A stretch of DNA of 64,000 nucleotides, taken from contig NZ_LMJB01000005.1 in NCBI RefSeq assembly GCF_001429765.1, positions 498,549-562,548 on the forward strand, given 5' to 3'. The DNA is from Flavobacterium sp. Root901 (GTDB taxonomy: Bacteria; Bacteroidota; Bacteroidia; Flavobacteriales; Flavobacteriaceae). Position 1 is the stretch's first letter. Each line of letters begins with the position of its first letter. The notes beneath the pieces are model-generated. The model had not been told where the DNA came from, ran no database searches, and was given only the letters and a program-made list of their open reading frames with translations. Below are positions 1 through 64,000 of the stretch, one piece after another. The position numbers and the translations under genes are program-made.

Positions 1-1
1 T

Positions 2-2545
2 GCAGATATTCCGGGTTTAAAAGCCGGATCTTATTCTGTAAAAATTAAACCTGTAATCTCCGGTGCAGAAGGAACAGGAACTGCAACCGGCTTACTAACG
101 GTTAAGGCACATGACCGATCCGGATTTGCGTTTTCTAATTCTCGCGTTCCGGGTGCTTATAATGCTGACGGAACTCCGAAAAGCAATGCTGTTATTATCT
201 ACGTAACAGAACAAACTAAAAACACGGTTTCTCTTGATGTAACGGGAGCAACTACAAATCCTTGTGTGGGTTTACAGACGATTCTTGACGGTTACAAAAA
301 AGGTAAAGATTCAAGACCTTATATTATTCGTGTAGTGGGTCAGGTTACTGATTTATCTTATATGATGAGTGGCGATATTGTTATTGAAAATGCTAAAAAT
401 GCTTCGGTTTATCTTACGCTGGAAGGAATAGGAAATGATGCTGTAGCAGATGGATGGGGAATCAGAATTAAAAATGCCTCAAACATCGAAATACGAAATA
501 TCGGAACAATGAACTGCGACAGCGGCGAAGGCGATAATATTGGTTTACAGCAAGATAACGACTATGTATGGGTGCACAACTGCGACTTTTTCTATGGAAA
601 TGCAGGAAGCGACGCTGACCAGATAAAAGGTGACGGAGCTCTGGATTGCAAAAAATCAACTTATATTACTTTTTCATACAATCACTTTTGGGATTCAGGA
701 AAATGTAATCTGTTAGGTTTAAGCGAAGGAACAACACAAGGTTTATACATCACGTACCATCATAACTGGTATGACCATTCCGATTCACGTCATCCGCGTG
801 TACGTTATTATTCTGCTCATGTTTACAATAATTATTATGATGGAAATTCAAAATACGGAGCAGGATCGACACTTGGATCATCTGTGTTTGTAGAAGCAAA
901 TTATTTTAGAAACTGTAAATATCCAATGCTTACCTCTATGCAGGGAACGGATGTATATAACGGAGCTACAGGAACTTTCTCTAGTGAAGACGGAGGAACT
1001 ATTAAAGCTTTCAATAATACAATGAGCGGTCAGACTCGTTTTGTCTCTTACAATGCTTCAACAAATCCAGTTGAATTTGATGCTTATGTGGCGTCTACCA
1101 GAAATGAAACCATAAGCAGCAGCATCACATCAAAAAAAGGCGCAAAAACATATAATAATTTTGATACCAATTCAAGTATAATGTATTCATACACGCCGGA
1201 CAGCCCTGAAACAGCAAGAACAAATGTAATGCAATACGCAGGACGTGTTTCTGGCGGGGACTTTCAATGGACATTCAACAATGGAGTTGACGACACTGCC
1301 GATGCAGTAAACACTGGATTGAAATCGGCATTGACTAACTATCAGACTACATTGGTATATGTTCAGGGCGGTACAAATCCACCAGCCGGAAACCAGACTT
1401 TAACTTCAACTTCAAATAATAATCAAACCGTTACGAGTGGAACTGCCATTGGAACTATTGTTTTTACCTGGGGAGGAGACGCAGCAGATGCAGCCGTTAC
1501 AGGTTTGCCAGCATCTGGTTTAACTTTTGTTAAAAATACAGCTGCAAAAACAATTACAATTACAGGAACTCCAACTGCAACAGTAAATTATTCAATTGCT
1601 ACATCAGGAACTGCAGGATCTCCTGCAACTGGCTCAGGAACTATTACCGTAAATGCGGCAGGAACTCAAACCTTAACATCAACAAATAATAACAGCCAAA
1701 CCGTAACCAGCGGAGCTGCCATTAACTCAATTGTATTTACTTGGGGAGGAACTGCAACTGATGCCACTGTAACTGGTTTGCCAACTTCTGGATTAACTTT
1801 TGTAAAAAATACATCGGCTAAAACAATAACTATTTCGGGAACTCCAACTGCGACGGTTTCTTATTCAGTTACAACTATCGGAACAGGAACTGCAGCAACT
1901 GGATCTGGAACAATTACGGTAAATACAAGCAATCCGTCTGCAAGCGAAATACACAATTTTACAACTTCTGGAAAAACAAGTTCTTTCTATAGCATTAGCG
2001 GAAACTTATCTACCACAAAAGGAACTGTGACTTATAACGGATTGACTTTGACACAATGTTTAAAAATTGAATCTGCTACAAGTATTACTTTTACAACAAC
2101 ACAAGCGAGTACATTAACTCTTGTTTTTGTTGAAGCTGCTGCAACTATAAAAGTAGACAATGTAGACAAAGCAGCCACAAACGGAATTATAACAGTTTCA
2201 TTGTCCGCAGGAAGTCATACAATTACTAAAAAAGATACTTCAAATTTATTTTATATGAGTACGGTTTACAATACCGGAACATTAAAAACAGCTAAACAAG
2301 AAATTGCTGCTGATACAAATTCTAAAGTATTTTTATATCCAAATCCGGCATCAAATGTACTTTATGTGTCTGATCCTAATTTGAAAGTGGAGAAAATTTT
2401 GATCTATAATATTTCCGGAATTTTAGTGAAAACTGCTCAAAAAGGAAATGAAACTATAGATATAAATCAACTAGCATCGGGAACTTATTTAGCAAAAATT
2501 CATACTGGAGATGGTTCATTCCACCAAACTATTATTAAAAAATAA
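2..2545 (+). CDS. Pectate lyase (PL1-like), T9SS-secreted; 5' end outside window
   Basis: The frame is open from base 2, so the gene starts upstream of the window; the GTG at 266 is internal. A right-handed beta-helix pectate lyase core is visible: VWVHNCDFF, then GDGALDCKKSTYITFSYNHF, then HHNWYDHSDSRHPRVR, which matches the family's hhN-x-R-PrvR region holding the catalytic arginine. Two near-identical Ig-like repeats of about 85 residues follow (QTLTSTSNNNQTVTSG...), then a beta-rich module, then a C-terminal type A sorting domain (FLYPNPASNVLYVSD to the terminal KK). It is therefore predicted to cleave polygalacturonate outside the cell after T9SS export. It ends at a shared terminator opposite the dehydrogenase gene. 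Fold assignment is firm; the exact pectin substrate is inferred. Confidence 0.88.
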   Translation, partial: ADIPGLKAGSYSVKIKPVISGAEGTGTATGLLTVKAHDRSGFAFSNSRVPGAYNADGTPKSNAVIIYVTEQTKNTVSLDVTGATTNPCVGLQTILDGYKKGKDSRPYIIRVVGQVTDLSYMMSGDIVIENAKNASVYLTLEGIGNDAVADGWGIRIKNASNIEIRNIGTMNCDSGEGDNIGLQQDNDYVWVHNCDFFYGNAGSDADQIKGDGALDCKKSTYITFSYNHFWDSGKCNLLGLSEGTTQGLYITYHHNWYDHSDSRHPRVRYYSAHVYNNYYDGNSKYGAGSTLGSSVFVEANYFRNCKYPMLTSMQGTDVYNGATGTFSSEDGGTIKAFNNTMSGQTRFVSYNASTNPVEFDAYVASTRNETISSSITSKKGAKTYNNFDTNSSIMYSYTPDSPETARTNVMQYAGRVSGGDFQWTFNNGVDDTADAVNTGLKSALTNYQTTLVYVQGGTNPPAGNQTLTSTSNNNQTVTSGTAIGTIVFTWGGDAADAAVTGLPASGLTFVKNTAAKTITITGTPTATVNYSIATSGTAGSPATGSGTITVNAAGTQTLTSTNNNSQTVTSGAAINSIVFTWGGTATDATVTGLPTSGLTFVKNTSAKTITISGTPTATVSYSVTTIGTGTAATGSGTITVNTSNPSASEIHNFTTSGKTSSFYSISGNLSTTKGTVTYNGLTLTQCLKIESATSITFTTTQASTLTLVFVEAAATIKVDNVDKAATNGIITVSLSAGSHTITKKDTSNLFYMSTVYNTGTLKTAKQEIAADTNSKVFLYPNPASNVLYVSDPNLKVEKILIYNISGILVKTAQKGNETIDINQLASGTYLAKIHTGDGSFHQTIIKK

Positions 2546-2561
2546 TCGTTTATAATTCTAA

Positions 2562-2596
2562 CAAAAAAGGCTTCCCAGGTTCGGGAAGCCTTTTGT
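2562..2596. terminator. Bidirectional intrinsic terminator
   Basis: GGCTTCCC (2569-2576) pairs with GGGAAGCC (2583-2590) around a 6-base loop. An A tract precedes the stem and a T tract follows it, so it can end both the pectate lyase transcript (+) and the converging aldehyde dehydrogenase transcript (-). Confidence 0.85.
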
Positions 2597-2615
2597 AATT
2601 TTAAAAGATATTTAA

Positions 2616-4169
2616 TTACAAATCAAATTTAATTCCTTGTGCCAAAGGAAGGTTTGTAGTATAATTAATTGTATTAGTCTGGCGTCTCATGTAAATTTTC
2701 CAAGCATCAGAACCAGATTCGCGTCCGCCTCCCGTTTCTTTTTCTCCACCAAAAGCACCTCCAATTTCTGCTCCTGAAGTTCCAATATTTACATTGGCAA
2801 TTCCACAGTCAGAGCCTGTCACAGACAAAAATCTTTCAGCCTCACGCAGGTTATTTGTCATAATTGCAGAAGATAATCCCTGAGCGACACCATTTTGAAG
2901 TTCGATTGCATTATCAACATCTCCTGAATATTTAATTAAATATAAAACCGGAGCAAACGTTTCGTGCTGTACAATATCAAAAGTGTTTTCAGCTTCAGCA
3001 ATGGCAGGTTTTACATAACAGCCGCTTTCGTAACCCTCGCCAGAAAGAACTCCGCCTTCTACAAGAATTTTTCCGCCTTCAGCCACTACTTTATTTAAAG
3101 CGACAGCGTACATTTCGACTGCATGCGTGTCAATAAGCGGTCCCACATGATTATTTTCATCCAGCGGATTTCCGATTCGTAATTGTTTGTAAGCTGCTAC
3201 AAGAGCATCTTTTACTTTATCATAGATACTTTCGTGAATAATTAATCGTCGAGTCGAAGTACAACGCTGACCTGCAGTTCCCACGGCTCCAAAAACAGCT
3301 CCAATAACTGTCATTTTTATATCAGCATCAGGAGTTACAATAATGGCATTATTTCCTCCAAGCTCTAATAATGATTTGCCTAATCTTCCGGCCACCGTCT
3401 GTGCTACGATTTTTCCCATTCTGGTAGAACCCGTCGCAGAAATTAACGGAATTCGAGTGTCTTTTGTCAATAATTCTCCAATTTGGTAATCTCCATTTAT
3501 TAAACAAGAAATTCCTTCCGGAAGATTATTTTCTTTAATAACCTGAGCAATAATATTTTGACAGGCAATTCCGCAAAGAGGAGTTTTTTCAGAAGGTTTC
3601 CAGACGCAGACATCTCCGGAAATCCATGCTAAAGCCGTATTCCATGACCAAACGGCAACAGGAAAATTAAAAGCCGAAATAATGCCGACAACTCCTAATG
3701 AATGATATTGTTCATACATTCTGTGTCCAGGTCTTTCAGAATGCATTGTTAATCCGTGTAATTGGCGCGATAATCCAACGGCAAAATCGCAGATATCAAT
3801 CATTTCCTGAACTTCGCCATATCCTTCCTGCAATGATTTTCCCATTTCATAAGAAACCAATTTTCCAAGTGCTTCTTTATTTTCACGCAATTTTTCTCCA
3901 AACTGACGCACAATTTCACCACGCTGCGGCGCAGGAATAAGTCTAAAAGTTTTGAATGCTTCTGTTGCTGTACGCATAACTTTTTCGTAATCTTCAAGAG
4001 TTGAAGTTTTTACTGATGCAATCAGTTTTCCGTCTACAGGAGAAAAACTATCTAAAATTTCTCCCGATGAAAAGTTCTCTACTCCTGTTGAAGTTCCTTC
4101 GTTAACCAGTTTAATTCCTAGTTTTTCCAAAGCTTCATTCATGCCAAATTGTGATGCTATTGTTGTCAT
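2616..4169 (-). CDS. Aldehyde dehydrogenase, ALDH7/antiquitin-like (alpha-aminoadipate semialdehyde dehydrogenase type)
   Basis: An NAD(P)-dependent aldehyde dehydrogenase. Visible family landmarks are GIISAFNFPVAVWSWN and VWKPSEKTPL (cofactor binding), ELGGNNAI with the general-base glutamate, and GTAGQRCTSTRR with the catalytic cysteine. ELGGNNAI and GQRCTSTRR resemble the ALDH7 (antiquitin) branch, which oxidises aminoadipate semialdehyde in lysine breakdown; the substrate is inferred from that resemblance. The frame extends upstream to 4334, but ATG at 4169 (MTTIASQFGMNEALEKLG) gives 517 residues, normal for the family, and sits just after a plausible promoter. It stands alone, divergent from the phosphodiesterase gene. 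Confidence 0.85.
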   Translation of the reverse strand: MTTIASQFGMNEALEKLGIKLVNEGTSTGVENFSSGEILDSFSPVDGKLIASVKTSTLEDYEKVMRTATEAFKTFRLIPAPQRGEIVRQFGEKLRENKEALGKLVSYEMGKSLQEGYGEVQEMIDICDFAVGLSRQLHGLTMHSERPGHRMYEQYHSLGVVGIISAFNFPVAVWSWNTALAWISGDVCVWKPSEKTPLCGIACQNIIAQVIKENNLPEGISCLINGDYQIGELLTKDTRIPLISATGSTRMGKIVAQTVAGRLGKSLLELGGNNAIIVTPDADIKMTVIGAVFGAVGTAGQRCTSTRRLIIHESIYDKVKDALVAAYKQLRIGNPLDENNHVGPLIDTHAVEMYAVALNKVVAEGGKILVEGGVLSGEGYESGCYVKPAIAEAENTFDIVQHETFAPVLYLIKYSGDVDNAIELQNGVAQGLSSAIMTNNLREAERFLSVTGSDCGIANVNIGTSGAEIGGAFGGEKETGGGRESGSDAWKIYMRRQTNTINYTTNLPLAQGIKFDL

Positions 4170-4205
4170 TGTAACTTTTTTAGTTAAAATTGTTATATTT
4201 TTATG

Positions 4206-4234
4206 TAAAGATATTATTTTAGAATTAATTTCAA
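4206..4234 (-). promoter_or_regulatory. Putative promoter of the ALDH7-like gene
   Basis: On the minus strand TTG (4232-4234) is followed after 18 bases by TATCTTTA (4206-4213), one mismatch from the Bacteroidota TAnnTTTG element. It lies 36 bases before the ATG at 4169, which supports that start over the longer frame. Confidence 0.55.
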
Positions 4235-4351
4235 ATCGAATTGAATTATTAAAGACAAGTAAATTTAGCGTTATTTTATAAGTATTAACGAAAAGCAAAC
4301 AGGATTTATTCGGTAAATTTGATGAAATTTGCATTTTAAAAATTCATAAAT

Positions 4352-5308
4352 ATGACCATTTTTAGCCGGCTTTTGCTATGTTTTGTTTTAATTTCATTTA
4401 ATGCATTTTCACAAAAAGAAAAACCTTCTTTTCAGGTTATTCCTCTTGGAATAAAGGGCGGAATTGATGAAAAAAATCTTTCGGCTTATTTAGTCGCGCC
4501 GTCCGGCACAAAAGATTTTATTTGTTTAGATGCAGGAACGTTAAATGCCGGAATTGAAAAAGCAATTGAAAATAAAGCTTTTAAAGTTTCTGCCAGTGAA
4601 GTTTTAAGAAAATATATTAAAGGATATTTGATTTCGCACGCCCATTTAGATCATGTTTCCGGCTTAATAATAAATTCTCCAGCCGATTCTTCTAAAACAG
4701 TTTATGCGACTCAAAAATGTATGGAAATGATGGAAAATCATTATTTCAACGATCAGACATGGGTAAATTTTGGAGATAAAGGTGTTGGATTTCCTTTGAA
4801 AAAATACCATTTTCAAACTTTAAATTTAGCTGAAGAAACCCCGATTTCAAATACTACTATGACGGCTGAAGCATTTCCTTTAAGTCACGTAAATCCTTTT
4901 GAAAGCACGGCTTTTTTAATTAAAAATGAAGATAATTATGTTTTGTATTTAGGAGATACAGGACCGGATTCTGTAGAAAAAAGTGATAAATTAAAAAATT
5001 TATGGACTGCAGTTGCTCCTTTAATTCAAAGCAAAAAATTGAAAGGAATTTTTATTGAAGTTTCTTTCCCGAACGAGCAGCCAGATCAGTTTTTATTTGG
5101 ACACTTAAAGCCAAATCATTTCATTACTGAACTTCATGTTTTAGAAAATTTAGCTGGAAAAGGTTCTTTAAATAATTTTAAAATTATTATTACGCATTTA
5201 AAACCACCAGCGAATAATATTGCTAAAATAAAAGAGCAATTGAAAAGCCAAAATGACTTAGGACTGAAAATTATTTATCCTGAACAAGGGAAAAAGTTTA
5301 ATCTATAA
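4352..5308 (+). CDS. Class II 3',5'-cyclic-nucleotide phosphodiesterase (CpdP/PDE1-like), exported
   Basis: Hydrolyses cyclic nucleotides such as cAMP. The motif SHAHLDHVSGLIINSP matches the class II phosphodiesterase signature HxHLDHxxGLxxxS, which is a metallo-beta-lactamase-type metal site. Later conserved blocks are YLGDTGPD and the FGHLKPNHF segment. An N-terminal hydrophobic segment (FSRLLLCFVLISFNAFSQ) is a signal peptide with probable cleavage after FS or SQ, so the enzyme should work in the periplasm, as known for CpdP of Vibrio. Length of 318 residues is ordinary. A TAAATTTG at 4314-4321 could be its -7 element. Whether the natural role is scavenging or control of cyclic nucleotides cannot be told here. 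Confidence 0.85.
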   Translation: MTIFSRLLLCFVLISFNAFSQKEKPSFQVIPLGIKGGIDEKNLSAYLVAPSGTKDFICLDAGTLNAGIEKAIENKAFKVSASEVLRKYIKGYLISHAHLDHVSGLIINSPADSSKTVYATQKCMEMMENHYFNDQTWVNFGDKGVGFPLKKYHFQTLNLAEETPISNTTMTAEAFPLSHVNPFESTAFLIKNEDNYVLYLGDTGPDSVEKSDKLKNLWTAVAPLIQSKKLKGIFIEVSFPNEQPDQFLFGHLKPNHFITELHVLENLAGKGSLNNFKIIITHLKPPANNIAKIKEQLKSQNDLGLKIIYPEQGKKFNL

Positions 5309-5356
5309 TTTTGTAAGTTATTTTTTATATTTTTGATAAATAATTTGAAATTACTA

Positions 5357-5653
5357 ATGAGGATTGTTTGGTCAAAAAAAGCTACCTATACGTTTTATAA
5401 TATTAAAAATTATCTTGAACAATATTGGACTTTATTAATATCTAAAAAATTTATAAAAGATGTATTACACATCATTGTTCTATTAGAAAAAAATCCACAA
5501 TTAGGAAAGTATAATATCGAGTTATCATGTCGTGAAATAGTTATTTCTAAACAAGTTAAATTATATTACGAAATAAAAGAAACCGATTTAATCTTAATTG
5601 CTTTTTCAAATAGCCGCCAAAAACCGATAAGTTTTATTGATTTACAATCTTAA
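5357..5653 (+). CDS. RelE/ParE-family toxin-like protein
   Basis: A 98-residue protein resembling ParE/RelE toxins: an N-terminal helical hairpin (IVWSKKATYTFYNIKNYLEQYW), a middle KNPQLGKY turn, and a C-terminal strand ending in FSNSRQKP, the family's F-x-x-x-R-x-x-P finish. ATG at 5357 is preferred over an upstream TTG at 5333. It lies 48 bases after the phosphodiesterase gene. The gene it converges on encodes an antitoxin-like HTH protein; the two stop codons overlap in a TTAA (5650-5653). ParE-type toxins poison gyrase and RelE-type toxins cut mRNA; which applies is not clear. Confidence 0.7.
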   Translation: MRIVWSKKATYTFYNIKNYLEQYWTLLISKKFIKDVLHIIVLLEKNPQLGKYNIELSCREIVISKQVKLYYEIKETDLILIAFSNSRQKPISFIDLQS

Positions 5654-5961
5654 ATCAGTTTTTTACTTTTTAATTCTGCAAGCATTTCTTCATGAGTAAT
5701 GTAATCTCCATTTTCATAGTCACGTTTACCCTGTTCAATATCTGCTTTTAACTCAAGCATAAAATTTTCTTCTGGAGAAAGTATTTTGGCAATAGACAAT
5801 ACTTCATCTGGGGTGAATGATTGAGTTTTCAATTTTCGATAAAACGTTGGGCTTGAAATACCTACTTTTTCAATAATATAGTTTTTTTTATATGGAGATT
5901 TGTCCATTAAAGACTCAATATTATTTACTATATTCTTATATGCGATAATTTCCTGTATCAT
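5650..5961 (-). CDS. HTH antitoxin-like protein paired with the 5357-5653 toxin
   Basis: A 103-residue protein from ATG at 5959-5961. The middle has a helix-turn-helix (YIIEKVGISSPTFYRKLK) and the tail reads DYENGDYITHEEMLAELKSK, like the toxin-wrapping tails of RelB/Phd-type antitoxins (G-x-x-x-T-x-E-E-x). The frame runs on upstream to 6093, but that part crosses the terminator hairpin at 6039-6073 and is rejected. A TATATTTG promoter element and an inverted repeat sit just before the ATG, which suggests self-repression. Its opposite orientation to the toxin is unusual; the pairing is inferred from adjacency and tail sequence. Confidence 0.65.
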   Translation of the reverse strand: MIQEIIAYKNIVNNIESLMDKSPYKKNYIIEKVGISSPTFYRKLKTQSFTPDEVLSIAKILSPEENFMLELKADIEQGKRDYENGDYITHEEMLAELKSKKLI

Positions 5962-5973
5962 TTTTGAGACTTT

Positions 5974-5999
5974 TTTGTAGCGTTTATGATACAAATATA
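5974..5999 (-). promoter_or_regulatory. Promoter -7 element with overlapping inverted repeat (candidate antitoxin operator)
   Basis: On the minus strand TATATTTG (5992-5999) is a perfect TAnnTTTG element. It overlaps an inverted repeat TTTGTA (5974-5979) and TACAAA (5990-5995) with 10 bases between, 13 bases upstream of the antitoxin ATG. No good TTG -33 box was seen. Confidence 0.5.
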
Positions 6000-6038
6000 C
6001 ATCAAAAATGATATTAAAAATTTTCTTTAACACAAAAT

Positions 6039-6073
6039 AAAGCCCGACAGGTTTTAAAAACCTGTCGGGCTTT
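6039..6073 (-). terminator. Strong hairpin terminator of the 3-hydroxyanthranilate dioxygenase gene
   Basis: A near-perfect palindrome with a 12-base GC-rich stem (AGCCCGACAGGT on one side) and A/T ends, lying 25 bases after the dioxygenase stop on the minus strand. The same kind of CCTGTCGGGC palindrome recurs in flavobacterial intergenic regions, so it may also be a dispersed repeat. Confidence 0.75.
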
Positions 6074-6097
6074 ATAATCATATCCAAGATCAATAAG

Positions 6098-6637
6098 TTA
6101 TTTTTTAGCTGTAAACCTTGGATCTGTATCCATTACGTTTCCACATTTATCGCAAGTTCTTAACTCTTCTGAATTATAAAAATGCTCAAAATGAGGAAGG
6201 AAATCTTTCTCAATATTATGTAACTCAAAATATACTTCATAAAGTTTGTGATTGCAGTTATCACAATGCCATAAAAGTCCGTCAGTATAACCTTTTCCGG
6301 CACGTTTGCGTTCAATAACTAACCCTATCGAACCTTCAGAACGTACAGGAGAATGTGGAATTTTAGCAGGATGTAAATACATATCTCCGGCATTTAATTC
6401 CATTTCTTTGCGCTCGCCCTCTTCCTGAATTACAACTTTTATACTTCCTTCTAATTGATAAAAAAGTTCTTCGGTTTCGTTATAATGATAATCTTTTCGG
6501 GCGTTTGGCCCGGCAACAATCATTACGATATAATCGCCAGAATCAACATATAAATTTTTATTCCCAACGGGTGGTTTTAGTAAGTGTCGGTTATCTTCAA
6601 TCCATTTTGTAAGATTGAATGGTTTTGCTATAGCCAT
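6098..6637 (-). CDS. nbaC: 3-hydroxyanthranilate 3,4-dioxygenase
   Basis: Opens the ring of 3-hydroxyanthranilate with O2 to give 2-amino-3-carboxymuconate semialdehyde, a step of tryptophan breakdown through kynurenine and of quinolinate/NAD synthesis. The cupin iron site is visible as DYHYNETEELFYQ (His and Glu ligands) and HPAKIPHSP (second His). The C-terminus keeps the bacterial rubredoxin-like second iron site: CDNC and, about 30 residues on, CDKC. ATG at 6635-6637 gives 179 residues, matching the family; a TTG three codons earlier also opens the frame. No other kynurenine-pathway gene lies nearby. A hairpin terminator follows. Confidence 0.93.
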   Translation of the reverse strand: MAIAKPFNLTKWIEDNRHLLKPPVGNKNLYVDSGDYIVMIVAGPNARKDYHYNETEELFYQLEGSIKVVIQEEGERKEMELNAGDMYLHPAKIPHSPVRSEGSIGLVIERKRAGKGYTDGLLWHCDNCNHKLYEVYFELHNIEKDFLPHFEHFYNSEELRTCDKCGNVMDTDPRFTAKK

Positions 6638-6687
6638 TTTTTTCAATATTTATTAACGCTAAGGTAATGAATTTGTAAAGAAGCACC

Positions 6688-6733
6688 GCAGTGTGTCTAC
6701 ATTCCTATTATCAAAACCTATAAGACGCACTGC
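6688..6733. repeat. Imperfect inverted repeat with GACGCACTGC core
   Basis: GCAGTGTGTCT (6688-6698) pairs with AGACGCACTGC (6723-6733) with one G-T mismatch, between the dioxygenase start and the next gene's end. The AAGACGCACTGC arm recurs in the hairpin at 58103-58122, so this is a dispersed element. Confidence 0.6.
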
Positions 6734-6743
6734 AAGTGAGTCT

Positions 6744-7841
6744 CTACAATTTCTCGCGTATTAAATAAATATAAACCGGAAAATGATCGCTAAAGCCAGC
6801 TTCAGTTAAAGTATTCCGTAAAGGATATCCTTTATATTTTCCGGTAGCTTGGATAAGATAAGGTTTATTGAAAATACCTGCTTTCCAAAATTTAAAATTT
6901 GAAAAATCAGAATCTATAAAGGATTTAGTCATAATAATTTGATCAAAAATATCCCAGGAATCCCTAAAAGCGAGAGTTCCCATTCCTTTTTCTGCCATTT
7001 CTTCGAATGGATTATAGACTTCAGATTCAGAAACTTCTGTTTTCTTTGCTTTTGTTCCCAAAGCTATCTTTAAGCTTTTATTAAAGGGGCCGTCGTTTAA
7101 ATCGCCCATTGTAATGACTTTCGCCATTGGGTTTATCCTTTGCAGGGAATCGATAATTTTTCGATTTAATCGCCCTGCAGCTTCCCGATAAGGGCTGCTG
7201 GCTTTTTCTCCACCAGATCTCGACGGCCAGTGATTTACTATTATATGTATTTCTTCATTATCTAAAAATCCTGTTACTAAAAGCTGATCTCTTGTAAACA
7301 CTCTGTTTTTAGTATTGACTTTGATTTCAACATCACCTAAATCTTCATTATTATTTTCCTGTCCAGCTGCACTGTTTTTATAAATTAATAATGGAATATT
7401 AACGTAAGATGTCGGCCTGAAATATTTCTTTTGATACAAAAGCGCTACATCAATGCCACGGTGGTCCGGAGAGTCAAAATGAATGATTCCGTAATCATAA
7501 TTTGCAATTTTTTCCTGTTTTATTAAATCTTCCAGAACTCCTCTGTTTTCAATTTCGGAGCAGCCTAGTAAAGCTGGGGCATTCGAATTTTCAGGTGTAC
7601 CTATTTCAGAAATTACTCTCGAAAGATTCTTTAATTTCTGTTCGTACTTTTCCTTTGTCCAATGCTGAGTTCCTGCTGGCGTCCATTCATCATCATTTGT
7701 ACTGGGATCATCATTAGTGTCAAAAAGGTTTTCGAAATTGTAAAATGCCAAAGTGTGAATATTGTATTTTTTTGATTGGGCAGTTAAGAAAGAAATGATA
7801 AAAAAGGCCAGTAAACAAAATTGAATTTTAATAATTTGCAT
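6744..7841 (-). CDS. Secreted endonuclease/exonuclease/phosphatase-family protein
   Basis: A 365-residue DNase I-like fold protein. Landmarks are FYNFENLFDT (metal-binding Asn and Glu), LGCSEIENR, GIDVALLY, VNHWPSRSGGE (the conserved His), MGDLNDGP and a C-terminal SDHFPVYI with the catalytic histidine. The first 22 residues (IIKIQFCLLAFFIISFLTAQ) form a signal peptide, so it acts in the periplasm or outside the cell. Such flavobacterial proteins probably release nucleotides or phosphate from nucleic acid or phosphoesters; the true substrate is unknown. It starts at an ATG and diverges from the LD-carboxypeptidase gene. Confidence 0.85.
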   Translation of the reverse strand: MQIIKIQFCLLAFFIISFLTAQSKKYNIHTLAFYNFENLFDTNDDPSTNDDEWTPAGTQHWTKEKYEQKLKNLSRVISEIGTPENSNAPALLGCSEIENRGVLEDLIKQEKIANYDYGIIHFDSPDHRGIDVALLYQKKYFRPTSYVNIPLLIYKNSAAGQENNNEDLGDVEIKVNTKNRVFTRDQLLVTGFLDNEEIHIIVNHWPSRSGGEKASSPYREAAGRLNRKIIDSLQRINPMAKVITMGDLNDGPFNKSLKIALGTKAKKTEVSESEVYNPFEEMAEKGMGTLAFRDSWDIFDQIIMTKSFIDSDFSNFKFWKAGIFNKPYLIQATGKYKGYPLRNTLTEAGFSDHFPVYIYLIREKL

Positions 7842-7941
7842 AACTTTAAAATTTTAAGCGCTCAATATAAATAATTTGTAGGAAATTTCAATATTTTTGT
7901 CCGCATCAATTTTAATTTTTTTATTAAATCAAAAAAGAAAC

Positions 7942-8940
7942 ATGAATAGTTCCCTTAAAATCAAGAAATATTTTACCAGCTCTAAACTGGCATTTCTTAT
8001 TTTTGTTTTACAATCATTCAACTGTCAATCTCAACAAATCATGATAACACCTCCTTATTTACAAAAAGGCGATACTGTAGCTCTCTTGGCAACTGCCAGA
8101 AAAAATATTGACGACAATTTAAAACCAACCATAGATTTACTGAAAAGCTGGGGATTAGAAGCTGTTATTGGAAGCTCAATTGGATTAGATTACCACCAAC
8201 TGGCCGGAACAGATGAACAACGTGCAGCCGATTTTCAAAAACAATTAGACAATCCTAATATAAAAGCAATTTGGTGTGTTCGGGGCGGTTATGGAACTGT
8301 GAGAATGCTGGATTTACTGGATTTTACAAAATTCAAACAGCACCCAAAATGGATTATTGGGTTTAGCGATGTAACAGTTTTGCACAATCATTTAAATACA
8401 ATGGGTTATAAATCTATTCATGGTGTCATGCCCGTAACAATTCCGCGTGCAACTCCGGCAGCAATTAGTTCAATGAAATCGAGTTTGTTTGGCGAACCTC
8501 TTTCCTACTCTATTGAACCCAGCAGTATGAATCGTTTTGGCAAGGCAACTGGCGAATTAGTTGGAGGAAATCTTTCGATATTATATAGTTTATTGGGCTC
8601 TCCATCTGCAATTGACTGCAAAGACAAGATTTTATTTATTGAAGATTTAGATGAATATCTTTATCATATTGATCGAATGATGATGAATTTAAGACGCAAC
8701 GGCTGTATTGAAAACTTAAAAGGAATCATCATTGGCGGAATGACCAAAATGAAAGACAATGAAGTGCCGTGGGGTAAAAATGCATTAGAAATTATTGATG
8801 ATGTAACCAAAAAATACAATATTCCTGTAATCTTTAATTTCCCGGCGGGACATATTCAGGACAATAGAGCTTTAATCATGGGATGCACTATTTCTATTGA
8901 TGTCAACGCATCTGGAAGTACGGTTACTTTTCAGAAATAA
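7942..8940 (+). CDS. LD-carboxypeptidase, peptidase family S66 (LdcA/MccF-like)
   Basis: A serine peptidase that trims the terminal D-Ala from murein tetrapeptides (LdcA) or related amide bonds (MccF). The family triad is visible: nucleophile Ser in GFSDVTVLHN, Glu in IEDLDEYLYHIDRM, and His in FPAGHIQDNRALI. The start is ATG at 7942 (MNSSLKIKKYF); the frame could open at a TTG at 7897. Residues 12-32 form a hydrophobic export signal ending in SFNCQSQ, so it may be a lipoprotein, although the lipobox is poor. An exported location differs from cytoplasmic E. coli LdcA. A long hairpin repeat follows it. Confidence 0.88.
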   Translation: MNSSLKIKKYFTSSKLAFLIFVLQSFNCQSQQIMITPPYLQKGDTVALLATARKNIDDNLKPTIDLLKSWGLEAVIGSSIGLDYHQLAGTDEQRAADFQKQLDNPNIKAIWCVRGGYGTVRMLDLLDFTKFKQHPKWIIGFSDVTVLHNHLNTMGYKSIHGVMPVTIPRATPAAISSMKSSLFGEPLSYSIEPSSMNRFGKATGELVGGNLSILYSLLGSPSAIDCKDKILFIEDLDEYLYHIDRMMMNLRRNGCIENLKGIIIGGMTKMKDNEVPWGKNALEIIDDVTKKYNIPVIFNFPAGHIQDNRALIMGCTISIDVNASGSTVTFQK

Positions 8941-8993
8941 TATCACATAAATCCTTTTTTAGGAAAACTCAAAATACCACATAAAAAATTTCG

Positions 8994-9045
8994 CAAAGAC
9001 GCGAAGCCGCAAAGTTTAAATATATTTTGCGGCTTCGCGTCTTTG
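8994..9045. repeat. Perfect 20-bp inverted repeat, AAAGACGCGAAGCCGC type
   Basis: The arms at 8994-9013 and 9026-9045 are exact reverse complements (CAAAGACGCGAAGCCGCAAA) with a 12-base A/T loop. Its GC-rich stem stands out in the A/T-rich spacer between the LD-carboxypeptidase and yraN. No ORF or T tract goes with it, so it is read as a dispersed palindromic repeat and not a classical terminator. Confidence 0.75.
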
Positions 9046-9128
9046 ATTGCAAAAGTATTTTAAATAAAATAATTCAACCTCAGCGCAAAAAACTGAAAAC
9101 TGAGACTGAAAACCGAAAACTTAAAAAA

Positions 9129-9500
9129 ATGGCAGAACATAACGAACTTGGCAAAAGAGGAGAAGAACTTGCGGCAGAACATTTAAAGCAAAATGGGTAT
9201 GAAATTTTAGACCGAAACTGGGTTTTCCAAAAAGCTGAAATAGATATTATTGCTCAAAAAGACAATACTCTGGCAATCGTTGAAGTAAAGACAAGATCGA
9301 GTCTGGATTTTGGTTCTCCGCAGGATTTTGTGAAGCCAAAAAAAATTCAACTCTTAATAAAAGCAGTAAATGCCTACATAAACTATAGGGAAATGGATTT
9401 TGAAGAAGATTTAAATATTCGTTTTGACATCGTTGCGATCCATAAAAACGGGGAATCATTTGCAATTGAACATCTTACTGATGCTTTTTATCATTTTTAA
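9129..9500 (+). CDS. YraN/UPF0102 family protein (nuclease-like fold)
   Basis: A 123-residue protein from ATG at 9129. It shows the UPF0102 pattern: LGKRGEELAAEHLKQNGYEIL at the N-terminus, AEIDIIAQ with the metal-binding Asp, and VEVKTRSS, the E-x-K core of restriction-endonuclease-like folds. Its function is not established; members are often near DNA-processing or envelope genes. The frame continues upstream to 9027, but that part overlaps the hairpin repeat, so it is excluded. Confidence 0.85.
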   Translation: MAEHNELGKRGEELAAEHLKQNGYEILDRNWVFQKAEIDIIAQKDNTLAIVEVKTRSSLDFGSPQDFVKPKKIQLLIKAVNAYINYREMDFEEDLNIRFDIVAIHKNGESFAIEHLTDAFYHF

Positions 9501-9521
9501 CATAATTTTTCATTGTTATAA

Positions 9522-9552
9522 TTGTAACAAATTGTTTTTTTATTTATCTTTG
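9522..9552 (+). promoter_or_regulatory. Promoter of the ACT-domain gene
   Basis: TTG (9522-9524), 20 bases, then TATCTTTG (9545-9552): a full match to the Bacteroidota sigma-A consensus, 66 bases before the ATG at 9618. Confidence 0.75.
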
Positions 9553-9617
9553 CAAAGATTTATAACATCAAATTAACTAAACCAACCCAATTACGTTACA
9601 AAAAAAAAGAAAAAATT

Positions 9618-10274
9618 ATGAAAACCGTTTCTTCTATCGTCGAAAATTACATCAAAACAAAACCCTTTCTTTTAAACGCTTTATCTCTCGGGATTATCAA
9701 CCTGACTTCTCTATCTCGGAACATTATGACCGAGTTGGAAAATGAATTTGGAAAAGAAGTAAAACAAGGCGCTGTTGTAATGTCGCTGAAACGATTAACC
9801 GAAGAATTAGATTTTAAATTAAACCACAAAATCAATAAAGTAATCAAGAATATTGGTGAAATTACAGTAAGATCTGAATTGACAGATTACACTTTTGCAG
9901 CTTCTGAAACTGTTTTAAATAAACAGGCCGATTTAATTTCTGATATCAATGCTTTATCTGATATTTTCTATACCTCATCTCGTGGTGTAAACGAAACTAA
10001 TATCGTAGTAAGCAGCAGTGTAAATCATTTAGTTGAAAAACACTTTATGAGAGAAAAATTAATTCAGAAATTAGACAATCTGGCTTCGATTACTGTAAAA
10101 TTACCAAAAGAAAATATTGTTGTTCCCGGTATTTATTACTTCATTTTCCAGCGTTTAGCCTGGGAAGGAATCATTATAAATGAGGTAATTTCTACATCAA
10201 ACGAATTTACAATTTTAGTTGGTGAAGATCAGGTCGATGTTGCTTTTAAAGTAATTAAAGATTTGAAAAACTAA
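9618..10274 (+). CDS. ACT-domain protein with winged-helix-like N-terminus (aspartate kinase-like C-terminus)
   Basis: A 218-residue cytoplasmic protein. The first 80 residues look like a small helical DNA-binding or winged-helix region (LTSLSRNIMTELENEFGKEVKQGAVVMSLKRL). From about residue 85 there are two beta-alpha-beta units; the second (VPGIYYFIFQRLAWEGIIINEVISTSNEFTILV) closely resembles the regulatory ACT domain of aspartate kinase. There is no kinase domain. It may sense an amino acid and regulate transcription, but that is an inference. It has its own strong promoter and its own terminator, so it is monocistronic. Confidence 0.6.
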   Translation: MKTVSSIVENYIKTKPFLLNALSLGIINLTSLSRNIMTELENEFGKEVKQGAVVMSLKRLTEELDFKLNHKINKVIKNIGEITVRSELTDYTFAASETVLNKQADLISDINALSDIFYTSSRGVNETNIVVSSSVNHLVEKHFMREKLIQKLDNLASITVKLPKENIVVPGIYYFIFQRLAWEGIIINEVISTSNEFTILVGEDQVDVAFKVIKDLKN

Positions 10275-10321
10275 ACCCAAAATTTAATTTTACATCTTAA
10301 AAATAATTTCAATTTTCAATC

Positions 10322-10362
10322 ATCCTTTTGTCTTTTCGTGAAAAGATAAAAGGATTTTTTTT
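10322..10362 (+). terminator. Intrinsic terminator of the ACT-domain gene
   Basis: Long stem ATCCTTTTGTCTTTTC against GAAAAGATAAAAGGAT with a 2-base loop and one mismatch, followed by a run of T. The rest of the 394-base gap up to the sigma-factor gene is A/T-rich spacer with only the promoter at 10561-10589 recognisable. Confidence 0.85.
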
Positions 10363-10560
10363 ATCCATTTCTACTTATAATTTTTCAATTCTTTAATTCT
10401 GAAATAAGAATATTCTCAAAAAACAAATCTCAATATAGTTAATTTTTAAAATTTTAGCCAAAAATTTATCAACTTGATAAAAAGCATTTTGACACCGTAT
10501 TTCCTGAGATCCGGTTAAAATAAATCACAAAAAACCGAATTAAGTTTATTTTACCATTAT

Positions 10561-10589
10561 TTGCTGCGAATAATATTTTTATATATTTG
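10561..10589 (+). promoter_or_regulatory. Promoter of the ECF sigma factor gene
   Basis: TTG (10561-10563), 18 bases, TATATTTG (10582-10589): a full housekeeping-type consensus 79 bases before the ATG. The sigma gene therefore appears to be read by the main sigma factor and not only by itself. Confidence 0.7.
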
Positions 10590-10668
10590 CTAATCACTCA
10601 ACGCATTAGAGTATCGATTTTGATAGTATCGTAATATAATTAGATTTAAATACAAACTAATTAATTTA

Positions 10669-11232
10669 ATGTTGGAAGCCAAAGACTATAGCGACAAATT
10701 ATTGGTAAGCGAACTAAAAAATGGAAGCGAAAAAGCATTTCGTTCCCTTTTTGATTTGTATTATCAGGATATTTATGGGTATAGTATCAGTTTACTAAAA
10801 TCGAAAGAAGCTGCCGAAGAAAATGTACAGGATGTTTTTATGAAAGTATGGCAGCATAGGGAAAACCTAAATTTAGAACAATCTTTTAAAGCTTATATTT
10901 TTACCATTGCCAGAAATCAGGCTTTTAATATATTAAACAAAGCTGCAAATGATTTGGTTTTAAAAGAGACCGTTTTTTATGAAAGTCAACAATCGTATGA
11001 ATACGGAGATTATTCCATTCGCGAAGAAGACTGTAAAAAAATTCGAAAACAGGCCATGAAACAGTTACCGCCAAAACGGAAACAAATTTTTAAAATGTCA
11101 CGAAAGAAAGGCATGAGTTACGAAGAAATTAGTCAGGAACTCGGCATTTCTATAAATACTGTCAGGAACCAAATGAGCAAAGCATTAGAATCAATGCGGG
11201 TCTTTTTTCAGATTCACGACGAGATTATCTAA
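10669..11232 (+). CDS. ECF RNA polymerase sigma factor (FecI-like, PUL-associated)
   Basis: A 187-residue sigma-70 family protein with region 2 (AFRSLFDLYYQDIYGYSISLLKSKEAAEENVQDVFMKVW, spanning about residues 24-62) and region 4 (LPPKRKQIFKMSRKKGMSYEEISQELGISINTVRNQM, about residues 128-164). No region 3 is present, as expected for ECF factors. Together with the FecR gene downstream and the STN-containing SusC it forms a cell-surface signalling set: substrate at SusC, FecR in the inner membrane, sigma released to read the PUL. It is unusually far (393 bases) from fecR and has its own terminator. Confidence 0.92.
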   Translation: MLEAKDYSDKLLVSELKNGSEKAFRSLFDLYYQDIYGYSISLLKSKEAAEENVQDVFMKVWQHRENLNLEQSFKAYIFTIARNQAFNILNKAANDLVLKETVFYESQQSYEYGDYSIREEDCKKIRKQAMKQLPPKRKQIFKMSRKKGMSYEEISQELGISINTVRNQMSKALESMRVFFQIHDEII

Positions 11233-11256
11233 CCAAAACCAATTTTTAACCAATTA

Positions 11257-11283
11257 AATCACTCTTCCCGAGTGATTTTTTTT
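11257..11283 (+). terminator. Intrinsic terminator after the sigma gene
   Basis: AATCACTC (11257-11264) and GAGTGATT (11270-11277) with loop TTCCC, then a T tract. It should uncouple the sigma gene from fecR. Confidence 0.8.
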
Positions 11284-11310
11284 TACATTAAATTTTTTAA
11301 TTCATTTTCC

Positions 11311-11405
11311 AAACATAGCCCACGGTTTCAACCGTGGGAGAAAATGCGAATAACGCAACGCATATCACAAAACGCTTCCCACGATTGAAACCGTGGGCTA
11401 TGTTT
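11311..11405. repeat. Long inverted repeat, CATAGCCCACGG type
   Basis: The left arm (11311-11340, core CATAGCCCACGGTTTCAA) and right arm (11375-11405) are nearly exact reverse complements over about 27 bases. Each arm is itself palindromic (CCCACGGTTTCAACCGTGGG). A 34-base spacer separates them. It looks like a small palindromic mobile or dispersed repeat placed in the sigma-fecR gap. Confidence 0.75.
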
Positions 11406-11423
11406 TGATGTTGTTTGTGCTGC

Positions 11424-11456
11424 ATCTTTGTCAAAGTTTGAAACTTTGACAAAGAT
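11424..11456. repeat. Perfect 16-bp inverted repeat, TTTGTCAAAGTTT type
   Basis: ATCTTTGTCAAAGTTT (11424-11439) and its exact reverse complement (11441-11456) around a single G. It follows the previous repeat in the same 393-base gap between sigma and fecR; the remaining 170 bases before fecR show nothing recognisable. Confidence 0.75.
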
Positions 11457-11625
11457 TTTATGCATTTTTTGAAAAAATATTATTTAATTAAATCGCTTGA
11501 AATCAATGATTTAAATATTTGAAAATCTCTTTAAATGTTAAAATTTAAAAATTTACAACGTTTGAGTAGTACTGAAATCGTTTTCGGCTGTATTATATCA
11601 AAACACGACCTAAAAACAATTCGTA

Positions 11626-12810
11626 ATGAATTCAAATCCTGAAATAAAAAGTCTTTTACAAAAATTTGTTTTAAACCAATGTACACCTGAAGAAATAAAC
11701 GAGGTAGTTGATTATTATAAAAAAAATCAACTTACTGATGATTTTCCAACGGTAGAAGACATTCAAAATCTTTTGGGCAAAATGCCAAAAATGCATCAAC
11801 AAACCGCCGATACCATTTTCATGAACATATTATCGACTTCAAAAGAAGAAGAAGAAGAATCTGTTATTGAAATACCTAAAAGAAGACAAAATTTCAGAAA
11901 ATATATTTCGATTGCTGCTTCTGTAATTGTTTTATTGGGAATTGGATTTTTCTACAAACAGCACATTTCTGAAAAAGCTGTTGAACAGAAATTTGATTTT
12001 AAAAGCTCTGACATCGTATTACAATTAGAAAATGGAGAAACACAAATTTTGTCTGAACATAATTCTGCTCAGGTAAAGGATTCAAAAGGAAATATTATTG
12101 GAAACCAGAGTGGCGATAAAATTGTTTATGAAAATAGTTTGGACCCTGAAAAATTAGTTTACAACATCATTAAAATTCCATACGGCAAAAAATTCCGCCT
12201 TCAGTTATCAGACGGCACTATGGTTCATTTAAACGCCGGAACAACTTTAAAATATCCTGTAAAATTTATTGCTGGCGAAAACAGACAGGTTTTTCTGGAC
12301 GGAGAGGCTTTTTTTGATGTTGCAAAAGACAAAAAACATCCGTTCATCGTAAATGCTGACGAATTGAATGTTAGAGTTTTAGGGACACATTTTAACGTTT
12401 CTAATTATCCTGAAGATGCTGCTGCAGATGTTGTTTTAGTTGAAGGTTCTGTCGGGATGTATCATTCAAACGAAGAATTTGATGCTTCAAAAAACACTAT
12501 TTTAAAACCTGGATTTAAAGGAAGCTTCAACAAAGAAAATGCTAAAATTTCGACTAAAGCGGTTATTACAGACATTTATACTTCATGGATAAATGGAGGA
12601 CTGACTTTTAGGAATATGACTTTCAAAAATATTATTACAAAATTAGAAAGGCGATATAATGTTACCATCATAAATAAAAATGAAAAACTGGCAAACGAAA
12701 AATTCAATGCTAGTTTCAGCGACGAATCAATTGATAAAGTGATGAGCTATTTCAACGACATTCACGGTATTAATTACACAATAAAAAACGATCAGATACT
12801 AATTAAATAA
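11626..12810 (+). CDS. FecR-family anti-sigma factor
   Basis: A 394-residue single-span membrane regulator. Residues 1-90 are the cytoplasmic sigma-binding part, residues 93-110 (YISIAASVIVLLGIGFFY) the transmembrane helix, the middle is the FecR domain (GKKFRLQLSDGTMVHLNAGTTLKYP, FLDGEAFFDVAKDKKHPF, VLGTHFNV), and the last 70 residues (LTFRNMTFKNIITKLERRYNV) the DUF4974 domain, which resembles an STN fold and contacts the transducer. It is read here as the partner of the STN domain of the SusC gene downstream and as the inhibitor/activator of the upstream ECF factor. Confidence 0.93.
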   Translation: MNSNPEIKSLLQKFVLNQCTPEEINEVVDYYKKNQLTDDFPTVEDIQNLLGKMPKMHQQTADTIFMNILSTSKEEEEESVIEIPKRRQNFRKYISIAASVIVLLGIGFFYKQHISEKAVEQKFDFKSSDIVLQLENGETQILSEHNSAQVKDSKGNIIGNQSGDKIVYENSLDPEKLVYNIIKIPYGKKFRLQLSDGTMVHLNAGTTLKYPVKFIAGENRQVFLDGEAFFDVAKDKKHPFIVNADELNVRVLGTHFNVSNYPEDAAADVVLVEGSVGMYHSNEEFDASKNTILKPGFKGSFNKENAKISTKAVITDIYTSWINGGLTFRNMTFKNIITKLERRYNVTIINKNEKLANEKFNASFSDESIDKVMSYFNDIHGINYTIKNDQILIK

Positions 12811-12860
12811 CCACTAACCAAATAAAAAAATATGATGAACTAAGATTACAAAAATAAAAA

Positions 12861-12891
12861 AATCGGAAAGAGCTGCGAACAATTTCCGATT
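12861..12891 (+). other. Hairpin in the fecR-susC spacer
   Basis: AATCGGAAA (12861-12869) pairs with TTTCCGATT (12883-12891) with a 13-base loop. No T tract follows, so it is not a standard terminator. It could set the steep step in expression between fecR and susC or protect the susC message; that role is inferred. Confidence 0.4.
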
Positions 12892-12940
12892 AACTAAGTG
12901 ATTGAATATAACGAATTAACTACAATCAATTAACAAAATT

Positions 12941-15900
12941 ATGAAAAAAAAATCTAAGAATAATGGGTTCTTATACTCATTGTTCCAAAATGACCTAAAA
13001 TTGAAACTAACTACACTACTTATTTTGGTCGCCATGTTTAATATCAGGGGAAATTCTTATGCCCAAAAGACAAAAGTTACCCTCGAATTAAACAATTCAA
13101 CAATCGAAAAGGTTATTGAGACCATTGAACAAAAAACAGATTTCAGATTTATTTATAAACTGAACGATATCGACTTAGACCGGACAGTTTCTATTTCTGT
13201 AAAAGATCAATCGATATATGTGGTTTTAGACAAAATTTTTAAAGGAACCCCAACTGAATTTAAAATCAGAGACACACAGATTATCCTTAAAAAACCTGAA
13301 CTTAGAACACAGGCAGTCGAATTTCAAAAACAAACTGTTACCGGTATAATTACTGATGAAAACGGAATGCCGCTTCCCGGAGCTTCGGTTATTGAAGAAG
13401 GAACTAAAAACGGAATGGTTACTGATTTTGACGGAAAATACAAAATTACTGTCGAAAGCAGCCAGTCTGTAATTATTGTTTCTTTTGTTGGATATAAGGA
13501 GAAGAAAGTTACTGCAAATCAAAACGTAATCAATATTCAGCTTTTTCCAGATGCTACAGACTTACAGGAAATTGTAGTTGTGGGTTATGGTACAACAATC
13601 AAAAAAGATGTAACCGGAGCAGTTTCTTCCATTGCTGCAAAAGATATGAATCAGGGAGCAATTGTAAATCCGTTACAATTGATTTCCGGAAAAGCGGCTG
13701 GTGTAAACATCAATCAAATAGGAAGTGAGCCGGGTTCTGGACCTAGTGTTCGTATCCGTGGAATTTCTTCTTTAATTGGCGGAAGTGATCCATTGGTTGT
13801 TGTTGATGGAATTCAGGGAAATATGGATTTATTAAATCAGGTTCCGCCCAGCGAAATTGAAAGTATTGACATTTTAAAAGATGCTTCTGCAACTGCTATT
13901 TACGGTTCTCGCGGTGCACCGGGTGTAATCATTGTTTCTACAAAAAAGAACAAAGCCGGTAAAACTACTATGGAATACATTGGATCAACATCTTTAGATT
14001 TTATTCCGAAGAAATTAGATATGTTGAGTGCTGACGAATGGTGGACTGCGGCACAAAGTGTTGGTGTTCCGGCATCGGCAAATCATGGTTCTGATACAGA
14101 TTGGTACGGTCTTTTAACCCAAACTGGAATTACCCAGACACATACTTTATCTTTTGGAGGAGGTACAGATAAATTCAATTACAGAGCTTCTTTAACTGCA
14201 ATTTTACAAGAGGGAGTTGTTATTAATTCAAGCAATCAAAAATATATTGGCCGTATTCAGGCTACCCAATTAGCACTTGATGATAAATTAAAATTGACTT
14301 TTAATTTAAATACCGGTGTAAATAATACAAAGAGCAGTATTCAAAGTATTGGTACAGCAGCATATACATCAAATTTGATTACAAATGCTTATTTGCTTAG
14401 ACCAACAGACCCTGTTTACAATACCGACGGAACTTACTTTACAGATCCAAATGTATTTCAATATTTAAATCCTTATGCAGCTGCTCAGACAACTACAAAC
14501 GAAGCGCAGAATGACAATTTATTTGGAAGCTTAAAAGCGGATTTGGATTTAGCGAAAGGTTTAAGTGCAAGCTGGTTCGGGAGCTGGAGAAAAACAAATG
14601 TAACATATGGCTATTTTCAGCCAATAGAATCTACAGTTGCTTTTGCTATTGATCAAAAAGGTTTTGCGAATATCAATAATCAAAGACAAAATGAAAAGTT
14701 AACCAACTTTAGTCTTAACTATAAAAGAACATTTGGCATACATAACATCAACGTATTGGGTTTATACGAATGGCAAAATCAAACCTATCAGGGAAATTAT
14801 GCACAGGCCAGAGGTTTTATGAATGATAAAACAACTTACAATGCACTTCAGTTAGGAGATATGTCAAATGTTAGGCCAGGTGATATTACTTCATATAAAA
14901 ATGACAGAAGTTTAGTTTCATTTTTAGGAAGATTAAACTATTCTTTGTTAGATCGTTATCTGGTTACGGCCAGTATTCGACGAGATGGTTCAACAGTATT
15001 TGGTGCAAATAATAAATGGGGAAATTTTCCTTCAGCATCTGTTGCGTGGCAGGTTAACAAAGAGCCTTTTATGCAAAACCAAGCTTTGTTTGATGAGTTA
15101 AAAATTCGTGCTGGTTACGGAGTTACCGGTAATCAGCAAGGACTTAATCCTCAGCAGTCCATTGCATTGGTTGGAAGTTCAGGAACTACTTATTTTGGAG
15201 GTCAGCAGATTCCAAATTACAGCGTTAGCCAAAATGCAAATGCCGACTTAAAATGGGAAACTAAAAAACAAACGAATTTAGGTCTTGATTTTGCTCTTTT
15301 AAACAATCGATTAAGAGGTACTGTTGATGTGTATACTTCTAAAACAGAAAATTTGTTATTTAATTATGTAGTACCTCAGCCACCATTTCCACACGATCGT
15401 ATCATGGCAAATGTTGGAAGTATTTCAAACAAAGGTCTTGAGGTTTCTTTGGCTTATGATGTGATTAAATCACAAAACAGCACTCTTACCTTGGCAGGAA
15501 ACGTTTCTTTCATGAAAAACGAAGTGCTAAATTTAAGCGGAAGCATAAACGGAGTGCCATTAAATACTGATTATGTAGGCTGGGGAGCTGAAAACTCTTA
15601 TTTAGTAAAAGGAAAACCGGTTGGAGCTTTCTACATACTGGAACATACAGGCAAAAATGAAAACAATGTTGAAACAGTTTTAGATCGTGACGGAAACGGC
15701 ATAATCGATCAGGGAACAAGAAGTCCGGACCGTTACTACGCAGGTTCTGCTCTGCCAACGTATACTTTTGCATTTAACCCTTCTTACCGATATAAAAACT
15801 TTGATGCTTCATTGTTAGTAAGAGGTTCCGGAGGAAACAAAATTTACAATAGTTTACGCTCTAATTTGAGCAGAATGGAAAACATTGGTAAATCCAATGT

Positions 15901-16204
15901 TTTGGCAAGCGCTGTAGATCAGGGAATTTATACCTCTCCTTATGGCTCTGATTTATGGTTAGAAGATGGTTCCTTTATTCGTTTAGAAAATCTTACGGCC
16001 GGATACAGTTTCCGTTTTACAGATAAATATGTTGATACTATCAGACTTTCACTTACAGGAAACAACTTGTTCCTGATTACAGATTATACAGGTATTGATC
16101 CTGAATTAAATGTAAGCGGCAGCGGAGACAGCTTTGGAGGCGATAAAGGAATTTATCCTCGTACCAGAAGTGTAGCATTTGGTTTGACTGTAAAATTTAA
16201 ATAA
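12941..16204 (+). CDS. SusC/RagA-family TonB-dependent outer-membrane transporter with STN domain
   Basis: A 1087-residue glycan importer that forms a lidded pair with SusD. Domains in order: N-terminal signal region (to about 40), STN domain (about 45-115; LELNNSTIEKVIETIEQ), carboxypeptidase-like Ig domain (about 130-205; VTGIITDENGMPLPGASV), plug (about 215-335; VVVGYGTTIKKDVTGAVSS, SIDILKDASATAIYGSRGAPGVIIVSTK), then the beta-barrel ending in the aromatic-rich VAFGLTVKFK. The STN domain marks it as a signal transducer for the FecR/ECF sigma pair upstream. Flanking glycosidases make starch or related alpha-glucans the likely cargo. Confidence 0.95.
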   Translation: MKKKSKNNGFLYSLFQNDLKLKLTTLLILVAMFNIRGNSYAQKTKVTLELNNSTIEKVIETIEQKTDFRFIYKLNDIDLDRTVSISVKDQSIYVVLDKIFKGTPTEFKIRDTQIILKKPELRTQAVEFQKQTVTGIITDENGMPLPGASVIEEGTKNGMVTDFDGKYKITVESSQSVIIVSFVGYKEKKVTANQNVINIQLFPDATDLQEIVVVGYGTTIKKDVTGAVSSIAAKDMNQGAIVNPLQLISGKAAGVNINQIGSEPGSGPSVRIRGISSLIGGSDPLVVVDGIQGNMDLLNQVPPSEIESIDILKDASATAIYGSRGAPGVIIVSTKKNKAGKTTMEYIGSTSLDFIPKKLDMLSADEWWTAAQSVGVPASANHGSDTDWYGLLTQTGITQTHTLSFGGGTDKFNYRASLTAILQEGVVINSSNQKYIGRIQATQLALDDKLKLTFNLNTGVNNTKSSIQSIGTAAYTSNLITNAYLLRPTDPVYNTDGTYFTDPNVFQYLNPYAAAQTTTNEAQNDNLFGSLKADLDLAKGLSASWFGSWRKTNVTYGYFQPIESTVAFAIDQKGFANINNQRQNEKLTNFSLNYKRTFGIHNINVLGLYEWQNQTYQGNYAQARGFMNDKTTYNALQLGDMSNVRPGDITSYKNDRSLVSFLGRLNYSLLDRYLVTASIRRDGSTVFGANNKWGNFPSASVAWQVNKEPFMQNQALFDELKIRAGYGVTGNQQGLNPQQSIALVGSSGTTYFGGQQIPNYSVSQNANADLKWETKKQTNLGLDFALLNNRLRGTVDVYTSKTENLLFNYVVPQPPFPHDRIMANVGSISNKGLEVSLAYDVIKSQNSTLTLAGNVSFMKNEVLNLSGSINGVPLNTDYVGWGAENSYLVKGKPVGAFYILEHTGKNENNVETVLDRDGNGIIDQGTRSPDRYYAGSALPTYTFAFNPSYRYKNFDASLLVRGSGGNKIYNSLRSNLSRMENIGKSNVLASAVDQGIYTSPYGSDLWLEDGSFIRLENLTAGYSFRFTDKYVDTIRLSLTGNNLFLITDYTGIDPELNVSGSGDSFGGDKGIYPRTRSVAFGLTVKFK

Positions 16205-16213
16205 GTAAAAAAG

Positions 16214-17722
16214 ATGAAAATTAAAAATATAGTAATCGCAGGAAGCGTTTGTTTCCTAGCACTTTTCAGCTGCACGGATGTCAGCGAAAATGTATACGAT
16301 AAATATCCGGCAGACGAATTTTACGGAACTCCTGAAGGAGCAGATATCGCACTTGCCAATGTATATGCACAGATTCCGGGTGAATTCGCCAGAGAAGGTG
16401 CCAGCGGTGTAGGATATGCCGGAGCAGATAATGGCTGGTACGACATGAACTGTATGTCATCAGATGAACAGGTAATTCCACATAGAAATACAGGCGACTG
16501 GCAGCAGGATTTTGCCCGCCTGCACAAACACCAATGGCTGCCTACAGATTTCATCATTAACAATACCTGGAACTGGTTATACAAGGCTGTTTTTAATGCC
16601 AATTTAGCCGTTAGCTTACTGGAAAAATCAAATGCTGAAGCTTCTAAAATTGCCGAAGCAAAAGTACTCAGAGCTTTCTTTTACTATCTATTGATTGATG
16701 ATTATGGAAATGTTCCTTTCTTCACAGACAATAATATCACGGTTGATAAAATTCCACAGTCAAGCCGTAAAGAAGTTTTTGATTTTATCGTGAAAGAATT
16801 GAATGAAAATGTACCATTACTTTCCGGAACAAAAGGCGGTAATTATTACGGAAGGTTTAATAAATGGGCGGGTTACACCCTGCTGGCAAAAGTGTATTTA
16901 AATGCAGAAGTTTATACGGGAACCCCAAAATGGAATGAAGCTTTAGCTGCCTGTAACAAAGTGGCTGAAGGCGGATTTACACTACACTCAGGTGCTGTCG
17001 ATGCTTCAAATCCTCTTGGAAATAAATATTATGAATTATTTGGAGATGTTCTTCCTGAAGATGAAACAATTCTTTCCATTTATGCAACACTAGACGTTGT
17101 ATCCCGTAATGTTTATGCAGTTCGCAGTTTATACGGTGCACATGCTCAGGCTTTGTTTGGTTACAGCGGATGGAACGGTACAATTGTCCCTAAAGAATTT
17201 TTCTTAAAATATGATGAAAATGATATTCGCAGAAAACAGTTTTTATTTGGAGAACAGCCGGGCGGATTCAATTATACCCTCGATGTAGCTTCTCTTGATA
17301 ATCCGGGTGCAGATCCGCAGGCGGGAGTTCGTAATGTGAAGTTTTATCCTGCAGCACCAAGAACAGGCGGTGGAGCTTCTAATGATTTTCCAATTTTCAG
17401 ATATGCAGATGTTCTTTTAATGATGGCTGAATGTAATGCCCGATTAGGAAATCCGGGTGCAGCAAAACCTTTTGTTGATCAGATTAGACAACGTGCAGGA
17501 TTAGATGCGTTGACAGGAAACCCAACTCTTGATGATATTTATAATGAAAGAGGATTCGAATTAAACTGGGAAGGCCACAGAAGACAAGATATGATTCGTT
17601 TTGATAAATTTTTATTGGCAAACGAATTCAGACCTGCATCTCCAGCTTACAGAAAATTGTTCCCAATTCCAACTTCGGCTTTAAATGCTAATCTAGGATT
17701 AAAACAAAACCCTGGTTACTAA
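16214..17722 (+). CDS. SusD/RagB-family surface glycan-binding lipoprotein
   Basis: A 502-residue lipoprotein: hydrophobic leader and lipobox (CFLALFSC, Cys20), then the TPR-like SusD fold. Conserved features include WNWLYKAVFNANLAVSL, AEAKVLRAFFYYLLIDDYGNVPF, and the C-terminal FPIFRYADVLLMMAECNARLG, NERGFELNWEGHRRQDMIRF and LFPIPTSALNANLGLKQNPGY. It starts 9 bases after susC and covers the extracellular face of the transporter, passing oligosaccharide into the barrel. The glycan is inferred from the neighbours. Confidence 0.95.
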   Translation: MKIKNIVIAGSVCFLALFSCTDVSENVYDKYPADEFYGTPEGADIALANVYAQIPGEFAREGASGVGYAGADNGWYDMNCMSSDEQVIPHRNTGDWQQDFARLHKHQWLPTDFIINNTWNWLYKAVFNANLAVSLLEKSNAEASKIAEAKVLRAFFYYLLIDDYGNVPFFTDNNITVDKIPQSSRKEVFDFIVKELNENVPLLSGTKGGNYYGRFNKWAGYTLLAKVYLNAEVYTGTPKWNEALAACNKVAEGGFTLHSGAVDASNPLGNKYYELFGDVLPEDETILSIYATLDVVSRNVYAVRSLYGAHAQALFGYSGWNGTIVPKEFFLKYDENDIRRKQFLFGEQPGGFNYTLDVASLDNPGADPQAGVRNVKFYPAAPRTGGGASNDFPIFRYADVLLMMAECNARLGNPGAAKPFVDQIRQRAGLDALTGNPTLDDIYNERGFELNWEGHRRQDMIRFDKFLLANEFRPASPAYRKLFPIPTSALNANLGLKQNPGY

Positions 17723-17735
17723 AAATAAAACTATC

Positions 17736-18842
17736 ATGAAAAAATATATCAATAAATTAATATTACTGGGCAGTGTGCTTTTTCTGGGTTCCTGCGAAAG
17801 CGGAGCTGAATTAACGACATTAAAGTCGGTTAGTTTTCCTTCTGAAATTACAGCTTCATCCAACACTTTAATACTTACAGAAGATACTGCAGACGATCAG
17901 GTTTTACTTGTTTCATGGCCTTCAGTTTCTTTTCCTGTCGAAGCGCCGGTAACATACGCAATTCAATTTGATTTAATTGGAGATACAAGCGGAAGTAACG
18001 CATGGCAAAAATCAAAACGGGTTGAAGTGGGCACAGATGTTTTAAGCAAAACTTTAACAGGCAGGGATTTAAATAAAATTGCTGTCGATTTAGGACTTGA
18101 GCCAAATGCTGCCGGAAAACTAGTGGTTCGCGTAGAAGCTGCAATGGATCGAAAAATCTATTCTAATCCTGTTACTTTAACCATTACTCCATATGAAAAA
18201 AGTGTTGTTTTTGGTGAAATTTATATGCCTGGAAGCTATCAGGGATGGGCTGTCGAAACTGCTGCAGCTTTAACAGCAATTCAAAAAGGAATTTATCAGG
18301 GATACATGACAGTTCCGGTTGGAGCAGGTCCCGGCTTTAAATTAAATACGGCCAGAAACTGGGCACAATTTTACGGTGCGGGAGCTACAAACAATGATCT
18401 GCAAAACATGAGCGATACTGATTTTGTACTTCCGGGTGCAGGTTCATATCAAATTAAAGTAAATTTAAATACTTTAAAATGGAGCCAGACTCCGTATGCA
18501 TGGGGAATTGTAGGGCCAGCATCTGCAACAGCAGATCAAACAGCCGGAGATCCAAATTATGGATGGAATCATTCTGTTCCAATGTCGTACGATCATGTTT
18601 CTCAAATTTGGAAAATTACAACAAACCTTTTACCCGGAGCTTTAAAATTTAGATTGAACGATGCATGGACAATTAATTACGGTCCTGCAGATCCATCAAC
18701 AAATATTGTAAATCTGGATAATGGAGGAGCTTATACTATTGCTGAGGCAGGAACTTATGAAATAACGTTTAAAATTATAGAAACAGATGCGGCAGCAGCA
18801 GGTTATCCGGCAACTGCTATTACATCGATTGTTAAAAAATAA
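17736..18842 (+). CDS. SusE/SusF-like surface starch-binding lipoprotein
   Basis: A 368-residue lipoprotein (lipobox FLGSC, Cys20) with an N-terminal SusE-type Ig domain (DQVLLVSWPSVSFPVEAPVTYAIQFD) followed by two SusE/F-type starch-binding modules of about 100 residues. The modules repeat the pattern of a PGSYQGW or ADQTAGDPNYGW opening, then a KLN/KFRLNDAW block and a YEI/YQIKVN strand. SusE/F proteins bind maltooligosaccharides at the cell surface without cleaving them. It starts 13 bases after susD and so is in the same operon. A hairpin follows. Confidence 0.85.
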   Translation: MKKYINKLILLGSVLFLGSCESGAELTTLKSVSFPSEITASSNTLILTEDTADDQVLLVSWPSVSFPVEAPVTYAIQFDLIGDTSGSNAWQKSKRVEVGTDVLSKTLTGRDLNKIAVDLGLEPNAAGKLVVRVEAAMDRKIYSNPVTLTITPYEKSVVFGEIYMPGSYQGWAVETAAALTAIQKGIYQGYMTVPVGAGPGFKLNTARNWAQFYGAGATNNDLQNMSDTDFVLPGAGSYQIKVNLNTLKWSQTPYAWGIVGPASATADQTAGDPNYGWNHSVPMSYDHVSQIWKITTNLLPGALKFRLNDAWTINYGPADPSTNIVNLDNGGAYTIAEAGTYEITFKIIETDAAAAGYPATAITSIVKK

Positions 18843-18872
18843 TAAAAATTAAGTTTAGTTTGGTTTGAGTTT

Positions 18873-18899
18873 ACCTGTCTTTTACTTCGAAAGGCAGGT
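18873..18899 (+). other. Intra-operon hairpin between the SusE-like gene and the GH13 gene
   Basis: ACCTGTCTTT (18873-18882) pairs fully (one G-U) with AAAGGCAGGT (18890-18899). No clear T run follows, so partial termination or protection of the susCDE message is possible. Confidence 0.4.
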
Positions 18900-18937
18900 T
18901 ACTTCTCACCTCTCCGAACTTTAAAAAATCAAAAATT

Positions 18938-20320
18938 ATGAAATTCAATATAAAAATCGTCTACGGATTTTTACTGGCATTAGCCTTTATTTCCTGCAGT
19001 TCTTCTGATGACGATACAAAGGGCACGGAATCTCCTTACACGCAGTATGGTACTCCATTTGATAAAATGCCAAAAAAGGAAGATGCTGTAATTTATCAGG
19101 TAAATATTCGTGCTTTCAGTCAGGCCGGAACCTTAAAAGGAGTTCAGGACAGATTGAGCCAAATTCAGGAACTTGGCGCCAATGTTATTTACTTAATGCC
19201 GGTGTATCCTGTTGGAAAAGTAAAAGCTTCGGGAGAATTAGGATCGCCTTATGCGGTAAAAGATTATAAGGCTGTAAATCCTGATTTTGGAACACTTCAG
19301 GATCTTCAGACTTTAGTTGAAGAAGCGCACAAAAAAAACATGGCAGTTGTTTTAGACTGGGTTGCCAATCACACTGCATGGGATAACAACTGGATTACAG
19401 AACATCCAAATTGGTACCAAAAAGATGCAAACGGAAATATCATTATTCCTCCGGGAACAAACTACAATGATGTGGCGCAGCTGGATTTTAACAATGCCGA
19501 AATGAAAAGCGCAATGATCGATGCGATGTCCTATTGGGTTTACAATGCAAACATAGATGGTTTTAGATGCGATTATGCTGATTTTGTGCCACAGACTTTT
19601 TGGTCGGAAGCAATTACTAAACTGAGAAAAATCAAGAAAACCCAAAACATACTAATGCTTGCTGAAGGTTCAAGAACAAACCATTTTGCTGCTGGTTTTG
19701 ACTATACTTTTGGTTTTAACTTCTTTAGTACTTTAGAAAAACTTTTTAAAGACAGTAAACCCGCAACTACAATTCAGGATTCAAATGCAACAGAATATGC
19801 GAACAACTACAATCCGGAAAACAGAGTCGTAAGATACACCAGCAATCATGATGTAAATCTTAGTGAAGGGACTCCATTAGAGCTTTTTGGAGGCAAAAAA
19901 GGATCCATCGCGGCTTTTGTTGTTGCGGCTTATTTAAAATCTGTTCCGATGATTTACAACGGACAGGAAATTGGATATGCCCAAAGAATAAACTATTTCT
20001 CGAGAACTCCAATTGACTGGTCAACTGCAGATAATGAAATGCTGGCAGAATACAAAAAAATCATTGCTTTTAGAAAGACAAGTAATGCGGTTAAAAAAGG
20101 AGCTTTTACAGGTTATAGCAGTGATGCCGTGAGTGCATTTACAATGGAAAAAGACTCAGAAAAAGTTTTTGTGCTTTCTAATTTGACCGGCTCAACTGTA
20201 AAACATCTTGTTCCTTCCTCTTTAAAAGGAAACTGGAAAGACGCTTTAACCGGAACAGCAGTTAATGTTGGTACAGATATAACACTTCAGCCTTTTCAAT
20301 ATTTAATATTGAAAAATTAA
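18938..20320 (+). CDS. GH13 alpha-amylase, surface lipoprotein (SusG-like)
   Basis: A 460-residue alpha-glucan hydrolase. Lipobox ALAFISC (Cys20) followed by SSSDDD, an acidic stretch of the kind that exports lipoproteins to the surface in Bacteroidota. All GH13 regions are intact: region I DWVANH (Asp140, His145), region II GFRCDYAD with nucleophile Asp212, region III MLAEGS with acid/base Glu243, region IV TSNHD with Asp305. It has no carbohydrate-binding domain, unlike its tandem paralogue at 22788. It likely makes the oligosaccharides imported by SusCD. Confidence 0.93.
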   Translation: MKFNIKIVYGFLLALAFISCSSSDDDTKGTESPYTQYGTPFDKMPKKEDAVIYQVNIRAFSQAGTLKGVQDRLSQIQELGANVIYLMPVYPVGKVKASGELGSPYAVKDYKAVNPDFGTLQDLQTLVEEAHKKNMAVVLDWVANHTAWDNNWITEHPNWYQKDANGNIIIPPGTNYNDVAQLDFNNAEMKSAMIDAMSYWVYNANIDGFRCDYADFVPQTFWSEAITKLRKIKKTQNILMLAEGSRTNHFAAGFDYTFGFNFFSTLEKLFKDSKPATTIQDSNATEYANNYNPENRVVRYTSNHDVNLSEGTPLELFGGKKGSIAAFVVAAYLKSVPMIYNGQEIGYAQRINYFSRTPIDWSTADNEMLAEYKKIIAFRKTSNAVKKGAFTGYSSDAVSAFTMEKDSEKVFVLSNLTGSTVKHLVPSSLKGNWKDALTGTAVNVGTDITLQPFQYLILKN

Positions 20321-20347
20321 TTACAATGCAGCTTTAAATAAAATTAG

Positions 20348-22549
<2,202 letters not shown>

Positions 22550-22574
22550 ATTAACAGATTACAGAGTTTTTTTC

Positions 22575-22643
22575 GCCACGAATTACACGAATGCCACGAA
22601 TTAAAGCACAATTAAAATTAGTGCAATTCGTGCAATTCGCGGC
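22575..22643. repeat. GCCACGAATT inverted-repeat element, copy 1
   Basis: The left arm (22575-22597, GCCACGAATTACACGAAT...) pairs with the right arm (22621-22643, ending AATTCGCGGC) with few mismatches; a T tract lies just before the left arm. Similar elements are at 47692-47760 and 59303-59374. It fills most of the 238-base spacer between susB and the second amylase. Confidence 0.65.
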
Positions 22644-22787
22644 AGGAAAACTATTGCCCAAACTCGGGCTAAAAAACTTTACTATTGAAAACTATTAACC
22701 ACAAATGTTTGTCCAATCTAAACAATGAAAGCGAGAATGAATGAATTTTAGTTGAAGATGCCGACAAGCATGTAAAAAACTATTATT

Positions 22788-25700
22788 ATGAAAATCAACA
22801 TTACCACAAGATTATTTCATATTACGAAAACACTGATTTGTTTTCTACTATTATTTGCAAGTTCAGTTTATGCACAAGATCCCGCGCAATACGGAACGCC
22901 ATTTGCAGGTGTTCCGGATACGCGAGATATCAATATGTATCAGGTGCATATCCGTCCGTTTAGTGCCAGCGGAAATTTAGCCGGAGTAACCGCCCGTTTA
23001 GATAATATTAAAGCACTCGGTACCAATGTTATTTATTTAATGCCCATTTATCCCCACGGAACTGATTCCCGAAGTTCGGCTTCACCGTATTGTATAAAAG
23101 ATTTTAAAGCCGTCGGATCAGAATATGGTTCTCTTGCTGATTTAAGAACTTTAGTAGATGGTGCCCATAGCCGCGGGATGGCAGTAATTTTAGACATCGC
23201 CATCAACGGAACTTCATGGGATCATGGGTGGACCGTTTCACATCCTGAATATTATAAGAGAACAGGCAATACGATTCAGCAATTAGGAAACTTCTCAGAT
23301 ATTGCTGCACTGGATCTTAATAGTTCTGCTACACGAGCGGCTATAAAAGATGTCATGCGTTATTGGATTTTCGCTGCCAATGTTGATGGTTATCGCTGCG
23401 ATTATGCTAATAATCCTCCCCTTGATTTTTGGTCTGAAGTGAATTCAAATCTTAGAAGTATTTCTTCTCATAATTTATTAATGCTGGCCGAAGGAGACCG
23501 ACAAGAAAACTTTCAGGTTGGTTTTGACATGAATTATGGTGACAGATGGTTTCACAGCGGTTTGTATGATATTGCTAACGGCGGACCTGTTTCTCAAAGA
23601 CTTCAGGATCAAAGCACTTATGAATATGCTAAAGCAACTGGAAACCAACAAATAGTTCGATACACTGGTAACCATGATACATACACCAATGATGACGGAG
23701 TTAGAAGACCATTTATAGCATTTAAAAACCATAACGGAATTGTTGCCAACTTTTTAGTTTCGGCTTATATGAAAGGAGTTCCTTTTTTAATGAGCGGACA
23801 AGAAATTGATTATGAACCAAAAACCGACTGGCCATGGACGAACTTTAAATTTAACTGGTCGCAGAATCCTACTGCAGCTGCAGATTTTGCAAAAATCTTA
23901 AATTTCAGAACAAGCAGTGCAGCCATCAGACGAGGTGATTTAACTACTTATGCTAATGACGATATTAGTATTTTCACCAAAACATTAGGATCAGAAAAAG
24001 TAATCGTAATGTCGAATTTGAGAAATGCTTCTAAGTCTTATGTAATTCCGGCAGCTTTGGCAGGAACTTATGTAAATCCGTATAACAATAATGCTTCTGT
24101 TACTTTAATTGCAGGAACTACACAAAATTTTGCTGCATTCGAGTATTTGGTCTTAACCAATACAAATGCTCCGGTTGTAGCCGTTACAGGAGTTTCTGTA
24201 AGTCCGGCAGCAGCAACGGTTGGTTTAGGATCAACACAGCAGTTAAATGCAGCGATTGCTCCGGCAAATGCGACAAACCAAAACGTTACCTGGACATCTA
24301 GCAATACTGCAGTTGCTACAGTAAATAGTGCTGGTTTAGTTACTGCAGTTTCAACCGGAACAGCAACTATTACAGTAAAAACAGCTGACGGAAACAAAAC
24401 AGCAACTTCGTCCATAACTGTTGCTGCAATTGCGGTTTCTTCTGTCGCAGTTTCTCCAACTTCTTCCAGTTTATATGCCGGAAATACACAACAGCTTTCA
24501 GCGACAATTTTACCGGCAAATGCAACAAACAAAAATGTAACCTGGAGTTCTAACAATACAGCAGTTGCAACTGTAAATTCAAGCGGACTTGTAACAGCAG
24601 TTTCTGCGGGAACAGCAACGATTACAGCTACTACACAAGATGGGAATAAAACAGCTTCTGCTGCGATTACTGTAAATCCGAATACAAATTTTACGGTTTA
24701 TTTCTACAAACCAGCATCTTGGGGCACCGGGATTAAAATCTATTATTGGAATGCTTTACCAAGCGGAGTTCTGGCCAATGCGACATGGCCGGGAGTTAAC
24801 ATGACCGATGCAGGAAATGGCTGGTACAGTTATACCTTTACCAATGTTACATCAACCAATTTAATCTTTAACGACGGGACCAGCCAAACTGCCGATTTAA
24901 CCCGAAACAAAACAGGCTGGTACATGAACAGCACTTGGTACGATTCAAACCCGGGAACTGGTGTTGCGGTTACAAGTGTAAGCTTAAGTCCAACAACAGC
25001 TTCATTAAATGTCGGCTCAACGCAGCAGCTTACACCAACTGTACTTCCTGCAAATGCAACCAACAAATCTGTAACGTATAGTTCTGGCAATACAGCTGTA
25101 GCAACTGTAAATGCATCAGGTTTAATTACGGCTGCAGCAAATGGAACTGCGATAATAACAGTTACAACAGCTGACGGAAACAAAACCAGCACTTGTACAG
25201 TAACCGTTTCAACACCATCTGGCGGAGGAAATTATTACACGATCAAAAACAGATGGACAGGAGCATATTTATCTGATGCCGGTGCAAATGTTGGTTATGG
25301 GACAACGATTTCTGGAAACAATTACAAATGGCAGAAAATTGCCATTGACGCTACTTATTTTGTACTTAAAAATGTGGCAACCGGAGAGTTAATGAATATC
25401 GAAAGCCAAACAGGAAGTGTTCAGTCTAATATTACAGATACTACTTTCTGGAGCGCTCAATGGTCAAGCGATTATATTGACGGGACTTGGGTAAGATTAA
25501 GAAACAGATGGCAGACAGGAAATATTATTCATGTTGAAAATCAAACGGGTTCTGCACAATACGGAAATTCACAAGACGGCTGGTACAGCGCACAATGGCA
25601 GTTAGAACCAATAACAGTTGGGACTTCAAAAGCAGCATTAAATATTGAAGAAGCTTCTACAACTAAAAAAGTAATTGGCATTTATCCTAATCCGGCGACT

Positions 25701-25904
25701 AATAATGAATTTCACGTTTTATTACCTGAATTAGAAAATGGAGATATTGCTGCAATTTCTGTTTCAGATATGAACGGAAGAACAGTTTTAACTGAAAAAC
25801 TCTCTTCATCAGGAAAAATCGATCATCATTTATCCTCAGGAATTTATATTGTAAATATTGTTTCTAAAGATTTAAAAGCAACTAAAAAACTGATCGTTAA
25901 ATAA
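22788..25904 (+). CDS. Multimodular GH13 alpha-amylase with Ig, starch-binding and trefoil domains, T9SS-secreted
   Basis: A 1038-residue extracellular enzyme. Order: signal peptide (to about 29); GH13 catalytic domain (30-460) with Asp205 (GYRCDYAN), Glu235 (LAEGD) and Asp297 (TGNHD); two bacterial Ig-like (Big2) domains (464-632); a CBM26-like starch-binding module (633-722; VYFYKPASWGTGIKIYYW); a third Big2 (724-808); a ricin-like beta-trefoil (812-943; YTIKNRWTGAYLSD); a type A T9SS sorting domain (961-1038; IYPNPATNNEF). It is a tandem paralogue of the 18938 gene. Region I reads DIAING, so the usual substrate-binding His is Gly141. A freely secreted or surface-fixed starch degrader is inferred. 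Confidence 0.92.
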   Translation: MKINITTRLFHITKTLICFLLLFASSVYAQDPAQYGTPFAGVPDTRDINMYQVHIRPFSASGNLAGVTARLDNIKALGTNVIYLMPIYPHGTDSRSSASPYCIKDFKAVGSEYGSLADLRTLVDGAHSRGMAVILDIAINGTSWDHGWTVSHPEYYKRTGNTIQQLGNFSDIAALDLNSSATRAAIKDVMRYWIFAANVDGYRCDYANNPPLDFWSEVNSNLRSISSHNLLMLAEGDRQENFQVGFDMNYGDRWFHSGLYDIANGGPVSQRLQDQSTYEYAKATGNQQIVRYTGNHDTYTNDDGVRRPFIAFKNHNGIVANFLVSAYMKGVPFLMSGQEIDYEPKTDWPWTNFKFNWSQNPTAAADFAKILNFRTSSAAIRRGDLTTYANDDISIFTKTLGSEKVIVMSNLRNASKSYVIPAALAGTYVNPYNNNASVTLIAGTTQNFAAFEYLVLTNTNAPVVAVTGVSVSPAAATVGLGSTQQLNAAIAPANATNQNVTWTSSNTAVATVNSAGLVTAVSTGTATITVKTADGNKTATSSITVAAIAVSSVAVSPTSSSLYAGNTQQLSATILPANATNKNVTWSSNNTAVATVNSSGLVTAVSAGTATITATTQDGNKTASAAITVNPNTNFTVYFYKPASWGTGIKIYYWNALPSGVLANATWPGVNMTDAGNGWYSYTFTNVTSTNLIFNDGTSQTADLTRNKTGWYMNSTWYDSNPGTGVAVTSVSLSPTTASLNVGSTQQLTPTVLPANATNKSVTYSSGNTAVATVNASGLITAAANGTAIITVTTADGNKTSTCTVTVSTPSGGGNYYTIKNRWTGAYLSDAGANVGYGTTISGNNYKWQKIAIDATYFVLKNVATGELMNIESQTGSVQSNITDTTFWSAQWSSDYIDGTWVRLRNRWQTGNIIHVENQTGSAQYGNSQDGWYSAQWQLEPITVGTSKAALNIEEASTTKKVIGIYPNPATNNEFHVLLPELENGDIAAISVSDMNGRTVLTEKLSSSGKIDHHLSSGIYIVNIVSKDLKATKKLIVK

Positions 25905-25923
25905 TTATTTAAAATTATAAACT

Positions 25924-25954
25924 AAAAGGCGTATGAAAATTTCATACGCCTTTT
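25924..25954 (+). terminator. Terminator of the starch locus
   Basis: AAAAGGCGTATGAAA pairs perfectly with TTTCATACGCCTTTT around a single base, flanked by A and T tracts. It closes the PUL and could act in both directions. Confidence 0.85.
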
Positions 25955-25994
25955 AATATTTTTCAACTATGTAATTTATTACCTGTAAGATTGA

Positions 25995-26786
25995 TCAAAT
26001 TGTTTGATATTGAAAATCTGTTGTTATAACTAATTTTCCTTCTAAAGTTGAAATTATCTTATTGGGATATTCTCTTCCGGCATAATCTTTATCCGTTGAA
26101 GGTTTACATTCGATTACCTCATTTTCCTTTGCTATATTATACAGGCTGCCTCTTTCAGGAAAGTCCATTACAATTTCCCAAAACAGGGAATTCCCAATTA
26201 AGCTGTAAGGATTTAGGCAGGAAGATTTAACTCCTTTTTTATCTGTAAATTCTATCGTCCTAAGCAAATTTCTAGATTTATTATAAATTTGGAAGAAAGA
26301 ATTTTTCTTATCTGCTTTTATTATAATATCGTCTTCTACAGTTATTGCAGAACCACATGTACTTACCGCTCCTCCTTTTATGTATATGGAATTTTGTATA
26401 GAATGCACAAATATTTCACCATTCTTATATTGTAATGTCTTGATTAAATGAACCCCGGAATTCGTTATATACCTTTCAACAGAGTCAATTTTTCCCTGTT
26501 TATTATATGAAATAAGAGTAGAATCTTTTGTGAGATTTTGTATCTCGCCTGATTTAGTGATTGAAGATATTAACCTATTTTTACTGTCATAAGAATAATA
26601 GGTAATATCATTAAATACATCCTTGTTTTCTCCGGTTTTACAGATAGTTTGAATAGAGCTTCTGGTCAATAATACTGAAGTTCTTTTATTAGATAAAAAG
26701 TGTTGACTGTAAGAATAATTGATAAATAGTATGGTTAAAAAAAGAATCTTTTTAATTCTTTTGGTTTTATTTTTTCCTAAACACAT
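25995..26786 (-). CDS. Secreted protein of unknown function (YD/RHS-like beta strands)
   Basis: A 263-residue protein I do not recognise. The N-terminus has a basic stretch and a hydrophobic leader (KKILFLTILFINYSYSQ), so it is exported. The middle contains short beta-rich motifs, SYDSKNRLISSITKSGEI and SYNKQGKIDSVERY, like single YD/RHS-type or text-generated model repeats, but there is no full repeat array. Two cysteines (in KSSCLN and VIECK) and one in STCGSA might form disulfides. It lies 42 bases before an apparently frameshifted gene on the same strand; both are next to the PUL but look unrelated to it. Confidence 0.5.
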   Translation of the reverse strand: MCLGKNKTKRIKKILFLTILFINYSYSQHFLSNKRTSVLLTRSSIQTICKTGENKDVFNDITYYSYDSKNRLISSITKSGEIQNLTKDSTLISYNKQGKIDSVERYITNSGVHLIKTLQYKNGEIFVHSIQNSIYIKGGAVSTCGSAITVEDDIIIKADKKNSFFQIYNKSRNLLRTIEFTDKKGVKSSCLNPYSLIGNSLFWEIVMDFPERGSLYNIAKENEVIECKPSTDKDYAGREYPNKIISTLEGKLVITTDFQYQTI

Positions 26787-26828
26787 GTCTAAAATTTAAT
26801 ATTGATAATTTCAATTTTATGTGATGAT

Positions 26829-27282
26829 CTATCTTTTCTTTTCAGATAAAAACTTACCATTCCACATAAACTGTTTGATCTGTTTCTTTTTTTTGTAAAC
26901 AGGATCGCCGTTTTTATAGTTTTTACCCGTATCTTCCCCATCTTCAATTTTTAAGAGAACAAGATTTGGTTTTCCTCCTTTATCTCTTGGGAAAATTAAT
27001 TCTTCACTATGATAATCACCATCTCCCACAGATTTAATATTGTAAATTGGTATTAATTCATTGTTTCCAAAACCAAAATAATAAAGTCTGCTTGGTTCCG
27101 CAGGATTCACCTCCAATATTGATTTCAAGTACTTCCTTTATGTTTTTTAGTCCTTTACCTTCATACAAATTTGCCGATATAGAACTAAAGCTTTCTAATT
27201 CGTAAATGAGAGGAAATTTTAAGACGGTAATTCTTTTTTCTTTTTCATAAACTTTAATTTGCAAATATATTTTGTACAACAA
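26829..27282 (-). pseudogene. Frameshifted gene of unknown function
   Basis: Two overlapping minus-strand frames look like one broken gene. The upstream frame (27282 to 27058) encodes KRITVLKFPLIYELESFSS...KNIKEVLEIN and then turns to nonsense; the downstream frame (from 27128) carries on EVNPAEPSRLYYFGFGNNE...QFMWNGKFLSEKK. Removing one G of the GG near 27110-27113 would join them as EINIEVNPAEPS. Neither part has an ATG start (both open with TTG), and a TATATTTG promoter-like string lies inside the upstream frame. The protein family is not recognised. A sequencing error is the main alternative. Confidence 0.55.
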
Positions 27283-27340
27283 TAAAACGTTACTCTTAAA
27301 TATTTTTAAAACAACAACTTAAGACAAATTTTAACCCATA

Positions 27341-27373
27341 AAAAAAGGCTCCCAGTTTTATCTGAAAGCCTTT
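27341..27373 (-). terminator. Terminator of mfd
   Basis: On the minus strand AAAGGCT..CAG pairs with CTG..AGCCTTT around a 6-base loop, with a two-base internal bulge, followed by a T run. It lies 28 bases after the mfd stop. Confidence 0.7.
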
Positions 27374-27401
27374 ATATTTAATTTACTTATTTATGTTTGT
27401 T

Positions 27402-30400
27402 TTACTCCTCAAACAATTCCATTAGTTCTAAAGCTCGTTTAATCGATTTCACATTTTCAAAAGTCAGCAATAAACGTAATCCATTGACAGTTTGCTTTTC
27501 TTTCATTTTGCAAAGAGAAGAATGTTTTTGGACAAAGTTTAAAACGTTTTTAAACTTCACAGACTGGTAATAATCTGATTGCTGGTCTGAAACGAAATAA
27601 CCAATCATTTTTCCTTGTTTTAAAACCAATTTCTCAATTCCGACTCTTGTTGCAATCCATTTGATGCGGATGCTGTTTAATAACGCTACAGCTTGTTTTG
27701 GAAGCGGCCCGAAACGATCAATCAATTTTTTCTCGAATTCCTTTAAACCGGCTTCATCCTTAATTACGCTCAATTCATTATATAAAACCAAACGTTCGGA
27801 AACGTTGTTGATATATTCATCCGGGAATAACAACTCAAAATCAGCATCAATCTGAATATCTTTTACATATTCTTTGGTGTCAATATCATTTTCTTCCGGA
27901 TATAAATCTTTGAATTCATTTTCTTTTAATTCCTCGATGGCTTCGTTCATGATTTTTTGATACGTATCAAAACCTATTTCATTAATGAAACCGCTTTGTT
28001 CACCGCCCAATAAATCTCCCGCTCCGCGAATTTCAAGATCTTTCATTGCAATATTAAAACCGCTTCCGAGTTCGCTGAATTGTTCCAAAGCCTGAATACG
28101 TTTTCTGGCATCTTCCGTCATAGAAGAATACGGCGGACAGATGAAATAACAGAATGCTTTTTTATTGCTTCGCCCAACGCGGCCGCGCATTTGGTGCAAA
28201 TCCGATAAACCGAAATTATTGGCATTATTAATGAAAATCGTGTTGGCGTTCGGTACATCTAATCCGCTTTCGATGATGGTGGTTGCGACCAAAACATCAA
28301 AATCTCCGTTCATGAAACCCAGCATCAATTCCTCTAATTTAGCACCATCCATTTGTCCATGACCAATTCCCACTCTCGCATTTGGAACGAGACGCTGAAT
28401 CATTCCGGCGACTTCTTTTATATTTTCGATTCGGTTATTGATAAAGAAAACCTGTCCGTTTCGCTGAATTTCATACGAAATCGCATCACGGATAATTTCT
28501 TCGTTAAAACCAACCACATTTGTTTCAATAGGATAACGATTTGGCGGAGGCGTTGTAATTACAGATAAATCGCGAGCCGCCATTAATGAAAATTGTAAAG
28601 TCCTCGGAATTGGCGTTGCGGTCAATGTCAGTGTATCTACATTTGCAGCAATCGTTTTTAGTTTATCTTTTACGTTAACGCCAAACTTTTGTTCTTCATC
28701 AACAATCAATAAACCAAGGTCTTTAAAAACAACATTTTTATTGACCAATTGATGCGTTCCAATTACAATATCGAGTTTTCCTTCGGCTAAATCCTTTAAA
28801 GTCTGTGTTTTTTGTTTGGCCGTTCTAAATCGGTTTAAATAACCAATAGAAACCGGCATGTCTTTCAATCGTTCAGAGAAAGTTCTGTAATGCTGATAAG
28901 CCAGAATAGTTGTCGGAACCAAAACAGCTACTTGTTTACTGTTATCAACGGCTTTAAAAGCTGCACGAATCGCAACCTCTGTTTTACCAAATCCTACATC
29001 ACCACAAACCAGACGATCCATTGGGCGATCGCTTTCCATATCGGCTTTAACTTCTTGCGTCGATTTGGTTTGATCCGGCGTATCTTCATATATAAACGAA
29101 CTTTCTAACTCGTTTTGTAAATAACTGTCCGGCGCAAACTGGAATCCTTTTTCCAAACGACGTTTTGCATATAGCTGAATTAAATTGAACGCAATATGTT
29201 TAACCCGGGCTTTTGTTTTCTGTTTTAGAACTTTCCAGGCGTTCGATCCTAATTTGTAGATTTTTGGAGGCGTTCCGTCTTTTCCGTTATATTTGGAAAT
29301 TTTATGAAGCGAGTGAATGCTTACATACACGATATCATTATCGGCATAAACCAATTTTATGGCTTCCTGTGTTTTGCCTTCAACCTGAATTTTCTGCAAA
29401 CCGCCAAATTTCCCGATTCCGTGATCAATATGCGTTACATAATCGCCAACCGAAAGTGCTGTTAATTCTTTTAGCGTAATATTCTGCTTTTTAGAATAGC
29501 CGTTTTTAATATTGAATTTATGATAACGCTCAAAAATCTGGTGATCTGTATAAGCCGTAATCTGATTTTCTTCATCAATAAAACCCTGATACAAAGGCAG
29601 TACAATGGTGTGATATTGTTTTCGGATGTTTTCTGAATTAGCTTCATCCAAGCTTTCAAAAATATCATGAAAACGTTTTGCCTGCGTTTCATTCGAACAG
29701 AACAAATAGTTTTTATATCCGTTAAAATGATTATCGCTCAGATTATTCAGCAATAAATCAAATTGTTTATTGAAAGAAGGCTGAGGCTGAATATGAAATT
29801 CGAACTTTTTAGTCGTTTTAAAAATTGGTTTTGAGGCCAATTCTACAATCGAAAAATCTAAAGCGCGTTTTATAAAGGCAGACTGATTTAAAAACAACTG
29901 CTCTGGCGCGGCATGTTTTATTTCTTTTGACAGTTTTTCAAAAGCTTCTTCTGCTCTTGCAAATTGCTTGTCTAACTGAGAAAAAAGCCCGTCGGTATTT
30001 TGAATAAAGATTACGGTTTTTTCGGCAATATAATCTAAGAAACTTTCACGGTTTTCCTGAAATATCTTGTTTTCGACATTTGGGATAATCGTGATTTTTT
30101 TGTGTGTTTCGACAGATAATTGAGTCTCCACATCAAAACTTCTGATGCTGTCTACTTCATTTCCAAAAAATTCTATCCTGTACGGATGATCGTTAGAAAA
30201 AGAAAAGACATCGACAATTCCGCCTCGAACCGAAAATTCGCCGGGTTCTGTAATAAAATCAACTCTTTTAAATTCATATTCAAACAGAACTTCGTTAATA
30301 AAATCAATCGAAATTTTATCGTTTAAAGAAACCTTTAAAGTGTTTTTATCCAATTGCTGACGTGTAACTACTTTTTCAAAAAGTGCTTCCGGATAGGTAA

Positions 30401-30767
30401 CAATTACGGCTGGTTTTTTTCTGGAATTGATTCGGTTTAAAACCTCAGCGCGAAGCAAAACATTTGCATTGTCAGTTTCGTCAACCTGATACGGACGACG
30501 AAATGAAGCCGGATAAAACAAAACATCCTGCTCACCAATCATTTGTTCCAGATCATTCAGGTAATAAGCCGCTTCTTCTTTATTGTCTAAAACAATTAAA
30601 AAAGGCAGTTCCGTTTTCTTAAAAACAGAACGTACTACAAAGGAAACTGCAGATCCAAGTAAACCCTGAAGATGCATTTTTATCTGATTTCCCTCCAGCA
30701 GACCGGCTGCAATTTGCTGTGCTTTTGGCAAATTGTCGTATATCGTATATAAGGCGTTTTTACTCAA
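27402..30767 (-). CDS. mfd: Transcription-repair coupling factor Mfd
   Basis: A 1121-residue ATP-driven translocase that removes RNA polymerase stalled at lesions and recruits UvrA. In order: UvrB-like N-terminal module (DLEQMIGEQDVLFYPASFRRPYQ), RNA-polymerase-interacting CarD-like domain (GDYVTHIDHGIGKFGGLQKI), helicase lobe 1 with Walker A GDVGFGKTEVA and Walker B DEEQKFG, lobe 2 (IIESGLDVPNANT, QMRGRVGRS) and the C-terminal UvrA-binding regulatory domain (INNVSERLVLYNELS). The start is a TTG (30765-30767) that overlaps the stop of the lipoprotein gene upstream by 8 bases, and no in-frame ATG precedes it; translational coupling is likely. Confidence 0.96.
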   Translation of the reverse strand: MSKNALYTIYDNLPKAQQIAAGLLEGNQIKMHLQGLLGSAVSFVVRSVFKKTELPFLIVLDNKEEAAYYLNDLEQMIGEQDVLFYPASFRRPYQVDETDNANVLLRAEVLNRINSRKKPAVIVTYPEALFEKVVTRQQLDKNTLKVSLNDKISIDFINEVLFEYEFKRVDFITEPGEFSVRGGIVDVFSFSNDHPYRIEFFGNEVDSIRSFDVETQLSVETHKKITIIPNVENKIFQENRESFLDYIAEKTVIFIQNTDGLFSQLDKQFARAEEAFEKLSKEIKHAAPEQLFLNQSAFIKRALDFSIVELASKPIFKTTKKFEFHIQPQPSFNKQFDLLLNNLSDNHFNGYKNYLFCSNETQAKRFHDIFESLDEANSENIRKQYHTIVLPLYQGFIDEENQITAYTDHQIFERYHKFNIKNGYSKKQNITLKELTALSVGDYVTHIDHGIGKFGGLQKIQVEGKTQEAIKLVYADNDIVYVSIHSLHKISKYNGKDGTPPKIYKLGSNAWKVLKQKTKARVKHIAFNLIQLYAKRRLEKGFQFAPDSYLQNELESSFIYEDTPDQTKSTQEVKADMESDRPMDRLVCGDVGFGKTEVAIRAAFKAVDNSKQVAVLVPTTILAYQHYRTFSERLKDMPVSIGYLNRFRTAKQKTQTLKDLAEGKLDIVIGTHQLVNKNVVFKDLGLLIVDEEQKFGVNVKDKLKTIAANVDTLTLTATPIPRTLQFSLMAARDLSVITTPPPNRYPIETNVVGFNEEIIRDAISYEIQRNGQVFFINNRIENIKEVAGMIQRLVPNARVGIGHGQMDGAKLEELMLGFMNGDFDVLVATTIIESGLDVPNANTIFINNANNFGLSDLHQMRGRVGRSNKKAFCYFICPPYSSMTEDARKRIQALEQFSELGSGFNIAMKDLEIRGAGDLLGGEQSGFINEIGFDTYQKIMNEAIEELKENEFKDLYPEENDIDTKEYVKDIQIDADFELLFPDEYINNVSERLVLYNELSVIKDEAGLKEFEKKLIDRFGPLPKQAVALLNSIRIKWIATRVGIEKLVLKQGKMIGYFVSDQQSDYYQSVKFKNVLNFVQKHSSLCKMKEKQTVNGLRLLLTFENVKSIKRALELMELFEE

Positions 30768-31368
30768 TTCTTGGCAGATTTTGATCTTTTGGCGGCGCAG
30801 AATTCGGGATTGCGCGCGTTGTGTCTAACATTTTAAGGAAATCAGCTTCTCCTTCTTCTTTTGGAATTTTGGCTTTCTCGACTATTTTATCCATTTGTCT
30901 TTCTAACGAAACCAGTTCTTTATTGATTTCGCCAATTAAAAAAGCAACTTTGTCATCCGGAATCTGATTCAGATGAATAAATAAATCCATCATTTTGATT
31001 TTGGTAATCAAAATCGAAATTCGGCTTTTTATTTGCGGCTGATTAAATTGAGCCGGAATATTATTATTTAATGCCAGTGCCTTTTTTGAAATCGCAGTCG
31101 ATTTTTTTTGAAAAGCGCCAATGGTTTTTCTTGGCTTGTCGCCTATTTCTTTTAAGAAATCACGCCACTCTGCCCAGTTTCTGAAATTTTCCTCAGAAAC
31201 TTCATTGATCGGCTCATCTATAAAAATCCAGGCTTTATCTATATTTTTAAATATTTTTTCTTTTTTCTTAGCTTCTTTAGCATTTTCAGCAAGACGCTTT
31301 TCATCCTCATTTTGACATGACTGAAGTGCAAAAATCAAGAGTAAAAACAGCGCTATTTTATATTTCAT
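30760..31368 (-). CDS. Hypothetical lipoprotein, co-transcribed with mfd
   Basis: A 202-residue lipoprotein: leader IALFLLLIFALQSC with Cys18, then a charged, mostly helical chain rich in Lys and Glu (KRLAENAKEAKKKEKIFKNI) and probable coiled-coil segments (LIGEINKELVSLERQMDKIVEKA). No known domain is recognised. It precedes mfd with an 8-base overlap and must share its transcript. A link between an envelope lipoprotein and repair coupling is not expected, so the pairing is probably only an operon arrangement. Confidence 0.75.
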   Translation of the reverse strand: MKYKIALFLLLIFALQSCQNEDEKRLAENAKEAKKKEKIFKNIDKAWIFIDEPINEVSEENFRNWAEWRDFLKEIGDKPRKTIGAFQKKSTAISKKALALNNNIPAQFNQPQIKSRISILITKIKMMDLFIHLNQIPDDKVAFLIGEINKELVSLERQMDKIVEKAKIPKEEGEADFLKMLDTTRAIPNSAPPKDQNLPRIE

Positions 31369-31618
31369 TTGATAAAATGTTTGATTGCAAAGTTACAAAG
31401 TAAATTTACAATTACGAATTGTGTTTTTATGCTAAAGATTCTATAAATCAAGGTTATTTTTTTACCGCAGATTTTACAGATTAAAATGATTTTAAATGTC
31501 GTATTAAGAAAATAATCTATAGTTAAAACCTACAGTGAATCAAACCTGTCAGGCAGAGAATAAAACAAAAAACAATCTTTATCATTGTTAATTTTATAAT
31601 TTAATGTTTGAAAAAACG

Positions 31619-31645
31619 TTGATATTTGCGAAAACGTTATATTTG
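31619..31645 (+). promoter_or_regulatory. Promoter of the threonine dehydrogenase gene
   Basis: TTG (31619-31621), 16 bases, TATATTTG (31638-31645), 19 bases before the ATG at 31665. The spacing is one base under the usual 17-23. The gap upstream (31369-31618) contains only a CCGCAGATTTTACAG stretch similar to one arm of the repeat at 58030. Confidence 0.6.
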
Positions 31646-31664
31646 CAACACTAAATCTAAAGAA

Positions 31665-32603
31665 ATGAACCCAAAAATATTAATTATTGGCGCCTGCGGT
31701 CAGATTGGAACAGAGCTGACTCAAAAACTGCGTAAATTATACGGAACCGAAAATGTAATCGCTTCTGATATTCGAAAATTAAATACTGATGTCGTTAATT
31801 CGGGACCTTTTGAAGTGGTCAATGCTTTAGATTTTAATCAGATCGAACATTTAGTAGAAGTTCACCAAATTACTGACGTTTATTTGATGGCCGCACTTTT
31901 GTCTGCAACGGCAGAAAAAAATCCCGCATTTGCCTGGGATTTGAACATGAATTCTCTTTTTCATGTTTTGAATCTGGCGAAAGCTGAAAAAATCAAAAAG
32001 ATTTTCTGGCCTTCAAGTATTGCTGTTTTCGGACCCACAACTCCAAAAGAAAATACTCCTCAATATACTATTATGGAACCTTCAACGGTTTACGGAATTA
32101 GTAAACAGGCCGGAGAAAGATGGTGCGAATATTATCATAACATTTATGGTGTTGATGTTCGCAGTATTCGTTATCCGGGCTTAATAAGCTGGTCTACGCC
32201 TCCGGGCGGCGGAACTACAGATTATGCAGTTGATATTTTCTACAAGGCTATCGCCGATAAAAAATACGAATGCTTTTTATCATCTGAAACCAAAATGCCG
32301 ATGATGTATATGGATGATGCTATTGAGGCCACAATCAATATTATGAAAGCTCCGGCAGAGGAAATTAAAATACATTCTTCATATAATTTGGCTGCAATGA
32401 GTTTTACTCCAACTGAAATTGCTTCCGAAATCAAAAAACATATTCCGGAATTTGAGATCACGTATAATCCTGATTTCCGTCAGAAAATTGCAGACAGCTG
32501 GCCGGCAAGTATCGACGACAGTTCTGCAAGAGAAGATTGGAACTGGAATCATAAATTTGATTTGGAATCAATGACTAAAGATATGCTGGAACATTTAGCA
32601 TAA
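31665..32603 (+). CDS. tdh: L-threonine 3-dehydrogenase, short-chain (epimerase-like) type
   Basis: Oxidises L-threonine to 2-amino-3-ketobutyrate with NAD+. It belongs to the extended SDR family, not the zinc MDR type: Rossmann motif IGACGQIGTEL, catalytic Ser/Thr in WPSSIAVFGP, and YGISK with the Tyr-Lys pair. PGLISWSTPPGGGTTDYAVDIF is a hallmark stretch of the flavobacterial enzyme described from Flavobacterium frigidimaris. ATG at 31665 gives 312 residues, which fits that family; an upstream TTG would add 13 residues lying inside the promoter. It stands alone with its own terminator. No kbl gene for the next step is in the window. Confidence 0.93.
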   Translation: MNPKILIIGACGQIGTELTQKLRKLYGTENVIASDIRKLNTDVVNSGPFEVVNALDFNQIEHLVEVHQITDVYLMAALLSATAEKNPAFAWDLNMNSLFHVLNLAKAEKIKKIFWPSSIAVFGPTTPKENTPQYTIMEPSTVYGISKQAGERWCEYYHNIYGVDVRSIRYPGLISWSTPPGGGTTDYAVDIFYKAIADKKYECFLSSETKMPMMYMDDAIEATINIMKAPAEEIKIHSSYNLAAMSFTPTEIASEIKKHIPEFEITYNPDFRQKIADSWPASIDDSSAREDWNWNHKFDLESMTKDMLEHLA

Positions 32604-32621
32604 CCTAAACAATACAATTCT

Positions 32622-32658
32622 AAGCGTGTTATTTTTTAAAATGACACGCTTTTTTTTT
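32622..32658 (+). terminator. Terminator of tdh
   Basis: AAGCGTGT (32622-32629) pairs with ACACGCTT (32644-32651), with further weak pairing in the loop, then eight or more T. Confidence 0.85.
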
Positions 32659-32775
32659 GAATTTTAGTTTTAAAAAAAGCATCCATTACATAATTTATTT
32701 ACATTTGACAACGTTAAACAATTATCATTTTTATTTCAAAATCATCAATCAAATCACAACAAAAACATCAATCAA

Positions 32776-33972
32776 ATGACAAATTCTTATTATCCTGTCG
32801 AACAAAGCAGAAGAACTGCAATTGTTGACATACTTAGGGGCTGGGCCATATTGGGCGTGGCAATTGGCAATTATGTTGATTTTCTATACATTGGTATAGA
32901 GAAAGAAATTAAGCATAGTACCTTTTCTGAAATACTTCAAATAACTAACCGCTATTTTTTCGCAGCAAAATCCTGGACCTTATTAACTCTTTTATTTGGT
33001 TACGGATTTGCCATTTTACTTAATAATGTAGCCTCAAAAGGAAAAAACCCTGTCGCTTTTTTTGCCTGGAGAATGGTATTATTATTTATCCTGGCTTTTA
33101 TTAATTCTGCTTTCTGGCTTGGCGACATTTTAAAAGATTACGCTTTTTTAGGTCTCGTATTATTGCTTTTTTACAGATGTTCGACAAAAACCTTAGCCAT
33201 TATTTCTGCTGTTCTTGTTGTTACCATTCCTTTTGTCATGGCGTATGTAAATGGCCTTAAAATCGAACATCCGACAATTGCGACAAATCCAGAATACTTA
33301 AAATTATATCATTCCGGAAACTGGATTGATTTTTTCAGGTTTCATCTCCTTGCCTCTTTTTACGAACAAATTATTGTTCCGGGTTATGCTATTACGGCTC
33401 ATTATGTAATGCTGGCTTGTATGCTTTTTGGTTTTATGCTTCAAAAAATAAACTTTTTTGAACGTTTAAGAGAATTGAAGAAACTCTTAAAATATATCTG
33501 CGGTTTCAGTCTGGTTATTGCTGTCGTTATCGGAATTGTATTTAATATTGCTATAATCTACAAAGCCGGATTTCTAAAAATTTTCCATCCGCTTTACTGG
33601 CTGGTTTTAAGCACGATGGTTTTTATATCGACCGGAATCTGTCTTTTATATGTCAACGGTAAATTAAAAACGATTTTCAGTTATTTTAGCTCTGGCGGAA
33701 AAATGACCTTAACCAATTATATGAGTCAGAATATATTAGCTGCTTTTATTTTTTCGGGAATTGGTTTAGGAATTGCCGATTCCATGCCGTATTGGTTTTA
33801 CTTTTTGCTGGCTGTTTTTATATTTATTATTCAATTATTAATAAGCAAATGGTGGCTTTCAAAATATAATTACGGTCCAGTTGAATGGCTATGGAGATCT
33901 GCCAGTTACAGACAATTGTTTCCTTTAAAGAAAACTCAGCCAGAAATCACTGCTGATATAAAAACGATATAA
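32776..33972 (+). CDS. DUF418-family integral membrane protein
   Basis: A 398-residue protein with about nine or ten membrane spans. The N-terminal RRTAIVDILRGWAILGVAIGN and the mid-part AAKSWTLLTLLFGYGFAILLNN are typical of DUF418/YeiB-type proteins, as is the C-terminal SGGKMTLTNYMSQ followed by GPVEWLWRS(A)SY. The family shares a fold with acyltransferase-3 membrane enzymes; a transport or modification role has been proposed but its function is not known. It is monocistronic, ending at a terminator shared with the M1 peptidase gene. Confidence 0.85.
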   Translation: MTNSYYPVEQSRRTAIVDILRGWAILGVAIGNYVDFLYIGIEKEIKHSTFSEILQITNRYFFAAKSWTLLTLLFGYGFAILLNNVASKGKNPVAFFAWRMVLLFILAFINSAFWLGDILKDYAFLGLVLLLFYRCSTKTLAIISAVLVVTIPFVMAYVNGLKIEHPTIATNPEYLKLYHSGNWIDFFRFHLLASFYEQIIVPGYAITAHYVMLACMLFGFMLQKINFFERLRELKKLLKYICGFSLVIAVVIGIVFNIAIIYKAGFLKIFHPLYWLVLSTMVFISTGICLLYVNGKLKTIFSYFSSGGKMTLTNYMSQNILAAFIFSGIGLGIADSMPYWFYFLLAVFIFIIQLLISKWWLSKYNYGPVEWLWRSASYRQLFPLKKTQPEITADIKTI

Positions 33973-34004
33973 TCATTCACGATTTTGAAATAAATTTGAA
34001 AATA

Positions 34005-34037
34005 AAAAAGCCCTTAAATTAAGTTTTAAGGGCTTTT
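34005..34037. terminator. Bidirectional terminator
   Basis: AAAAGCCCTTAAA and TTTAAGGGCTTTT form a long stem with a short loop, A tract before and T tract after, between the converging DUF418 gene and M1 peptidase gene. Confidence 0.85.
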
Positions 34038-34055
34038 GTAATTTATTAAAGTAAC

Positions 34056-35942
34056 TTATTTCACTTCAAAAATATTGTTTGCAGGTTTTACATCTGCCAT
34101 TAATCCGCTTGGATCAATTGTAATTTTTTTGATTGACGTTTTATTTTTGTCAATTGTAAAACTGTAATTTGACATTGCCCATGCCCAGTCTTCTATAACT
34201 GTTCTTTTTTCGTTTGGATTTGGATTCGGCTTAATGAAATTCATCATTCTTAACGGAATATAGAATGTTTCAGAAGTTCCATCAGTATAATCTACTTTTA
34301 AGTCAATTGGCATTGGCATTCTTCCAATTCTTTCCAGAGATATTGTTGTTTTTCCTCCATTGTCAGCAACGTCTTTAATTCCATAATCAATCGTATTTGC
34401 CGTTTGTGCCCAGTCAATTAAATACCAGTCTAACTCAGCTCCTGAAACTCTTTCTGCAGTTCTTTTGATATCATTTGGAGTTGGATGCTTGAATTTAAAA
34501 TCGTTAAAATATCTTTTTAATGTTGCATCCAGATTTTCTTTTCCAATTACATATTCTAATTGCGCCAAAAAGATACACCCTTTTACATAAGATGAAATGC
34601 TGTAAGGACGGTTTTCATCATAACGGTCTCCATGTGTTGTCTGCGGCTGCTCTTTACCGGAATTAACTAAACTGTAATATGCAGCATAAGTTCCTTTAAA
34701 CGGATTTGCTTCTTTTTTATCCCCTTTTAATTCATTTAAAGCACTGTCTTCGATGTAAGTTGTAAAACCTTCATCCATCCACGGATGTTTGGATTCGTTT
34801 GAAGCTAAAATATGCTGGAACCAGGAGTGTCCTAATTCGTGCGTTGCAGTTCCAAGAATTCCTTCAAGAGTTCCGTTTCCTAACATCAGAGTACACATTG
34901 CATATTCCATTCCTCCGTCTCCGCCCTGAATAAATGAATATTGTTTGTACGGATACTGGCCAACTCTATGGTTGTAATAATCCATTACTTTTACCATTAA
35001 TGGCTCTAACTGTTTCCAGTTTGCAGTAGTTTTTTCGTTGTTTTTATAGAAGAAATGCAAATCAACATCGTTTGGTCCTTTTACGATATCATGTGTATAT
35101 TCTTTGTCTGCTGCCCAGGTAAAATCGTGCACATTTGGGGCAATAAAATGCCATGTGAATGTTTTGGCTTTTTTAGGATAAACAACTGTTACACCAGCAT
35201 CTTCGTAACCGTGGCCAATTATGTTTTTGTCTTGTAAATATCCTGAACCTCCAATTGTGTACTCTTTGTCGATTGTAATTTTTACATCAAAATTACCCCA
35301 TACACCATGAAACTCTCTTGCGATGTAAGGATCTGCGTGCCATCCTTCAAAATCAAATTCGGCTAATTTTGGATACCATTGTGACATCGAAAGTTCTACT
35401 CCTTCAGAATTATTTCTTCCGGAACGACGAATCTGTACAGGAACCTGACCATCAAAATTTAATGTAAATGTAGTTTTTGAATTGGGCAAAATTGGCTTAG
35501 CCAAAGTCACTTCTAAAATAGTTCCCGATACTCTTGTCTGAGCAGAAACACCATCTTGTTTAAAATCGGCAATTTTTAAATACCCTATTTCATTCGGTTT
35601 TAAAGTTTCAATTCGGCTTTGTTTAGTTTCTTTTCCGTCAGCGCCTTTTACTTTATTTACCATTCTTCCGTCCGGATCTTTAATGAAATGAAGACGGGCA
35701 TCCATTTCACTTCCCGGCTGGAAAGCATTTGGAAACAAATGATAAAACACTTTTCTTAAAGTATCAGGAGAATTATTGGTATAAACCAATTCTTGTTTTC
35801 CTTTATACTGATAGTTTTTTACATCCATTGCAACCTCCATTTTGTAGTCGGCATGCTGCTGCCAATATGGAGCGCTTTGGGCAAAAGCTGAGTTTAAACC
35901 TAAACCCAGAAAAGAAAGTAAAATAATTTTATGCATATTCAT
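34056..35942 (-). CDS. Secreted M1-family metallopeptidase
   Basis: A 628-residue zinc aminopeptidase-like enzyme. The signal peptide is MNMHKIILLSFLGLGLNSAFA. The zinc site HELGH (His368, Glu369, His372) is followed 18 residues later by the third ligand Glu391 (MDEGFTTY), the exact M1 spacing. GGDGGMEYAM stands in for the GxMEN exopeptidase motif, here GGMEY. No T9SS sorting domain is present, so a periplasmic place is likely. It lies just upstream of the S8 peptidase gene on the same strand, but a terminator separates the transcripts in that direction. Confidence 0.92.
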   Translation of the reverse strand: MNMHKIILLSFLGLGLNSAFAQSAPYWQQHADYKMEVAMDVKNYQYKGKQELVYTNNSPDTLRKVFYHLFPNAFQPGSEMDARLHFIKDPDGRMVNKVKGADGKETKQSRIETLKPNEIGYLKIADFKQDGVSAQTRVSGTILEVTLAKPILPNSKTTFTLNFDGQVPVQIRRSGRNNSEGVELSMSQWYPKLAEFDFEGWHADPYIAREFHGVWGNFDVKITIDKEYTIGGSGYLQDKNIIGHGYEDAGVTVVYPKKAKTFTWHFIAPNVHDFTWAADKEYTHDIVKGPNDVDLHFFYKNNEKTTANWKQLEPLMVKVMDYYNHRVGQYPYKQYSFIQGGDGGMEYAMCTLMLGNGTLEGILGTATHELGHSWFQHILASNESKHPWMDEGFTTYIEDSALNELKGDKKEANPFKGTYAAYYSLVNSGKEQPQTTHGDRYDENRPYSISSYVKGCIFLAQLEYVIGKENLDATLKRYFNDFKFKHPTPNDIKRTAERVSGAELDWYLIDWAQTANTIDYGIKDVADNGGKTTISLERIGRMPMPIDLKVDYTDGTSETFYIPLRMMNFIKPNPNPNEKRTVIEDWAWAMSNYSFTIDKNKTSIKKITIDPSGLMADVKPANNIFEVK

Positions 35943-35945
35943 TTA

Positions 35946-35980
35946 AATAAAAAAATGGAAGAGCCGTAAACTCTTCCATT
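35946..35980 (-). terminator. Terminator of the S8 peptidase gene
   Basis: On the minus strand AATGGAAGAG and CTCTTCCATT form a 10-base stem with a 7-base loop, followed by a T run. It sits between the S8 gene stop and the M1 gene start. Confidence 0.8.
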
Positions 35981-35999
35981 GGATTAGTATGTTGTTTTT

Positions 36000-37634
36000 T
36001 TATTTTTTTGACATTTTTTCAGCCATCAATAAAGCGTTATAAGCGTTTACCATTTTAGCTGTTTTTGATGATTCTGCTGATGAAACTGGTACAGCTTTTT
36101 GATCCGGATTTGGGTTTTCGCCCAAAACTACCATTGCCGGAAGAGCAACTCCGGAATCCATCAAAATATGTTTTACCTGAGAAGCTTTTAATTTTGGATA
36201 ATAAGAACGAATCAAAGCTGCAACACCCGCTGCATTTGGAGACGCCATCGAAGTTCCCTGCAAATATTTGTATTTATTGTTTGGAATTGTTGCATAAATT
36301 TCTTCACCCGGAGCAAAAACATCAACATTTATTTTTCCGAAGTTTGAAAATCCTGCTACAACATTTTCTCCGTATTGTTTATTAATTGCCCCAATTGTAA
36401 TCACATTATCTGCAAATTCTTTGATGTTGTCTTGTGAATCATTTGGATAATTAATGTTTTTAGTCTCATCAATATTATAACCGTCGTTTCCTGCTGCGTG
36501 AACAATTAAAACGTCTTTTTTAGCTGCATATTTAATAGCATCGTAAACCCATTGTTTGTGCGGAGAAAAACTTTTTCCAAAACTTCCGTTAATTACTTTT
36601 GCGCCATTGTCAACTGCATAACGAATAGCAAGAGCAATATCTTTATCGTATTCATCTCCGTCCGGAACCGCTCTTACGGTTAATATTTCAACGTTATTTG
36701 TAATTCCGTCTCCGCCTAAATTATTACCGCGAACCTGCGCAATAATACCGGCAACGTGAGTTCCATGAAGTGCTTTTTCTTTATCAGGACCAAAAACAAT
36801 GTTATTACCATATTTAGTGTTTTTTATGTCTTCCGGATTATCACCAACCACTTTTCTTCCGTCAAATTCTTTGTTTAAGTTGTAGTTTAACTGGTCGTAA
36901 ACTTGTTCTCTGTATTCTTCAAAATCAGCTTCAGGATCAAAAGTAGGCCCGGCATTTGTAAAAATCTGAGTCATTATCATTTTACTTCTTGAAACTTTTG
37001 GGTCTGTAGAAGTAATCGCTGCTAAATCTTCAATTTTATATGTCGTTTTATTAAGCTCTTTTTTGATTGTGGCATGAACGTCAAGTAAAAAATCTACCTG
37101 TTGTTTGTCTTTTAAAGCTTCTTCGTATTTTTTATTGTATTGTTCTAAGGCTTGTTTATATTCTGCAGAACCGTCGTCTTTCTTTTTAACAATACGCGTC
37201 ATTTCCAGATTTTCGGCAACAGCATTTCCAAGAAAATTCCATCCATGAACATCATCTATAAATCCGTTTTTATCGTCGTCGATTCCATTTCCCGGAATTT
37301 CTTTTGGATTTGTCCAGATCATTCCTTTAAGATCTTCGTGTTCGATATCAACACCAGAATCTACAATTCCTACAATAACTTTTTTCCCTGTTTTTCCCTG
37401 AAGCAATTCGGCGTAAGCCTTATCAACACTCATTCCCGGAATAGAGTCTTTTATTAAATCCAGATGACTCCATCTTTTTAATTCATTTTCGCTGACCGGA
37501 GCTTTTTTTACAACTGCCAAAGGTGCTGTAATAAATTCTTTAGAAGTTGAAACTTGCGCTTGTAAAGTAGCGCTGCAGCCTGCTAAAACAAGTAATGCAA
37601 AAGCAGATAATTTAAGAGGTTTTATACGACTCAT
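36000..37634 (-). CDS. Subtilisin-like S8 serine peptidase, lipoprotein
   Basis: A 544-residue peptidase. Leader with lipobox LVLAGC (Cys20). The S8 triad is complete: Asp92 in VDSGVD, His290 in HGTHVAG, Ser462 in GTSMASPNAAG. About 190 residues lie between the Asp and His blocks, far more than in subtilisin (about 30); the insert is charged and includes LEQYNKKYEEALKDKQQVDF. This is common in Bacteroidota S8 proteins. It is probably held in an envelope membrane facing the periplasm or outside; the substrate is unknown. It starts at an ATG with a single gene between two terminators. Confidence 0.93.
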   Translation of the reverse strand: MSRIKPLKLSAFALLVLAGCSATLQAQVSTSKEFITAPLAVVKKAPVSENELKRWSHLDLIKDSIPGMSVDKAYAELLQGKTGKKVIVGIVDSGVDIEHEDLKGMIWTNPKEIPGNGIDDDKNGFIDDVHGWNFLGNAVAENLEMTRIVKKKDDGSAEYKQALEQYNKKYEEALKDKQQVDFLLDVHATIKKELNKTTYKIEDLAAITSTDPKVSRSKMIMTQIFTNAGPTFDPEADFEEYREQVYDQLNYNLNKEFDGRKVVGDNPEDIKNTKYGNNIVFGPDKEKALHGTHVAGIIAQVRGNNLGGDGITNNVEILTVRAVPDGDEYDKDIALAIRYAVDNGAKVINGSFGKSFSPHKQWVYDAIKYAAKKDVLIVHAAGNDGYNIDETKNINYPNDSQDNIKEFADNVITIGAINKQYGENVVAGFSNFGKINVDVFAPGEEIYATIPNNKYKYLQGTSMASPNAAGVAALIRSYYPKLKASQVKHILMDSGVALPAMVVLGENPNPDQKAVPVSSAESSKTAKMVNAYNALLMAEKMSKK

Positions 37635-37751
37635 ATATCTTGAATGTAATTATAAAGTTAAAAGTTGGGCCTAAATTATGCTTTTTTGTTACAAAAAGCT
37701 AACAGTTAACACTGTGTTATGAAATTATATCGAATTTTATGAGTTACAGTA

Positions 37752-38618
37752 TTAAATATTCTTAAAAATATCCTCACAAGTATAAACGTCTTTCAACCTC
37801 ACTCCTTTCTCTGTATGCTCAACAGTTATAATCTGATTGTGAGCATCGTGCTCTAAAAACAAATAATGATTGTTTTCGGCAGCAGCATTTAGGAATTTAG
37901 ATTTTTCCGGCATTGTCAATAATGGTCTTGTATCGTAACCCATAACATACGGAAGCGGAATATGTCCGGCTGTCGCTAATAAATCGGCACAAAAAACGAT
38001 GGTTTTATCTTGATATTGAATGTGCGGAATCATTTGCTTTTCTGTATGCCCATCAACATAAAAAATGTCGAAACCTAGTTCTTTTGAAAAACCAAAATCA
38101 CTTTCAGGCCTTTCAATAAAATTCAATTGTCCGCTTTCCTGCATCGGAATAATATTTTCTGTCAAGAAAGAGGCTTTTTCACGTGCATTTGGTTTAACTG
38201 CCCAATTCCAATGATTCTCGTTGGTCCAGAATTTTGCATTTTTAAAGGCCGGTTCGTAAAAGGTTTTATCCGCATTCCACTGAACACTTCCACCGCAATG
38301 ATCAAAATGCAGATGCGTCATAAAAACATCTGTAATATCATTTCGGTGAAAACCATATTTTGCTAAAGATTTATCGATAGAATGTGATCCCCAGAGTGAA
38401 TAATAACCAAAGAATTTCTCCGACTGTTTATTGCCCATTCCAGTGTCAATTAAAATTAGGCGGTTTCCATCTTCAATAAGCAAACAACGCGCTGCAATAT
38501 CAATTAGATTATTTTCATCTGCAGGATTGGTTTTATTCCAGATGGTTTTAGGAACAACTCCAAACATGGCGCCGCCGTCTAACTTAAAATTTCCTGATTC
38601 TATTGGGTAAAGTTTCAT
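37752..38618 (-). CDS. Metallo-beta-lactamase-fold hydrolase (lactonase-like)
   Basis: A 288-residue cytoplasmic enzyme with the metal motif MTHLHFDHCGG (HxHxDH), preceded by ILIDTGMG and followed by the third-ligand region YVDGHTEKQMIPHI, CADLLATAGHIP and a late FLEHDAHN. The pattern fits the branch that includes AHL-lactonase-like and uncharacterised MBL proteins. No signal peptide is seen, which differs from the exported phosphodiesterase at 4352. The substrate cannot be told from sequence. It stands between the S8 gene and the suf genes with no operon partner. Confidence 0.82.
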   Translation of the reverse strand: MKLYPIESGNFKLDGGAMFGVVPKTIWNKTNPADENNLIDIAARCLLIEDGNRLILIDTGMGNKQSEKFFGYYSLWGSHSIDKSLAKYGFHRNDITDVFMTHLHFDHCGGSVQWNADKTFYEPAFKNAKFWTNENHWNWAVKPNAREKASFLTENIIPMQESGQLNFIERPESDFGFSKELGFDIFYVDGHTEKQMIPHIQYQDKTIVFCADLLATAGHIPLPYVMGYDTRPLLTMPEKSKFLNAAAENNHYLFLEHDAHNQIITVEHTEKGVRLKDVYTCEDIFKNI

Positions 38619-38824
38619 GAGTTTAAATTTCTAATAAGAAACAAAGCTAGGAAATCCAATTTCCTTATGCTAAAATCTGTTTAAAAACTTAAAATCAAAT
38701 TTATTCACACCTCAATTCATTATTAGTTTTAAAATCACCAATGTTATTCTGCCAAAATAACTAATATCTATTTTAACATTTGTTATAATAATGTGAACCA
38801 TTATGGAAAAAGGTTTTTAAGTCG

Positions 38825-38832
38825 TATCTTTG
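38825..38832 (+). promoter_or_regulatory. Likely -7 element of the suf operon
   Basis: TATCTTTG, a perfect TAnnTTTG, 107 bases before the sufA ATG. A TTG at the normal distance was not found. The 321-base gap 38619-38939 contains no gene and is otherwise A/T-rich; the 100-base leader could carry control signals but no motif was recognised. Confidence 0.5.
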
Positions 38833-38939
38833 CAGATAATTTCATTTCTGCATTGACAGACAGCACTTTAAAATGTAATAATTTGATTACTTTTTAATGA
38901 ATAATAAGGAATGTTGAAAAGATAAATACCATAAAAACA

Positions 38940-39269
38940 ATGATAAAAGTTTCTGATACAGCCAAAAAGAAAATCATCGACCTAATGACTGATGATGGTT
39001 TTGATGCCGCTCATGACTACGTACGTGTAGGTGTGAAAAGCGGTGGATGCTCTGGTTTGTCTTATGATTTAAAATTTGACAAAACGAAAGGCGACGACGA
39101 TAAAATATTCGTAGACAACGACATACAAATTGCAGTTGAAAAAAAATCATTTTTGTATTTAGCCGGAACAATTCTTGAATTTTCGGGTGGATTAAACGGA
39201 AAAGGTTTTGTTTTTAACAATCCAAATGCAAGCAGGACTTGTGGTTGCGGTGAATCTTTTTCACTATAA
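38940..39269 (+). CDS. sufA: A-type iron-sulfur carrier protein SufA/IscA-like
   Basis: A 109-residue carrier that receives Fe-S clusters from the SufBCD scaffold and passes them to target enzymes. The three conserved cysteines are Cys37 (SGGCSGLSY), Cys101 and Cys103 (RTCGCGESF). Conserved DNPNA-like (NNPNASRTC) residues precede the last pair. It is the first gene of the suf series, 76 bases before sufB, and follows a probable promoter. The A-type protein at the head of the series is usual for Bacteroidota SUF loci. Confidence 0.93.
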   Translation: MIKVSDTAKKKIIDLMTDDGFDAAHDYVRVGVKSGGCSGLSYDLKFDKTKGDDDKIFVDNDIQIAVEKKSFLYLAGTILEFSGGLNGKGFVFNNPNASRTCGCGESFSL

Positions 39270-39345
39270 ATTAAAAAGAATTTATATAAGCAAAATTTAA
39301 ACTTTTCTGAATTAAAGTTTTTGAAGAGTTTTAAAAAACTAAAAA

Positions 39346-40794
39346 ATGTCAAAATACACAGAAGACGATTTAAAAATCGAACTCGAAACTAAAGAATACG
39401 AATACGGTTTTTATACAAATATTGAATCGGAGACGTTTCCTATTGGCTTAAACGAAGACATCGTAAGAGCTATTTCTCTTAAAAAAGAAGAGCCCGAATG
39501 GATGACCGAATGGCGCATCGAGGCTTTTCGCGCCTGGAAAGAAATGATCGAGCCGGAATGGGCAAATGTTCAATATGAAAAACCGGATTTTCAGGCCATT
39601 TCGTATTATTCAGCTCCAAAACAAGTAGATCCAAACAAAACTCTTGACGATGTAGATCCTGAACTTTTAGAAATGTACAAAAAGTTAGGAATCTCTGTTG
39701 ACGAACAAAAAATGATGAACAATGTCGCTATGGATATTGTTGTCGATTCTGTTTCTGTTGCTACGACTTTCAAGAAAACTCTGGCAGAAAAAGGAATTAT
39801 TTTCTGTCCGATTTCTGAAGCTATAAAAGAACATCCGGAATTAGTTAAAAAATATTTAGGAACAGTTGTACCTCAAAAAGACAACTTCTACGCAGCATTA
39901 AATTCAGCGGTTTTCTCTGACGGAAGTTTCTGTTATATTCCAAAAGGCGTTCGCTGCCCAATGGAACTTTCAACTTATTTCAGAATCAATCAGGCAGGAA
40001 CAGGACAATTTGAAAGAACGCTTGTTATCGCTGATGAAGGAAGTTACGTTTCTTACCTAGAAGGATGTACTGCTCCAAGCCGTGACGAAAATCAATTACA
40101 CGCCGCTGTGGTTGAGTTAATCGCTTTGGATGATGCTGAAATTAAATATTCTACTGTTCAAAACTGGTTCCCTGGAAATAAAGAAGGAAAAGGCGGGGTT
40201 TATAATTTCGTAACCAAAAGAGGTTTATGTGAAACAAACGCTAAAATTTCCTGGACACAGGTTGAAACAGGTTCTGCCGTTACTTGGAAATATCCTTCTT
40301 GTGTATTAAAAGGAGATAATTCGGTTGGAGAATTTTATTCTATCGCCGTTACCAATAATTTCCAACAGGCAGATACGGGAACTAAAATGATCCATTTAGG
40401 AAAAAATACTAAATCGACTATTATTTCTAAAGGTATTTCAGCTGGAAAATCACAAAATAGTTATAGAGGATTAGTGCAAATTTCGCCAAGAGCGGAGAAT
40501 GCAAGAAACTTTTCGCAATGTGATTCTTTATTAATGGGTAATAATTGCGGAGCGCATACTTTTCCGTATATCGAAAGTAAAAATCCATCAGCTAAAATTG
40601 AGCACGAAGCAACTACAAGTAAAATTGGAGAAGATCAGGTTTTTTACTGTAACCAAAGAGGTATTCCGACTGAAAAGGCGATTGCTTTAATTGTAAATGG
40701 TTTCAGTAAAGATGTATTGAACAAACTACCAATGGAATTTGCTGTTGAAGCTCAAAAATTATTAGAGATTTCTTTAGAAGGTTCTGTAGGATAA
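39346..40794 (+). CDS. sufB: Fe-S cluster assembly scaffold protein SufB
   Basis: A 482-residue core scaffold subunit that with SufC and SufD builds clusters. Family landmarks: [87 protein letters not shown] and the C-terminal [16 protein letters not shown]. Several conserved cysteines are retained. Length is normal. It is separated from sufC by an inserted flavin reductase gene starting 7 bases after its stop. Confidence 0.96.
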
Positions 40795-40801
40795 TTATAC
40801 A

Positions 40802-41290
40802 ATGGAAAACAAAAAAGTCATCATTCTAGGTTCTTCAAGAAAAAACGGAAACACAACAAGAATTGTAGATAAAATTGCAAAAGAATACAATATTGATGTA
40901 GTGAACCTCAGTGATTATACTATTTCATATTATGATTACGAAAGCAAAAATATAGACGATGATTTTTTGCCTTTAATAAGAGGAATAATTGAAAAGTACG
41001 ACACTTTAATTTTTGCAACTCCTATATATTGGTACAATATGAGTGGGATTATGAAGGTTTTCTTTGATCGTTTTTCAGATTTAATCCGAATTGAAAAAGA
41101 AACCGGAAGAAAACTCAGAGGAAAAAAAATTGGTGTGATATCCAACTCACACGACAACCAGATTGAAGAGAGTTTTTACATTCCGTTTAAAAAAACAGCA
41201 GATTATTTAGGCATGGAATATTTAGGACACGCGCATTTTAATGCCAATGTTTTAAACCAGCCAACAAAAATAGAATTGACATTTATATAA
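40802..41290 (+). CDS. NAD(P)H-dependent FMN reductase/flavodoxin-like protein inserted in the suf operon
   Basis: A 162-residue flavodoxin-fold oxidoreductase: flavin phosphate loop GSSRKNGNTTRIV near the N-terminus and ATPIYWYNMSGIMKVFFDRF, the family's conserved PIYW block. It sits 7 bases after sufB and 14 bases before sufC, on the same strand. That spacing puts it in the suf message. SUF assembly needs electrons, and in other bacteria FADH2 bound by SufBC2D is suggested to supply them; a role here is a tempting inference but unproven. It could equally be a quinone or nitro reductase that was inserted by chance. Confidence 0.8.
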   Translation: MENKKVIILGSSRKNGNTTRIVDKIAKEYNIDVVNLSDYTISYYDYESKNIDDDFLPLIRGIIEKYDTLIFATPIYWYNMSGIMKVFFDRFSDLIRIEKETGRKLRGKKIGVISNSHDNQIEESFYIPFKKTADYLGMEYLGHAHFNANVLNQPTKIELTFI

Positions 41291-41304
41291 AAATAAAAAA
41301 AACA

Positions 41305-42051
41305 ATGTTATCAATAAAAAACCTTCACGCCGCAATTGGTGATAAAGAAATCCTAAAAGGAATTAACATAGAAGTAAAAGCTGGTGAAGTACACGCCATT
41401 ATGGGACCAAACGGTTCTGGAAAAAGTACACTTTCGGCTGTTATTGCCGGAAACGAAAACTATGAAGTTACAGACGGAGAAGTTATTCTTGACGGAGAAG
41501 ATCTTGCTGATCTTGCTCCTGAAGAAAGAGCGCACAAAGGTGTTTTCCTTTCTTTTCAATATCCTGTAGAAATTCCAGGAGTTAGCGTTACTAACTTTAT
41601 GAAAACAGCTATTAACGAAACTCGTAAAGCAAACGGTCAGGAAGAAATGCCGGCTAACGAAATGCTGAAAGTAATTCGCGAGAAATCTGAATTGTTAGAA
41701 ATCGACCGTAAATTTTTATCCCGTTCATTAAACGAAGGTTTTTCAGGAGGAGAGAAAAAAAGAAACGAGATTTTCCAAATGGCAATGTTAGAACCAAAAT
41801 TGGCTATTCTTGATGAAACCGATTCTGGTCTTGATATCGATGCTTTAAGAATTGTTGCAAATGGTGTAAATAAACTTAAAAGCGAGAAAAACGCAATTAT
41901 CGTTATTACGCACTACCAACGTTTATTAGATTATATCGTTCCGGATTTCGTTCACGTATTATATAATGGTAGAATCGTAAAATCTGGCGGAAAAGAATTG
42001 GCGTACGAATTAGAAGAAAAAGGATACGACTGGATTAAGGCAGAAAATTAA
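41305..42051 (+). CDS. sufC: Fe-S cluster assembly ATPase SufC
   Basis: A 248-residue ABC-type ATPase that drives cluster assembly with SufB and SufD. Walker A GPNGSGKST, signature FSGGEKKRNEIFQMA, Walker B LAILDETDSGLDIDAL and switch His in VITHYQRLLDYI are all present. The Walker B DETDSGLD form is characteristic of SufC as opposed to transport ATPases. It is followed 76 bases later by the four-helix-bundle cassette. Confidence 0.96.
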   Translation: MLSIKNLHAAIGDKEILKGINIEVKAGEVHAIMGPNGSGKSTLSAVIAGNENYEVTDGEVILDGEDLADLAPEERAHKGVFLSFQYPVEIPGVSVTNFMKTAINETRKANGQEEMPANEMLKVIREKSELLEIDRKFLSRSLNEGFSGGEKKRNEIFQMAMLEPKLAILDETDSGLDIDALRIVANGVNKLKSEKNAIIVITHYQRLLDYIVPDFVHVLYNGRIVKSGGKELAYELEEKGYDWIKAEN

Positions 42052-42054
42052 TTT

Positions 42055-42087
42055 GTTTCATGTTTCATGTTTTTTTAGTTTCAAGTT
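42055..42087 (+). repeat. Left arm of the GTTTCAR cassette
   Basis: Three GTTTCA units (42055-42060, 42062-42067, 42078-42083) ending AGTTTCAAGTT. They are reverse complementary to the repeat after the four-helix-bundle gene (42521-42546). Confidence 0.65.
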
Positions 42088-42127
42088 AAACTACATTTGT
42101 AAGTTTTAACTTAAAATAAAATACGAA

Positions 42128-42517
42128 ATGGCAACAATTAATCGATTTGAGGATTTAGAAATCTGGAAAGAAGCTAGACGATTAGCAAAAGAAGTTCATC
42201 TTATTGCAGTTGAAACAGAATTAAGATCAGATCTCAGATTTAAAAATCAAATAAAAGATTCTTCGGGCTCAGTAATGGATAACATTGCTGAAGGTTTTGA
42301 AAGAGATGGAAATTTAGAGTTTAGACAATTTTTATCTATCGCAAAAGGTTCAGCCGGAGAAACAAGATCTCAGCTATATCGGGTTTTTGATTTTGAATAC
42401 ATTTCAGAAGAAAAATTCGAAGCTTTAAAAAAAGATTACGAAAACCTAAGCGGTAAAATAAAAAACTTTATCACTTATTTAAATAAAAAAGATTTCAAAG
42501 GGAATAAGTTTCAGTAA
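42128..42517 (+). CDS. Four-helix-bundle protein (23S rRNA intervening-sequence/Avd-like)
   Basis: A 129-residue protein of the S23/IVP family (PF05635-like): FEDLEIWKEARRLAKEVH, FKNQIKDSSGSVMDNIAEGFERDGNLEFRQFLSIAKGSAGETRSQLYRVFDF and a final amphipathic helix. Related proteins occur in ORFs inside 23S rRNA intervening sequences and as Avd in diversity-generating retroelements; the function of solo members is not known. It lies between sufC and sufD in the same direction, with inverted GTTTCAR arrays on both sides, which suggests it came in as a cassette. No reverse transcriptase or variable repeat is present nearby, so it is not part of a retroelement here. Confidence 0.85.
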   Translation: MATINRFEDLEIWKEARRLAKEVHLIAVETELRSDLRFKNQIKDSSGSVMDNIAEGFERDGNLEFRQFLSIAKGSAGETRSQLYRVFDFEYISEEKFEALKKDYENLSGKIKNFITYLNKKDFKGNKFQ

Positions 42518-42546
42518 GTAAAACCTGAAACTTGAAACCTGAAACC
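42506..42546 (+). repeat. Right arm of the GTTTCAR cassette, with hairpin at the gene's end
   Basis: TGAAACCTGAAAC-type units (42521-42546) are the reverse complement of the left arm. AAGTTTCAG (42506-42514, overlapping the stop) also pairs with CTGAAACTT (42525-42533), making a local hairpin 19 bases upstream of the sufD start. Confidence 0.65.
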
Positions 42547-42565
42547 CCGAAGGAAACAAAACAAA

Positions 42566-43882
42566 ATGGATTTAAAAGAAAAATTAGTATCGTCTTTTAT
42601 GGCTTTTGAGGAGCGTGTTGATGTAAATTCAGATTTGCATGATATACGCACGAGTGCTATAAAAAACTTTGAAAATAAAGGTTTTCCAACCAAAAAAGAA
42701 GAAGCGTGGAAATATACATCGTTAAACGCCATTTTAAAAAATGACTTTACGGTTTTTCCAAAGCAGGAAAATGCAATCGAATTTAATCAGGTAAAAAAAT
42801 ACTTTTTACACGAAATAGACACTTATAAATTAGTTTTTATTGATGGTGTTTTCAGTTCGCATTTGTCTTCTACAACACACGACGGAATCGATGTTTGTTT
42901 GATGTCATCAGCATTGACCAAACCAAAATATAAAATGGTCATTGATACCTACTTCAATCAGATTGCAAGCAAAGATGAGAGTTTGACCTCTTTGAATACA
43001 GCTTTTGCAAGTGAAGGCGCTTTTATCAATATCCCAAAGAAGAAAGTTGCCGACAAACCAATCGAGGTTATGTTTTTCTCAACAGGAAATGAAGCAGCAT
43101 TAATGGTTCAGCCAAGAAATTTGATTATTGTGGGCGAAAATTCACATGTTCAGATTATTGAGCGTCACCAAAGTTTGAATGAAAATCCGGTTCTAACAAA
43201 TTCTGTTACAGAGATTTTTGCTCAAAAACGTGCGATTGTTGATTATTACAAAATTCAGAATGATAATAGCGAAGCAAATTTAGTAGACAATACTTATGTG
43301 TCGCAGCAACAGGAAAGTCATGCTTCTGTTCACACATTTTCATTTGGAGGAAACCTGACACGTAACAATTTAAACTTTTATCATTTTGGAGAAAGATTGA
43401 CAAGTACGTTAAACGGAATTTCAATCTTAAATGATAAACAACACGTTGACCATTATACTTTAGTAAACCACGCAACACCAAACTGCGAAAGTTTTCAGGA
43501 CTATAAAGGAATTTTTTCTGATCGTTCGACAGGAGTTTTCAACGGAAAAGTTTTGGTAGAAAAAGAAGCTCAAAAAACAAATGCTTTCCAAAAAAGCAAT
43601 AACATTTTATTGAGTGATAAAGCTACAATCAACGCAAAACCTCAATTAGAGATTTTCGCAGACGACGTAAAATGTTCTCACGGATGTACTGTTGGACAGC
43701 TTGACGAAACAGCAATGTTCTACATGCAGTCACGCGGAATCCCGAAAAAAGAAGCTAAAGCTTTATTGATGTACGCATTCTCAAATGCGGTTATCGAAAG
43801 CATCAAAATACCGGAATTAAAACAAAGAATTACTAAAATCATTGCCATGAAATTGGGCGTGAATTTAGGATTTGATTTGTAG
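42566..43882 (+). CDS. sufD: Fe-S cluster assembly protein SufD
   Basis: A 438-residue paralogue of SufB and third member of the SufBCD complex. N-terminal helical region with ENKGFPTKKEEAWKYTSL, then the right-handed beta-helix core and the conserved C-terminal block FADDVKCSHGCTVGQLDETAMFYMQSRGIPKKEAKALL with the family's cysteine and histidine. It follows the cassette closely and is terminated by a clear hairpin, so sufA-sufB-sufC-sufD is one transcription unit and sufS lies in another. Confidence 0.95.
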   Translation: MDLKEKLVSSFMAFEERVDVNSDLHDIRTSAIKNFENKGFPTKKEEAWKYTSLNAILKNDFTVFPKQENAIEFNQVKKYFLHEIDTYKLVFIDGVFSSHLSSTTHDGIDVCLMSSALTKPKYKMVIDTYFNQIASKDESLTSLNTAFASEGAFINIPKKKVADKPIEVMFFSTGNEAALMVQPRNLIIVGENSHVQIIERHQSLNENPVLTNSVTEIFAQKRAIVDYYKIQNDNSEANLVDNTYVSQQQESHASVHTFSFGGNLTRNNLNFYHFGERLTSTLNGISILNDKQHVDHYTLVNHATPNCESFQDYKGIFSDRSTGVFNGKVLVEKEAQKTNAFQKSNNILLSDKATINAKPQLEIFADDVKCSHGCTVGQLDETAMFYMQSRGIPKKEAKALLMYAFSNAVIESIKIPELKQRITKIIAMKLGVNLGFDL

Positions 43883-43903
43883 AATTCTATTTAATAAAAA
43901 TTA

Positions 43904-43938
43904 AAAACCGATAAGTCTTAAAGTTTATCGGTTTTTTT
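43904..43938 (+). terminator. Terminator after sufD
   Basis: AAACCGATAA and TTTATCGGTTT form a stem followed by a T run, 22 bases past the sufD stop. This ends the sufABCD unit. Confidence 0.85.
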
Positions 43939-43945
43939 ATGCAAT

Positions 43946-44023
43946 CCTGCAAGGTTTCCAAAACCTTGTAGGTATTATTATAACCCAAAAACCACACCTA
44001 CAAGGTTTTGGAAACCTTGCAGG
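43946..44023. repeat. Perfect 27-bp inverted repeat with nested palindromes
   Basis: Left arm 43946-43972 (CCTGCAAGGTTTCC...) and right arm 43997-44023 (CCTACAAGGTTTTGG...) are exact reverse complements with a 24-base spacer. Each arm also folds on itself (CAAGGTTT against AAACCTTG). It sits between sufD and the converging serine hydrolase gene, ending 11 bases from that gene's stop, so it could serve as that gene's terminator on the minus strand. Confidence 0.8.
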
Positions 44024-44034
44024 AGCAAACAATA

Positions 44035-45384
44035 TTATTTCTTCACACTATCGATTACACTTTTCAAAAACCCATTAAAATCAAATCCCGGTTCTTCTTC
44101 TCTCACTCCCATCCTAACAATTACCATATCCATTGACGGAATAATCGCCACCATCTGACCTTGATATCCGCTGCAGTAAAACATATCACGAGGAACGTCC
44201 GGAAATTTTCCACCGGCATTTAACCAAAACTGCGCTCCATATTTTCCTTCCGAAGTATTTGTTGGCGTTGCCGTATATTTTACCCAGCTTTCATCAAGGA
44301 TTTGTTCGCCTTTCCAGTTTCCTTTATGCAGATATAATAACCCAAATTTTGACCAGTCACGAGGTGTTGCCCATGCATATGACGAACCCACAAAGGTTCC
44401 GGACATATCTTGTTCCACAATCATAGAATTCATTCCTATTTTATCAATTACGGCGCTGTACCAAAAATCAAGATATTCCTGTTGGGTTTTAAATTGTCTT
44501 TTTAAAATGAGAGATAATAAATTGGTTGTTCCTGATGAATAATTCCAATGCGTATTAGGTTTAAATTGTGCCGGTTTTTCCAATTGTACTTTTCCCATAT
44601 CTTCAGCCTGAAAAAGCATTTTTGTAGCGTCGCAAATCGTACTATAATTCTCTTCCCATTCTAAACCGGAATTCATGTGAAGTAAATCATTGATTGTAAT
44701 GTTTTTACGCTCATCATTTTTCCATTCTGCGACAGGAGCAGGTTTATAAATATCAATTTTTCCTTGTTTTGCTAAAACTCCAAAAGCCGAACTTGTAATA
44801 CTTTTAGTCATTGACCATCCTAAAATTTTGCTGTCTTTTGTAAAACCTGTATCGTACTTTTCGGCAATTAATTTATCCTTGTATAAAACTAAAACCGCAC
44901 GCGTTCTTTTAATTCTGCCGCCCGTTTTGTCAAAAGCAGCATCAATGGCTTTCTTTAATTTCGAATAATTTATATTTGAAAATGCCGTGTCTTTTGGTTC
45001 CTTATTTCCGTACGGAAAAGGAAGATTATATTCTAATTTGGTTCTTTTGGGAAGTAAATAAGGTTTAGAAACATCAAAATCATCATTAATCAAAGTTGCG
45101 CCTAATCCTTCGCGGTAAATTGCTTTTCTTTCTTTTAATCCATAAACGGAAGCTGTCGCAAATTTTTCTGCATCATTTATAGAATTTTTTGCCAGATCAA
45201 TCATTTTAATATCATTGTCTGTTTTCTCAATTAAATCTAAAGGGCGTTTATCTATAAAATGTCCTGATGCCACACTTTTGGCCGAAAATCCCGAAATCAA
45301 ATCCAGCTTGGGATAAGTTGTAAATCCGAAATACAAAAAAGCAAGAACTAAGACGAGCAAAAGTACTTTGAGAAATTTTTTCAT
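44035..45384 (-). CDS. Serine hydrolase, class C beta-lactamase-like
   Basis: A 449-residue protein with an N-terminal membrane anchor or uncleaved signal (MKKFLKVLLLVLVLAFLYFGF). The SxxK active site is SMTK (Ser191, Lys194); further fold landmarks are LLHMNSGLEWEENYS, NYSSGTTNLL (in the YxN position Tyr-Ser-Ser) and YCSGYQGQMVAIIPSMDMVIVRMG. ATG at 45384 is chosen; the frame runs upstream to 45471. This family includes esterases, D-amino-acid peptidases and penicillin-binding proteins, so antibiotic hydrolysis should not be assumed. It is on the opposite strand in the middle of the suf genes. Confidence 0.85.
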   Translation of the reverse strand: MKKFLKVLLLVLVLAFLYFGFTTYPKLDLISGFSAKSVASGHFIDKRPLDLIEKTDNDIKMIDLAKNSINDAEKFATASVYGLKERKAIYREGLGATLINDDFDVSKPYLLPKRTKLEYNLPFPYGNKEPKDTAFSNINYSKLKKAIDAAFDKTGGRIKRTRAVLVLYKDKLIAEKYDTGFTKDSKILGWSMTKSITSSAFGVLAKQGKIDIYKPAPVAEWKNDERKNITINDLLHMNSGLEWEENYSTICDATKMLFQAEDMGKVQLEKPAQFKPNTHWNYSSGTTNLLSLILKRQFKTQQEYLDFWYSAVIDKIGMNSMIVEQDMSGTFVGSSYAWATPRDWSKFGLLYLHKGNWKGEQILDESWVKYTATPTNTSEGKYGAQFWLNAGGKFPDVPRDMFYCSGYQGQMVAIIPSMDMVIVRMGVREEEPGFDFNGFLKSVIDSVKK

Positions 45385-45571
45385 AATGCTGAAATTAATT
45401 TTATTGCAATATAAATAATTTATGCTCATGATTTTAACCGTCAAATTATAAATCTGATTCAGATAATTCATAAAACTGAATTGATTTTTACAGAATCGAC
45501 ATTTACATTTTGTAACAATAGCGCCATAAAAGGAAATTATAGAATTGCTGTATAAACAAATTTAGTTTTAG

Positions 45572-45579
45572 TACTTTTG
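45572..45579 (+). promoter_or_regulatory. -7 element of the sufS unit
   Basis: TACTTTTG matches TAnnTTTG, 25 bases before the sufS ATG; a TTG at 45545-45547 is 24 bases upstream, slightly long for the consensus. Confidence 0.5.
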
Positions 45580-45604
45580 TAAATAGATTTTTTCTAAATA
45601 AGAC

Positions 45605-46819
45605 ATGCTAGATATTCAAAAAATAAGAGCTGATTTTCCGATACTTTCACAAACTGTAAACGGAAAGCCATTAGTATATTTCGACAACGGAGCTACTTCA
45701 CAAAAACCACAAGTTGTAATTGATGCTGAAGTAAAATATTATCAGGAAATTAATGCCAATATACACCGCGGCGTTCATACATTAAGCCAGTTAGCAACTG
45801 ATGCTTACGAGGTTTCACGCGGAAAAGTCAAAGATCATATTAATGCAAAATTTGCACATGAAGTACTTTTTACTTCCGGAACAACTCACGGAATTAACTT
45901 AGTTTCAAACGGTTTTGCTTCTATTTTAAAACCTGGCGACGAAGTTGTGGTTTCTTCTTTGGAACACCACAGTAATATTGTGCCCTGGCAAATGTTATGC
46001 GAAAGAACCGGAGCAGTATTAAGAGTGATTCCGATTGACCAAAACGGAGAATTAATACTTTCAGAATTTGATGCTTTGCTTTCTGAAAAAACAAAAATTG
46101 TTACCGTAAATCATATTTCAAATGCACTTGGAGTTATAAATCCAATTAAATATATCATTGAAAAAGCACATGCTGTCGGCGCTGCAGTTTTAATTGACGG
46201 TGCTCAGGCTGTCCCACATTTAAAACCGGATGTTCAGGATTTAGATTGTGATTTTTATGCTTTTTCAGGACATAAAATGTGCGGACCAACCGGAACCGGA
46301 ATTCTTTACGGAAAAGAAGAATGGCTGAACAAACTTCCTCCTTACCAGGGTGGAGGAGAAATGATCAAAGAAGTTACTTTTGAAAAAACAACTTACGCAG
46401 ATCTTCCTCATAAATTTGAAGCCGGGACACCAAATATTGCCGGTGGAATTGTTTTAGGAACCGCAATTGATTATTTAAACGAGGTTGGATTTGAGAATAT
46501 TCAAAAATATGAAGAAGAATTGCTGGAACACGCAACCAAACGTTTGTCAGAAATTGAAGGCATAAGAATTTATGGAAACACAAAAAATAAAGCTTCTGTA
46601 GTTTCGTTTAATATTGATGGAATCCATCCGTATGATGTTGGTTCTATTATTGATAAACTGGGAATTGCAGTTAGAACCGGACATCATTGCGCACAGCCAA
46701 TTATGAATTTCTTTTGTATTCCCGGAACTATACGCGCTTCTTTTTCATTTTATAATACCAAACAAGAGATTGACCAAATGGTCGATGCCGTTAAAAAGGC
46801 ACAAACAATGCTAAGCTAA
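45605..46819 (+). CDS. sufS: Cysteine desulfurase SufS
   Basis: A 404-residue PLP enzyme that takes sulfur from cysteine and loads it onto SufE for cluster building. PLP-binding Lys224 lies in FSGHKMCGPTGTGIL, the active-site cysteine is Cys362 in RTGHHCAQPIM, and VYFDNGATSQKP, HRGVHTLSQLATDAYE and EHHSNIVPW are typical of the SufS/group II type. It is the first gene of a separate suf unit that also includes a lipoprotein gene, sufE and a DUF59 gene. Confidence 0.96.
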   Translation: MLDIQKIRADFPILSQTVNGKPLVYFDNGATSQKPQVVIDAEVKYYQEINANIHRGVHTLSQLATDAYEVSRGKVKDHINAKFAHEVLFTSGTTHGINLVSNGFASILKPGDEVVVSSLEHHSNIVPWQMLCERTGAVLRVIPIDQNGELILSEFDALLSEKTKIVTVNHISNALGVINPIKYIIEKAHAVGAAVLIDGAQAVPHLKPDVQDLDCDFYAFSGHKMCGPTGTGILYGKEEWLNKLPPYQGGGEMIKEVTFEKTTYADLPHKFEAGTPNIAGGIVLGTAIDYLNEVGFENIQKYEEELLEHATKRLSEIEGIRIYGNTKNKASVVSFNIDGIHPYDVGSIIDKLGIAVRTGHHCAQPIMNFFCIPGTIRASFSFYNTKQEIDQMVDAVKKAQTMLS

Positions 46820-46829
46820 AAAAAACATT

Positions 46830-47255
46830 ATGAGAATATTATCTTTACTGCTCTTGACACTTTTTATTGCAACCGGATGCTGCAGCCAAAAAAAAACCGA
46901 CATGACTTCAGCACAAATTGAATATTCTGCAATGTCCAGAGGATATTTCAAGAAGATTGTTGTTCAAAATAAAACAGTTTCTGTTACAAACGGAAGAGAT
47001 CAACAGCCTGTTGAAGACAAAATCGAAGATGCTAAATGGAATAAAATTACTGCTGAATTTGCAAAAGTAAATTTAGATAAACTTTCAACTTTAAAAGCTC
47101 CAACAGACAAACGTACGTATGACGGCGCAGCGATTGGAAATTTAAAAATAACACAAAATGGAAAAACGTATGAAACTCCTGGTTTTGACAATGGTTTTCC
47201 GCCAAAAGAAATCGAAAAACTAGTAAATTTATTAGTTGATTTTTCTAAAGAATAA
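46830..47255 (+). CDS. Small lipoprotein of unknown function in the sufS-sufE unit
   Basis: A 141-residue lipoprotein with leader LLLLTLFIATGC (Cys17, followed by a second Cys). The mature part is a single small domain with IEYSAMSRGYFKKIVVQNKTVSV, KWNKITAEFAKVNLDKLSTLKAP and the conserved-looking RTYDGAAIGNLKI. I do not know a family name. Spacing of 10 bases from sufS and 2 bases to sufE shows it is in the same message. An envelope lipoprotein in a cytoplasmic Fe-S assembly operon is odd; its role is unknown. Confidence 0.75.
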   Translation: MRILSLLLLTLFIATGCCSQKKTDMTSAQIEYSAMSRGYFKKIVVQNKTVSVTNGRDQQPVEDKIEDAKWNKITAEFAKVNLDKLSTLKAPTDKRTYDGAAIGNLKITQNGKTYETPGFDNGFPPKEIEKLVNLLVDFSKE

Positions 47256-47257
47256 TT

Positions 47258-47683
47258 ATGACAATTAAAGAGATACAAAACGAAATAATAGACGAATTCT
47301 CAATGTTTGACGACTGGATGCAGCGTTATGAATACATCATCGAATTGGGAAAAAGTCTTCCATTAATTAAAGAAGAATACAAAACCGACGAAAATTTAAT
47401 TAAGGGATGCCAGTCAAAAGTCTGGCTTCAGGGTGAGGAAAAAGACGATAAAATTGTTTTCACGGCAGACAGTGATGCTATTTTAACAAAAGGAATAATA
47501 GCAATTTTAATTCGCGCTTTCTCCAACCAAAAAGCATCAGATATTATAAACGCAGATACTGATTTTATAGACGAAATTGGTCTAAAAGAACATTTATCGG
47601 CAACCCGGGCAAACGGTTTGGTTTCGATGATTAAAAACATCAAAATGTACGCGTTGGCTTTTGATGCAAAAAACAAAAATTAA
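47258..47683 (+). CDS. sufE: Sulfur acceptor protein SufE
   Basis: A 141-residue protein that accepts persulfide from SufS. The acceptor is Cys51 in LIKGCQSKVWL, at the same residue number as in E. coli SufE. The N-terminal MTIKEIQNEIIDEFSMFDDWMQRYEYIIELGKSLP and the EIGLKEHLSATRANGLVSM block are typical. It starts 2 bases after the lipoprotein gene and is followed by a palindromic element and the DUF59 gene. Confidence 0.95.
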   Translation: MTIKEIQNEIIDEFSMFDDWMQRYEYIIELGKSLPLIKEEYKTDENLIKGCQSKVWLQGEEKDDKIVFTADSDAILTKGIIAILIRAFSNQKASDIINADTDFIDEIGLKEHLSATRANGLVSMIKNIKMYALAFDAKNKN

Positions 47684-47691
47684 ATTTTTCA

Positions 47692-47780
47692 GTCACGAAT
47701 TTCACTAATTACACTAATTTTTCAAACTAATTAATTCGGGAAATTTGTGAAATTCGTGGCAAAAAAAAAAAAAAAAAAAA
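47692..47780. repeat. GCCACGAATT inverted-repeat element, copy 2, with poly(A) end
   Basis: The left arm (from 47692, TCACGAATTTCACTAATT) pairs with the right arm (ending 47760, AAATTCGTGGC). The right end runs straight into 20 consecutive A (47761-47780), which abut the ATG of the DUF59 gene. It occupies nearly all of the sufE-DUF59 spacer. Confidence 0.7.
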
Positions 47781-48104
47781 ATGGAACAAGAAATAGACAC
47801 AAACGAATTAGGTGAATCAATCGTAAGAGTTTTAAAAGGAATTTACGATCCTGAGATACCGGTAGATATTTATGAGTTGGGATTAATTTACGATGTAATG
47901 GTGAATACAGATTATGAAGTAAAAATCCTGATGACATTAACTTCTCCAAATTGTCCGGTTGCTGAAAGTTTACCGAGAGAAGTTGAAGAAAAAGTAAAAG
48001 CAATCGAAAACATTAAAGATGTTGACGTAGAAATTACTTTTGATCCGCCATGGAGCAAGGATTTAATGAGCGAGGAAGCAAAATTAGAATTAGGAATGCT
48101 TTAA
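47781..48104 (+). CDS. SUF-associated DUF59 protein (SufT/PaaD-like)
   Basis: A 107-residue DUF59/MIP18-like protein: SIVRVLKGIYDPEIPVDIYELGLIYDV and the conserved LTSPNCPVAESLP cysteine. Members found next to suf genes are thought to help maturation of Fe-S proteins; SufT is the usual name for related proteins, but this short form is usually called a SUF-system assembly protein. It is preceded directly by a 20-A tract, so there is no ordinary ribosome-binding site in the last 20 bases before the ATG. Confidence 0.88.
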   Translation: MEQEIDTNELGESIVRVLKGIYDPEIPVDIYELGLIYDVMVNTDYEVKILMTLTSPNCPVAESLPREVEEKVKAIENIKDVDVEITFDPPWSKDLMSEEAKLELGML

Positions 48105-48112
48105 AAATATTT

Positions 48113-48164
48113 GTTTCAGGTTTCAAGTTTCAGGTTACGCAACTTGAAACCTAAAACTTGAAAC
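48113..48164 (+). repeat. Solo GTTTCAR palindrome
   Basis: Left half (48113-48136): GTTTCAGGTTTCAAG plus more, units of GTTTCAR at a 7-base step. Right half (48141-48164) is its reverse complement with only transition mismatches, around the 4-base loop ACGC. It resembles the two arms of the four-helix-bundle cassette at 42055-42546 joined without a gene. It lies in the 71-base gap between the DUF59 and DUF2480 genes. Confidence 0.75.
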
Positions 48165-48175
48165 TAACTTTTCAC

Positions 48176-48685
48176 ATGGAAGAAATCATTAATAAAGTTG
48201 CCAATAGTGCTTTAGAAGTTTTTGATTTAGAGGATTATTATCCAAAAGGAATGCGTGTGCAGCTTGACATTTCGCAATGGCTTTTGGAAGGATTTTTATT
48301 GAAAGAAAAAGACTTTAGAGAGCATCTTAAAAATCATGATTGGTCACAATACCAAGACCAATACGTTGCTGTACACTGCAGTACTGATGCCATCATTCCC
48401 GCCTGGGCATTAATTTTAGTGAGCGTTCATCTGGCACCTTTTGCCAAAAAAGTAGTTAATGGAACTATCGAAGATCTGGATTCGAGTTTATACGAAGAAA
48501 TCCTTAGCAAGCTAGATTATTCGGTTTATCAAAGCAAACCGGTAATTGTAAAAGGCTGCTCGAAAAAACCGGTTCCAATGCGTGCTTACATTTTAGCCAC
48601 AACATATCTACAGCCATTTGCAAGGAGTATTATGTATGGCGAAGCATGTTCTGCCGTGCCTTTATATAAGGAAAATAAGAAATAA
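48176..48685 (+). CDS. DUF2480-family protein
   Basis: A 169-residue soluble protein restricted mainly to Bacteroidota. ATG at 48176 (MEEIINKVANSALEVFDLEDYYP) is preferred over a TTG at 48158, which lies inside the repeat. Features are a RVQLDISQWLLEGFLLKEKDFREHLKNHDWS block and a C-terminal GCSKKPVPMRAYILATTYLQPFARSIMYGEACSAVPLY. Two cysteines (in VKGCSKK and EACSAV) and one in VHCSTD are candidates for metal or cluster handling. Its constant position after suf genes suggests a part in Fe-S metabolism, but no function is established. Confidence 0.8.
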   Translation: MEEIINKVANSALEVFDLEDYYPKGMRVQLDISQWLLEGFLLKEKDFREHLKNHDWSQYQDQYVAVHCSTDAIIPAWALILVSVHLAPFAKKVVNGTIEDLDSSLYEEILSKLDYSVYQSKPVIVKGCSKKPVPMRAYILATTYLQPFARSIMYGEACSAVPLYKENKK

Positions 48686-48731
48686 CGCACTTTAACGTCC
48701 TATTAATCTTAAAGAATCTATCGGTTTTTAG

Positions 48732-48739
48732 TATATTTG
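48732..48739 (+). promoter_or_regulatory. -7 element of the DUF3078 gene
   Basis: TATATTTG, a perfect match, 24 bases before ATG 48764. Confidence 0.5.
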
Positions 48740-48763
48740 TTAATACAACTTAAACTAAATACT

Positions 48764-49714
48764 ATGAGAAAGTTATTCATATTACTTTTTGTTTTAGCAA
48801 ACCTTACTTTTGTTCAAGCCCAAAATTCAGAAAAAGAATTAGTTCAGAATACAGAAAAAGCCGTAAATAAAATCAATGATACGATTGAAGAAGAAGGCTG
48901 GAAAGCAAAAGGAACAGTATCGCTTTTATTAAACCAGTCAAGTTTTAATAATTGGGTTGCAGGTGGTGAAGACAGTTTCTCTGGAACACTCGGTATTAAT
49001 TATGACTTTAATTACAAAAAAGACGATATTACCTGGGACAATAAAGTTCTCGCATCTTATGGAATTCTGCAGACTAAAAATACTGACTTCGGAAAGAAAA
49101 CTGATGACCGTTTAGAATTTAATTCAATAGTAGGAAAGAAAGCTTTTGGCGAGTGGTATTACTCTTATTTTTTAAACTTCAGAACCCAATTTACAACAGG
49201 TTACATTTATAGTCAGGATGCCAACGGCAAAGAAATTAGAACGGAGCAAACTAAATTTATGTCACCTGGATATCTTACTACCGGACCTGGTATTTACTGG
49301 TCTAAAGATGAAAACCTGAAAATAAACTTTGCTCCTCTGACTTCAAAATTCACCTTTGTTGACAATGCATATACAAGTGGCATTAACAGATTTACCGGCC
49401 TGCCGTATGTAGATGGCGATTATTTTGGAGTTGACGAAGGCAAAACCATGCGTTATGAGCTGGGTTTTTATGCTTCTGTGTATTATAAATTGGCCATTAT
49501 GACTAATGTAACTGCAGAAAATACGTTGAATTTATATTCTAATTATTTGGAAGATCCTCAAAACGTAGATATTAATTATTCTCTAAATATTATCATGAAA
49601 GTAAATAAGTTCTTATCGGCTAATTTGGCTTTTCAGGCAATCTATGATGACAATGCTTTTCAAGGTTTACAAACCAGAGAAGTATTTGGTTTAGGAATTA
49701 ATTTCGGATTCTAA
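48764..49714 (+). CDS. DUF3078-family outer-membrane-like protein
   Basis: A 316-residue exported protein. The signal peptide is MRKLFILLFVLANLTFVQAQ. The mature part begins with WKAKGTVSLLLNQSSFNNWVAGGEDSFSGTL, the family mark, and continues as amphipathic beta strands with GKKTDDRLEFNSIVGKKAF and a final VFGLGINFGF, which suggests a small outer-membrane beta-barrel. ATG at 48764 is chosen over the upstream frame opening at 48737. Its function is unknown. It ends at a shared terminator before hflX. Confidence 0.85.
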   Translation: MRKLFILLFVLANLTFVQAQNSEKELVQNTEKAVNKINDTIEEEGWKAKGTVSLLLNQSSFNNWVAGGEDSFSGTLGINYDFNYKKDDITWDNKVLASYGILQTKNTDFGKKTDDRLEFNSIVGKKAFGEWYYSYFLNFRTQFTTGYIYSQDANGKEIRTEQTKFMSPGYLTTGPGIYWSKDENLKINFAPLTSKFTFVDNAYTSGINRFTGLPYVDGDYFGVDEGKTMRYELGFYASVYYKLAIMTNVTAENTLNLYSNYLEDPQNVDINYSLNIIMKVNKFLSANLAFQAIYDDNAFQGLQTREVFGLGINFGF

Positions 49715-49774
49715 GTAAAGTCAATAAATACATCTTCAATTATCTCCATATTAACTGAAGGAAAAACAAATGAT

Positions 49775-49820
49775 AAAAAAAGGCTTTACCAAACTATAAG
49801 AGTTTGGCTAAAGCCTTTTT
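49775..49820. terminator. Bidirectional terminator between DUF3078 and hflX genes
   Basis: A 13-plus-7-base stem: AAGGCTTTA-CCAAACT pairs with AGTTTGG-CTAAAGCCTT around a 5-base loop with A and T flanks. Confidence 0.85.
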
Positions 49821-49891
49821 ATAATTATTATATCTTAAATTCAAAATTCTATAAAATTGGGATTTAGAATTTAAAATTTGAATGTTAAACT

Positions 49892-51121
49892 TTATTCTTC
49901 TTCTTTTTCAACTGCATCTTTATAATCAGGATACAAAAATTTATTGTACGGAAATCTGGTAATATGAATCTGGCGAACAGCTTCATAAACCATTTCTCTA
50001 AATTCTTCAAAATTTTCTTTCTGTGTGGCCGAAATAAAAAGTGCTTTGTCCTGCCCTACATTGCTCATCCAGGTTTGCTTCCACTCATCTAGAGTCCAGT
50101 GTTTTCTGGTTCTTTCGGTAATCAGATCATCTTCGTCAATTGTCAGGTGTTTGTAAGCATCAATTTTATTAAAAACCATAATAGTTGGTTTATCATTACT
50201 CTTGATTTCCTGTAAAGTCTGATTTACAGATTCGATATGATCTTCAAAATCCGGATGCGAAATATCTACAACATGCAAAAGCAAATCGGCTTCGCGAACC
50301 TCATCAAGTGTACTCTTAAAAGAATCTACTAACTGTGTTGGCAGCTTTCGAATAAATCCAACTGTATCCGAAAGTAAGAACGGAAGGTTTTTAATAACCA
50401 CTTTTCTAACCGTTGTATCTAAAGTTGCAAAAAGTTTGTTCTCTACAAAAACATCACTTTTACCAATCGCATTCATCAAAGTTGATTTTCCAACGTTGGT
50501 ATACCCAACCAAAGCCACACGAACCATTGCGCCGCGGTTACTTCGCTGAATACTCATCTGCTTGTCAATCGTTTTGATTTTTTCTTTTAATAACGAAATT
50601 CGGTCACGTACAATACGTCTGTCGGTTTCAATCTCCGTTTCACCCGGACCACGCATTCCAATTCCCCCTTTTTGACGTTCAAGGTGCGTCCATAAACCAG
50701 AAAGTCTTGGTAATAAATATTGGCATTGTGCCAGTTCTACCTGCGTTCTTGCATACGAAGTTTCAGCTCTTTGCGCAAAAATATCCAGAATCAAATTGGT
50801 TCTGTCCAGAATTTTGCAATCTATAATTCGGGAGATATTTTTTTGCTGTGAAGGTGTTAATTCATCATCAAAAATAACAGTCGATATTCCGTTTTCTTTT
50901 ACAAAAAGATTGATTTCATCTATTTTACCCGTACCCACAAAAGTCTTTGGGTTCGGACGTTCCATTTTTTGCGAAAAGCGTTTTATAACTTCACCTCCAG
51001 CGGTAAAAGTCAAAAACTCTAATTCGTCTAAGTATTCATTAAGTTTTTCCTCACTTTGATTTTGAGTTACAATACCAACAATGGCCGTTTTCTCAAAATT
51101 TATAACTTCTTTCTCTAACAT
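49892..51121 (-). CDS. hflX: GTPase HflX
   Basis: A 409-residue ribosome-associated GTPase that splits stalled ribosomes. N-terminal HflX domain (SEEKLNEYLDELEFLTFTAGGEVIK, FVGTGKIDEI), linker with the conserved GLWTHLERQKGGIGMRGPGETEIETDRR, then G1 GYTNVGKSTLMN, G3 DTVGFIRKLP and G4 NKID. It is alone on the minus strand between the terminator and a 166-base spacer. The C-terminal acidic tail (VEKEEE) is ordinary. Confidence 0.95.
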   Translation of the reverse strand: MLEKEVINFEKTAIVGIVTQNQSEEKLNEYLDELEFLTFTAGGEVIKRFSQKMERPNPKTFVGTGKIDEINLFVKENGISTVIFDDELTPSQQKNISRIIDCKILDRTNLILDIFAQRAETSYARTQVELAQCQYLLPRLSGLWTHLERQKGGIGMRGPGETEIETDRRIVRDRISLLKEKIKTIDKQMSIQRSNRGAMVRVALVGYTNVGKSTLMNAIGKSDVFVENKLFATLDTTVRKVVIKNLPFLLSDTVGFIRKLPTQLVDSFKSTLDEVREADLLLHVVDISHPDFEDHIESVNQTLQEIKSNDKPTIMVFNKIDAYKHLTIDEDDLITERTRKHWTLDEWKQTWMSNVGQDKALFISATQKENFEEFREMVYEAVRQIHITRFPYNKFLYPDYKDAVEKEEE

Positions 51122-51288
51122 ATCTTAAAATAAGCTACAAATTTAATCATTTGTATACTACTACAATTATAGAATTACGATTTTAAATTTTATTTAAAAC
51201 AACAAACCATCTAAAAATCATGCTTTACAAAGATATTTCTTTTATAAAACCTAATTTTTAAATGGTTTGGAAGGATTGAAAAAACGGA

Positions 51289-52146
51289 CTATTCGTAAAT
51301 AAACGTTTTTTCAGTTTTTACAATTCCGTTCTCTTCAATCTGAGAACATGAAATTGGAAAATTTAATTTGTTGTATTTATATTTTCGGCTTATCGCAACT
51401 AAAGCTGTAGACGAAGGGCTGAAATTCATTTCGTTATTATAGGAAATCGACTCAAAAGTAAATTCATCTTCGTGATACGAAATCATTGGTACAATTACTT
51501 TATAATTATCTCCAAAAAGGTTTTGAACAATTAACTGGTCTACAGATCTTTTATCGTCATAAGTATAAGTTTTAGAGATTTTATCTCCAACTAATCCTTT
51601 ATGCTTTGATACATTATCGTTTACATATACATATTCGATTTTGCCAATAATTGCCTTGTTTCTATCGCGTGATGTACGTCTGACTATTGTACCATTTTCA
51701 ATGATATATTCAATATCTTCAACTAAATTCTGGTGATTGGTACTTTTTTTAGTTGTTACTTTTACTCTTGCTCCTTCGTAAACGAATGTTACCACTTTTG
51801 TAATGTAATCCGGACCTTCCTGATATTTTTTTACAAATTTTGTAATGTTGTTATCAGCATCGTAAGTATAATTAATAACTTCTTTCCAGTCACTTCCCAC
51901 TTTATCTTTAACAGACATATCTAGTAAACCTTTTTTGTTATAAAAAAAGTTCTGAATAACATCTGATGTAGTTATCGTCTGAAGTTTACCATCTTTAAAA
52001 GTCATGGTTTTATTAACAATTTCACCATCTTTAGAGTTCTGGTAATTCGTTTTTACAATGTTGATTTGCTTCAATTTAACATTGTCCTGACTGTGCATCA
52101 GAAATGGAAACACCATCATTAGGATGGCAATAAAGTAGGTTTTCAT
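51289..52146 (-). CDS. Secreted protein of unknown function (RHS/YD-like strands)
   Basis: A 285-residue exported protein; signal MKTYFIAILMMVFPFLMHSQ. The mature part is made of short beta-hairpin repeats such as YTYDADNNITKFVKKY, FVYEGARVKVTTKK, YVYNDNV-type strands and TYTYDDKRSVDQLIV, loosely like YD-repeat fragments, and resembles the 25995-26786 protein in that respect. ATG at 52146 is chosen over an upstream start at 52182. No family is recognised and nothing in the neighbourhood explains it. Confidence 0.6.
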   Translation of the reverse strand: MKTYFIAILMMVFPFLMHSQDNVKLKQINIVKTNYQNSKDGEIVNKTMTFKDGKLQTITTSDVIQNFFYNKKGLLDMSVKDKVGSDWKEVINYTYDADNNITKFVKKYQEGPDYITKVVTFVYEGARVKVTTKKSTNHQNLVEDIEYIIENGTIVRRTSRDRNKAIIGKIEYVYVNDNVSKHKGLVGDKISKTYTYDDKRSVDQLIVQNLFGDNYKVIVPMISYHEDEFTFESISYNNEMNFSPSSTALVAISRKYKYNKLNFPISCSQIEENGIVKTEKTFIYE

Positions 52147-52285
52147 TTTGTTTTGTATTGATTTGGGATGACCAAAATACAAAATTCTGTCAAAATCTAA
52201 CAGTTTAAAATCTCAAAAATAACATGCTACTTAATTATTTACCAAAGGTCCAGTCTTTTAGCTGGTTTACAATAAAAAAATTCTT

Positions 52286-53635
52286 CTATTTTTCGCCAAA
52301 AATCTTTATATCATCGACCATAAAAGCGCCATTTAAGGTTTTATCTTTTCCTGATCCTATATATTTAAATGCAATATGAACATTTCCTGAATAAGAAGAT
52401 AAATCTATTCCGCCCGAACTAATAAATTGACGTGCCGGTGTTGAAAGCGATGCAACTTTTGCATTTAATTTTGTCCATTTTGCTTTACTTAAATTAGCGC
52501 CGTCAAAATTGGTTGAAATGTAAACTTCAAGTGTATTTAAAGAAGAGTCCAGTTTTAAATCGTGTTGTGCGCTTCTAAAAGACAATACTGAATTTTTATA
52601 ATTGGTTAAATCAATTTTGGGAGAAACCAGCCATGCTATATTTTCTGCAGCCGTTGTACTTGTGGTGTTAAACTCTGCATATCCGTTTCCTGAATAAACC
52701 ATACTCTTCCATAGTTTTGTGGCTTTCTCAACAATATTGCTCCAGCCCGGAAGTGCAAAATTGACATTGTTCTTGACTGTTTGAAAATCTTCAGTAAAAA
52801 AAGGAACACTTCTTTTTCCATTCATTACAATATCGCTTTCAAATCGAACCATAAATTGGTAATCAGTGCCAAACTTGGTTAAGATCCCTTTAACTTTCCC
52901 ACTCCCTTCGGGCACAAAATGGTCTGCAAATTTGGCGTAACTGCTTGTTCTGAAAATAATCTGATTACCCGCTTTATCTCTAAGATTCCAGTTCGTTGAT
53001 CCGCCCACATTATTTGATTCTTCAAAATAATGGCGTCCCAATGCCGCTTCTGTAAACTGGACATCATTAAGTTCAATCAACGTATTTAATTTACTGTCAT
53101 CAAGCGCTTTTTCTACAGAAAGAGATTCAACTAATTGTTTTTCATCAACGACGGTACATGATGCATTTAGAACATTTTTATATTCATTTTGAGAAATTCT
53201 GCCAATTGTTGGATCGCCTGCATTGCTCACATATAAGCTGCCAATTCTTAATCCTCCATAATATAAATCTGTAAACTGATTTTTAAGTTTTACATATACT
53301 TTATTTCCTAACCTGTAATCAATATAAGTATTTGAGGCATCAACCGGCACGCTAAAGCCTATAGCCGGGATTCTTTCAGAGGCTTTTGTCTGAAGTGAAA
53401 TCGTTTTGAAAAAATTCCCTCCCTCGTCGCTGGAAACTACATAAGCTTCTATAATATCATCATACAAATATTGTTTTGCTGTGCTGCCTGAAAGTTCATA
53501 AACTTTTTCTACCGTTTTGTTTACTTTAAAATCAGGCTGGGTGCACTCTAATACTGGATTTTCTACTTCTTTACTACAGCTGCAGGTAAATAAAAATAAT
53601 ACTGCAAAGAATAAATTTAAAACTATGTTTTTCAT
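52286..53635 (-). CDS. DUF5689/choice-of-anchor J lipoprotein, partner of the TonB receptor
   Basis: A 449-residue lipoprotein with lipobox FTCSC (Cys20). Residues 40-250 form a DUF5689 region with OB-like beta strands (IIEAYVVSSDEGGNFFKTISLQ, YRLGNKVYVKLKN, GRISQNEYKNVLNASC). Residues 270-449 are a choice-of-anchor J jelly-roll (FFTEDFQTVKNN, WSNI, ENIAWLVSPKIDL, NGAFMVDDIKIF). It follows the TonB-dependent receptor gene by 17 bases. Such pairs occur in Bacteroidota; DUF5689 partners often stand beside nucleases, and an uptake role for a nucleic-acid or phosphate compound is possible but not shown here. Confidence 0.82.
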   Translation of the reverse strand: MKNIVLNLFFAVLFLFTCSCSKEVENPVLECTQPDFKVNKTVEKVYELSGSTAKQYLYDDIIEAYVVSSDEGGNFFKTISLQTKASERIPAIGFSVPVDASNTYIDYRLGNKVYVKLKNQFTDLYYGGLRIGSLYVSNAGDPTIGRISQNEYKNVLNASCTVVDEKQLVESLSVEKALDDSKLNTLIELNDVQFTEAALGRHYFEESNNVGGSTNWNLRDKAGNQIIFRTSSYAKFADHFVPEGSGKVKGILTKFGTDYQFMVRFESDIVMNGKRSVPFFTEDFQTVKNNVNFALPGWSNIVEKATKLWKSMVYSGNGYAEFNTTSTTAAENIAWLVSPKIDLTNYKNSVLSFRSAQHDLKLDSSLNTLEVYISTNFDGANLSKAKWTKLNAKVASLSTPARQFISSGGIDLSSYSGNVHIAFKYIGSGKDKTLNGAFMVDDIKIFGEK

Positions 53636-53652
53636 GATAAATAAATTTCGAT

Positions 53653-56469
53653 CTATAAACCGATTGTTAGATTTAAAAAATAAGTTCGCCCGTAACCGTA
53701 ATAATATTTTGGGCCAAATGATGGTGTACCGCTTGAAACATCCTGATTCAATGCCCTAAAATTGGCATTCCGGGCCTGCTCAAAACCTCCTGTTTTATAA
53801 ACGAGACCCAAAACATTGTTTATGCTCGCAAATAATCCGACATATTTTTTATAAACACGCCATGATTTTCCTCCACTAATGTTTAACAAAGTCACAGGAT
53901 TAAATTTTTCTTGTTTAAGCAGTTCGTTTCCTCTTTGAGAAGATGCTTCGGGAAAAGGAAATCCATTTGCCGGATTAATATAAAATTGTGAGGTTCTTGA
54001 AATTGGCGAAACATCAATATAATTGTCTGTTAGATAATTTATATTAGTGCCTATCCACCAGAATGCAGGATCCCGATACTCTAAGCCAATAGAAAATGCA
54101 TTTTGAGGCATTCCGGCCTGCTTGTAATTTTTAAGATGGGCTTTCCCAAAATCAAAAGTGGTTTTTGCTCCGTCTTTTGACGCATTTGCATCGTTTGCAA
54201 TCGATACATCCGGATTACTATTAAAAATATAATTTCCGTAAGCAGCAGATAACGCTGCCTTTAAAGTGGAAGAAATCTGATATTCAAAACTCAATTCGGC
54301 TCCCGAATTTTTTTTATCCAGATGTGTTAACGTCTGACTCACAAAAGCATCTGTTGCGTCGTAGCCGGCGCCATTATCAAAAATTCCTTCCGCATAAAAA
54401 AAAGAAGTTTTTGAGGTGTTCTTTATTAAGGTATAATAAGCCGTGAATCGAAATTTAAGTTTTGGCGAACGATAAACGTAATTGGCTTCTGCGCTGGTAA
54501 TATTTTCATTTTCGATCCCGTCTACTATAGAATTATTTAAGCGCGAATTCGAAAACATATTTCGCAATGAAGGCGCTCTAGTTAAGTGTGCTCCATTTAT
54601 AAAAAACCATTCCCGGCCCGAAATTTTATACGTGAATCCGCCTTTAAAACCAAAATTCTCAAAATTTACTTTAGCACTTTTTCCTAAAGAAGTTGTTGGA
54701 TATATTCCGTTTTGATACAAACCCTCTCTTTGATAATTTGAAACCGAATAGGATTGTGCCAGATAAAATTCTGTTTTATCATAAGAGAATTTAAATTGTG
54801 TAAAAGCATCAATTGTATTGGCTAAAAAATTATAATTATAACCGTAAATATCTCCTTCTTTTACTTTTCTGTCTGGATTTTGCAGATCAGATTGCGATTG
54901 ATTTCCTTTATAAAACGGATCAATATCTTCAAAATATTGTCCACCGAGAAGATCTGATAAATACTGAAAATTATGTGATTTTAAATTTCGATACGTAAAT
55001 CCTCCGTCAAAAGAAATATTTGAATTAATCTGTGTATTTAGATTTGAATTTACCGCAAAAGTTTTATCATCTGTTCTGTCTTCATATAAAACATAATGAC
55101 TTTGCGCCGGCTCATAACCATTTTGACCTGGTTTTTGATTTGCAGAATAAATGGCTTTCCAGTCAATTTGTGAATTTGCCAGAAATGCAGTTTTACTTTT
55201 TGCCGCATTTTCATAATCCGGAGTAAAGTCTCCTGAAAATTCTCCTTTGTCTTTTGCATAAAGTGAACTAAAATAACTCGGCATTTTTCTATAATAAACC
55301 GGATCCGGACTATCTCCATTTTGATAATCAATGTTGCTGTTTCCAACTTTTCCAAATTGATACATTACAGCAGAATTCAGGTTTGTTTTTTCGTCAATTT
55401 TAAAATAATGATTGAGCATGAGCAATGGCTCTTCTACATTTTTTACTCTTGCATTTCGCTTTTCTCCATTCTGAAATCCCCAGTACGAATTGTATTTTTC
55501 TCCCATTAAATCGCTGACTTCATTTGTATTTGGAGAATTTTTGCCACGAGAATTTGGCGTATAAAATCCGGTAAAATTGATTGAATTTCTGTTGTTTAAT
55601 TTCTTTTCTACGCTGAGAAAAAAAGAAGCTGCATCGAAGTTTGTTCCTTCAAAATAACCTTCATCAGCCCATCTTTTTCCTGCAGAAACTGCATAAGCCC
55701 AGCCAGACACATTCATTCCGGATGCATAGGTGCCAATTCCGCGCCAGGTATATGCCGTATTGCTTCCTGAAAAAGTCAGCTGAGTTCCTTTTCTGTAAAG
55801 AGAAGCACGGGTAAAAATTTGCTGCGTTCCTAAAACACCTCCAAAAGTATAATTGGAAGCCGCGGTGCCAATAGAAAATTCCTGATTACGAAGTACATTA
55901 TTCAATCCGCCCCAATTGTTCCATTGCGGCCTGCCGTCGTAGATTTTATTCATGGTCATTCCGTTGAGCATCGTGGTTCCGTTTTCACTGTCTAAACCGC
56001 GAACCCTAAATCGGGCCTGACCCCAGTTAAATGCTGAAGTTTGCATAAAAGCATCTTTTGAAGATTGCAGCAGACCGGATGTCATTTCAGACGAACTGTT
56101 ATCATCAGACAAATCACTATCTAATAATGTGATCAAAGCTGCCGGAGCTTCATCTAAAATGGTGTCTTCTAATGGTATTATTCCGAGATTTATTCTTTGA
56201 CCAAAATCAGACTGAATTTTTAAAAGCAGATCTTTATATCCCTGACTATGAACCCACAATAATTGTTCGCCTTTTAGGGGGGAATACAATTCAAATTTTC
56301 CGGTTTTGGAAGTTAGTGCTGTAAGCGATGAGTTTTGAATATTGACTACAACATTCTCAAGTGGATTTTGCGTTTTGGCATCAATTACATATCCTGTAAA
56401 GATGGTTTCCTGAGCAAAAGCAAAATTAAAAGACCATAAAATAAAAATAACCGAGTATTTTTTTACCAT
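53653..56469 (-). CDS. TonB-dependent receptor with carboxypeptidase-like domain
   Basis: A 938-residue outer-membrane receptor; ATG at 56469 (MVKKYSVIFILWSFNFAFAQ) is the signal peptide start, with a TTG four codons earlier ignored. An N-terminal carboxypeptidase-like Ig domain (GYVIDAKTQNPLENVVVNI) precedes the plug (FRVRGLDSENGTTMLNGM) and a barrel finishing in a typical aromatic strand. It lacks the longer SusC signature and has no SusD; the lipoprotein downstream is its partner instead. The substrate is unknown. Confidence 0.92.
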   Translation of the reverse strand: MVKKYSVIFILWSFNFAFAQETIFTGYVIDAKTQNPLENVVVNIQNSSLTALTSKTGKFELYSPLKGEQLLWVHSQGYKDLLLKIQSDFGQRINLGIIPLEDTILDEAPAALITLLDSDLSDDNSSSEMTSGLLQSSKDAFMQTSAFNWGQARFRVRGLDSENGTTMLNGMTMNKIYDGRPQWNNWGGLNNVLRNQEFSIGTAASNYTFGGVLGTQQIFTRASLYRKGTQLTFSGSNTAYTWRGIGTYASGMNVSGWAYAVSAGKRWADEGYFEGTNFDAASFFLSVEKKLNNRNSINFTGFYTPNSRGKNSPNTNEVSDLMGEKYNSYWGFQNGEKRNARVKNVEEPLLMLNHYFKIDEKTNLNSAVMYQFGKVGNSNIDYQNGDSPDPVYYRKMPSYFSSLYAKDKGEFSGDFTPDYENAAKSKTAFLANSQIDWKAIYSANQKPGQNGYEPAQSHYVLYEDRTDDKTFAVNSNLNTQINSNISFDGGFTYRNLKSHNFQYLSDLLGGQYFEDIDPFYKGNQSQSDLQNPDRKVKEGDIYGYNYNFLANTIDAFTQFKFSYDKTEFYLAQSYSVSNYQREGLYQNGIYPTTSLGKSAKVNFENFGFKGGFTYKISGREWFFINGAHLTRAPSLRNMFSNSRLNNSIVDGIENENITSAEANYVYRSPKLKFRFTAYYTLIKNTSKTSFFYAEGIFDNGAGYDATDAFVSQTLTHLDKKNSGAELSFEYQISSTLKAALSAAYGNYIFNSNPDVSIANDANASKDGAKTTFDFGKAHLKNYKQAGMPQNAFSIGLEYRDPAFWWIGTNINYLTDNYIDVSPISRTSQFYINPANGFPFPEASSQRGNELLKQEKFNPVTLLNISGGKSWRVYKKYVGLFASINNVLGLVYKTGGFEQARNANFRALNQDVSSGTPSFGPKYYYGYGRTYFLNLTIGL

Positions 56470-56574
56470 TAAAAATTCCAATTTACTTTGAAAATAGTTT
56501 TAGGAAATTAATCCCTTATTCAAAAGATAAAATTGGTTTTGGAAAAGGCCGGTTTATAGTCAAATAACCCGATT

Positions 56575-56582
56575 CAAATATA
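56575..56582 (-). promoter_or_regulatory. -7 element of the TonB receptor unit
   Basis: On the minus strand TATATTTG, a perfect match, about 105 bases before the ATG; no TTG at normal spacing was found. Confidence 0.4.
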
Positions 56583-56685
56583 GAAAAAATAATTAAAAAG
56601 AAAATAAATTCTTACAAATTAAAAATAATTATAGTAACAATGAAAAGATGTTTTTTGGTCAAAAACAAAAATTTGGTTCAAAATA

Positions 56686-57903
56686 CTAATTTGAAGTTCT
56701 GATTTTAGAAACCATAAAAGCGATTAGAACGCCAAAAATCCCGATGAAAGCAAAAGAAAAACGAAGTCCAAAGTTTTGAGCAATATGACCTATAACGGGC
56801 GGTCCCATTAAAAATCCAAGGAAACTTACACTTGAAACTATTGTTAAAGCTTCTCCTGCCGGAACAGTCGGATTTTTTCCCGCCATACTGTAAACTGTTG
56901 GAACTATAGTGGCAACTCCTAAACCAACTGCCATAAAAGCAATAGTACATGGAATAATATAAGGAAGAAAAACAGCTGTAAATAATCCGGCAGAAATCAT
57001 AACGCCGCTAATCTGCATAACGCGTTCACGGCCAAATTTATTGATTAATCCGTCGCCTAAAAATCTTCCACTGGCCATCATAATCATAAATGATGTATAT
57101 CCTAAAACCACCAAAGGTCCCGGCGCCTGCACAATATCTTTAAAGTAAACACCGCTCCAGTCAAACATAACTCCTTCGCTCGCCATACTGCAAAAGCCAA
57201 TTACTCCAAGCCAGATTAAGCCGCTGTCCGGTTTTACAAATATTTTTTTCTTCTCTGTATTGTGCTTGATTTTTTCTTTGGCCCTGATTAAAAATTGGAA
57301 ATTGAAGGCGATCATTAATAATACTACGACGCCAACAATTAAAAAATGATGCAATGGCGTTAAGTTTAAAGCCAGCATTCCTAAACCAACTAAAGCTCCT
57401 GTAAATCCTGCAAAACTCCACATTCCGTGAAAAGAGGACATGATTGTTTTTTTGAAAAGTACTTCTGTATAAACACCTTGTGTATTTACTGCAATATTGG
57501 CTAAGTTTCCAAATAATCCAAATAAAAACAATCCTACTGACAATTGCAGCCCTGTCGTTGCCAGACCTAAATTGGCGAGACTTAAAACATACATGATCAG
57601 TGCAAAAATCAAAACACGGTGACTTCCGAATTTGGTTACCATTTTTCCCGAAAAAGGCATAACAATTAACTGTCCCATTGGAAGGGCAAAAAGAATGGAA
57701 CCTAAATCACCTTCTGTTAAATTTAAAGCAGCTTTGATATCCGGAATGCGGCTTGCCCAGGTTGCAAAACTTAATCCCATTCCGAAATAAAACATTCCAA
57801 CGGCAAAACGAATTCTGTTAAGATAAGAAGCCTTTGCTTCTCTAAAAACTTTCTTGATTTTTCCTTTAGTCTGAAAAAGTTGTAATGGATTAAAATTTAT
57901 CAA
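56686..57903 (-). CDS. MFS transporter, YbjJ-like
   Basis: A 405-residue inner-membrane protein with twelve predicted spans. The conserved FYFGMGLSFATWASRIPDIKAALNLTEGDLGSILFALPMGQL opening and GKMVTKFGSHRVLIF match the YbjJ/FucP-like branch of the major facilitator family. GCMASEGVMFDWSGVYFKDI-type residues in the second half (CSMASEGVMFDWSG) are also seen there. The substrate is not known. It stands alone upstream of the repeat-rich gap. Confidence 0.87.
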   Translation of the reverse strand: MINFNPLQLFQTKGKIKKVFREAKASYLNRIRFAVGMFYFGMGLSFATWASRIPDIKAALNLTEGDLGSILFALPMGQLIVMPFSGKMVTKFGSHRVLIFALIMYVLSLANLGLATTGLQLSVGLFLFGLFGNLANIAVNTQGVYTEVLFKKTIMSSFHGMWSFAGFTGALVGLGMLALNLTPLHHFLIVGVVVLLMIAFNFQFLIRAKEKIKHNTEKKKIFVKPDSGLIWLGVIGFCSMASEGVMFDWSGVYFKDIVQAPGPLVVLGYTSFMIMMASGRFLGDGLINKFGRERVMQISGVMISAGLFTAVFLPYIIPCTIAFMAVGLGVATIVPTVYSMAGKNPTVPAGEALTIVSSVSFLGFLMGPPVIGHIAQNFGLRFSFAFIGIFGVLIAFMVSKIRTSN

Positions 57904-58029
57904 AACCGATGCATTTTTGGGATTATATTATAAAAGTACAAAAAACCTGTGTATTTACTTAAAGGTACAAATTGTTCGATTATTTACAACGTTATTGTTT
58001 ATAAATTGGCTGGTTTTGCTTCAGATTTT

Positions 58030-58203
58030 ACAAGTTTTGACCACAGATTTTACGGATTAAACGGATTTTGACCGATGATATTTTTTGTTTTGCGCACAAA
58101 AAAGACGCACTGCTGTGCGTCTCTAAAATCGTTCTTTATATAATTTAACTCAAATTATAAATCAAAGCAATATAAACCCGTTTAATTAGTTTAATCCGCG
58201 GGA
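58030..58203. repeat. Composite repeat: GGATTAAACGG arms enclosing a GACGCAC hairpin
   Basis: The left part (58030-58066, CCACAGATTTTACGGATTAAACGG) and right part (58175-58203, CCCGTTTAATTAGTTTAATCC) are rough reverse complements. Between them lies a perfect hairpin AGACGCAC-TGCT-GTGCGTCT (58103-58122), whose arm recurs at 6723-6733. This fills most of the 306-base gap 57904-58209; no gene or promoter is recognised in the rest. Confidence 0.6.
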
Positions 58204-58209
58204 TGTAAT

Positions 58210-59250
58210 TTATAAGTTAATTACAGTTCGTTGTGCATTACTTGCAATTGCAGCTTCTATAATCTGCATTACTTTTACGCCGTCCTGAGCGGTGACCGGT
58301 TCTGGAGTTCTGTTTGTAATAGAATTAAAAACACCGTCAAAAAACGAAAAATAATTTCCTTTGAGTGTCGGTACTTTTTCGCGAATTACTTTTCCGTCCA
58401 CTTCCGTATGCAAAATACCTTGCAAATCTTCAGGTTCTGTTCCCCAGGATTCTAAATTTGGTTTTTTTCCAATTTTTAATTCATCTTCCTGAACGTCTCC
58501 GCGGGGTTTTAAAAACGAACCTTTTTTTCCGTGAATCGTATAAGCCGGATTGGCTTCTCTCACAAAAAAACCTGCTTTTAAACGTACTCTTAAATCATCA
58601 TAAATTAAAGACAAGTCGAACCAGTCGTCGACTAAAGAATTTTCCCTTGTAATTCTGATATCACCGAAAACCGATTTTGGAGAACCAAATAAACTAATAG
58701 CCTGATCGATAATATGCGGACCCAGATCTTTTAAAACTCCTGCTCCGTCGTTTGCCGTTTCTTTGTGCGCTTTTGGACTTAATAATGGATTGTATCTGTC
58801 AAAATGAAATTCGGCTTCGACTAAATCTCCTAAAACGCCGTCATTGATTATTTTCTGAATGGTTTTAAAATCACTGTCCCATCTTCTGTTTTGAAAAACG
58901 GCTAATTTTAATCCTTTTTCTTTAGCAATTTCAGCCAGTTCTTCGGCTTCGGATACAGTTGTCGTAAAGGCTTTTTCGACTACTGCATGTTTTCCGGCCA
59001 AAAGCACTTTTTTGGCGTATTCATAATGCGTTCCAACCGGCGTATTTACGATTACAAGGTCAACATCATCTGCTAATAAATCTTCTATCGAAGCATAACT
59101 TTTAACGTATGGATAATCTTCCTGAATCAATTTTTTGCTTCTTTCCCAGGAACCTAACAATTCAAATCCGGGATGAATATCTAAAAAAGGCGCGTGAAAA
59201 ACTTTCCCCGACATTCCGTATGATAATAGTGCTGTTTTTATTTTTTGCAT
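58210..59250 (-). CDS. Gfo/Idh/MocA-family oxidoreductase
   Basis: A 346-residue NAD(P)-dependent sugar or inositol-type dehydrogenase. N-terminal Rossmann domain with LLSYGMSGKVFHAPFLDIHPGFELLG and VIVNTPVGTHYEYAKKVLLAGKHAVVEKAF, where EKAF stands in the place of the family's catalytic EKP motif. GVLKDLGPHIIDQAISLFG is the conserved DxGxHxxD block with catalytic His. ATG at 59250 is chosen over the open frame to 59307. The closest named relatives in my memory are YdgJ/YhhX-type enzymes; the substrate is unknown. Confidence 0.88.
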   Translation of the reverse strand: MQKIKTALLSYGMSGKVFHAPFLDIHPGFELLGSWERSKKLIQEDYPYVKSYASIEDLLADDVDLVIVNTPVGTHYEYAKKVLLAGKHAVVEKAFTTTVSEAEELAEIAKEKGLKLAVFQNRRWDSDFKTIQKIINDGVLGDLVEAEFHFDRYNPLLSPKAHKETANDGAGVLKDLGPHIIDQAISLFGSPKSVFGDIRITRENSLVDDWFDLSLIYDDLRVRLKAGFFVREANPAYTIHGKKGSFLKPRGDVQEDELKIGKKPNLESWGTEPEDLQGILHTEVDGKVIREKVPTLKGNYFSFFDGVFNSITNRTPEPVTAQDGVKVMQIIEAAIASNAQRTVINL

Positions 59251-59302
59251 TTTGTATGTTTTTTTGCCACAGATTAATTGATTTACACAGCTTCTTGTTT
59301 TT

Positions 59303-59374
59303 GCCACGAATTACACAAATTATCACAAATCGGTATGCATATTTTAATTAGCGAAAATTAGTGGAATTCGTGGC
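59303..59374. repeat. GCCACGAATT inverted-repeat element, copy 3
   Basis: The left arm from 59303 (GCCACGAATTACACAAATT) pairs with the right arm ending 59374 (AATTAGTGGAATTCGTGGC). T's precede and A's follow the element, as in copy 2. It fills the gap between the two minus-strand oxidoreductase genes. Confidence 0.7.
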
Positions 59375-59382
59375 AAAAAAAA

Positions 59383-60453
59383 TTAATTCTTAGCTCTTTC
59401 GTATTGTTTTGGCCATTGAATATCATCGTTTAATTCTTTGGCAAAATCCAAAGCTAAATTAGGATTTCTTAATGATTCTCTGGCGAATAAAATTAAATCG
59501 GCCTGACCGTTTTTCAAAATTTCTTCGGCTTGTCCGGCTTCGGTAATTAAACCAACGGCACCTGTTAAGATGCTGGCTTCTTTCTTTATTTTTTCTGCAA
59601 ACGGAACCTGATAACCCGGGCCCAATATTATTTTTTGATGCGAAACCAATCCTCCGGATGAAACATCAATTAAATCGACTCCTTTTTCTTTTAATATTGC
59701 AGACAGCTTTACAGATTCTTCCGGATTCCATCCATTTTCTGCCCAGTCTGTTGCTGAAATCCTGACAAATAACGGAAGATCTTTTGGCCATTCCTGCTGT
59801 ACGGCTTCGAGAATTTCGATTGTAAAACGAATTCGGTTTTCAAAACTTCCTCCATATTCATCTGTTCTTATGTTTGTTAAAGGCGATAAAAACTGATGCA
59901 GCAAATAACCATGCGCCGCATGAATTTCAAGCACTTTATATCCTGCCTGAACAGCTCTTTTTGTCGCGGTTTTAAAATCCGAGATCACTTTTTGGATTCC
60001 GTTTTGATCTAAAGCTTCGGGAAGAAATGGTTCGTCATCGTGATACGGAACCGCACTTGCCGAAAACGTCTGCCATCCGCCCTGAGCAAAATCTAATTTT
60101 TTATTTCCATCCCATGGAGCAGAAACGCTTGCTTTTCTTCCGGCATGCGCCAGCTGGATTCCGGGAACGGAGTTTTGGGAAACAATAAATGCGTTGATTT
60201 GTTTTAGTTTTTCGATATGTTCGTCTTTCCAGATTCCGAGATCAGAAGGCGAAATTCTCGCTTCCGGAGAAACCGCTGTAGCTTCCTGAATAATCAGTCC
60301 GGCGCCTCCGCTTGCGCGGCTTCCCAAGTGAACCAAATGCCAGTCGTTTGCAAATCCGTCAAGGGCAGAATACTGACACATTGGCGAAATAGCAATTCTG
60401 TTTTTCAGGGTAATATTTTTTAATGTGAAGGGGGAAAATAATTGTGAAGCCAT
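59383..60453 (-). CDS. NADH:flavin oxidoreductase, Old Yellow Enzyme family (YqjM-like)
   Basis: A 356-residue FMN enzyme that reduces activated C=C bonds. TIM-barrel landmarks: LKNRIAISPMCQYSALDGFANDWH with the YqjM-type Cys in the MCQYSA block, HLGSRASGGAGLIIQEATAV, QLAHAGRKAS, HAAHGYLLHQFLSPLTN with the substrate-binding His pair, NIRTDEYGGSFENR and the C-terminal FARESLRNPNL. The length fits the thermophilic-like/YqjM subclass. It is alone and diverges from rseP. Confidence 0.92.
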   Translation of the reverse strand: MASQLFSPFTLKNITLKNRIAISPMCQYSALDGFANDWHLVHLGSRASGGAGLIIQEATAVSPEARISPSDLGIWKDEHIEKLKQINAFIVSQNSVPGIQLAHAGRKASVSAPWDGNKKLDFAQGGWQTFSASAVPYHDDEPFLPEALDQNGIQKVISDFKTATKRAVQAGYKVLEIHAAHGYLLHQFLSPLTNIRTDEYGGSFENRIRFTIEILEAVQQEWPKDLPLFVRISATDWAENGWNPEESVKLSAILKEKGVDLIDVSSGGLVSHQKIILGPGYQVPFAEKIKKEASILTGAVGLITEAGQAEEILKNGQADLILFARESLRNPNLALDFAKELNDDIQWPKQYERAKN

Positions 60454-60615
60454 AATTGTAACTTTTAATAAATTTGCGCTACCAATTAAAATGGACAGCT
60501 TATAAAAAGTAAAGTTACAGTATCTTGTTAAAACGAGAAATTGAAATGTTTATTAATTAACAAACATTTAAAACCTTATGTATTATATTGCGCTCTCAAA
60601 TTAAAATAGAAACGC

Positions 60616-60623
60616 TACTTTTG
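60616..60623 (+). promoter_or_regulatory. -7 element of rseP
   Basis: TACTTTTG, 29 bases before the ATG, with a TTG at 60588-60590 (25 bases upstream, just over the usual spacing). Confidence 0.5.
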
Positions 60624-60651
60624 TGCGTTAAATACGAACTAAAAATATAAA

Positions 60652-61992
60652 ATGGATATAGTTATCAAACTCTCTCAATTTCTATTGAGTTTATCTTTAC
60701 TTATTATTCTTCACGAATTAGGGCATTTTATCCCTGCAAAATTGTTTAAAACGAGAGTTGAAAAATTTTACTTATTTTTTGATGTTAAATATTCGCTGTT
60801 AAAAAAGAAAATTGGCGAAACAGAATACGGAATTGGATGGCTGCCGCTTGGAGGTTATGTAAAAATCTCAGGAATGATCGACGAAAGTATGGACAAGGAA
60901 CAAATGGCTCTTCCGCCTCAGCCTTGGGAATTTCGTTCTAAACCGGCCTGGCAGCGTTTAATCATTATGCTTGGCGGTGTGACAGTAAACTTTATTCTGG
61001 CTTTTCTTATCTATATAGGAATGGCATTTGCTTATGGCGATACTTATGTGGCTAATGCCGATTTAAAAGACGGGGTTTTTATTGAAAATCCTGCAATGCT
61101 TAAAGCTGGTTTTAGAACCGGAGATAAAATTATTTCGATTGACGGAAAAAAAGTAGAAAATTTTGACAGCGACATGAATATGAATGTCATCATGTCTAAA
61201 CATGTTTTGATTGAAAGAGACGGAAAACAACAAACTATTACTATTCCGAATGATTTTGTTGACCAGTTATCTAAATATGAAAAAGGTTTGCTGATTGGCA
61301 TCAGAATGCCTTTTGTGGTAGGTAAAATTGCTGAGGACTCAGAAAACACTTCTTTGAAACCAAAAGACATTATTGTAAGCCTGAATGGTCAAAAGATTAA
61401 ATATTTTGATGAAGCAAAAACTATTTTAGAAGCAAACAAAGGAAAAACAATTCCAGCTGTTGTACTACGAGATTTAAAAGAAACTCCTGTTACGGTTAAG
61501 GTTTCTAAACTAGGAAAATTAGGTATTGGTGTCGGAGGTTTAGCTATAGAGTCATTAGAGAAATTAGGCTACTATAAAGTGAGTACTAAAGAGTACAGTT
61601 TCTTTGAATCTATTCCGGTTGGAATTCAAAAAGGAAAAGATCAGCTGGTAGGTTATGGAAAACAATTGAAGATGATTTTTAATCCTGAAACTAAAGCTTA
61701 CAAACAAGTGGGTGGTTTTGCAGCCATTTATAACATTTTTCCAAGTTTTTGGAGTTGGGAAACGTTCTGGTCAATTACTGCTTTATTGTCAATTATGCTT
61801 GGAGTTATGAATTTATTGCCAATTCCGGCTCTTGACGGCGGACATGTGATGTTTTTATTGTATGAAATTATCAGTGGCAAAAAACCAAGCGATAAATTCC
61901 TTGAAAATGCCCAAATGGTTGGCTTCGTACTACTTATAGCGCTGCTTTTGTTCGCAAACGGGAACGACATTTATAAGGCAATTGTCAAGTAG
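60652..61992 (+). CDS. rseP: Site-2 membrane metalloprotease RseP
   Basis: A 446-residue intramembrane zinc protease. HELGHF at residues 21-26 in the first span is the zinc site; NLLPIPALDGGHVMF near the C-terminus carries the third ligand. The centre contains two PDZ-like regions (FRTGDKIISIDGKKV and LKPDIIVSLNG-type, SLKPKDIIVSLNGQKI), as in E. coli RseP. In E. coli it releases sigma-E by cutting RseA; in Bacteroidota it may process FecR-type anti-sigma factors and remnant signal peptides. Linking it to the sigma/FecR pair in this window is an inference. Confidence 0.95.
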   Translation: MDIVIKLSQFLLSLSLLIILHELGHFIPAKLFKTRVEKFYLFFDVKYSLLKKKIGETEYGIGWLPLGGYVKISGMIDESMDKEQMALPPQPWEFRSKPAWQRLIIMLGGVTVNFILAFLIYIGMAFAYGDTYVANADLKDGVFIENPAMLKAGFRTGDKIISIDGKKVENFDSDMNMNVIMSKHVLIERDGKQQTITIPNDFVDQLSKYEKGLLIGIRMPFVVGKIAEDSENTSLKPKDIIVSLNGQKIKYFDEAKTILEANKGKTIPAVVLRDLKETPVTVKVSKLGKLGIGVGGLAIESLEKLGYYKVSTKEYSFFESIPVGIQKGKDQLVGYGKQLKMIFNPETKAYKQVGGFAAIYNIFPSFWSWETFWSITALLSIMLGVMNLLPIPALDGGHVMFLLYEIISGKKPSDKFLENAQMVGFVLLIALLLFANGNDIYKAIVK

Positions 61993-62025
61993 AAAAATAT
62001 TTTTTGAAAAAGAGTTAAAATATTT

Positions 62026-62054
62026 TTGAGAAACTAAAAAATCAATTATATTTG
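62026..62054 (+). promoter_or_regulatory. Promoter of the tRNA-Asn pair
   Basis: TTG (62026-62028), 18 bases, TATATTTG (62047-62054): full consensus, 24 bases before the first tRNA. Confidence 0.75.
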
Positions 62055-62078
62055 CACTCGCTAAAAAGAGCAACAACT

Positions 62079-62152
62079 TCCTCCTTAGCTCAGTTGGTTA
62101 GAGCATCTGACTGTTAATCAGAGGGTCCTTGGTTCGAGCCCAAGAGGGGGAG
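62079..62152 (+). tRNA. tRNA-Asn (anticodon GTT), first copy
   Basis: A 74-base cloverleaf. The acceptor TCCTCCT pairs with AGGGGGA; the D arm is GCTC...GAGC; the anticodon arm TCTGA-CTGTTAA-TCAGA holds anticodon GTT; the T arm CTTGG-TTCGAGC-CCAAG is intact. The gene does not encode CCA. Confidence 0.95.
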
Positions 62153-62190
62153 CAACTTTTTTTAGCAAACATATTTACCTTTAAGGTGAT

Positions 62191-62264
62191 TCCTCCTTAG
62201 CTCAGTTGGTTAGAGCATCTGACTGTTAATCAGAGGGTCCTTGGTTCGAGCCCAAGAGGGGGAG
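62191..62264 (+). tRNA. tRNA-Asn (anticodon GTT), second copy
   Basis: Identical over all 74 bases to the copy at 62079-62152, 38 bases later. It shares the upstream promoter and is followed by a terminator. Confidence 0.95.
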
Positions 62265-62271
62265 CTTATTA

Positions 62272-62306
62272 AATACCACTTACAAACTGTAAGTGGTATT
62301 TTTTTT
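62272..62306 (+). terminator. Terminator of the tRNA operon
   Basis: AATACCACTTAC (62272-62283) pairs exactly with GTAAGTGGTATT (62289-62300) around AAACT, followed by T's. Confidence 0.9.
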
Positions 62307-62484
62307 GACCGTTAATCAAAGAACTAAATATTTTCAATTAACTTTTACGTTTTAGGCTAATTCAGCTCTGAATGATAATAAACAACTGATAATCAATATT
62401 ATTCGTTCTTCAGAATTAAAAATAAAAAGTCTTATAGTAATATATTTTAAACTTATTGTTCCTGTTTAAAAAAGCTAGTGTTAA

Positions 62485-62492
62485 TATTTTTG
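62485..62492 (+). promoter_or_regulatory. -7 element of the DUF4870-like gene
   Basis: TATTTTTG fits TAnnTTTG, 33 bases before ATG 62525. The nearest TTG (62456-62458) is 26 bases upstream, a little far. Confidence 0.45.
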
Positions 62493-62524
62493 CACAAAAT
62501 TTTACACATATAAAATATAACAAA

Positions 62525-62851
62525 ATGAATAACAAAACATTAGCTATCGTTTCTTACATAACCATAATTGGATGGTTAGTATCTTTCTTTTCTTCTAATT
62601 CTCCAAGAGATCCACTTGTTAAGTATCACCAAAAGCAATCTTTTGGATTATATGCAATCGTAATTGTATACAATGTAATTATTCAGATTATTGCAAGAAT
62701 TATTCCTTCATTAGTATTCATTTTCAGCTTAGTGAGTTTAGTTTTCCTGGTTTTTATTATCATTGGTGCAATTAACGCAAGTAAAGAAAAAGAAACTCCG
62801 CTTCCTTTAATTGGAAAACTTTTCGAAAACAAATTTGGTTTCATTAACTAA
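62525..62851 (+). CDS. DUF4870-like small membrane protein
   Basis: A 108-residue protein with three hydrophobic spans: NKTLAIVSYITIIGWLVSFF, LYAIVIVYNVIIQIIARI and SLVFLVFIIIGAIN. The VKYHQKQSFGLY motif between the first two and the opening SYITIIGWL agree with the DUF4870 (Tic20-like) family, found widely but of unknown function. ATG at 62525 is chosen over a longer frame from 62456 that would cover the promoter. It is a single gene with its own terminator. Confidence 0.82.
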   Translation: MNNKTLAIVSYITIIGWLVSFFSSNSPRDPLVKYHQKQSFGLYAIVIVYNVIIQIIARIIPSLVFIFSLVSLVFLVFIIIGAINASKEKETPLPLIGKLFENKFGFIN

Positions 62852-62883
62852 ATATTTGTTCTGAGAGAACAGCAAACAAAAAG

Positions 62884-62910
62884 AGACCATCAAATGATGG
62901 TCTTTTTTTG
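62884..62910 (+). terminator. Terminator after the DUF4870-like gene
   Basis: AGACCATCA (62884-62892) pairs with TGATGGTCT (62895-62903), with the loop AA and a T run after it. Confidence 0.85.
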
Positions 62911-62929
62911 TTTTAAAAATTATCTTGTT

Positions 62930-63604
62930 TTATTCATTCAGGTTTTTGCTGTCGAATAATCTCATCATTTCTCCGGCCTTTTCTGTTTCGTTTATTGCTT
63001 TTAGCGATTGGGAATATCTGAAATAATAAATGGTTTCTAAATTTTCATTGAGGGCAATCAACTCCGAATAATATTTTACTGCTTCTTTAAAATTACTTTC
63101 AAAATAATATTTGTCACCCACTTTTTTCAGCATCTCTGCAGATTTATACCCTTTGTCCAAAACATTGGCGTATGTATCCAAAATATAAACTTTTACAAAC
63201 CTTTCACTGTAGGCCGGAGCGGTAACTTCAACTTCTACAGGTTGAATTGCCTGAAAACTGGCATCAGCCATAGCTTTTGAAGCCAAAATTGTACCAGAGG
63301 TTTTTACTTTTTTCTTTTTGTATACCGGAGTTACCGTTCTTGTATTATTTGGACCAAGATCGTTTGTATAAACCATATCCAATTTTGAAACTTCGTATTT
63401 TGTAATTCTTTTGCTAAAAGGCATATTGATGACTTCTTCAACCAAATACGATTCTATAACTCGATCTTCTTCCGGACGGCTTTCAAATTTATAAGGCGGC
63501 CTCAAACTTTCTGCGTTTGCTGCCATATAATTTGTGTTTTGGGCAAAACAGCTTAATGAAAACAAACCTGCAATTGCTGCAAAATGTAGTAAATGTATTT
63601 TCAT
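62930..63604 (-). CDS. Secreted TPR-like protein, similar to the N-terminal region of OmpA/PorE-type proteins
   Basis: A 224-residue exported protein (signal MKIHLLHFAAIAGLFSLSCFA; ATG at 63604 preferred over the frame from 63727). The C-terminal part, EMLKKVGDKYYFESNFKEAVKYYSELIALNENLETIYYFRYSQSLKAINETEKA, is a TPR pair of the type seen before the peptidoglycan-binding part of large flavobacterial OmpA-family proteins, here without those domains. The middle is beta-rich and lysine-rich (TPVYKKKKVKTSGTI). The role is unknown; a part in envelope or gliding/T9SS structure is possible but only inferred. Confidence 0.65.
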   Translation of the reverse strand: MKIHLLHFAAIAGLFSLSCFAQNTNYMAANAESLRPPYKFESRPEEDRVIESYLVEEVINMPFSKRITKYEVSKLDMVYTNDLGPNNTRTVTPVYKKKKVKTSGTILASKAMADASFQAIQPVEVEVTAPAYSERFVKVYILDTYANVLDKGYKSAEMLKKVGDKYYFESNFKEAVKYYSELIALNENLETIYYFRYSQSLKAINETEKAGEMMRLFDSKNLNE

Positions 63605-63787
63605 AAATAATTTAATTAAAGTTATTACTCCAATTAAAACACAACATAAAGTTACTGATTTTCTTTTAGTTAGCTTAAATTTTAACTTTAATGTCTTCAG
63701 AAAAACTACCAACTGCACAATTCGCATTTTGTTTTATTATTTCTGTTTTATAATTAATTTTTTAATTATTCAATGTGCGAAAAATTG

Positions 63788-63887
63788 TATTTTTGTAATG
63801 TCCCAACATAATACAAATTGTATTGTACAATTTGTAAACTGTAATTTACAACCTGAATAATTTTTCACGAATTTTTAAATATCTTTG
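63788..63887 (+). promoter_or_regulatory. Regulatory region of the XRE gene: two -7 elements and overlapping palindromes
   Basis: TATTTTTG (63788-63795) and TATCTTTG (63880-63887) both match TAnnTTTG. Between them TACAAATTGTA (63812-63822) is an exact reverse complement of TACAATTTGTA (63826-63836), and TTGTAAA (63832-63838) pairs with TTTACAA (63845-63851), overlapping the first palindrome. Such symmetric sites before an HTH regulator suggest self-regulation. Confidence 0.55.
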
Positions 63888-63891
63888 AGCT

Positions 63892-64000
63892 ATGAGCACA
63901 TTTACAAAACCAAATCATATAGGGCGAAAAATAAGCCGTATTCGTGAACTTCGTGATATGAAACAAGAAGCATTGGCGCAGGCTTTAGGAACGAGCCAGC
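63892..64000 (+). CDS. XRE-family HTH transcriptional regulator, 3' end outside window
   Basis: The first 36 residues are visible: MSTFTKPNHIGRKISRIRELRDMKQEALAQALGTSQ. This is the start of a Cro/CI-type helix-turn-helix (KISRIRELRDMKQEALAQALG). The ATG at 63892 is only 5 bases past a TAnnTTTG element, so the message from that promoter would be leaderless or nearly so. The rest of the gene lies outside the window. Confidence 0.8.
   Translation, partial: MSTFTKPNHIGRKISRIRELRDMKQEALAQALGTSQ

Follow-up and report, generated by a model that had tools for sequence, protein, structure and literature searches.

Partnerships between a bacterial gene and a family of short dispersed repeats are known from the REPIN/RAYT system. 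The RAYT protein is described as an IS200-like tyrosine transposase, the gene of which is single-copy and vertically inherited (PMC3116915, PMC8049555). The S23 or IVP proteins (PF05635) have been met in other settings: the literature places IVP proteins in rRNA insertions of CPR bacteria (PMC11270868), counts 18 IVP genes in cas loci (PMC3936711) and points out the likeness of PF05635 to Avd (PMC10053308). Heptameric G-rich arrays of the unit GGGAATC number 186 in one Xanthomonas genome, with 70 convergent pairs, and occur also in Nostoc (PMC4692102), and heptads of the unit TAACTGA are found in Beggiatoaceae, Cyanobacteria and Bacteroidetes (PMC4679880). A term search of both papers gave no mention of S23, four helix or intervening. 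PubMed Central full text, a collection outside which most subscription papers and bioRxiv fall, holds few papers on the S23/IVP family and, in the text seen, none linking S23 genes to flanking arrays. S23/IVP genes are widespread in bacteria, and to our knowledge no function has been assigned to them.

The locus treated here lies in a stretch of 64,000 nucleotides of Flavobacterium sp. Root901 (contig NZ_LMJB01000005.1), in the following called the window, and positions are counted from its first letter. The suf gene names are our own assignments from the ORFs. The features are:

41305..42051, plus strand: sufC, upstream neighbour of the element (ORF; anchor in 81 genomes)
42055..42087, plus strand: left arm, a degenerate GTTTCAR/GTTTCAT array (sequence; similar left arms in relatives)
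42128..42517, plus strand: S23-A, the S23/IVP four-helix-bundle gene (PF05635, TIGR02436, structure model, dN/dS)
42525..42545, minus strand: right arm CTGAAAC TTGAAAC CTGAAAC, an inverted GTTTCAR array (sequence)
42566..43882, plus strand: sufD, downstream neighbour of the element (ORF)
48113..48164, no strand: solo GTTTCAR hairpin without a gene, directly 3' of the ORF 47781-48104

The sequence-only reading had described an S23-family gene flanked by inverted GTTTCAR arrays, inserted between sufC and sufD in such a way that sufD stays readable. This is confirmed by the order of the parts: sufC ends at 42051, the S23 ORF of 129 aa follows at 42128-42517 and sufD begins at 42566. The cassette thus lies between protein genes and not in a 23S (or 16S) rRNA gene. 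The description of both arms as GTTTCAR arrays holds fully for the right arm, which has three exact units at 42525-42545, and in part for the left arm (from 42055: GTTTCATGTTTCATGTTTTTTTAGTTTCAAGTT), a degenerate mirror of the right one with two units GTTTCAT instead of GTTTCAR. The best-listed arm pair is 21 nt long with 76% complementarity, and for the window copy the inverted-flank score is 14.0, where the 95th percentile of the controls is 14.65 (12.8 once duplicates are removed). Compared with its shuffles the element RNA gives the better fold (z -4.45); its minimum-energy structure pairs both ends, and the outer helix is missing from the centroid. Since the pairing of the window copy itself is modest, the case rests on comparison. 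An orthologous gene with like arms sits between sufC and sufD in 8 more Flavobacterium genomes, so that the expectation of further GTTTCAR-flanked S23 copies elsewhere in the genus was correct. Arms of this kind in relatives, together with the dispersal of GTTTCARGTTTCAR treated below, raise the cassette above what chance would give.

The solo hairpin at 48113-48164 follows an ORF which we take to be sufT-like (DUF59). The RNA of 48105-48170 gives a fold z of -6.43, and the matching junction holds an AAGTCNN hairpin in two relatives (G015 and G054) where the window has GTTTCAR. We interpret the solo hairpin as a non-autonomous copy of the arms. Two other palindromes were seen in the window. 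The top-scoring short-loop hairpin is a long imperfect palindrome of another family just 3' of sufD (43945-44024; CCTGCAAGGTTTCCAAAACCTTGTAGGT and its mirror), and a strong palindrome at 8994-9045 (CAAAGACGCGAAGCCGCAAAG...) overlaps an ORF of at least 100 aa.

The S23 protein of the window matches PF05635 with an E-value of 3.3e-31 (108.1 bits, curated cut-off 33.8) and the NCBIfam model TIGR02436, named four helix bundle protein, with 97.7 bits (cut-off 24). A Pfam profile search gave no domain besides PF05635, in particular no Y1/HUH tyrosine transposase domain, and NCBIfam gave S23-type models only. The predicted structure of the monomer (pLDDT 90.2) superimposes on the solved S23 protein 2GSC of Xanthomonas with a TM-score of 0.83, and the model thus has the four-helix-bundle fold. 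The match to Avd is weaker, with a TM-score of 0.75 for 4DWL (Foldseek E 0.07) and 0.70 for the Avd-type chains of DGR RNP entries such as 8UB7; sequence identity to the Avd structures is 10-12%, at a Foldseek E of 0.07 or weaker. Among 11 S23-A sequences dN/dS is mostly 0.02-0.13 and at the highest 0.165, in the 52 of 55 pairs with a usable dS, many of which are saturated. By these sequence ratios S23-A is under strong purifying selection, and the decay reported for the Coxiella S23p is rejected for it. In an alignment of 80 S23 sequences, which leaves out the divergent paralogues L012 and L015, the invariant residues are W13, Q41, S48, N52, I53, E55, G56 and E78; Q41, S48, N52, E55 and E78 stay invariant with the set from the own genome that includes these two. 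PADLOC gave one weak match only (LmuC, E 0.008) and PHROGs none. Three RVT_1 matches in the own genome, apparently two genes, lie on C5 outside the window and on C7, and none was found inside the window.

The sequence-only reading of the cassette is too narrow, its arms being one instance of what is seen in the S23 family at large. Inverted flanks above the 95th percentile of the controls are found in 110 of 155 non-redundant S23 genes compared with 6 of 105 neighbour genes (Mann-Whitney p 8e-25), a control pass rate that is about 5% by construction because the percentile is that of neighbouring genes; 45 of the 155 S23 genes fail. When the own-genome set and the set of 81 Flavobacterium genomes are removed, 82 of 121 pass, the GTDB part still containing some Flavobacterium. 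That part comes from a scan over many phyla and consists of the best 80 of 571 confirmed S23 places, so it leans to genes resembling the query. To this were added ten of the GTDB-scan genomes, 12 of 25 matching plasmid records (mostly cyanobacterial), a class-level search around a Thiobacillus genome with a match in 60 of 369 genomes, and 81 Flavobacterium genomes, 74 of them with a match to the window protein. A first flank test covered 177 of 189 loci, 9 being dropped for want of an ORF and 3 for short flanks or N; the 155 are what is left when duplicates are taken out together with 14 loci whose ORF lies off the crude match position, mostly through clipping at contig ends. The result is the same in kind before and after the removal of duplicates.

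The repeat unit differs from S23 gene to S23 gene, and the commonest period is 7. Upstream, the best tandem period is 7 for 82 of the 155 genes and 14 for another 17 (controls 15 and 4 of 105); downstream, it is 7 for 75 genes and 14 for 26 (controls 13 and 12 of 105). Strong periodicity of 6-9 nt is present in 159 of 310 arms, 124 of them at 7, against 22 of 210 control arms; arms of period 7 have a median of about 4.6 units, duplicates kept. With Rfam at gathering thresholds none of the 80 GTDB loci contains rRNA, which makes the family name misleading for them. Many other junctions hold S23 genes, and a cassette unique to suf was rejected as a candidate. With neighbours called as plain ORFs and duplicates removed, S23 genes between two co-directional genes are in sense in 127 cases and antisense in 8 (152 placed genes). 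This bias suits expression from a host operon, and it would also suit an RNA route. The closest match to the Xanthomonas protein of 2GSC in the 369 genomes of the class is 56% identical, with at most 58% over shorter stretches. Three cyanobacterial plasmid S23 genes are found in cas operons. L228 (cas10-S23-cmr3) has inverted arrays, L229 (cas6-S23-cas4) a clear array on the upstream side only and L233 (cas6-S23-cas4) direct instead of inverted arrays; since all three carry short-repeat arrays nearby, S23 may be no more than a passenger in these cas operons.

The own genome (G000) has seven PF05635 genes, all flanked by inverted short arrays when inspected by eye, with a different unit each time. 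Five of the other proteins are 22-34% identical to the window S23 when aligned, and the sixth, L014, has an internal stop codon. In this genome GTTTCARGTTTCAR has 101 exact matches and its reversed control none; with up to one mismatch the figures are 236 and 17, overlapping matches inside a single array being included. In an 864 kb sample of the genome the units of L009, L012 and L013 rank among the 12-mer families that are most over-represented. With one mismatch allowed these units form 11, 18 and 26 clusters (controls 5, 0 and 5); 11, 16 and 21 of the clusters are intergenic, and there are 2, 3 and 5 inverted pairs, each ordered like the arms, in a sample which contains the arms of four S23 genes and counts 1.45 kb twice where the window overlaps C5. 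The 26 clusters, with 21 intergenic and 5 inverted pairs, are those of GTTTCAR, of which at least 8 inverted pairs are among the matches listed for the own genome. The other four units are near background with 4, 3, 0 and 3 clusters (controls 3, 1, 0 and 0), and one of them has an inverted pair. Three listed hairpins of the L012 unit (AGTCTC/AGTTTTC; L016-L035 sample, contig C1) have a loop sequence like AACTTTGACAAAGTT, and this inner repeat is itself over-represented in the sample. Further over-represented families, so far without a link to S23, are TCTCCTTCGTCGAAATGA, CCACAGATTAA, AATTCCAAATTC and AATCTAAAATCT.

The cleanest test of whether a unit and its gene occur together is given by AGTAGYC, which flanks the S23 gene L107 in genome G084: the pattern AGTAGYCAGTAGYCAGT has 135 matches in G084 and none in 9 other S23-bearing genomes, and the reversed control has none. 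The median number of GTTTCAR matches is 143 in the 10 genomes with an intact GTTTCAR-armed S23-A and 2 in the other 71 (p 8e-6). With carriers of relics (see below) added it is 143 in 16 genomes and 2 in the other 65 (p 4e-9), the 6 relic genomes having been added once the counts were known and relics having been sought in 30 genomes only; within those 30 genomes 13 carriers have a median of 143 and 17 non-carriers one of 4 (p 4e-6). These p-values overstate independence, because the carriers mostly belong to one clade. S23-A homologues of 70-81% identity with GTTTAAR arms are found at sufB-sufC in four genomes. Three of these, G043, G047 and G059, have 9, 43 and 31 GTTTAAR matches and 0, 3 and 1 GTTTCAR matches; the fourth, G016, has more GTTTCAR (340) than GTTTAAR (146). 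There are other exceptions. G027 has GTTTCAR arms and just 4 GTTTCAR matches, G042, G075, G068 and G016 have 41-340 GTTTCAR matches, and of their 25 S23 loci the 10 that were read include none with GTTTCAR arms; G007, G022, G036, G064, G070 and G078 have 20-53 GTTTAAR matches, and of their 31 S23 loci the 14 that were read include none with GTTTAAR arms. Most carriers of S23-B have few copies of AAGTCNN, and its reversed control matches GTTTCAG arrays and is hence invalid. As judged from these counts unit and S23 gene go together, with exceptions. G016 has very high counts for three array types, and at C47:83221-84753 two different S23 elements (L359 and L369) lie on either side of sufC, each with its own arms.

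The sufC-sufD junction was surveyed in the own genome and 29 relatives, the 30 that match SufC best, with SufC, SufB and SufD as anchors. S23-A with GTTTCAR arms is present in 7, and in 5 the junction has S23-B or its remnants with AAGTCNN arms, a different S23 which is 42-44% identical in G075, G010 and G057. Solo hairpins are found in 17 genomes (GTTTACA/TTATGAG-type in 9, GTTTAAR in 6, GTTTATA-type in 2), and in one genome the junction is empty (7 nt). The mobility that had been proposed is what this comparison points to, since the junction in relatives holds other elements, solo hairpins or nothing. The same gene at sufC-sufD in all relatives without the arms, named beforehand as a sign against the cassette, was not encountered among the 30 genomes. 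At sufB-sufC a sequence of 123-162 nt in G049, G063, G057, G066, G006, G077 and G060 consists of arm sequence and the 3' end of an S23-A gene; aligned with the intact element of G047 it scores 77-85 where shuffles reach at most 47, and aligned with the element of the window it scores 44-57 where they reach at most 41. In the 123-nt forms the left arm is gone. By its sequence this is a relic of an internally deleted S23 element, and G066 has it in addition to an intact copy at sufC-sufD. The window has an ORF between sufB and sufC (40802-41290), presumably FMN reductase-like in our reading. In relatives its place is taken by different sequence, by S23 elements or by relics, which makes sufB-sufC an insertion hotspot as well. 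At another site GTTTCAR is present in G015 and the L012 unit in the own genome.

G006 and G063, which both keep the S23-A relic at sufB-sufC, are 94% identical with 27 indel events listed, none of which, in the portions displayed, is a clean gain of a GTTTCAR hairpin. The mapped GTTTCAR arrays are common to both except for the left arm of the relic, absent in G006, and no recent insertion was found among them; exact array positions are the same in 63 of 63 cases compared with 92.5% in other intergenic DNA, a very small sample. The relatives compared contain no clean occupied/empty pair at the nucleotide level, and no target-site duplication was read in them. No transposase tied to the arrays and no catalytic domain was identified. 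Some array junctions have unrelated palindromes in relatives. Tolerant pockets therefore exist, and such sites may explain part of the junction pattern.

Three other explanations have to be weighed. The sequence-only reading took the cassette for an operon-borne relative of the rRNA intervening sequences (IVS), the arms of which pair in the suf mRNA into a stem that RNase III cleaves, setting the S23 ORF apart from the message. The resemblance stands up, in that the protein family is shared and the ends are complementary; the fold of the element RNA exceeds its shuffles, S23 genes are mostly in sense, and for the rRNA IVS of Coxiella excision by RNase III has been published (PMC4990558). Excision as the explanation of the element is nevertheless unlikely. 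Solo copies scattered over the genome are not expected from excision out of an mRNA, which leaves the gene-specific units unexplained as well. In the window the arms are short and degenerate, and of the two predicted structures the minimum-energy one shows their pairing and the centroid does not. Processing of the RNA may be incidental, with the arms serving another purpose.

We likewise find it improbable that the S23 proteins are resident RNA-binding regulators with the junction arrays as their binding sites, the arms being autoregulatory and the spread passive. The strong purifying selection on S23-A would fit such regulators, as would the mostly intergenic position of the arrays, their near identity in the very small G006/G063 sample and the translational role which one paper proposes for the TAACTGA heptads (PMC4679880). 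Regulators do not predict that in 110 of 155 cases the arms surround the very gene of the S23 protein, that the same junction has different units or nothing in relatives, or that an internally deleted relic exists. That the arrays are minisatellites or palindromes made by slippage in tolerant intergenic pockets, with the S23 gene as a passive neighbour, can hardly be the explanation. Array length does differ between the near relatives L160 and L161, and some relatives have unrelated palindromes at these sites; but slippage makes direct arrays and not one unit inverted around one gene family, and neither the 110 of 155 against 6 of 105 nor the 135 matches against none in 9 genomes for one unit agrees with it.

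We consider it probable (roughly 0.65) that the window cassette is one copy of a widespread small mobile element, REPIN/RAYT-like, in which the S23 protein propagates its own arrays. The element would consist of one S23/IVP gene bounded by inverted short-tandem-repeat arrays, mostly of period 7 and private to that gene. The gene would probably be read from the host operon. Its protein would most likely recognize its own arrays as folded RNA or as a single-stranded hairpin and be needed to copy array-bounded segments into new intergenic sites. Arms with S23 would be the autonomous form, and solo hairpins and internally deleted relics the non-autonomous form, much as REPINs are to RAYT transposases. 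The chemistry of the copying is an inferred part of the model, and an RNA-based route with a reverse transcriptase acting in trans is a further guess, suggested by the fold kinship with Avd and by the sense bias. The anatomy, the occurrence in many phyla with differing units and the dispersal of several of these units, with some intergenic inverted pairs, are observed. So are the varied or empty junction, the internal-deletion relic, the sense orientation and the purifying selection on S23-A. Against the REPIN/RAYT-like element count the 45 of 155 genes that fail the flank test, the orphan arrays, the four of seven units that are hardly dispersed, and the fact that neither a target duplication nor a catalytic domain nor a recent insertion was found in the material compared.

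Still wider, and held at somewhat less than even odds as one joint proposal, is the idea that S23/IVP proteins are the helpers of a new class of mobile elements with inverted private arrays of about 7 nt. The rRNA IVS, the S23 genes of cas operons and the dispersed heptamer arrays (GGGAATC, TAACTGA) would be members or derivatives of the class, and S23 subunits arranged as a ring may each hold a single repeat of the RNA or single-stranded DNA and may pass the repeat to a reverse transcriptase or a host polymerase. A private inverted array with solo copies for each S23 gene would give S23/IVP a function that can be tested, and a common origin of rRNA intervening sequences, CRISPR-cas S23 genes and the unexplained heptamer arrays becomes possible; the strongly conserved S23 residues await explanation. 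That S23 genes of many bacterial groups share this design, each time with another repeat, suggests a type of mobile DNA that has been overlooked so far and that brings along a helper protein.

Among known systems, the diversity-generating retroelements share with the S23-A model the predicted fold of their Avd; they differ by an adjacent reverse transcriptase, an RVT_1 match being absent from the window. The rRNA IVS, as described in the literature (PMC4990558, PMC11270868), are like the S23 element in protein family, complementary ends and suspected mobility, whereas the S23 element lies between protein genes and its solo arms are dispersed. The GGGAATC arrays of Xanthomonas and the TAACTGA arrays resemble GTTTCAR in being dispersed, mostly intergenic and of 7 nt, with many close inverted pairs in Xanthomonas. 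The cassette is not classed with RAYT, IVS or DGR, since it has no HUH domain, is not in rRNA and has no adjacent reverse transcriptase. According to the literature on REPIN/RAYT, its short inverted doublets are extragenic, each family is tied to a distinctive single-copy gene, and the flanks of the cognate gene carry its repeat family; here too there are dispersed extragenic inverted doublets and a distinctive, single-copy cognate gene flanked by the same repeat. The S23 protein differs from RAYT in matching PF05635 and S23-type models only, with no HUH domain, and the repeat is a tandem array of a unit of about 7 nt enclosing the gene where that of RAYT is a REP palindrome. If the proposal is true, this would be a second and unrelated case of a REPIN/RAYT-type partnership, and such a partnership, with a different protein and different ends, is better supported than the mRNA-processing explanation.
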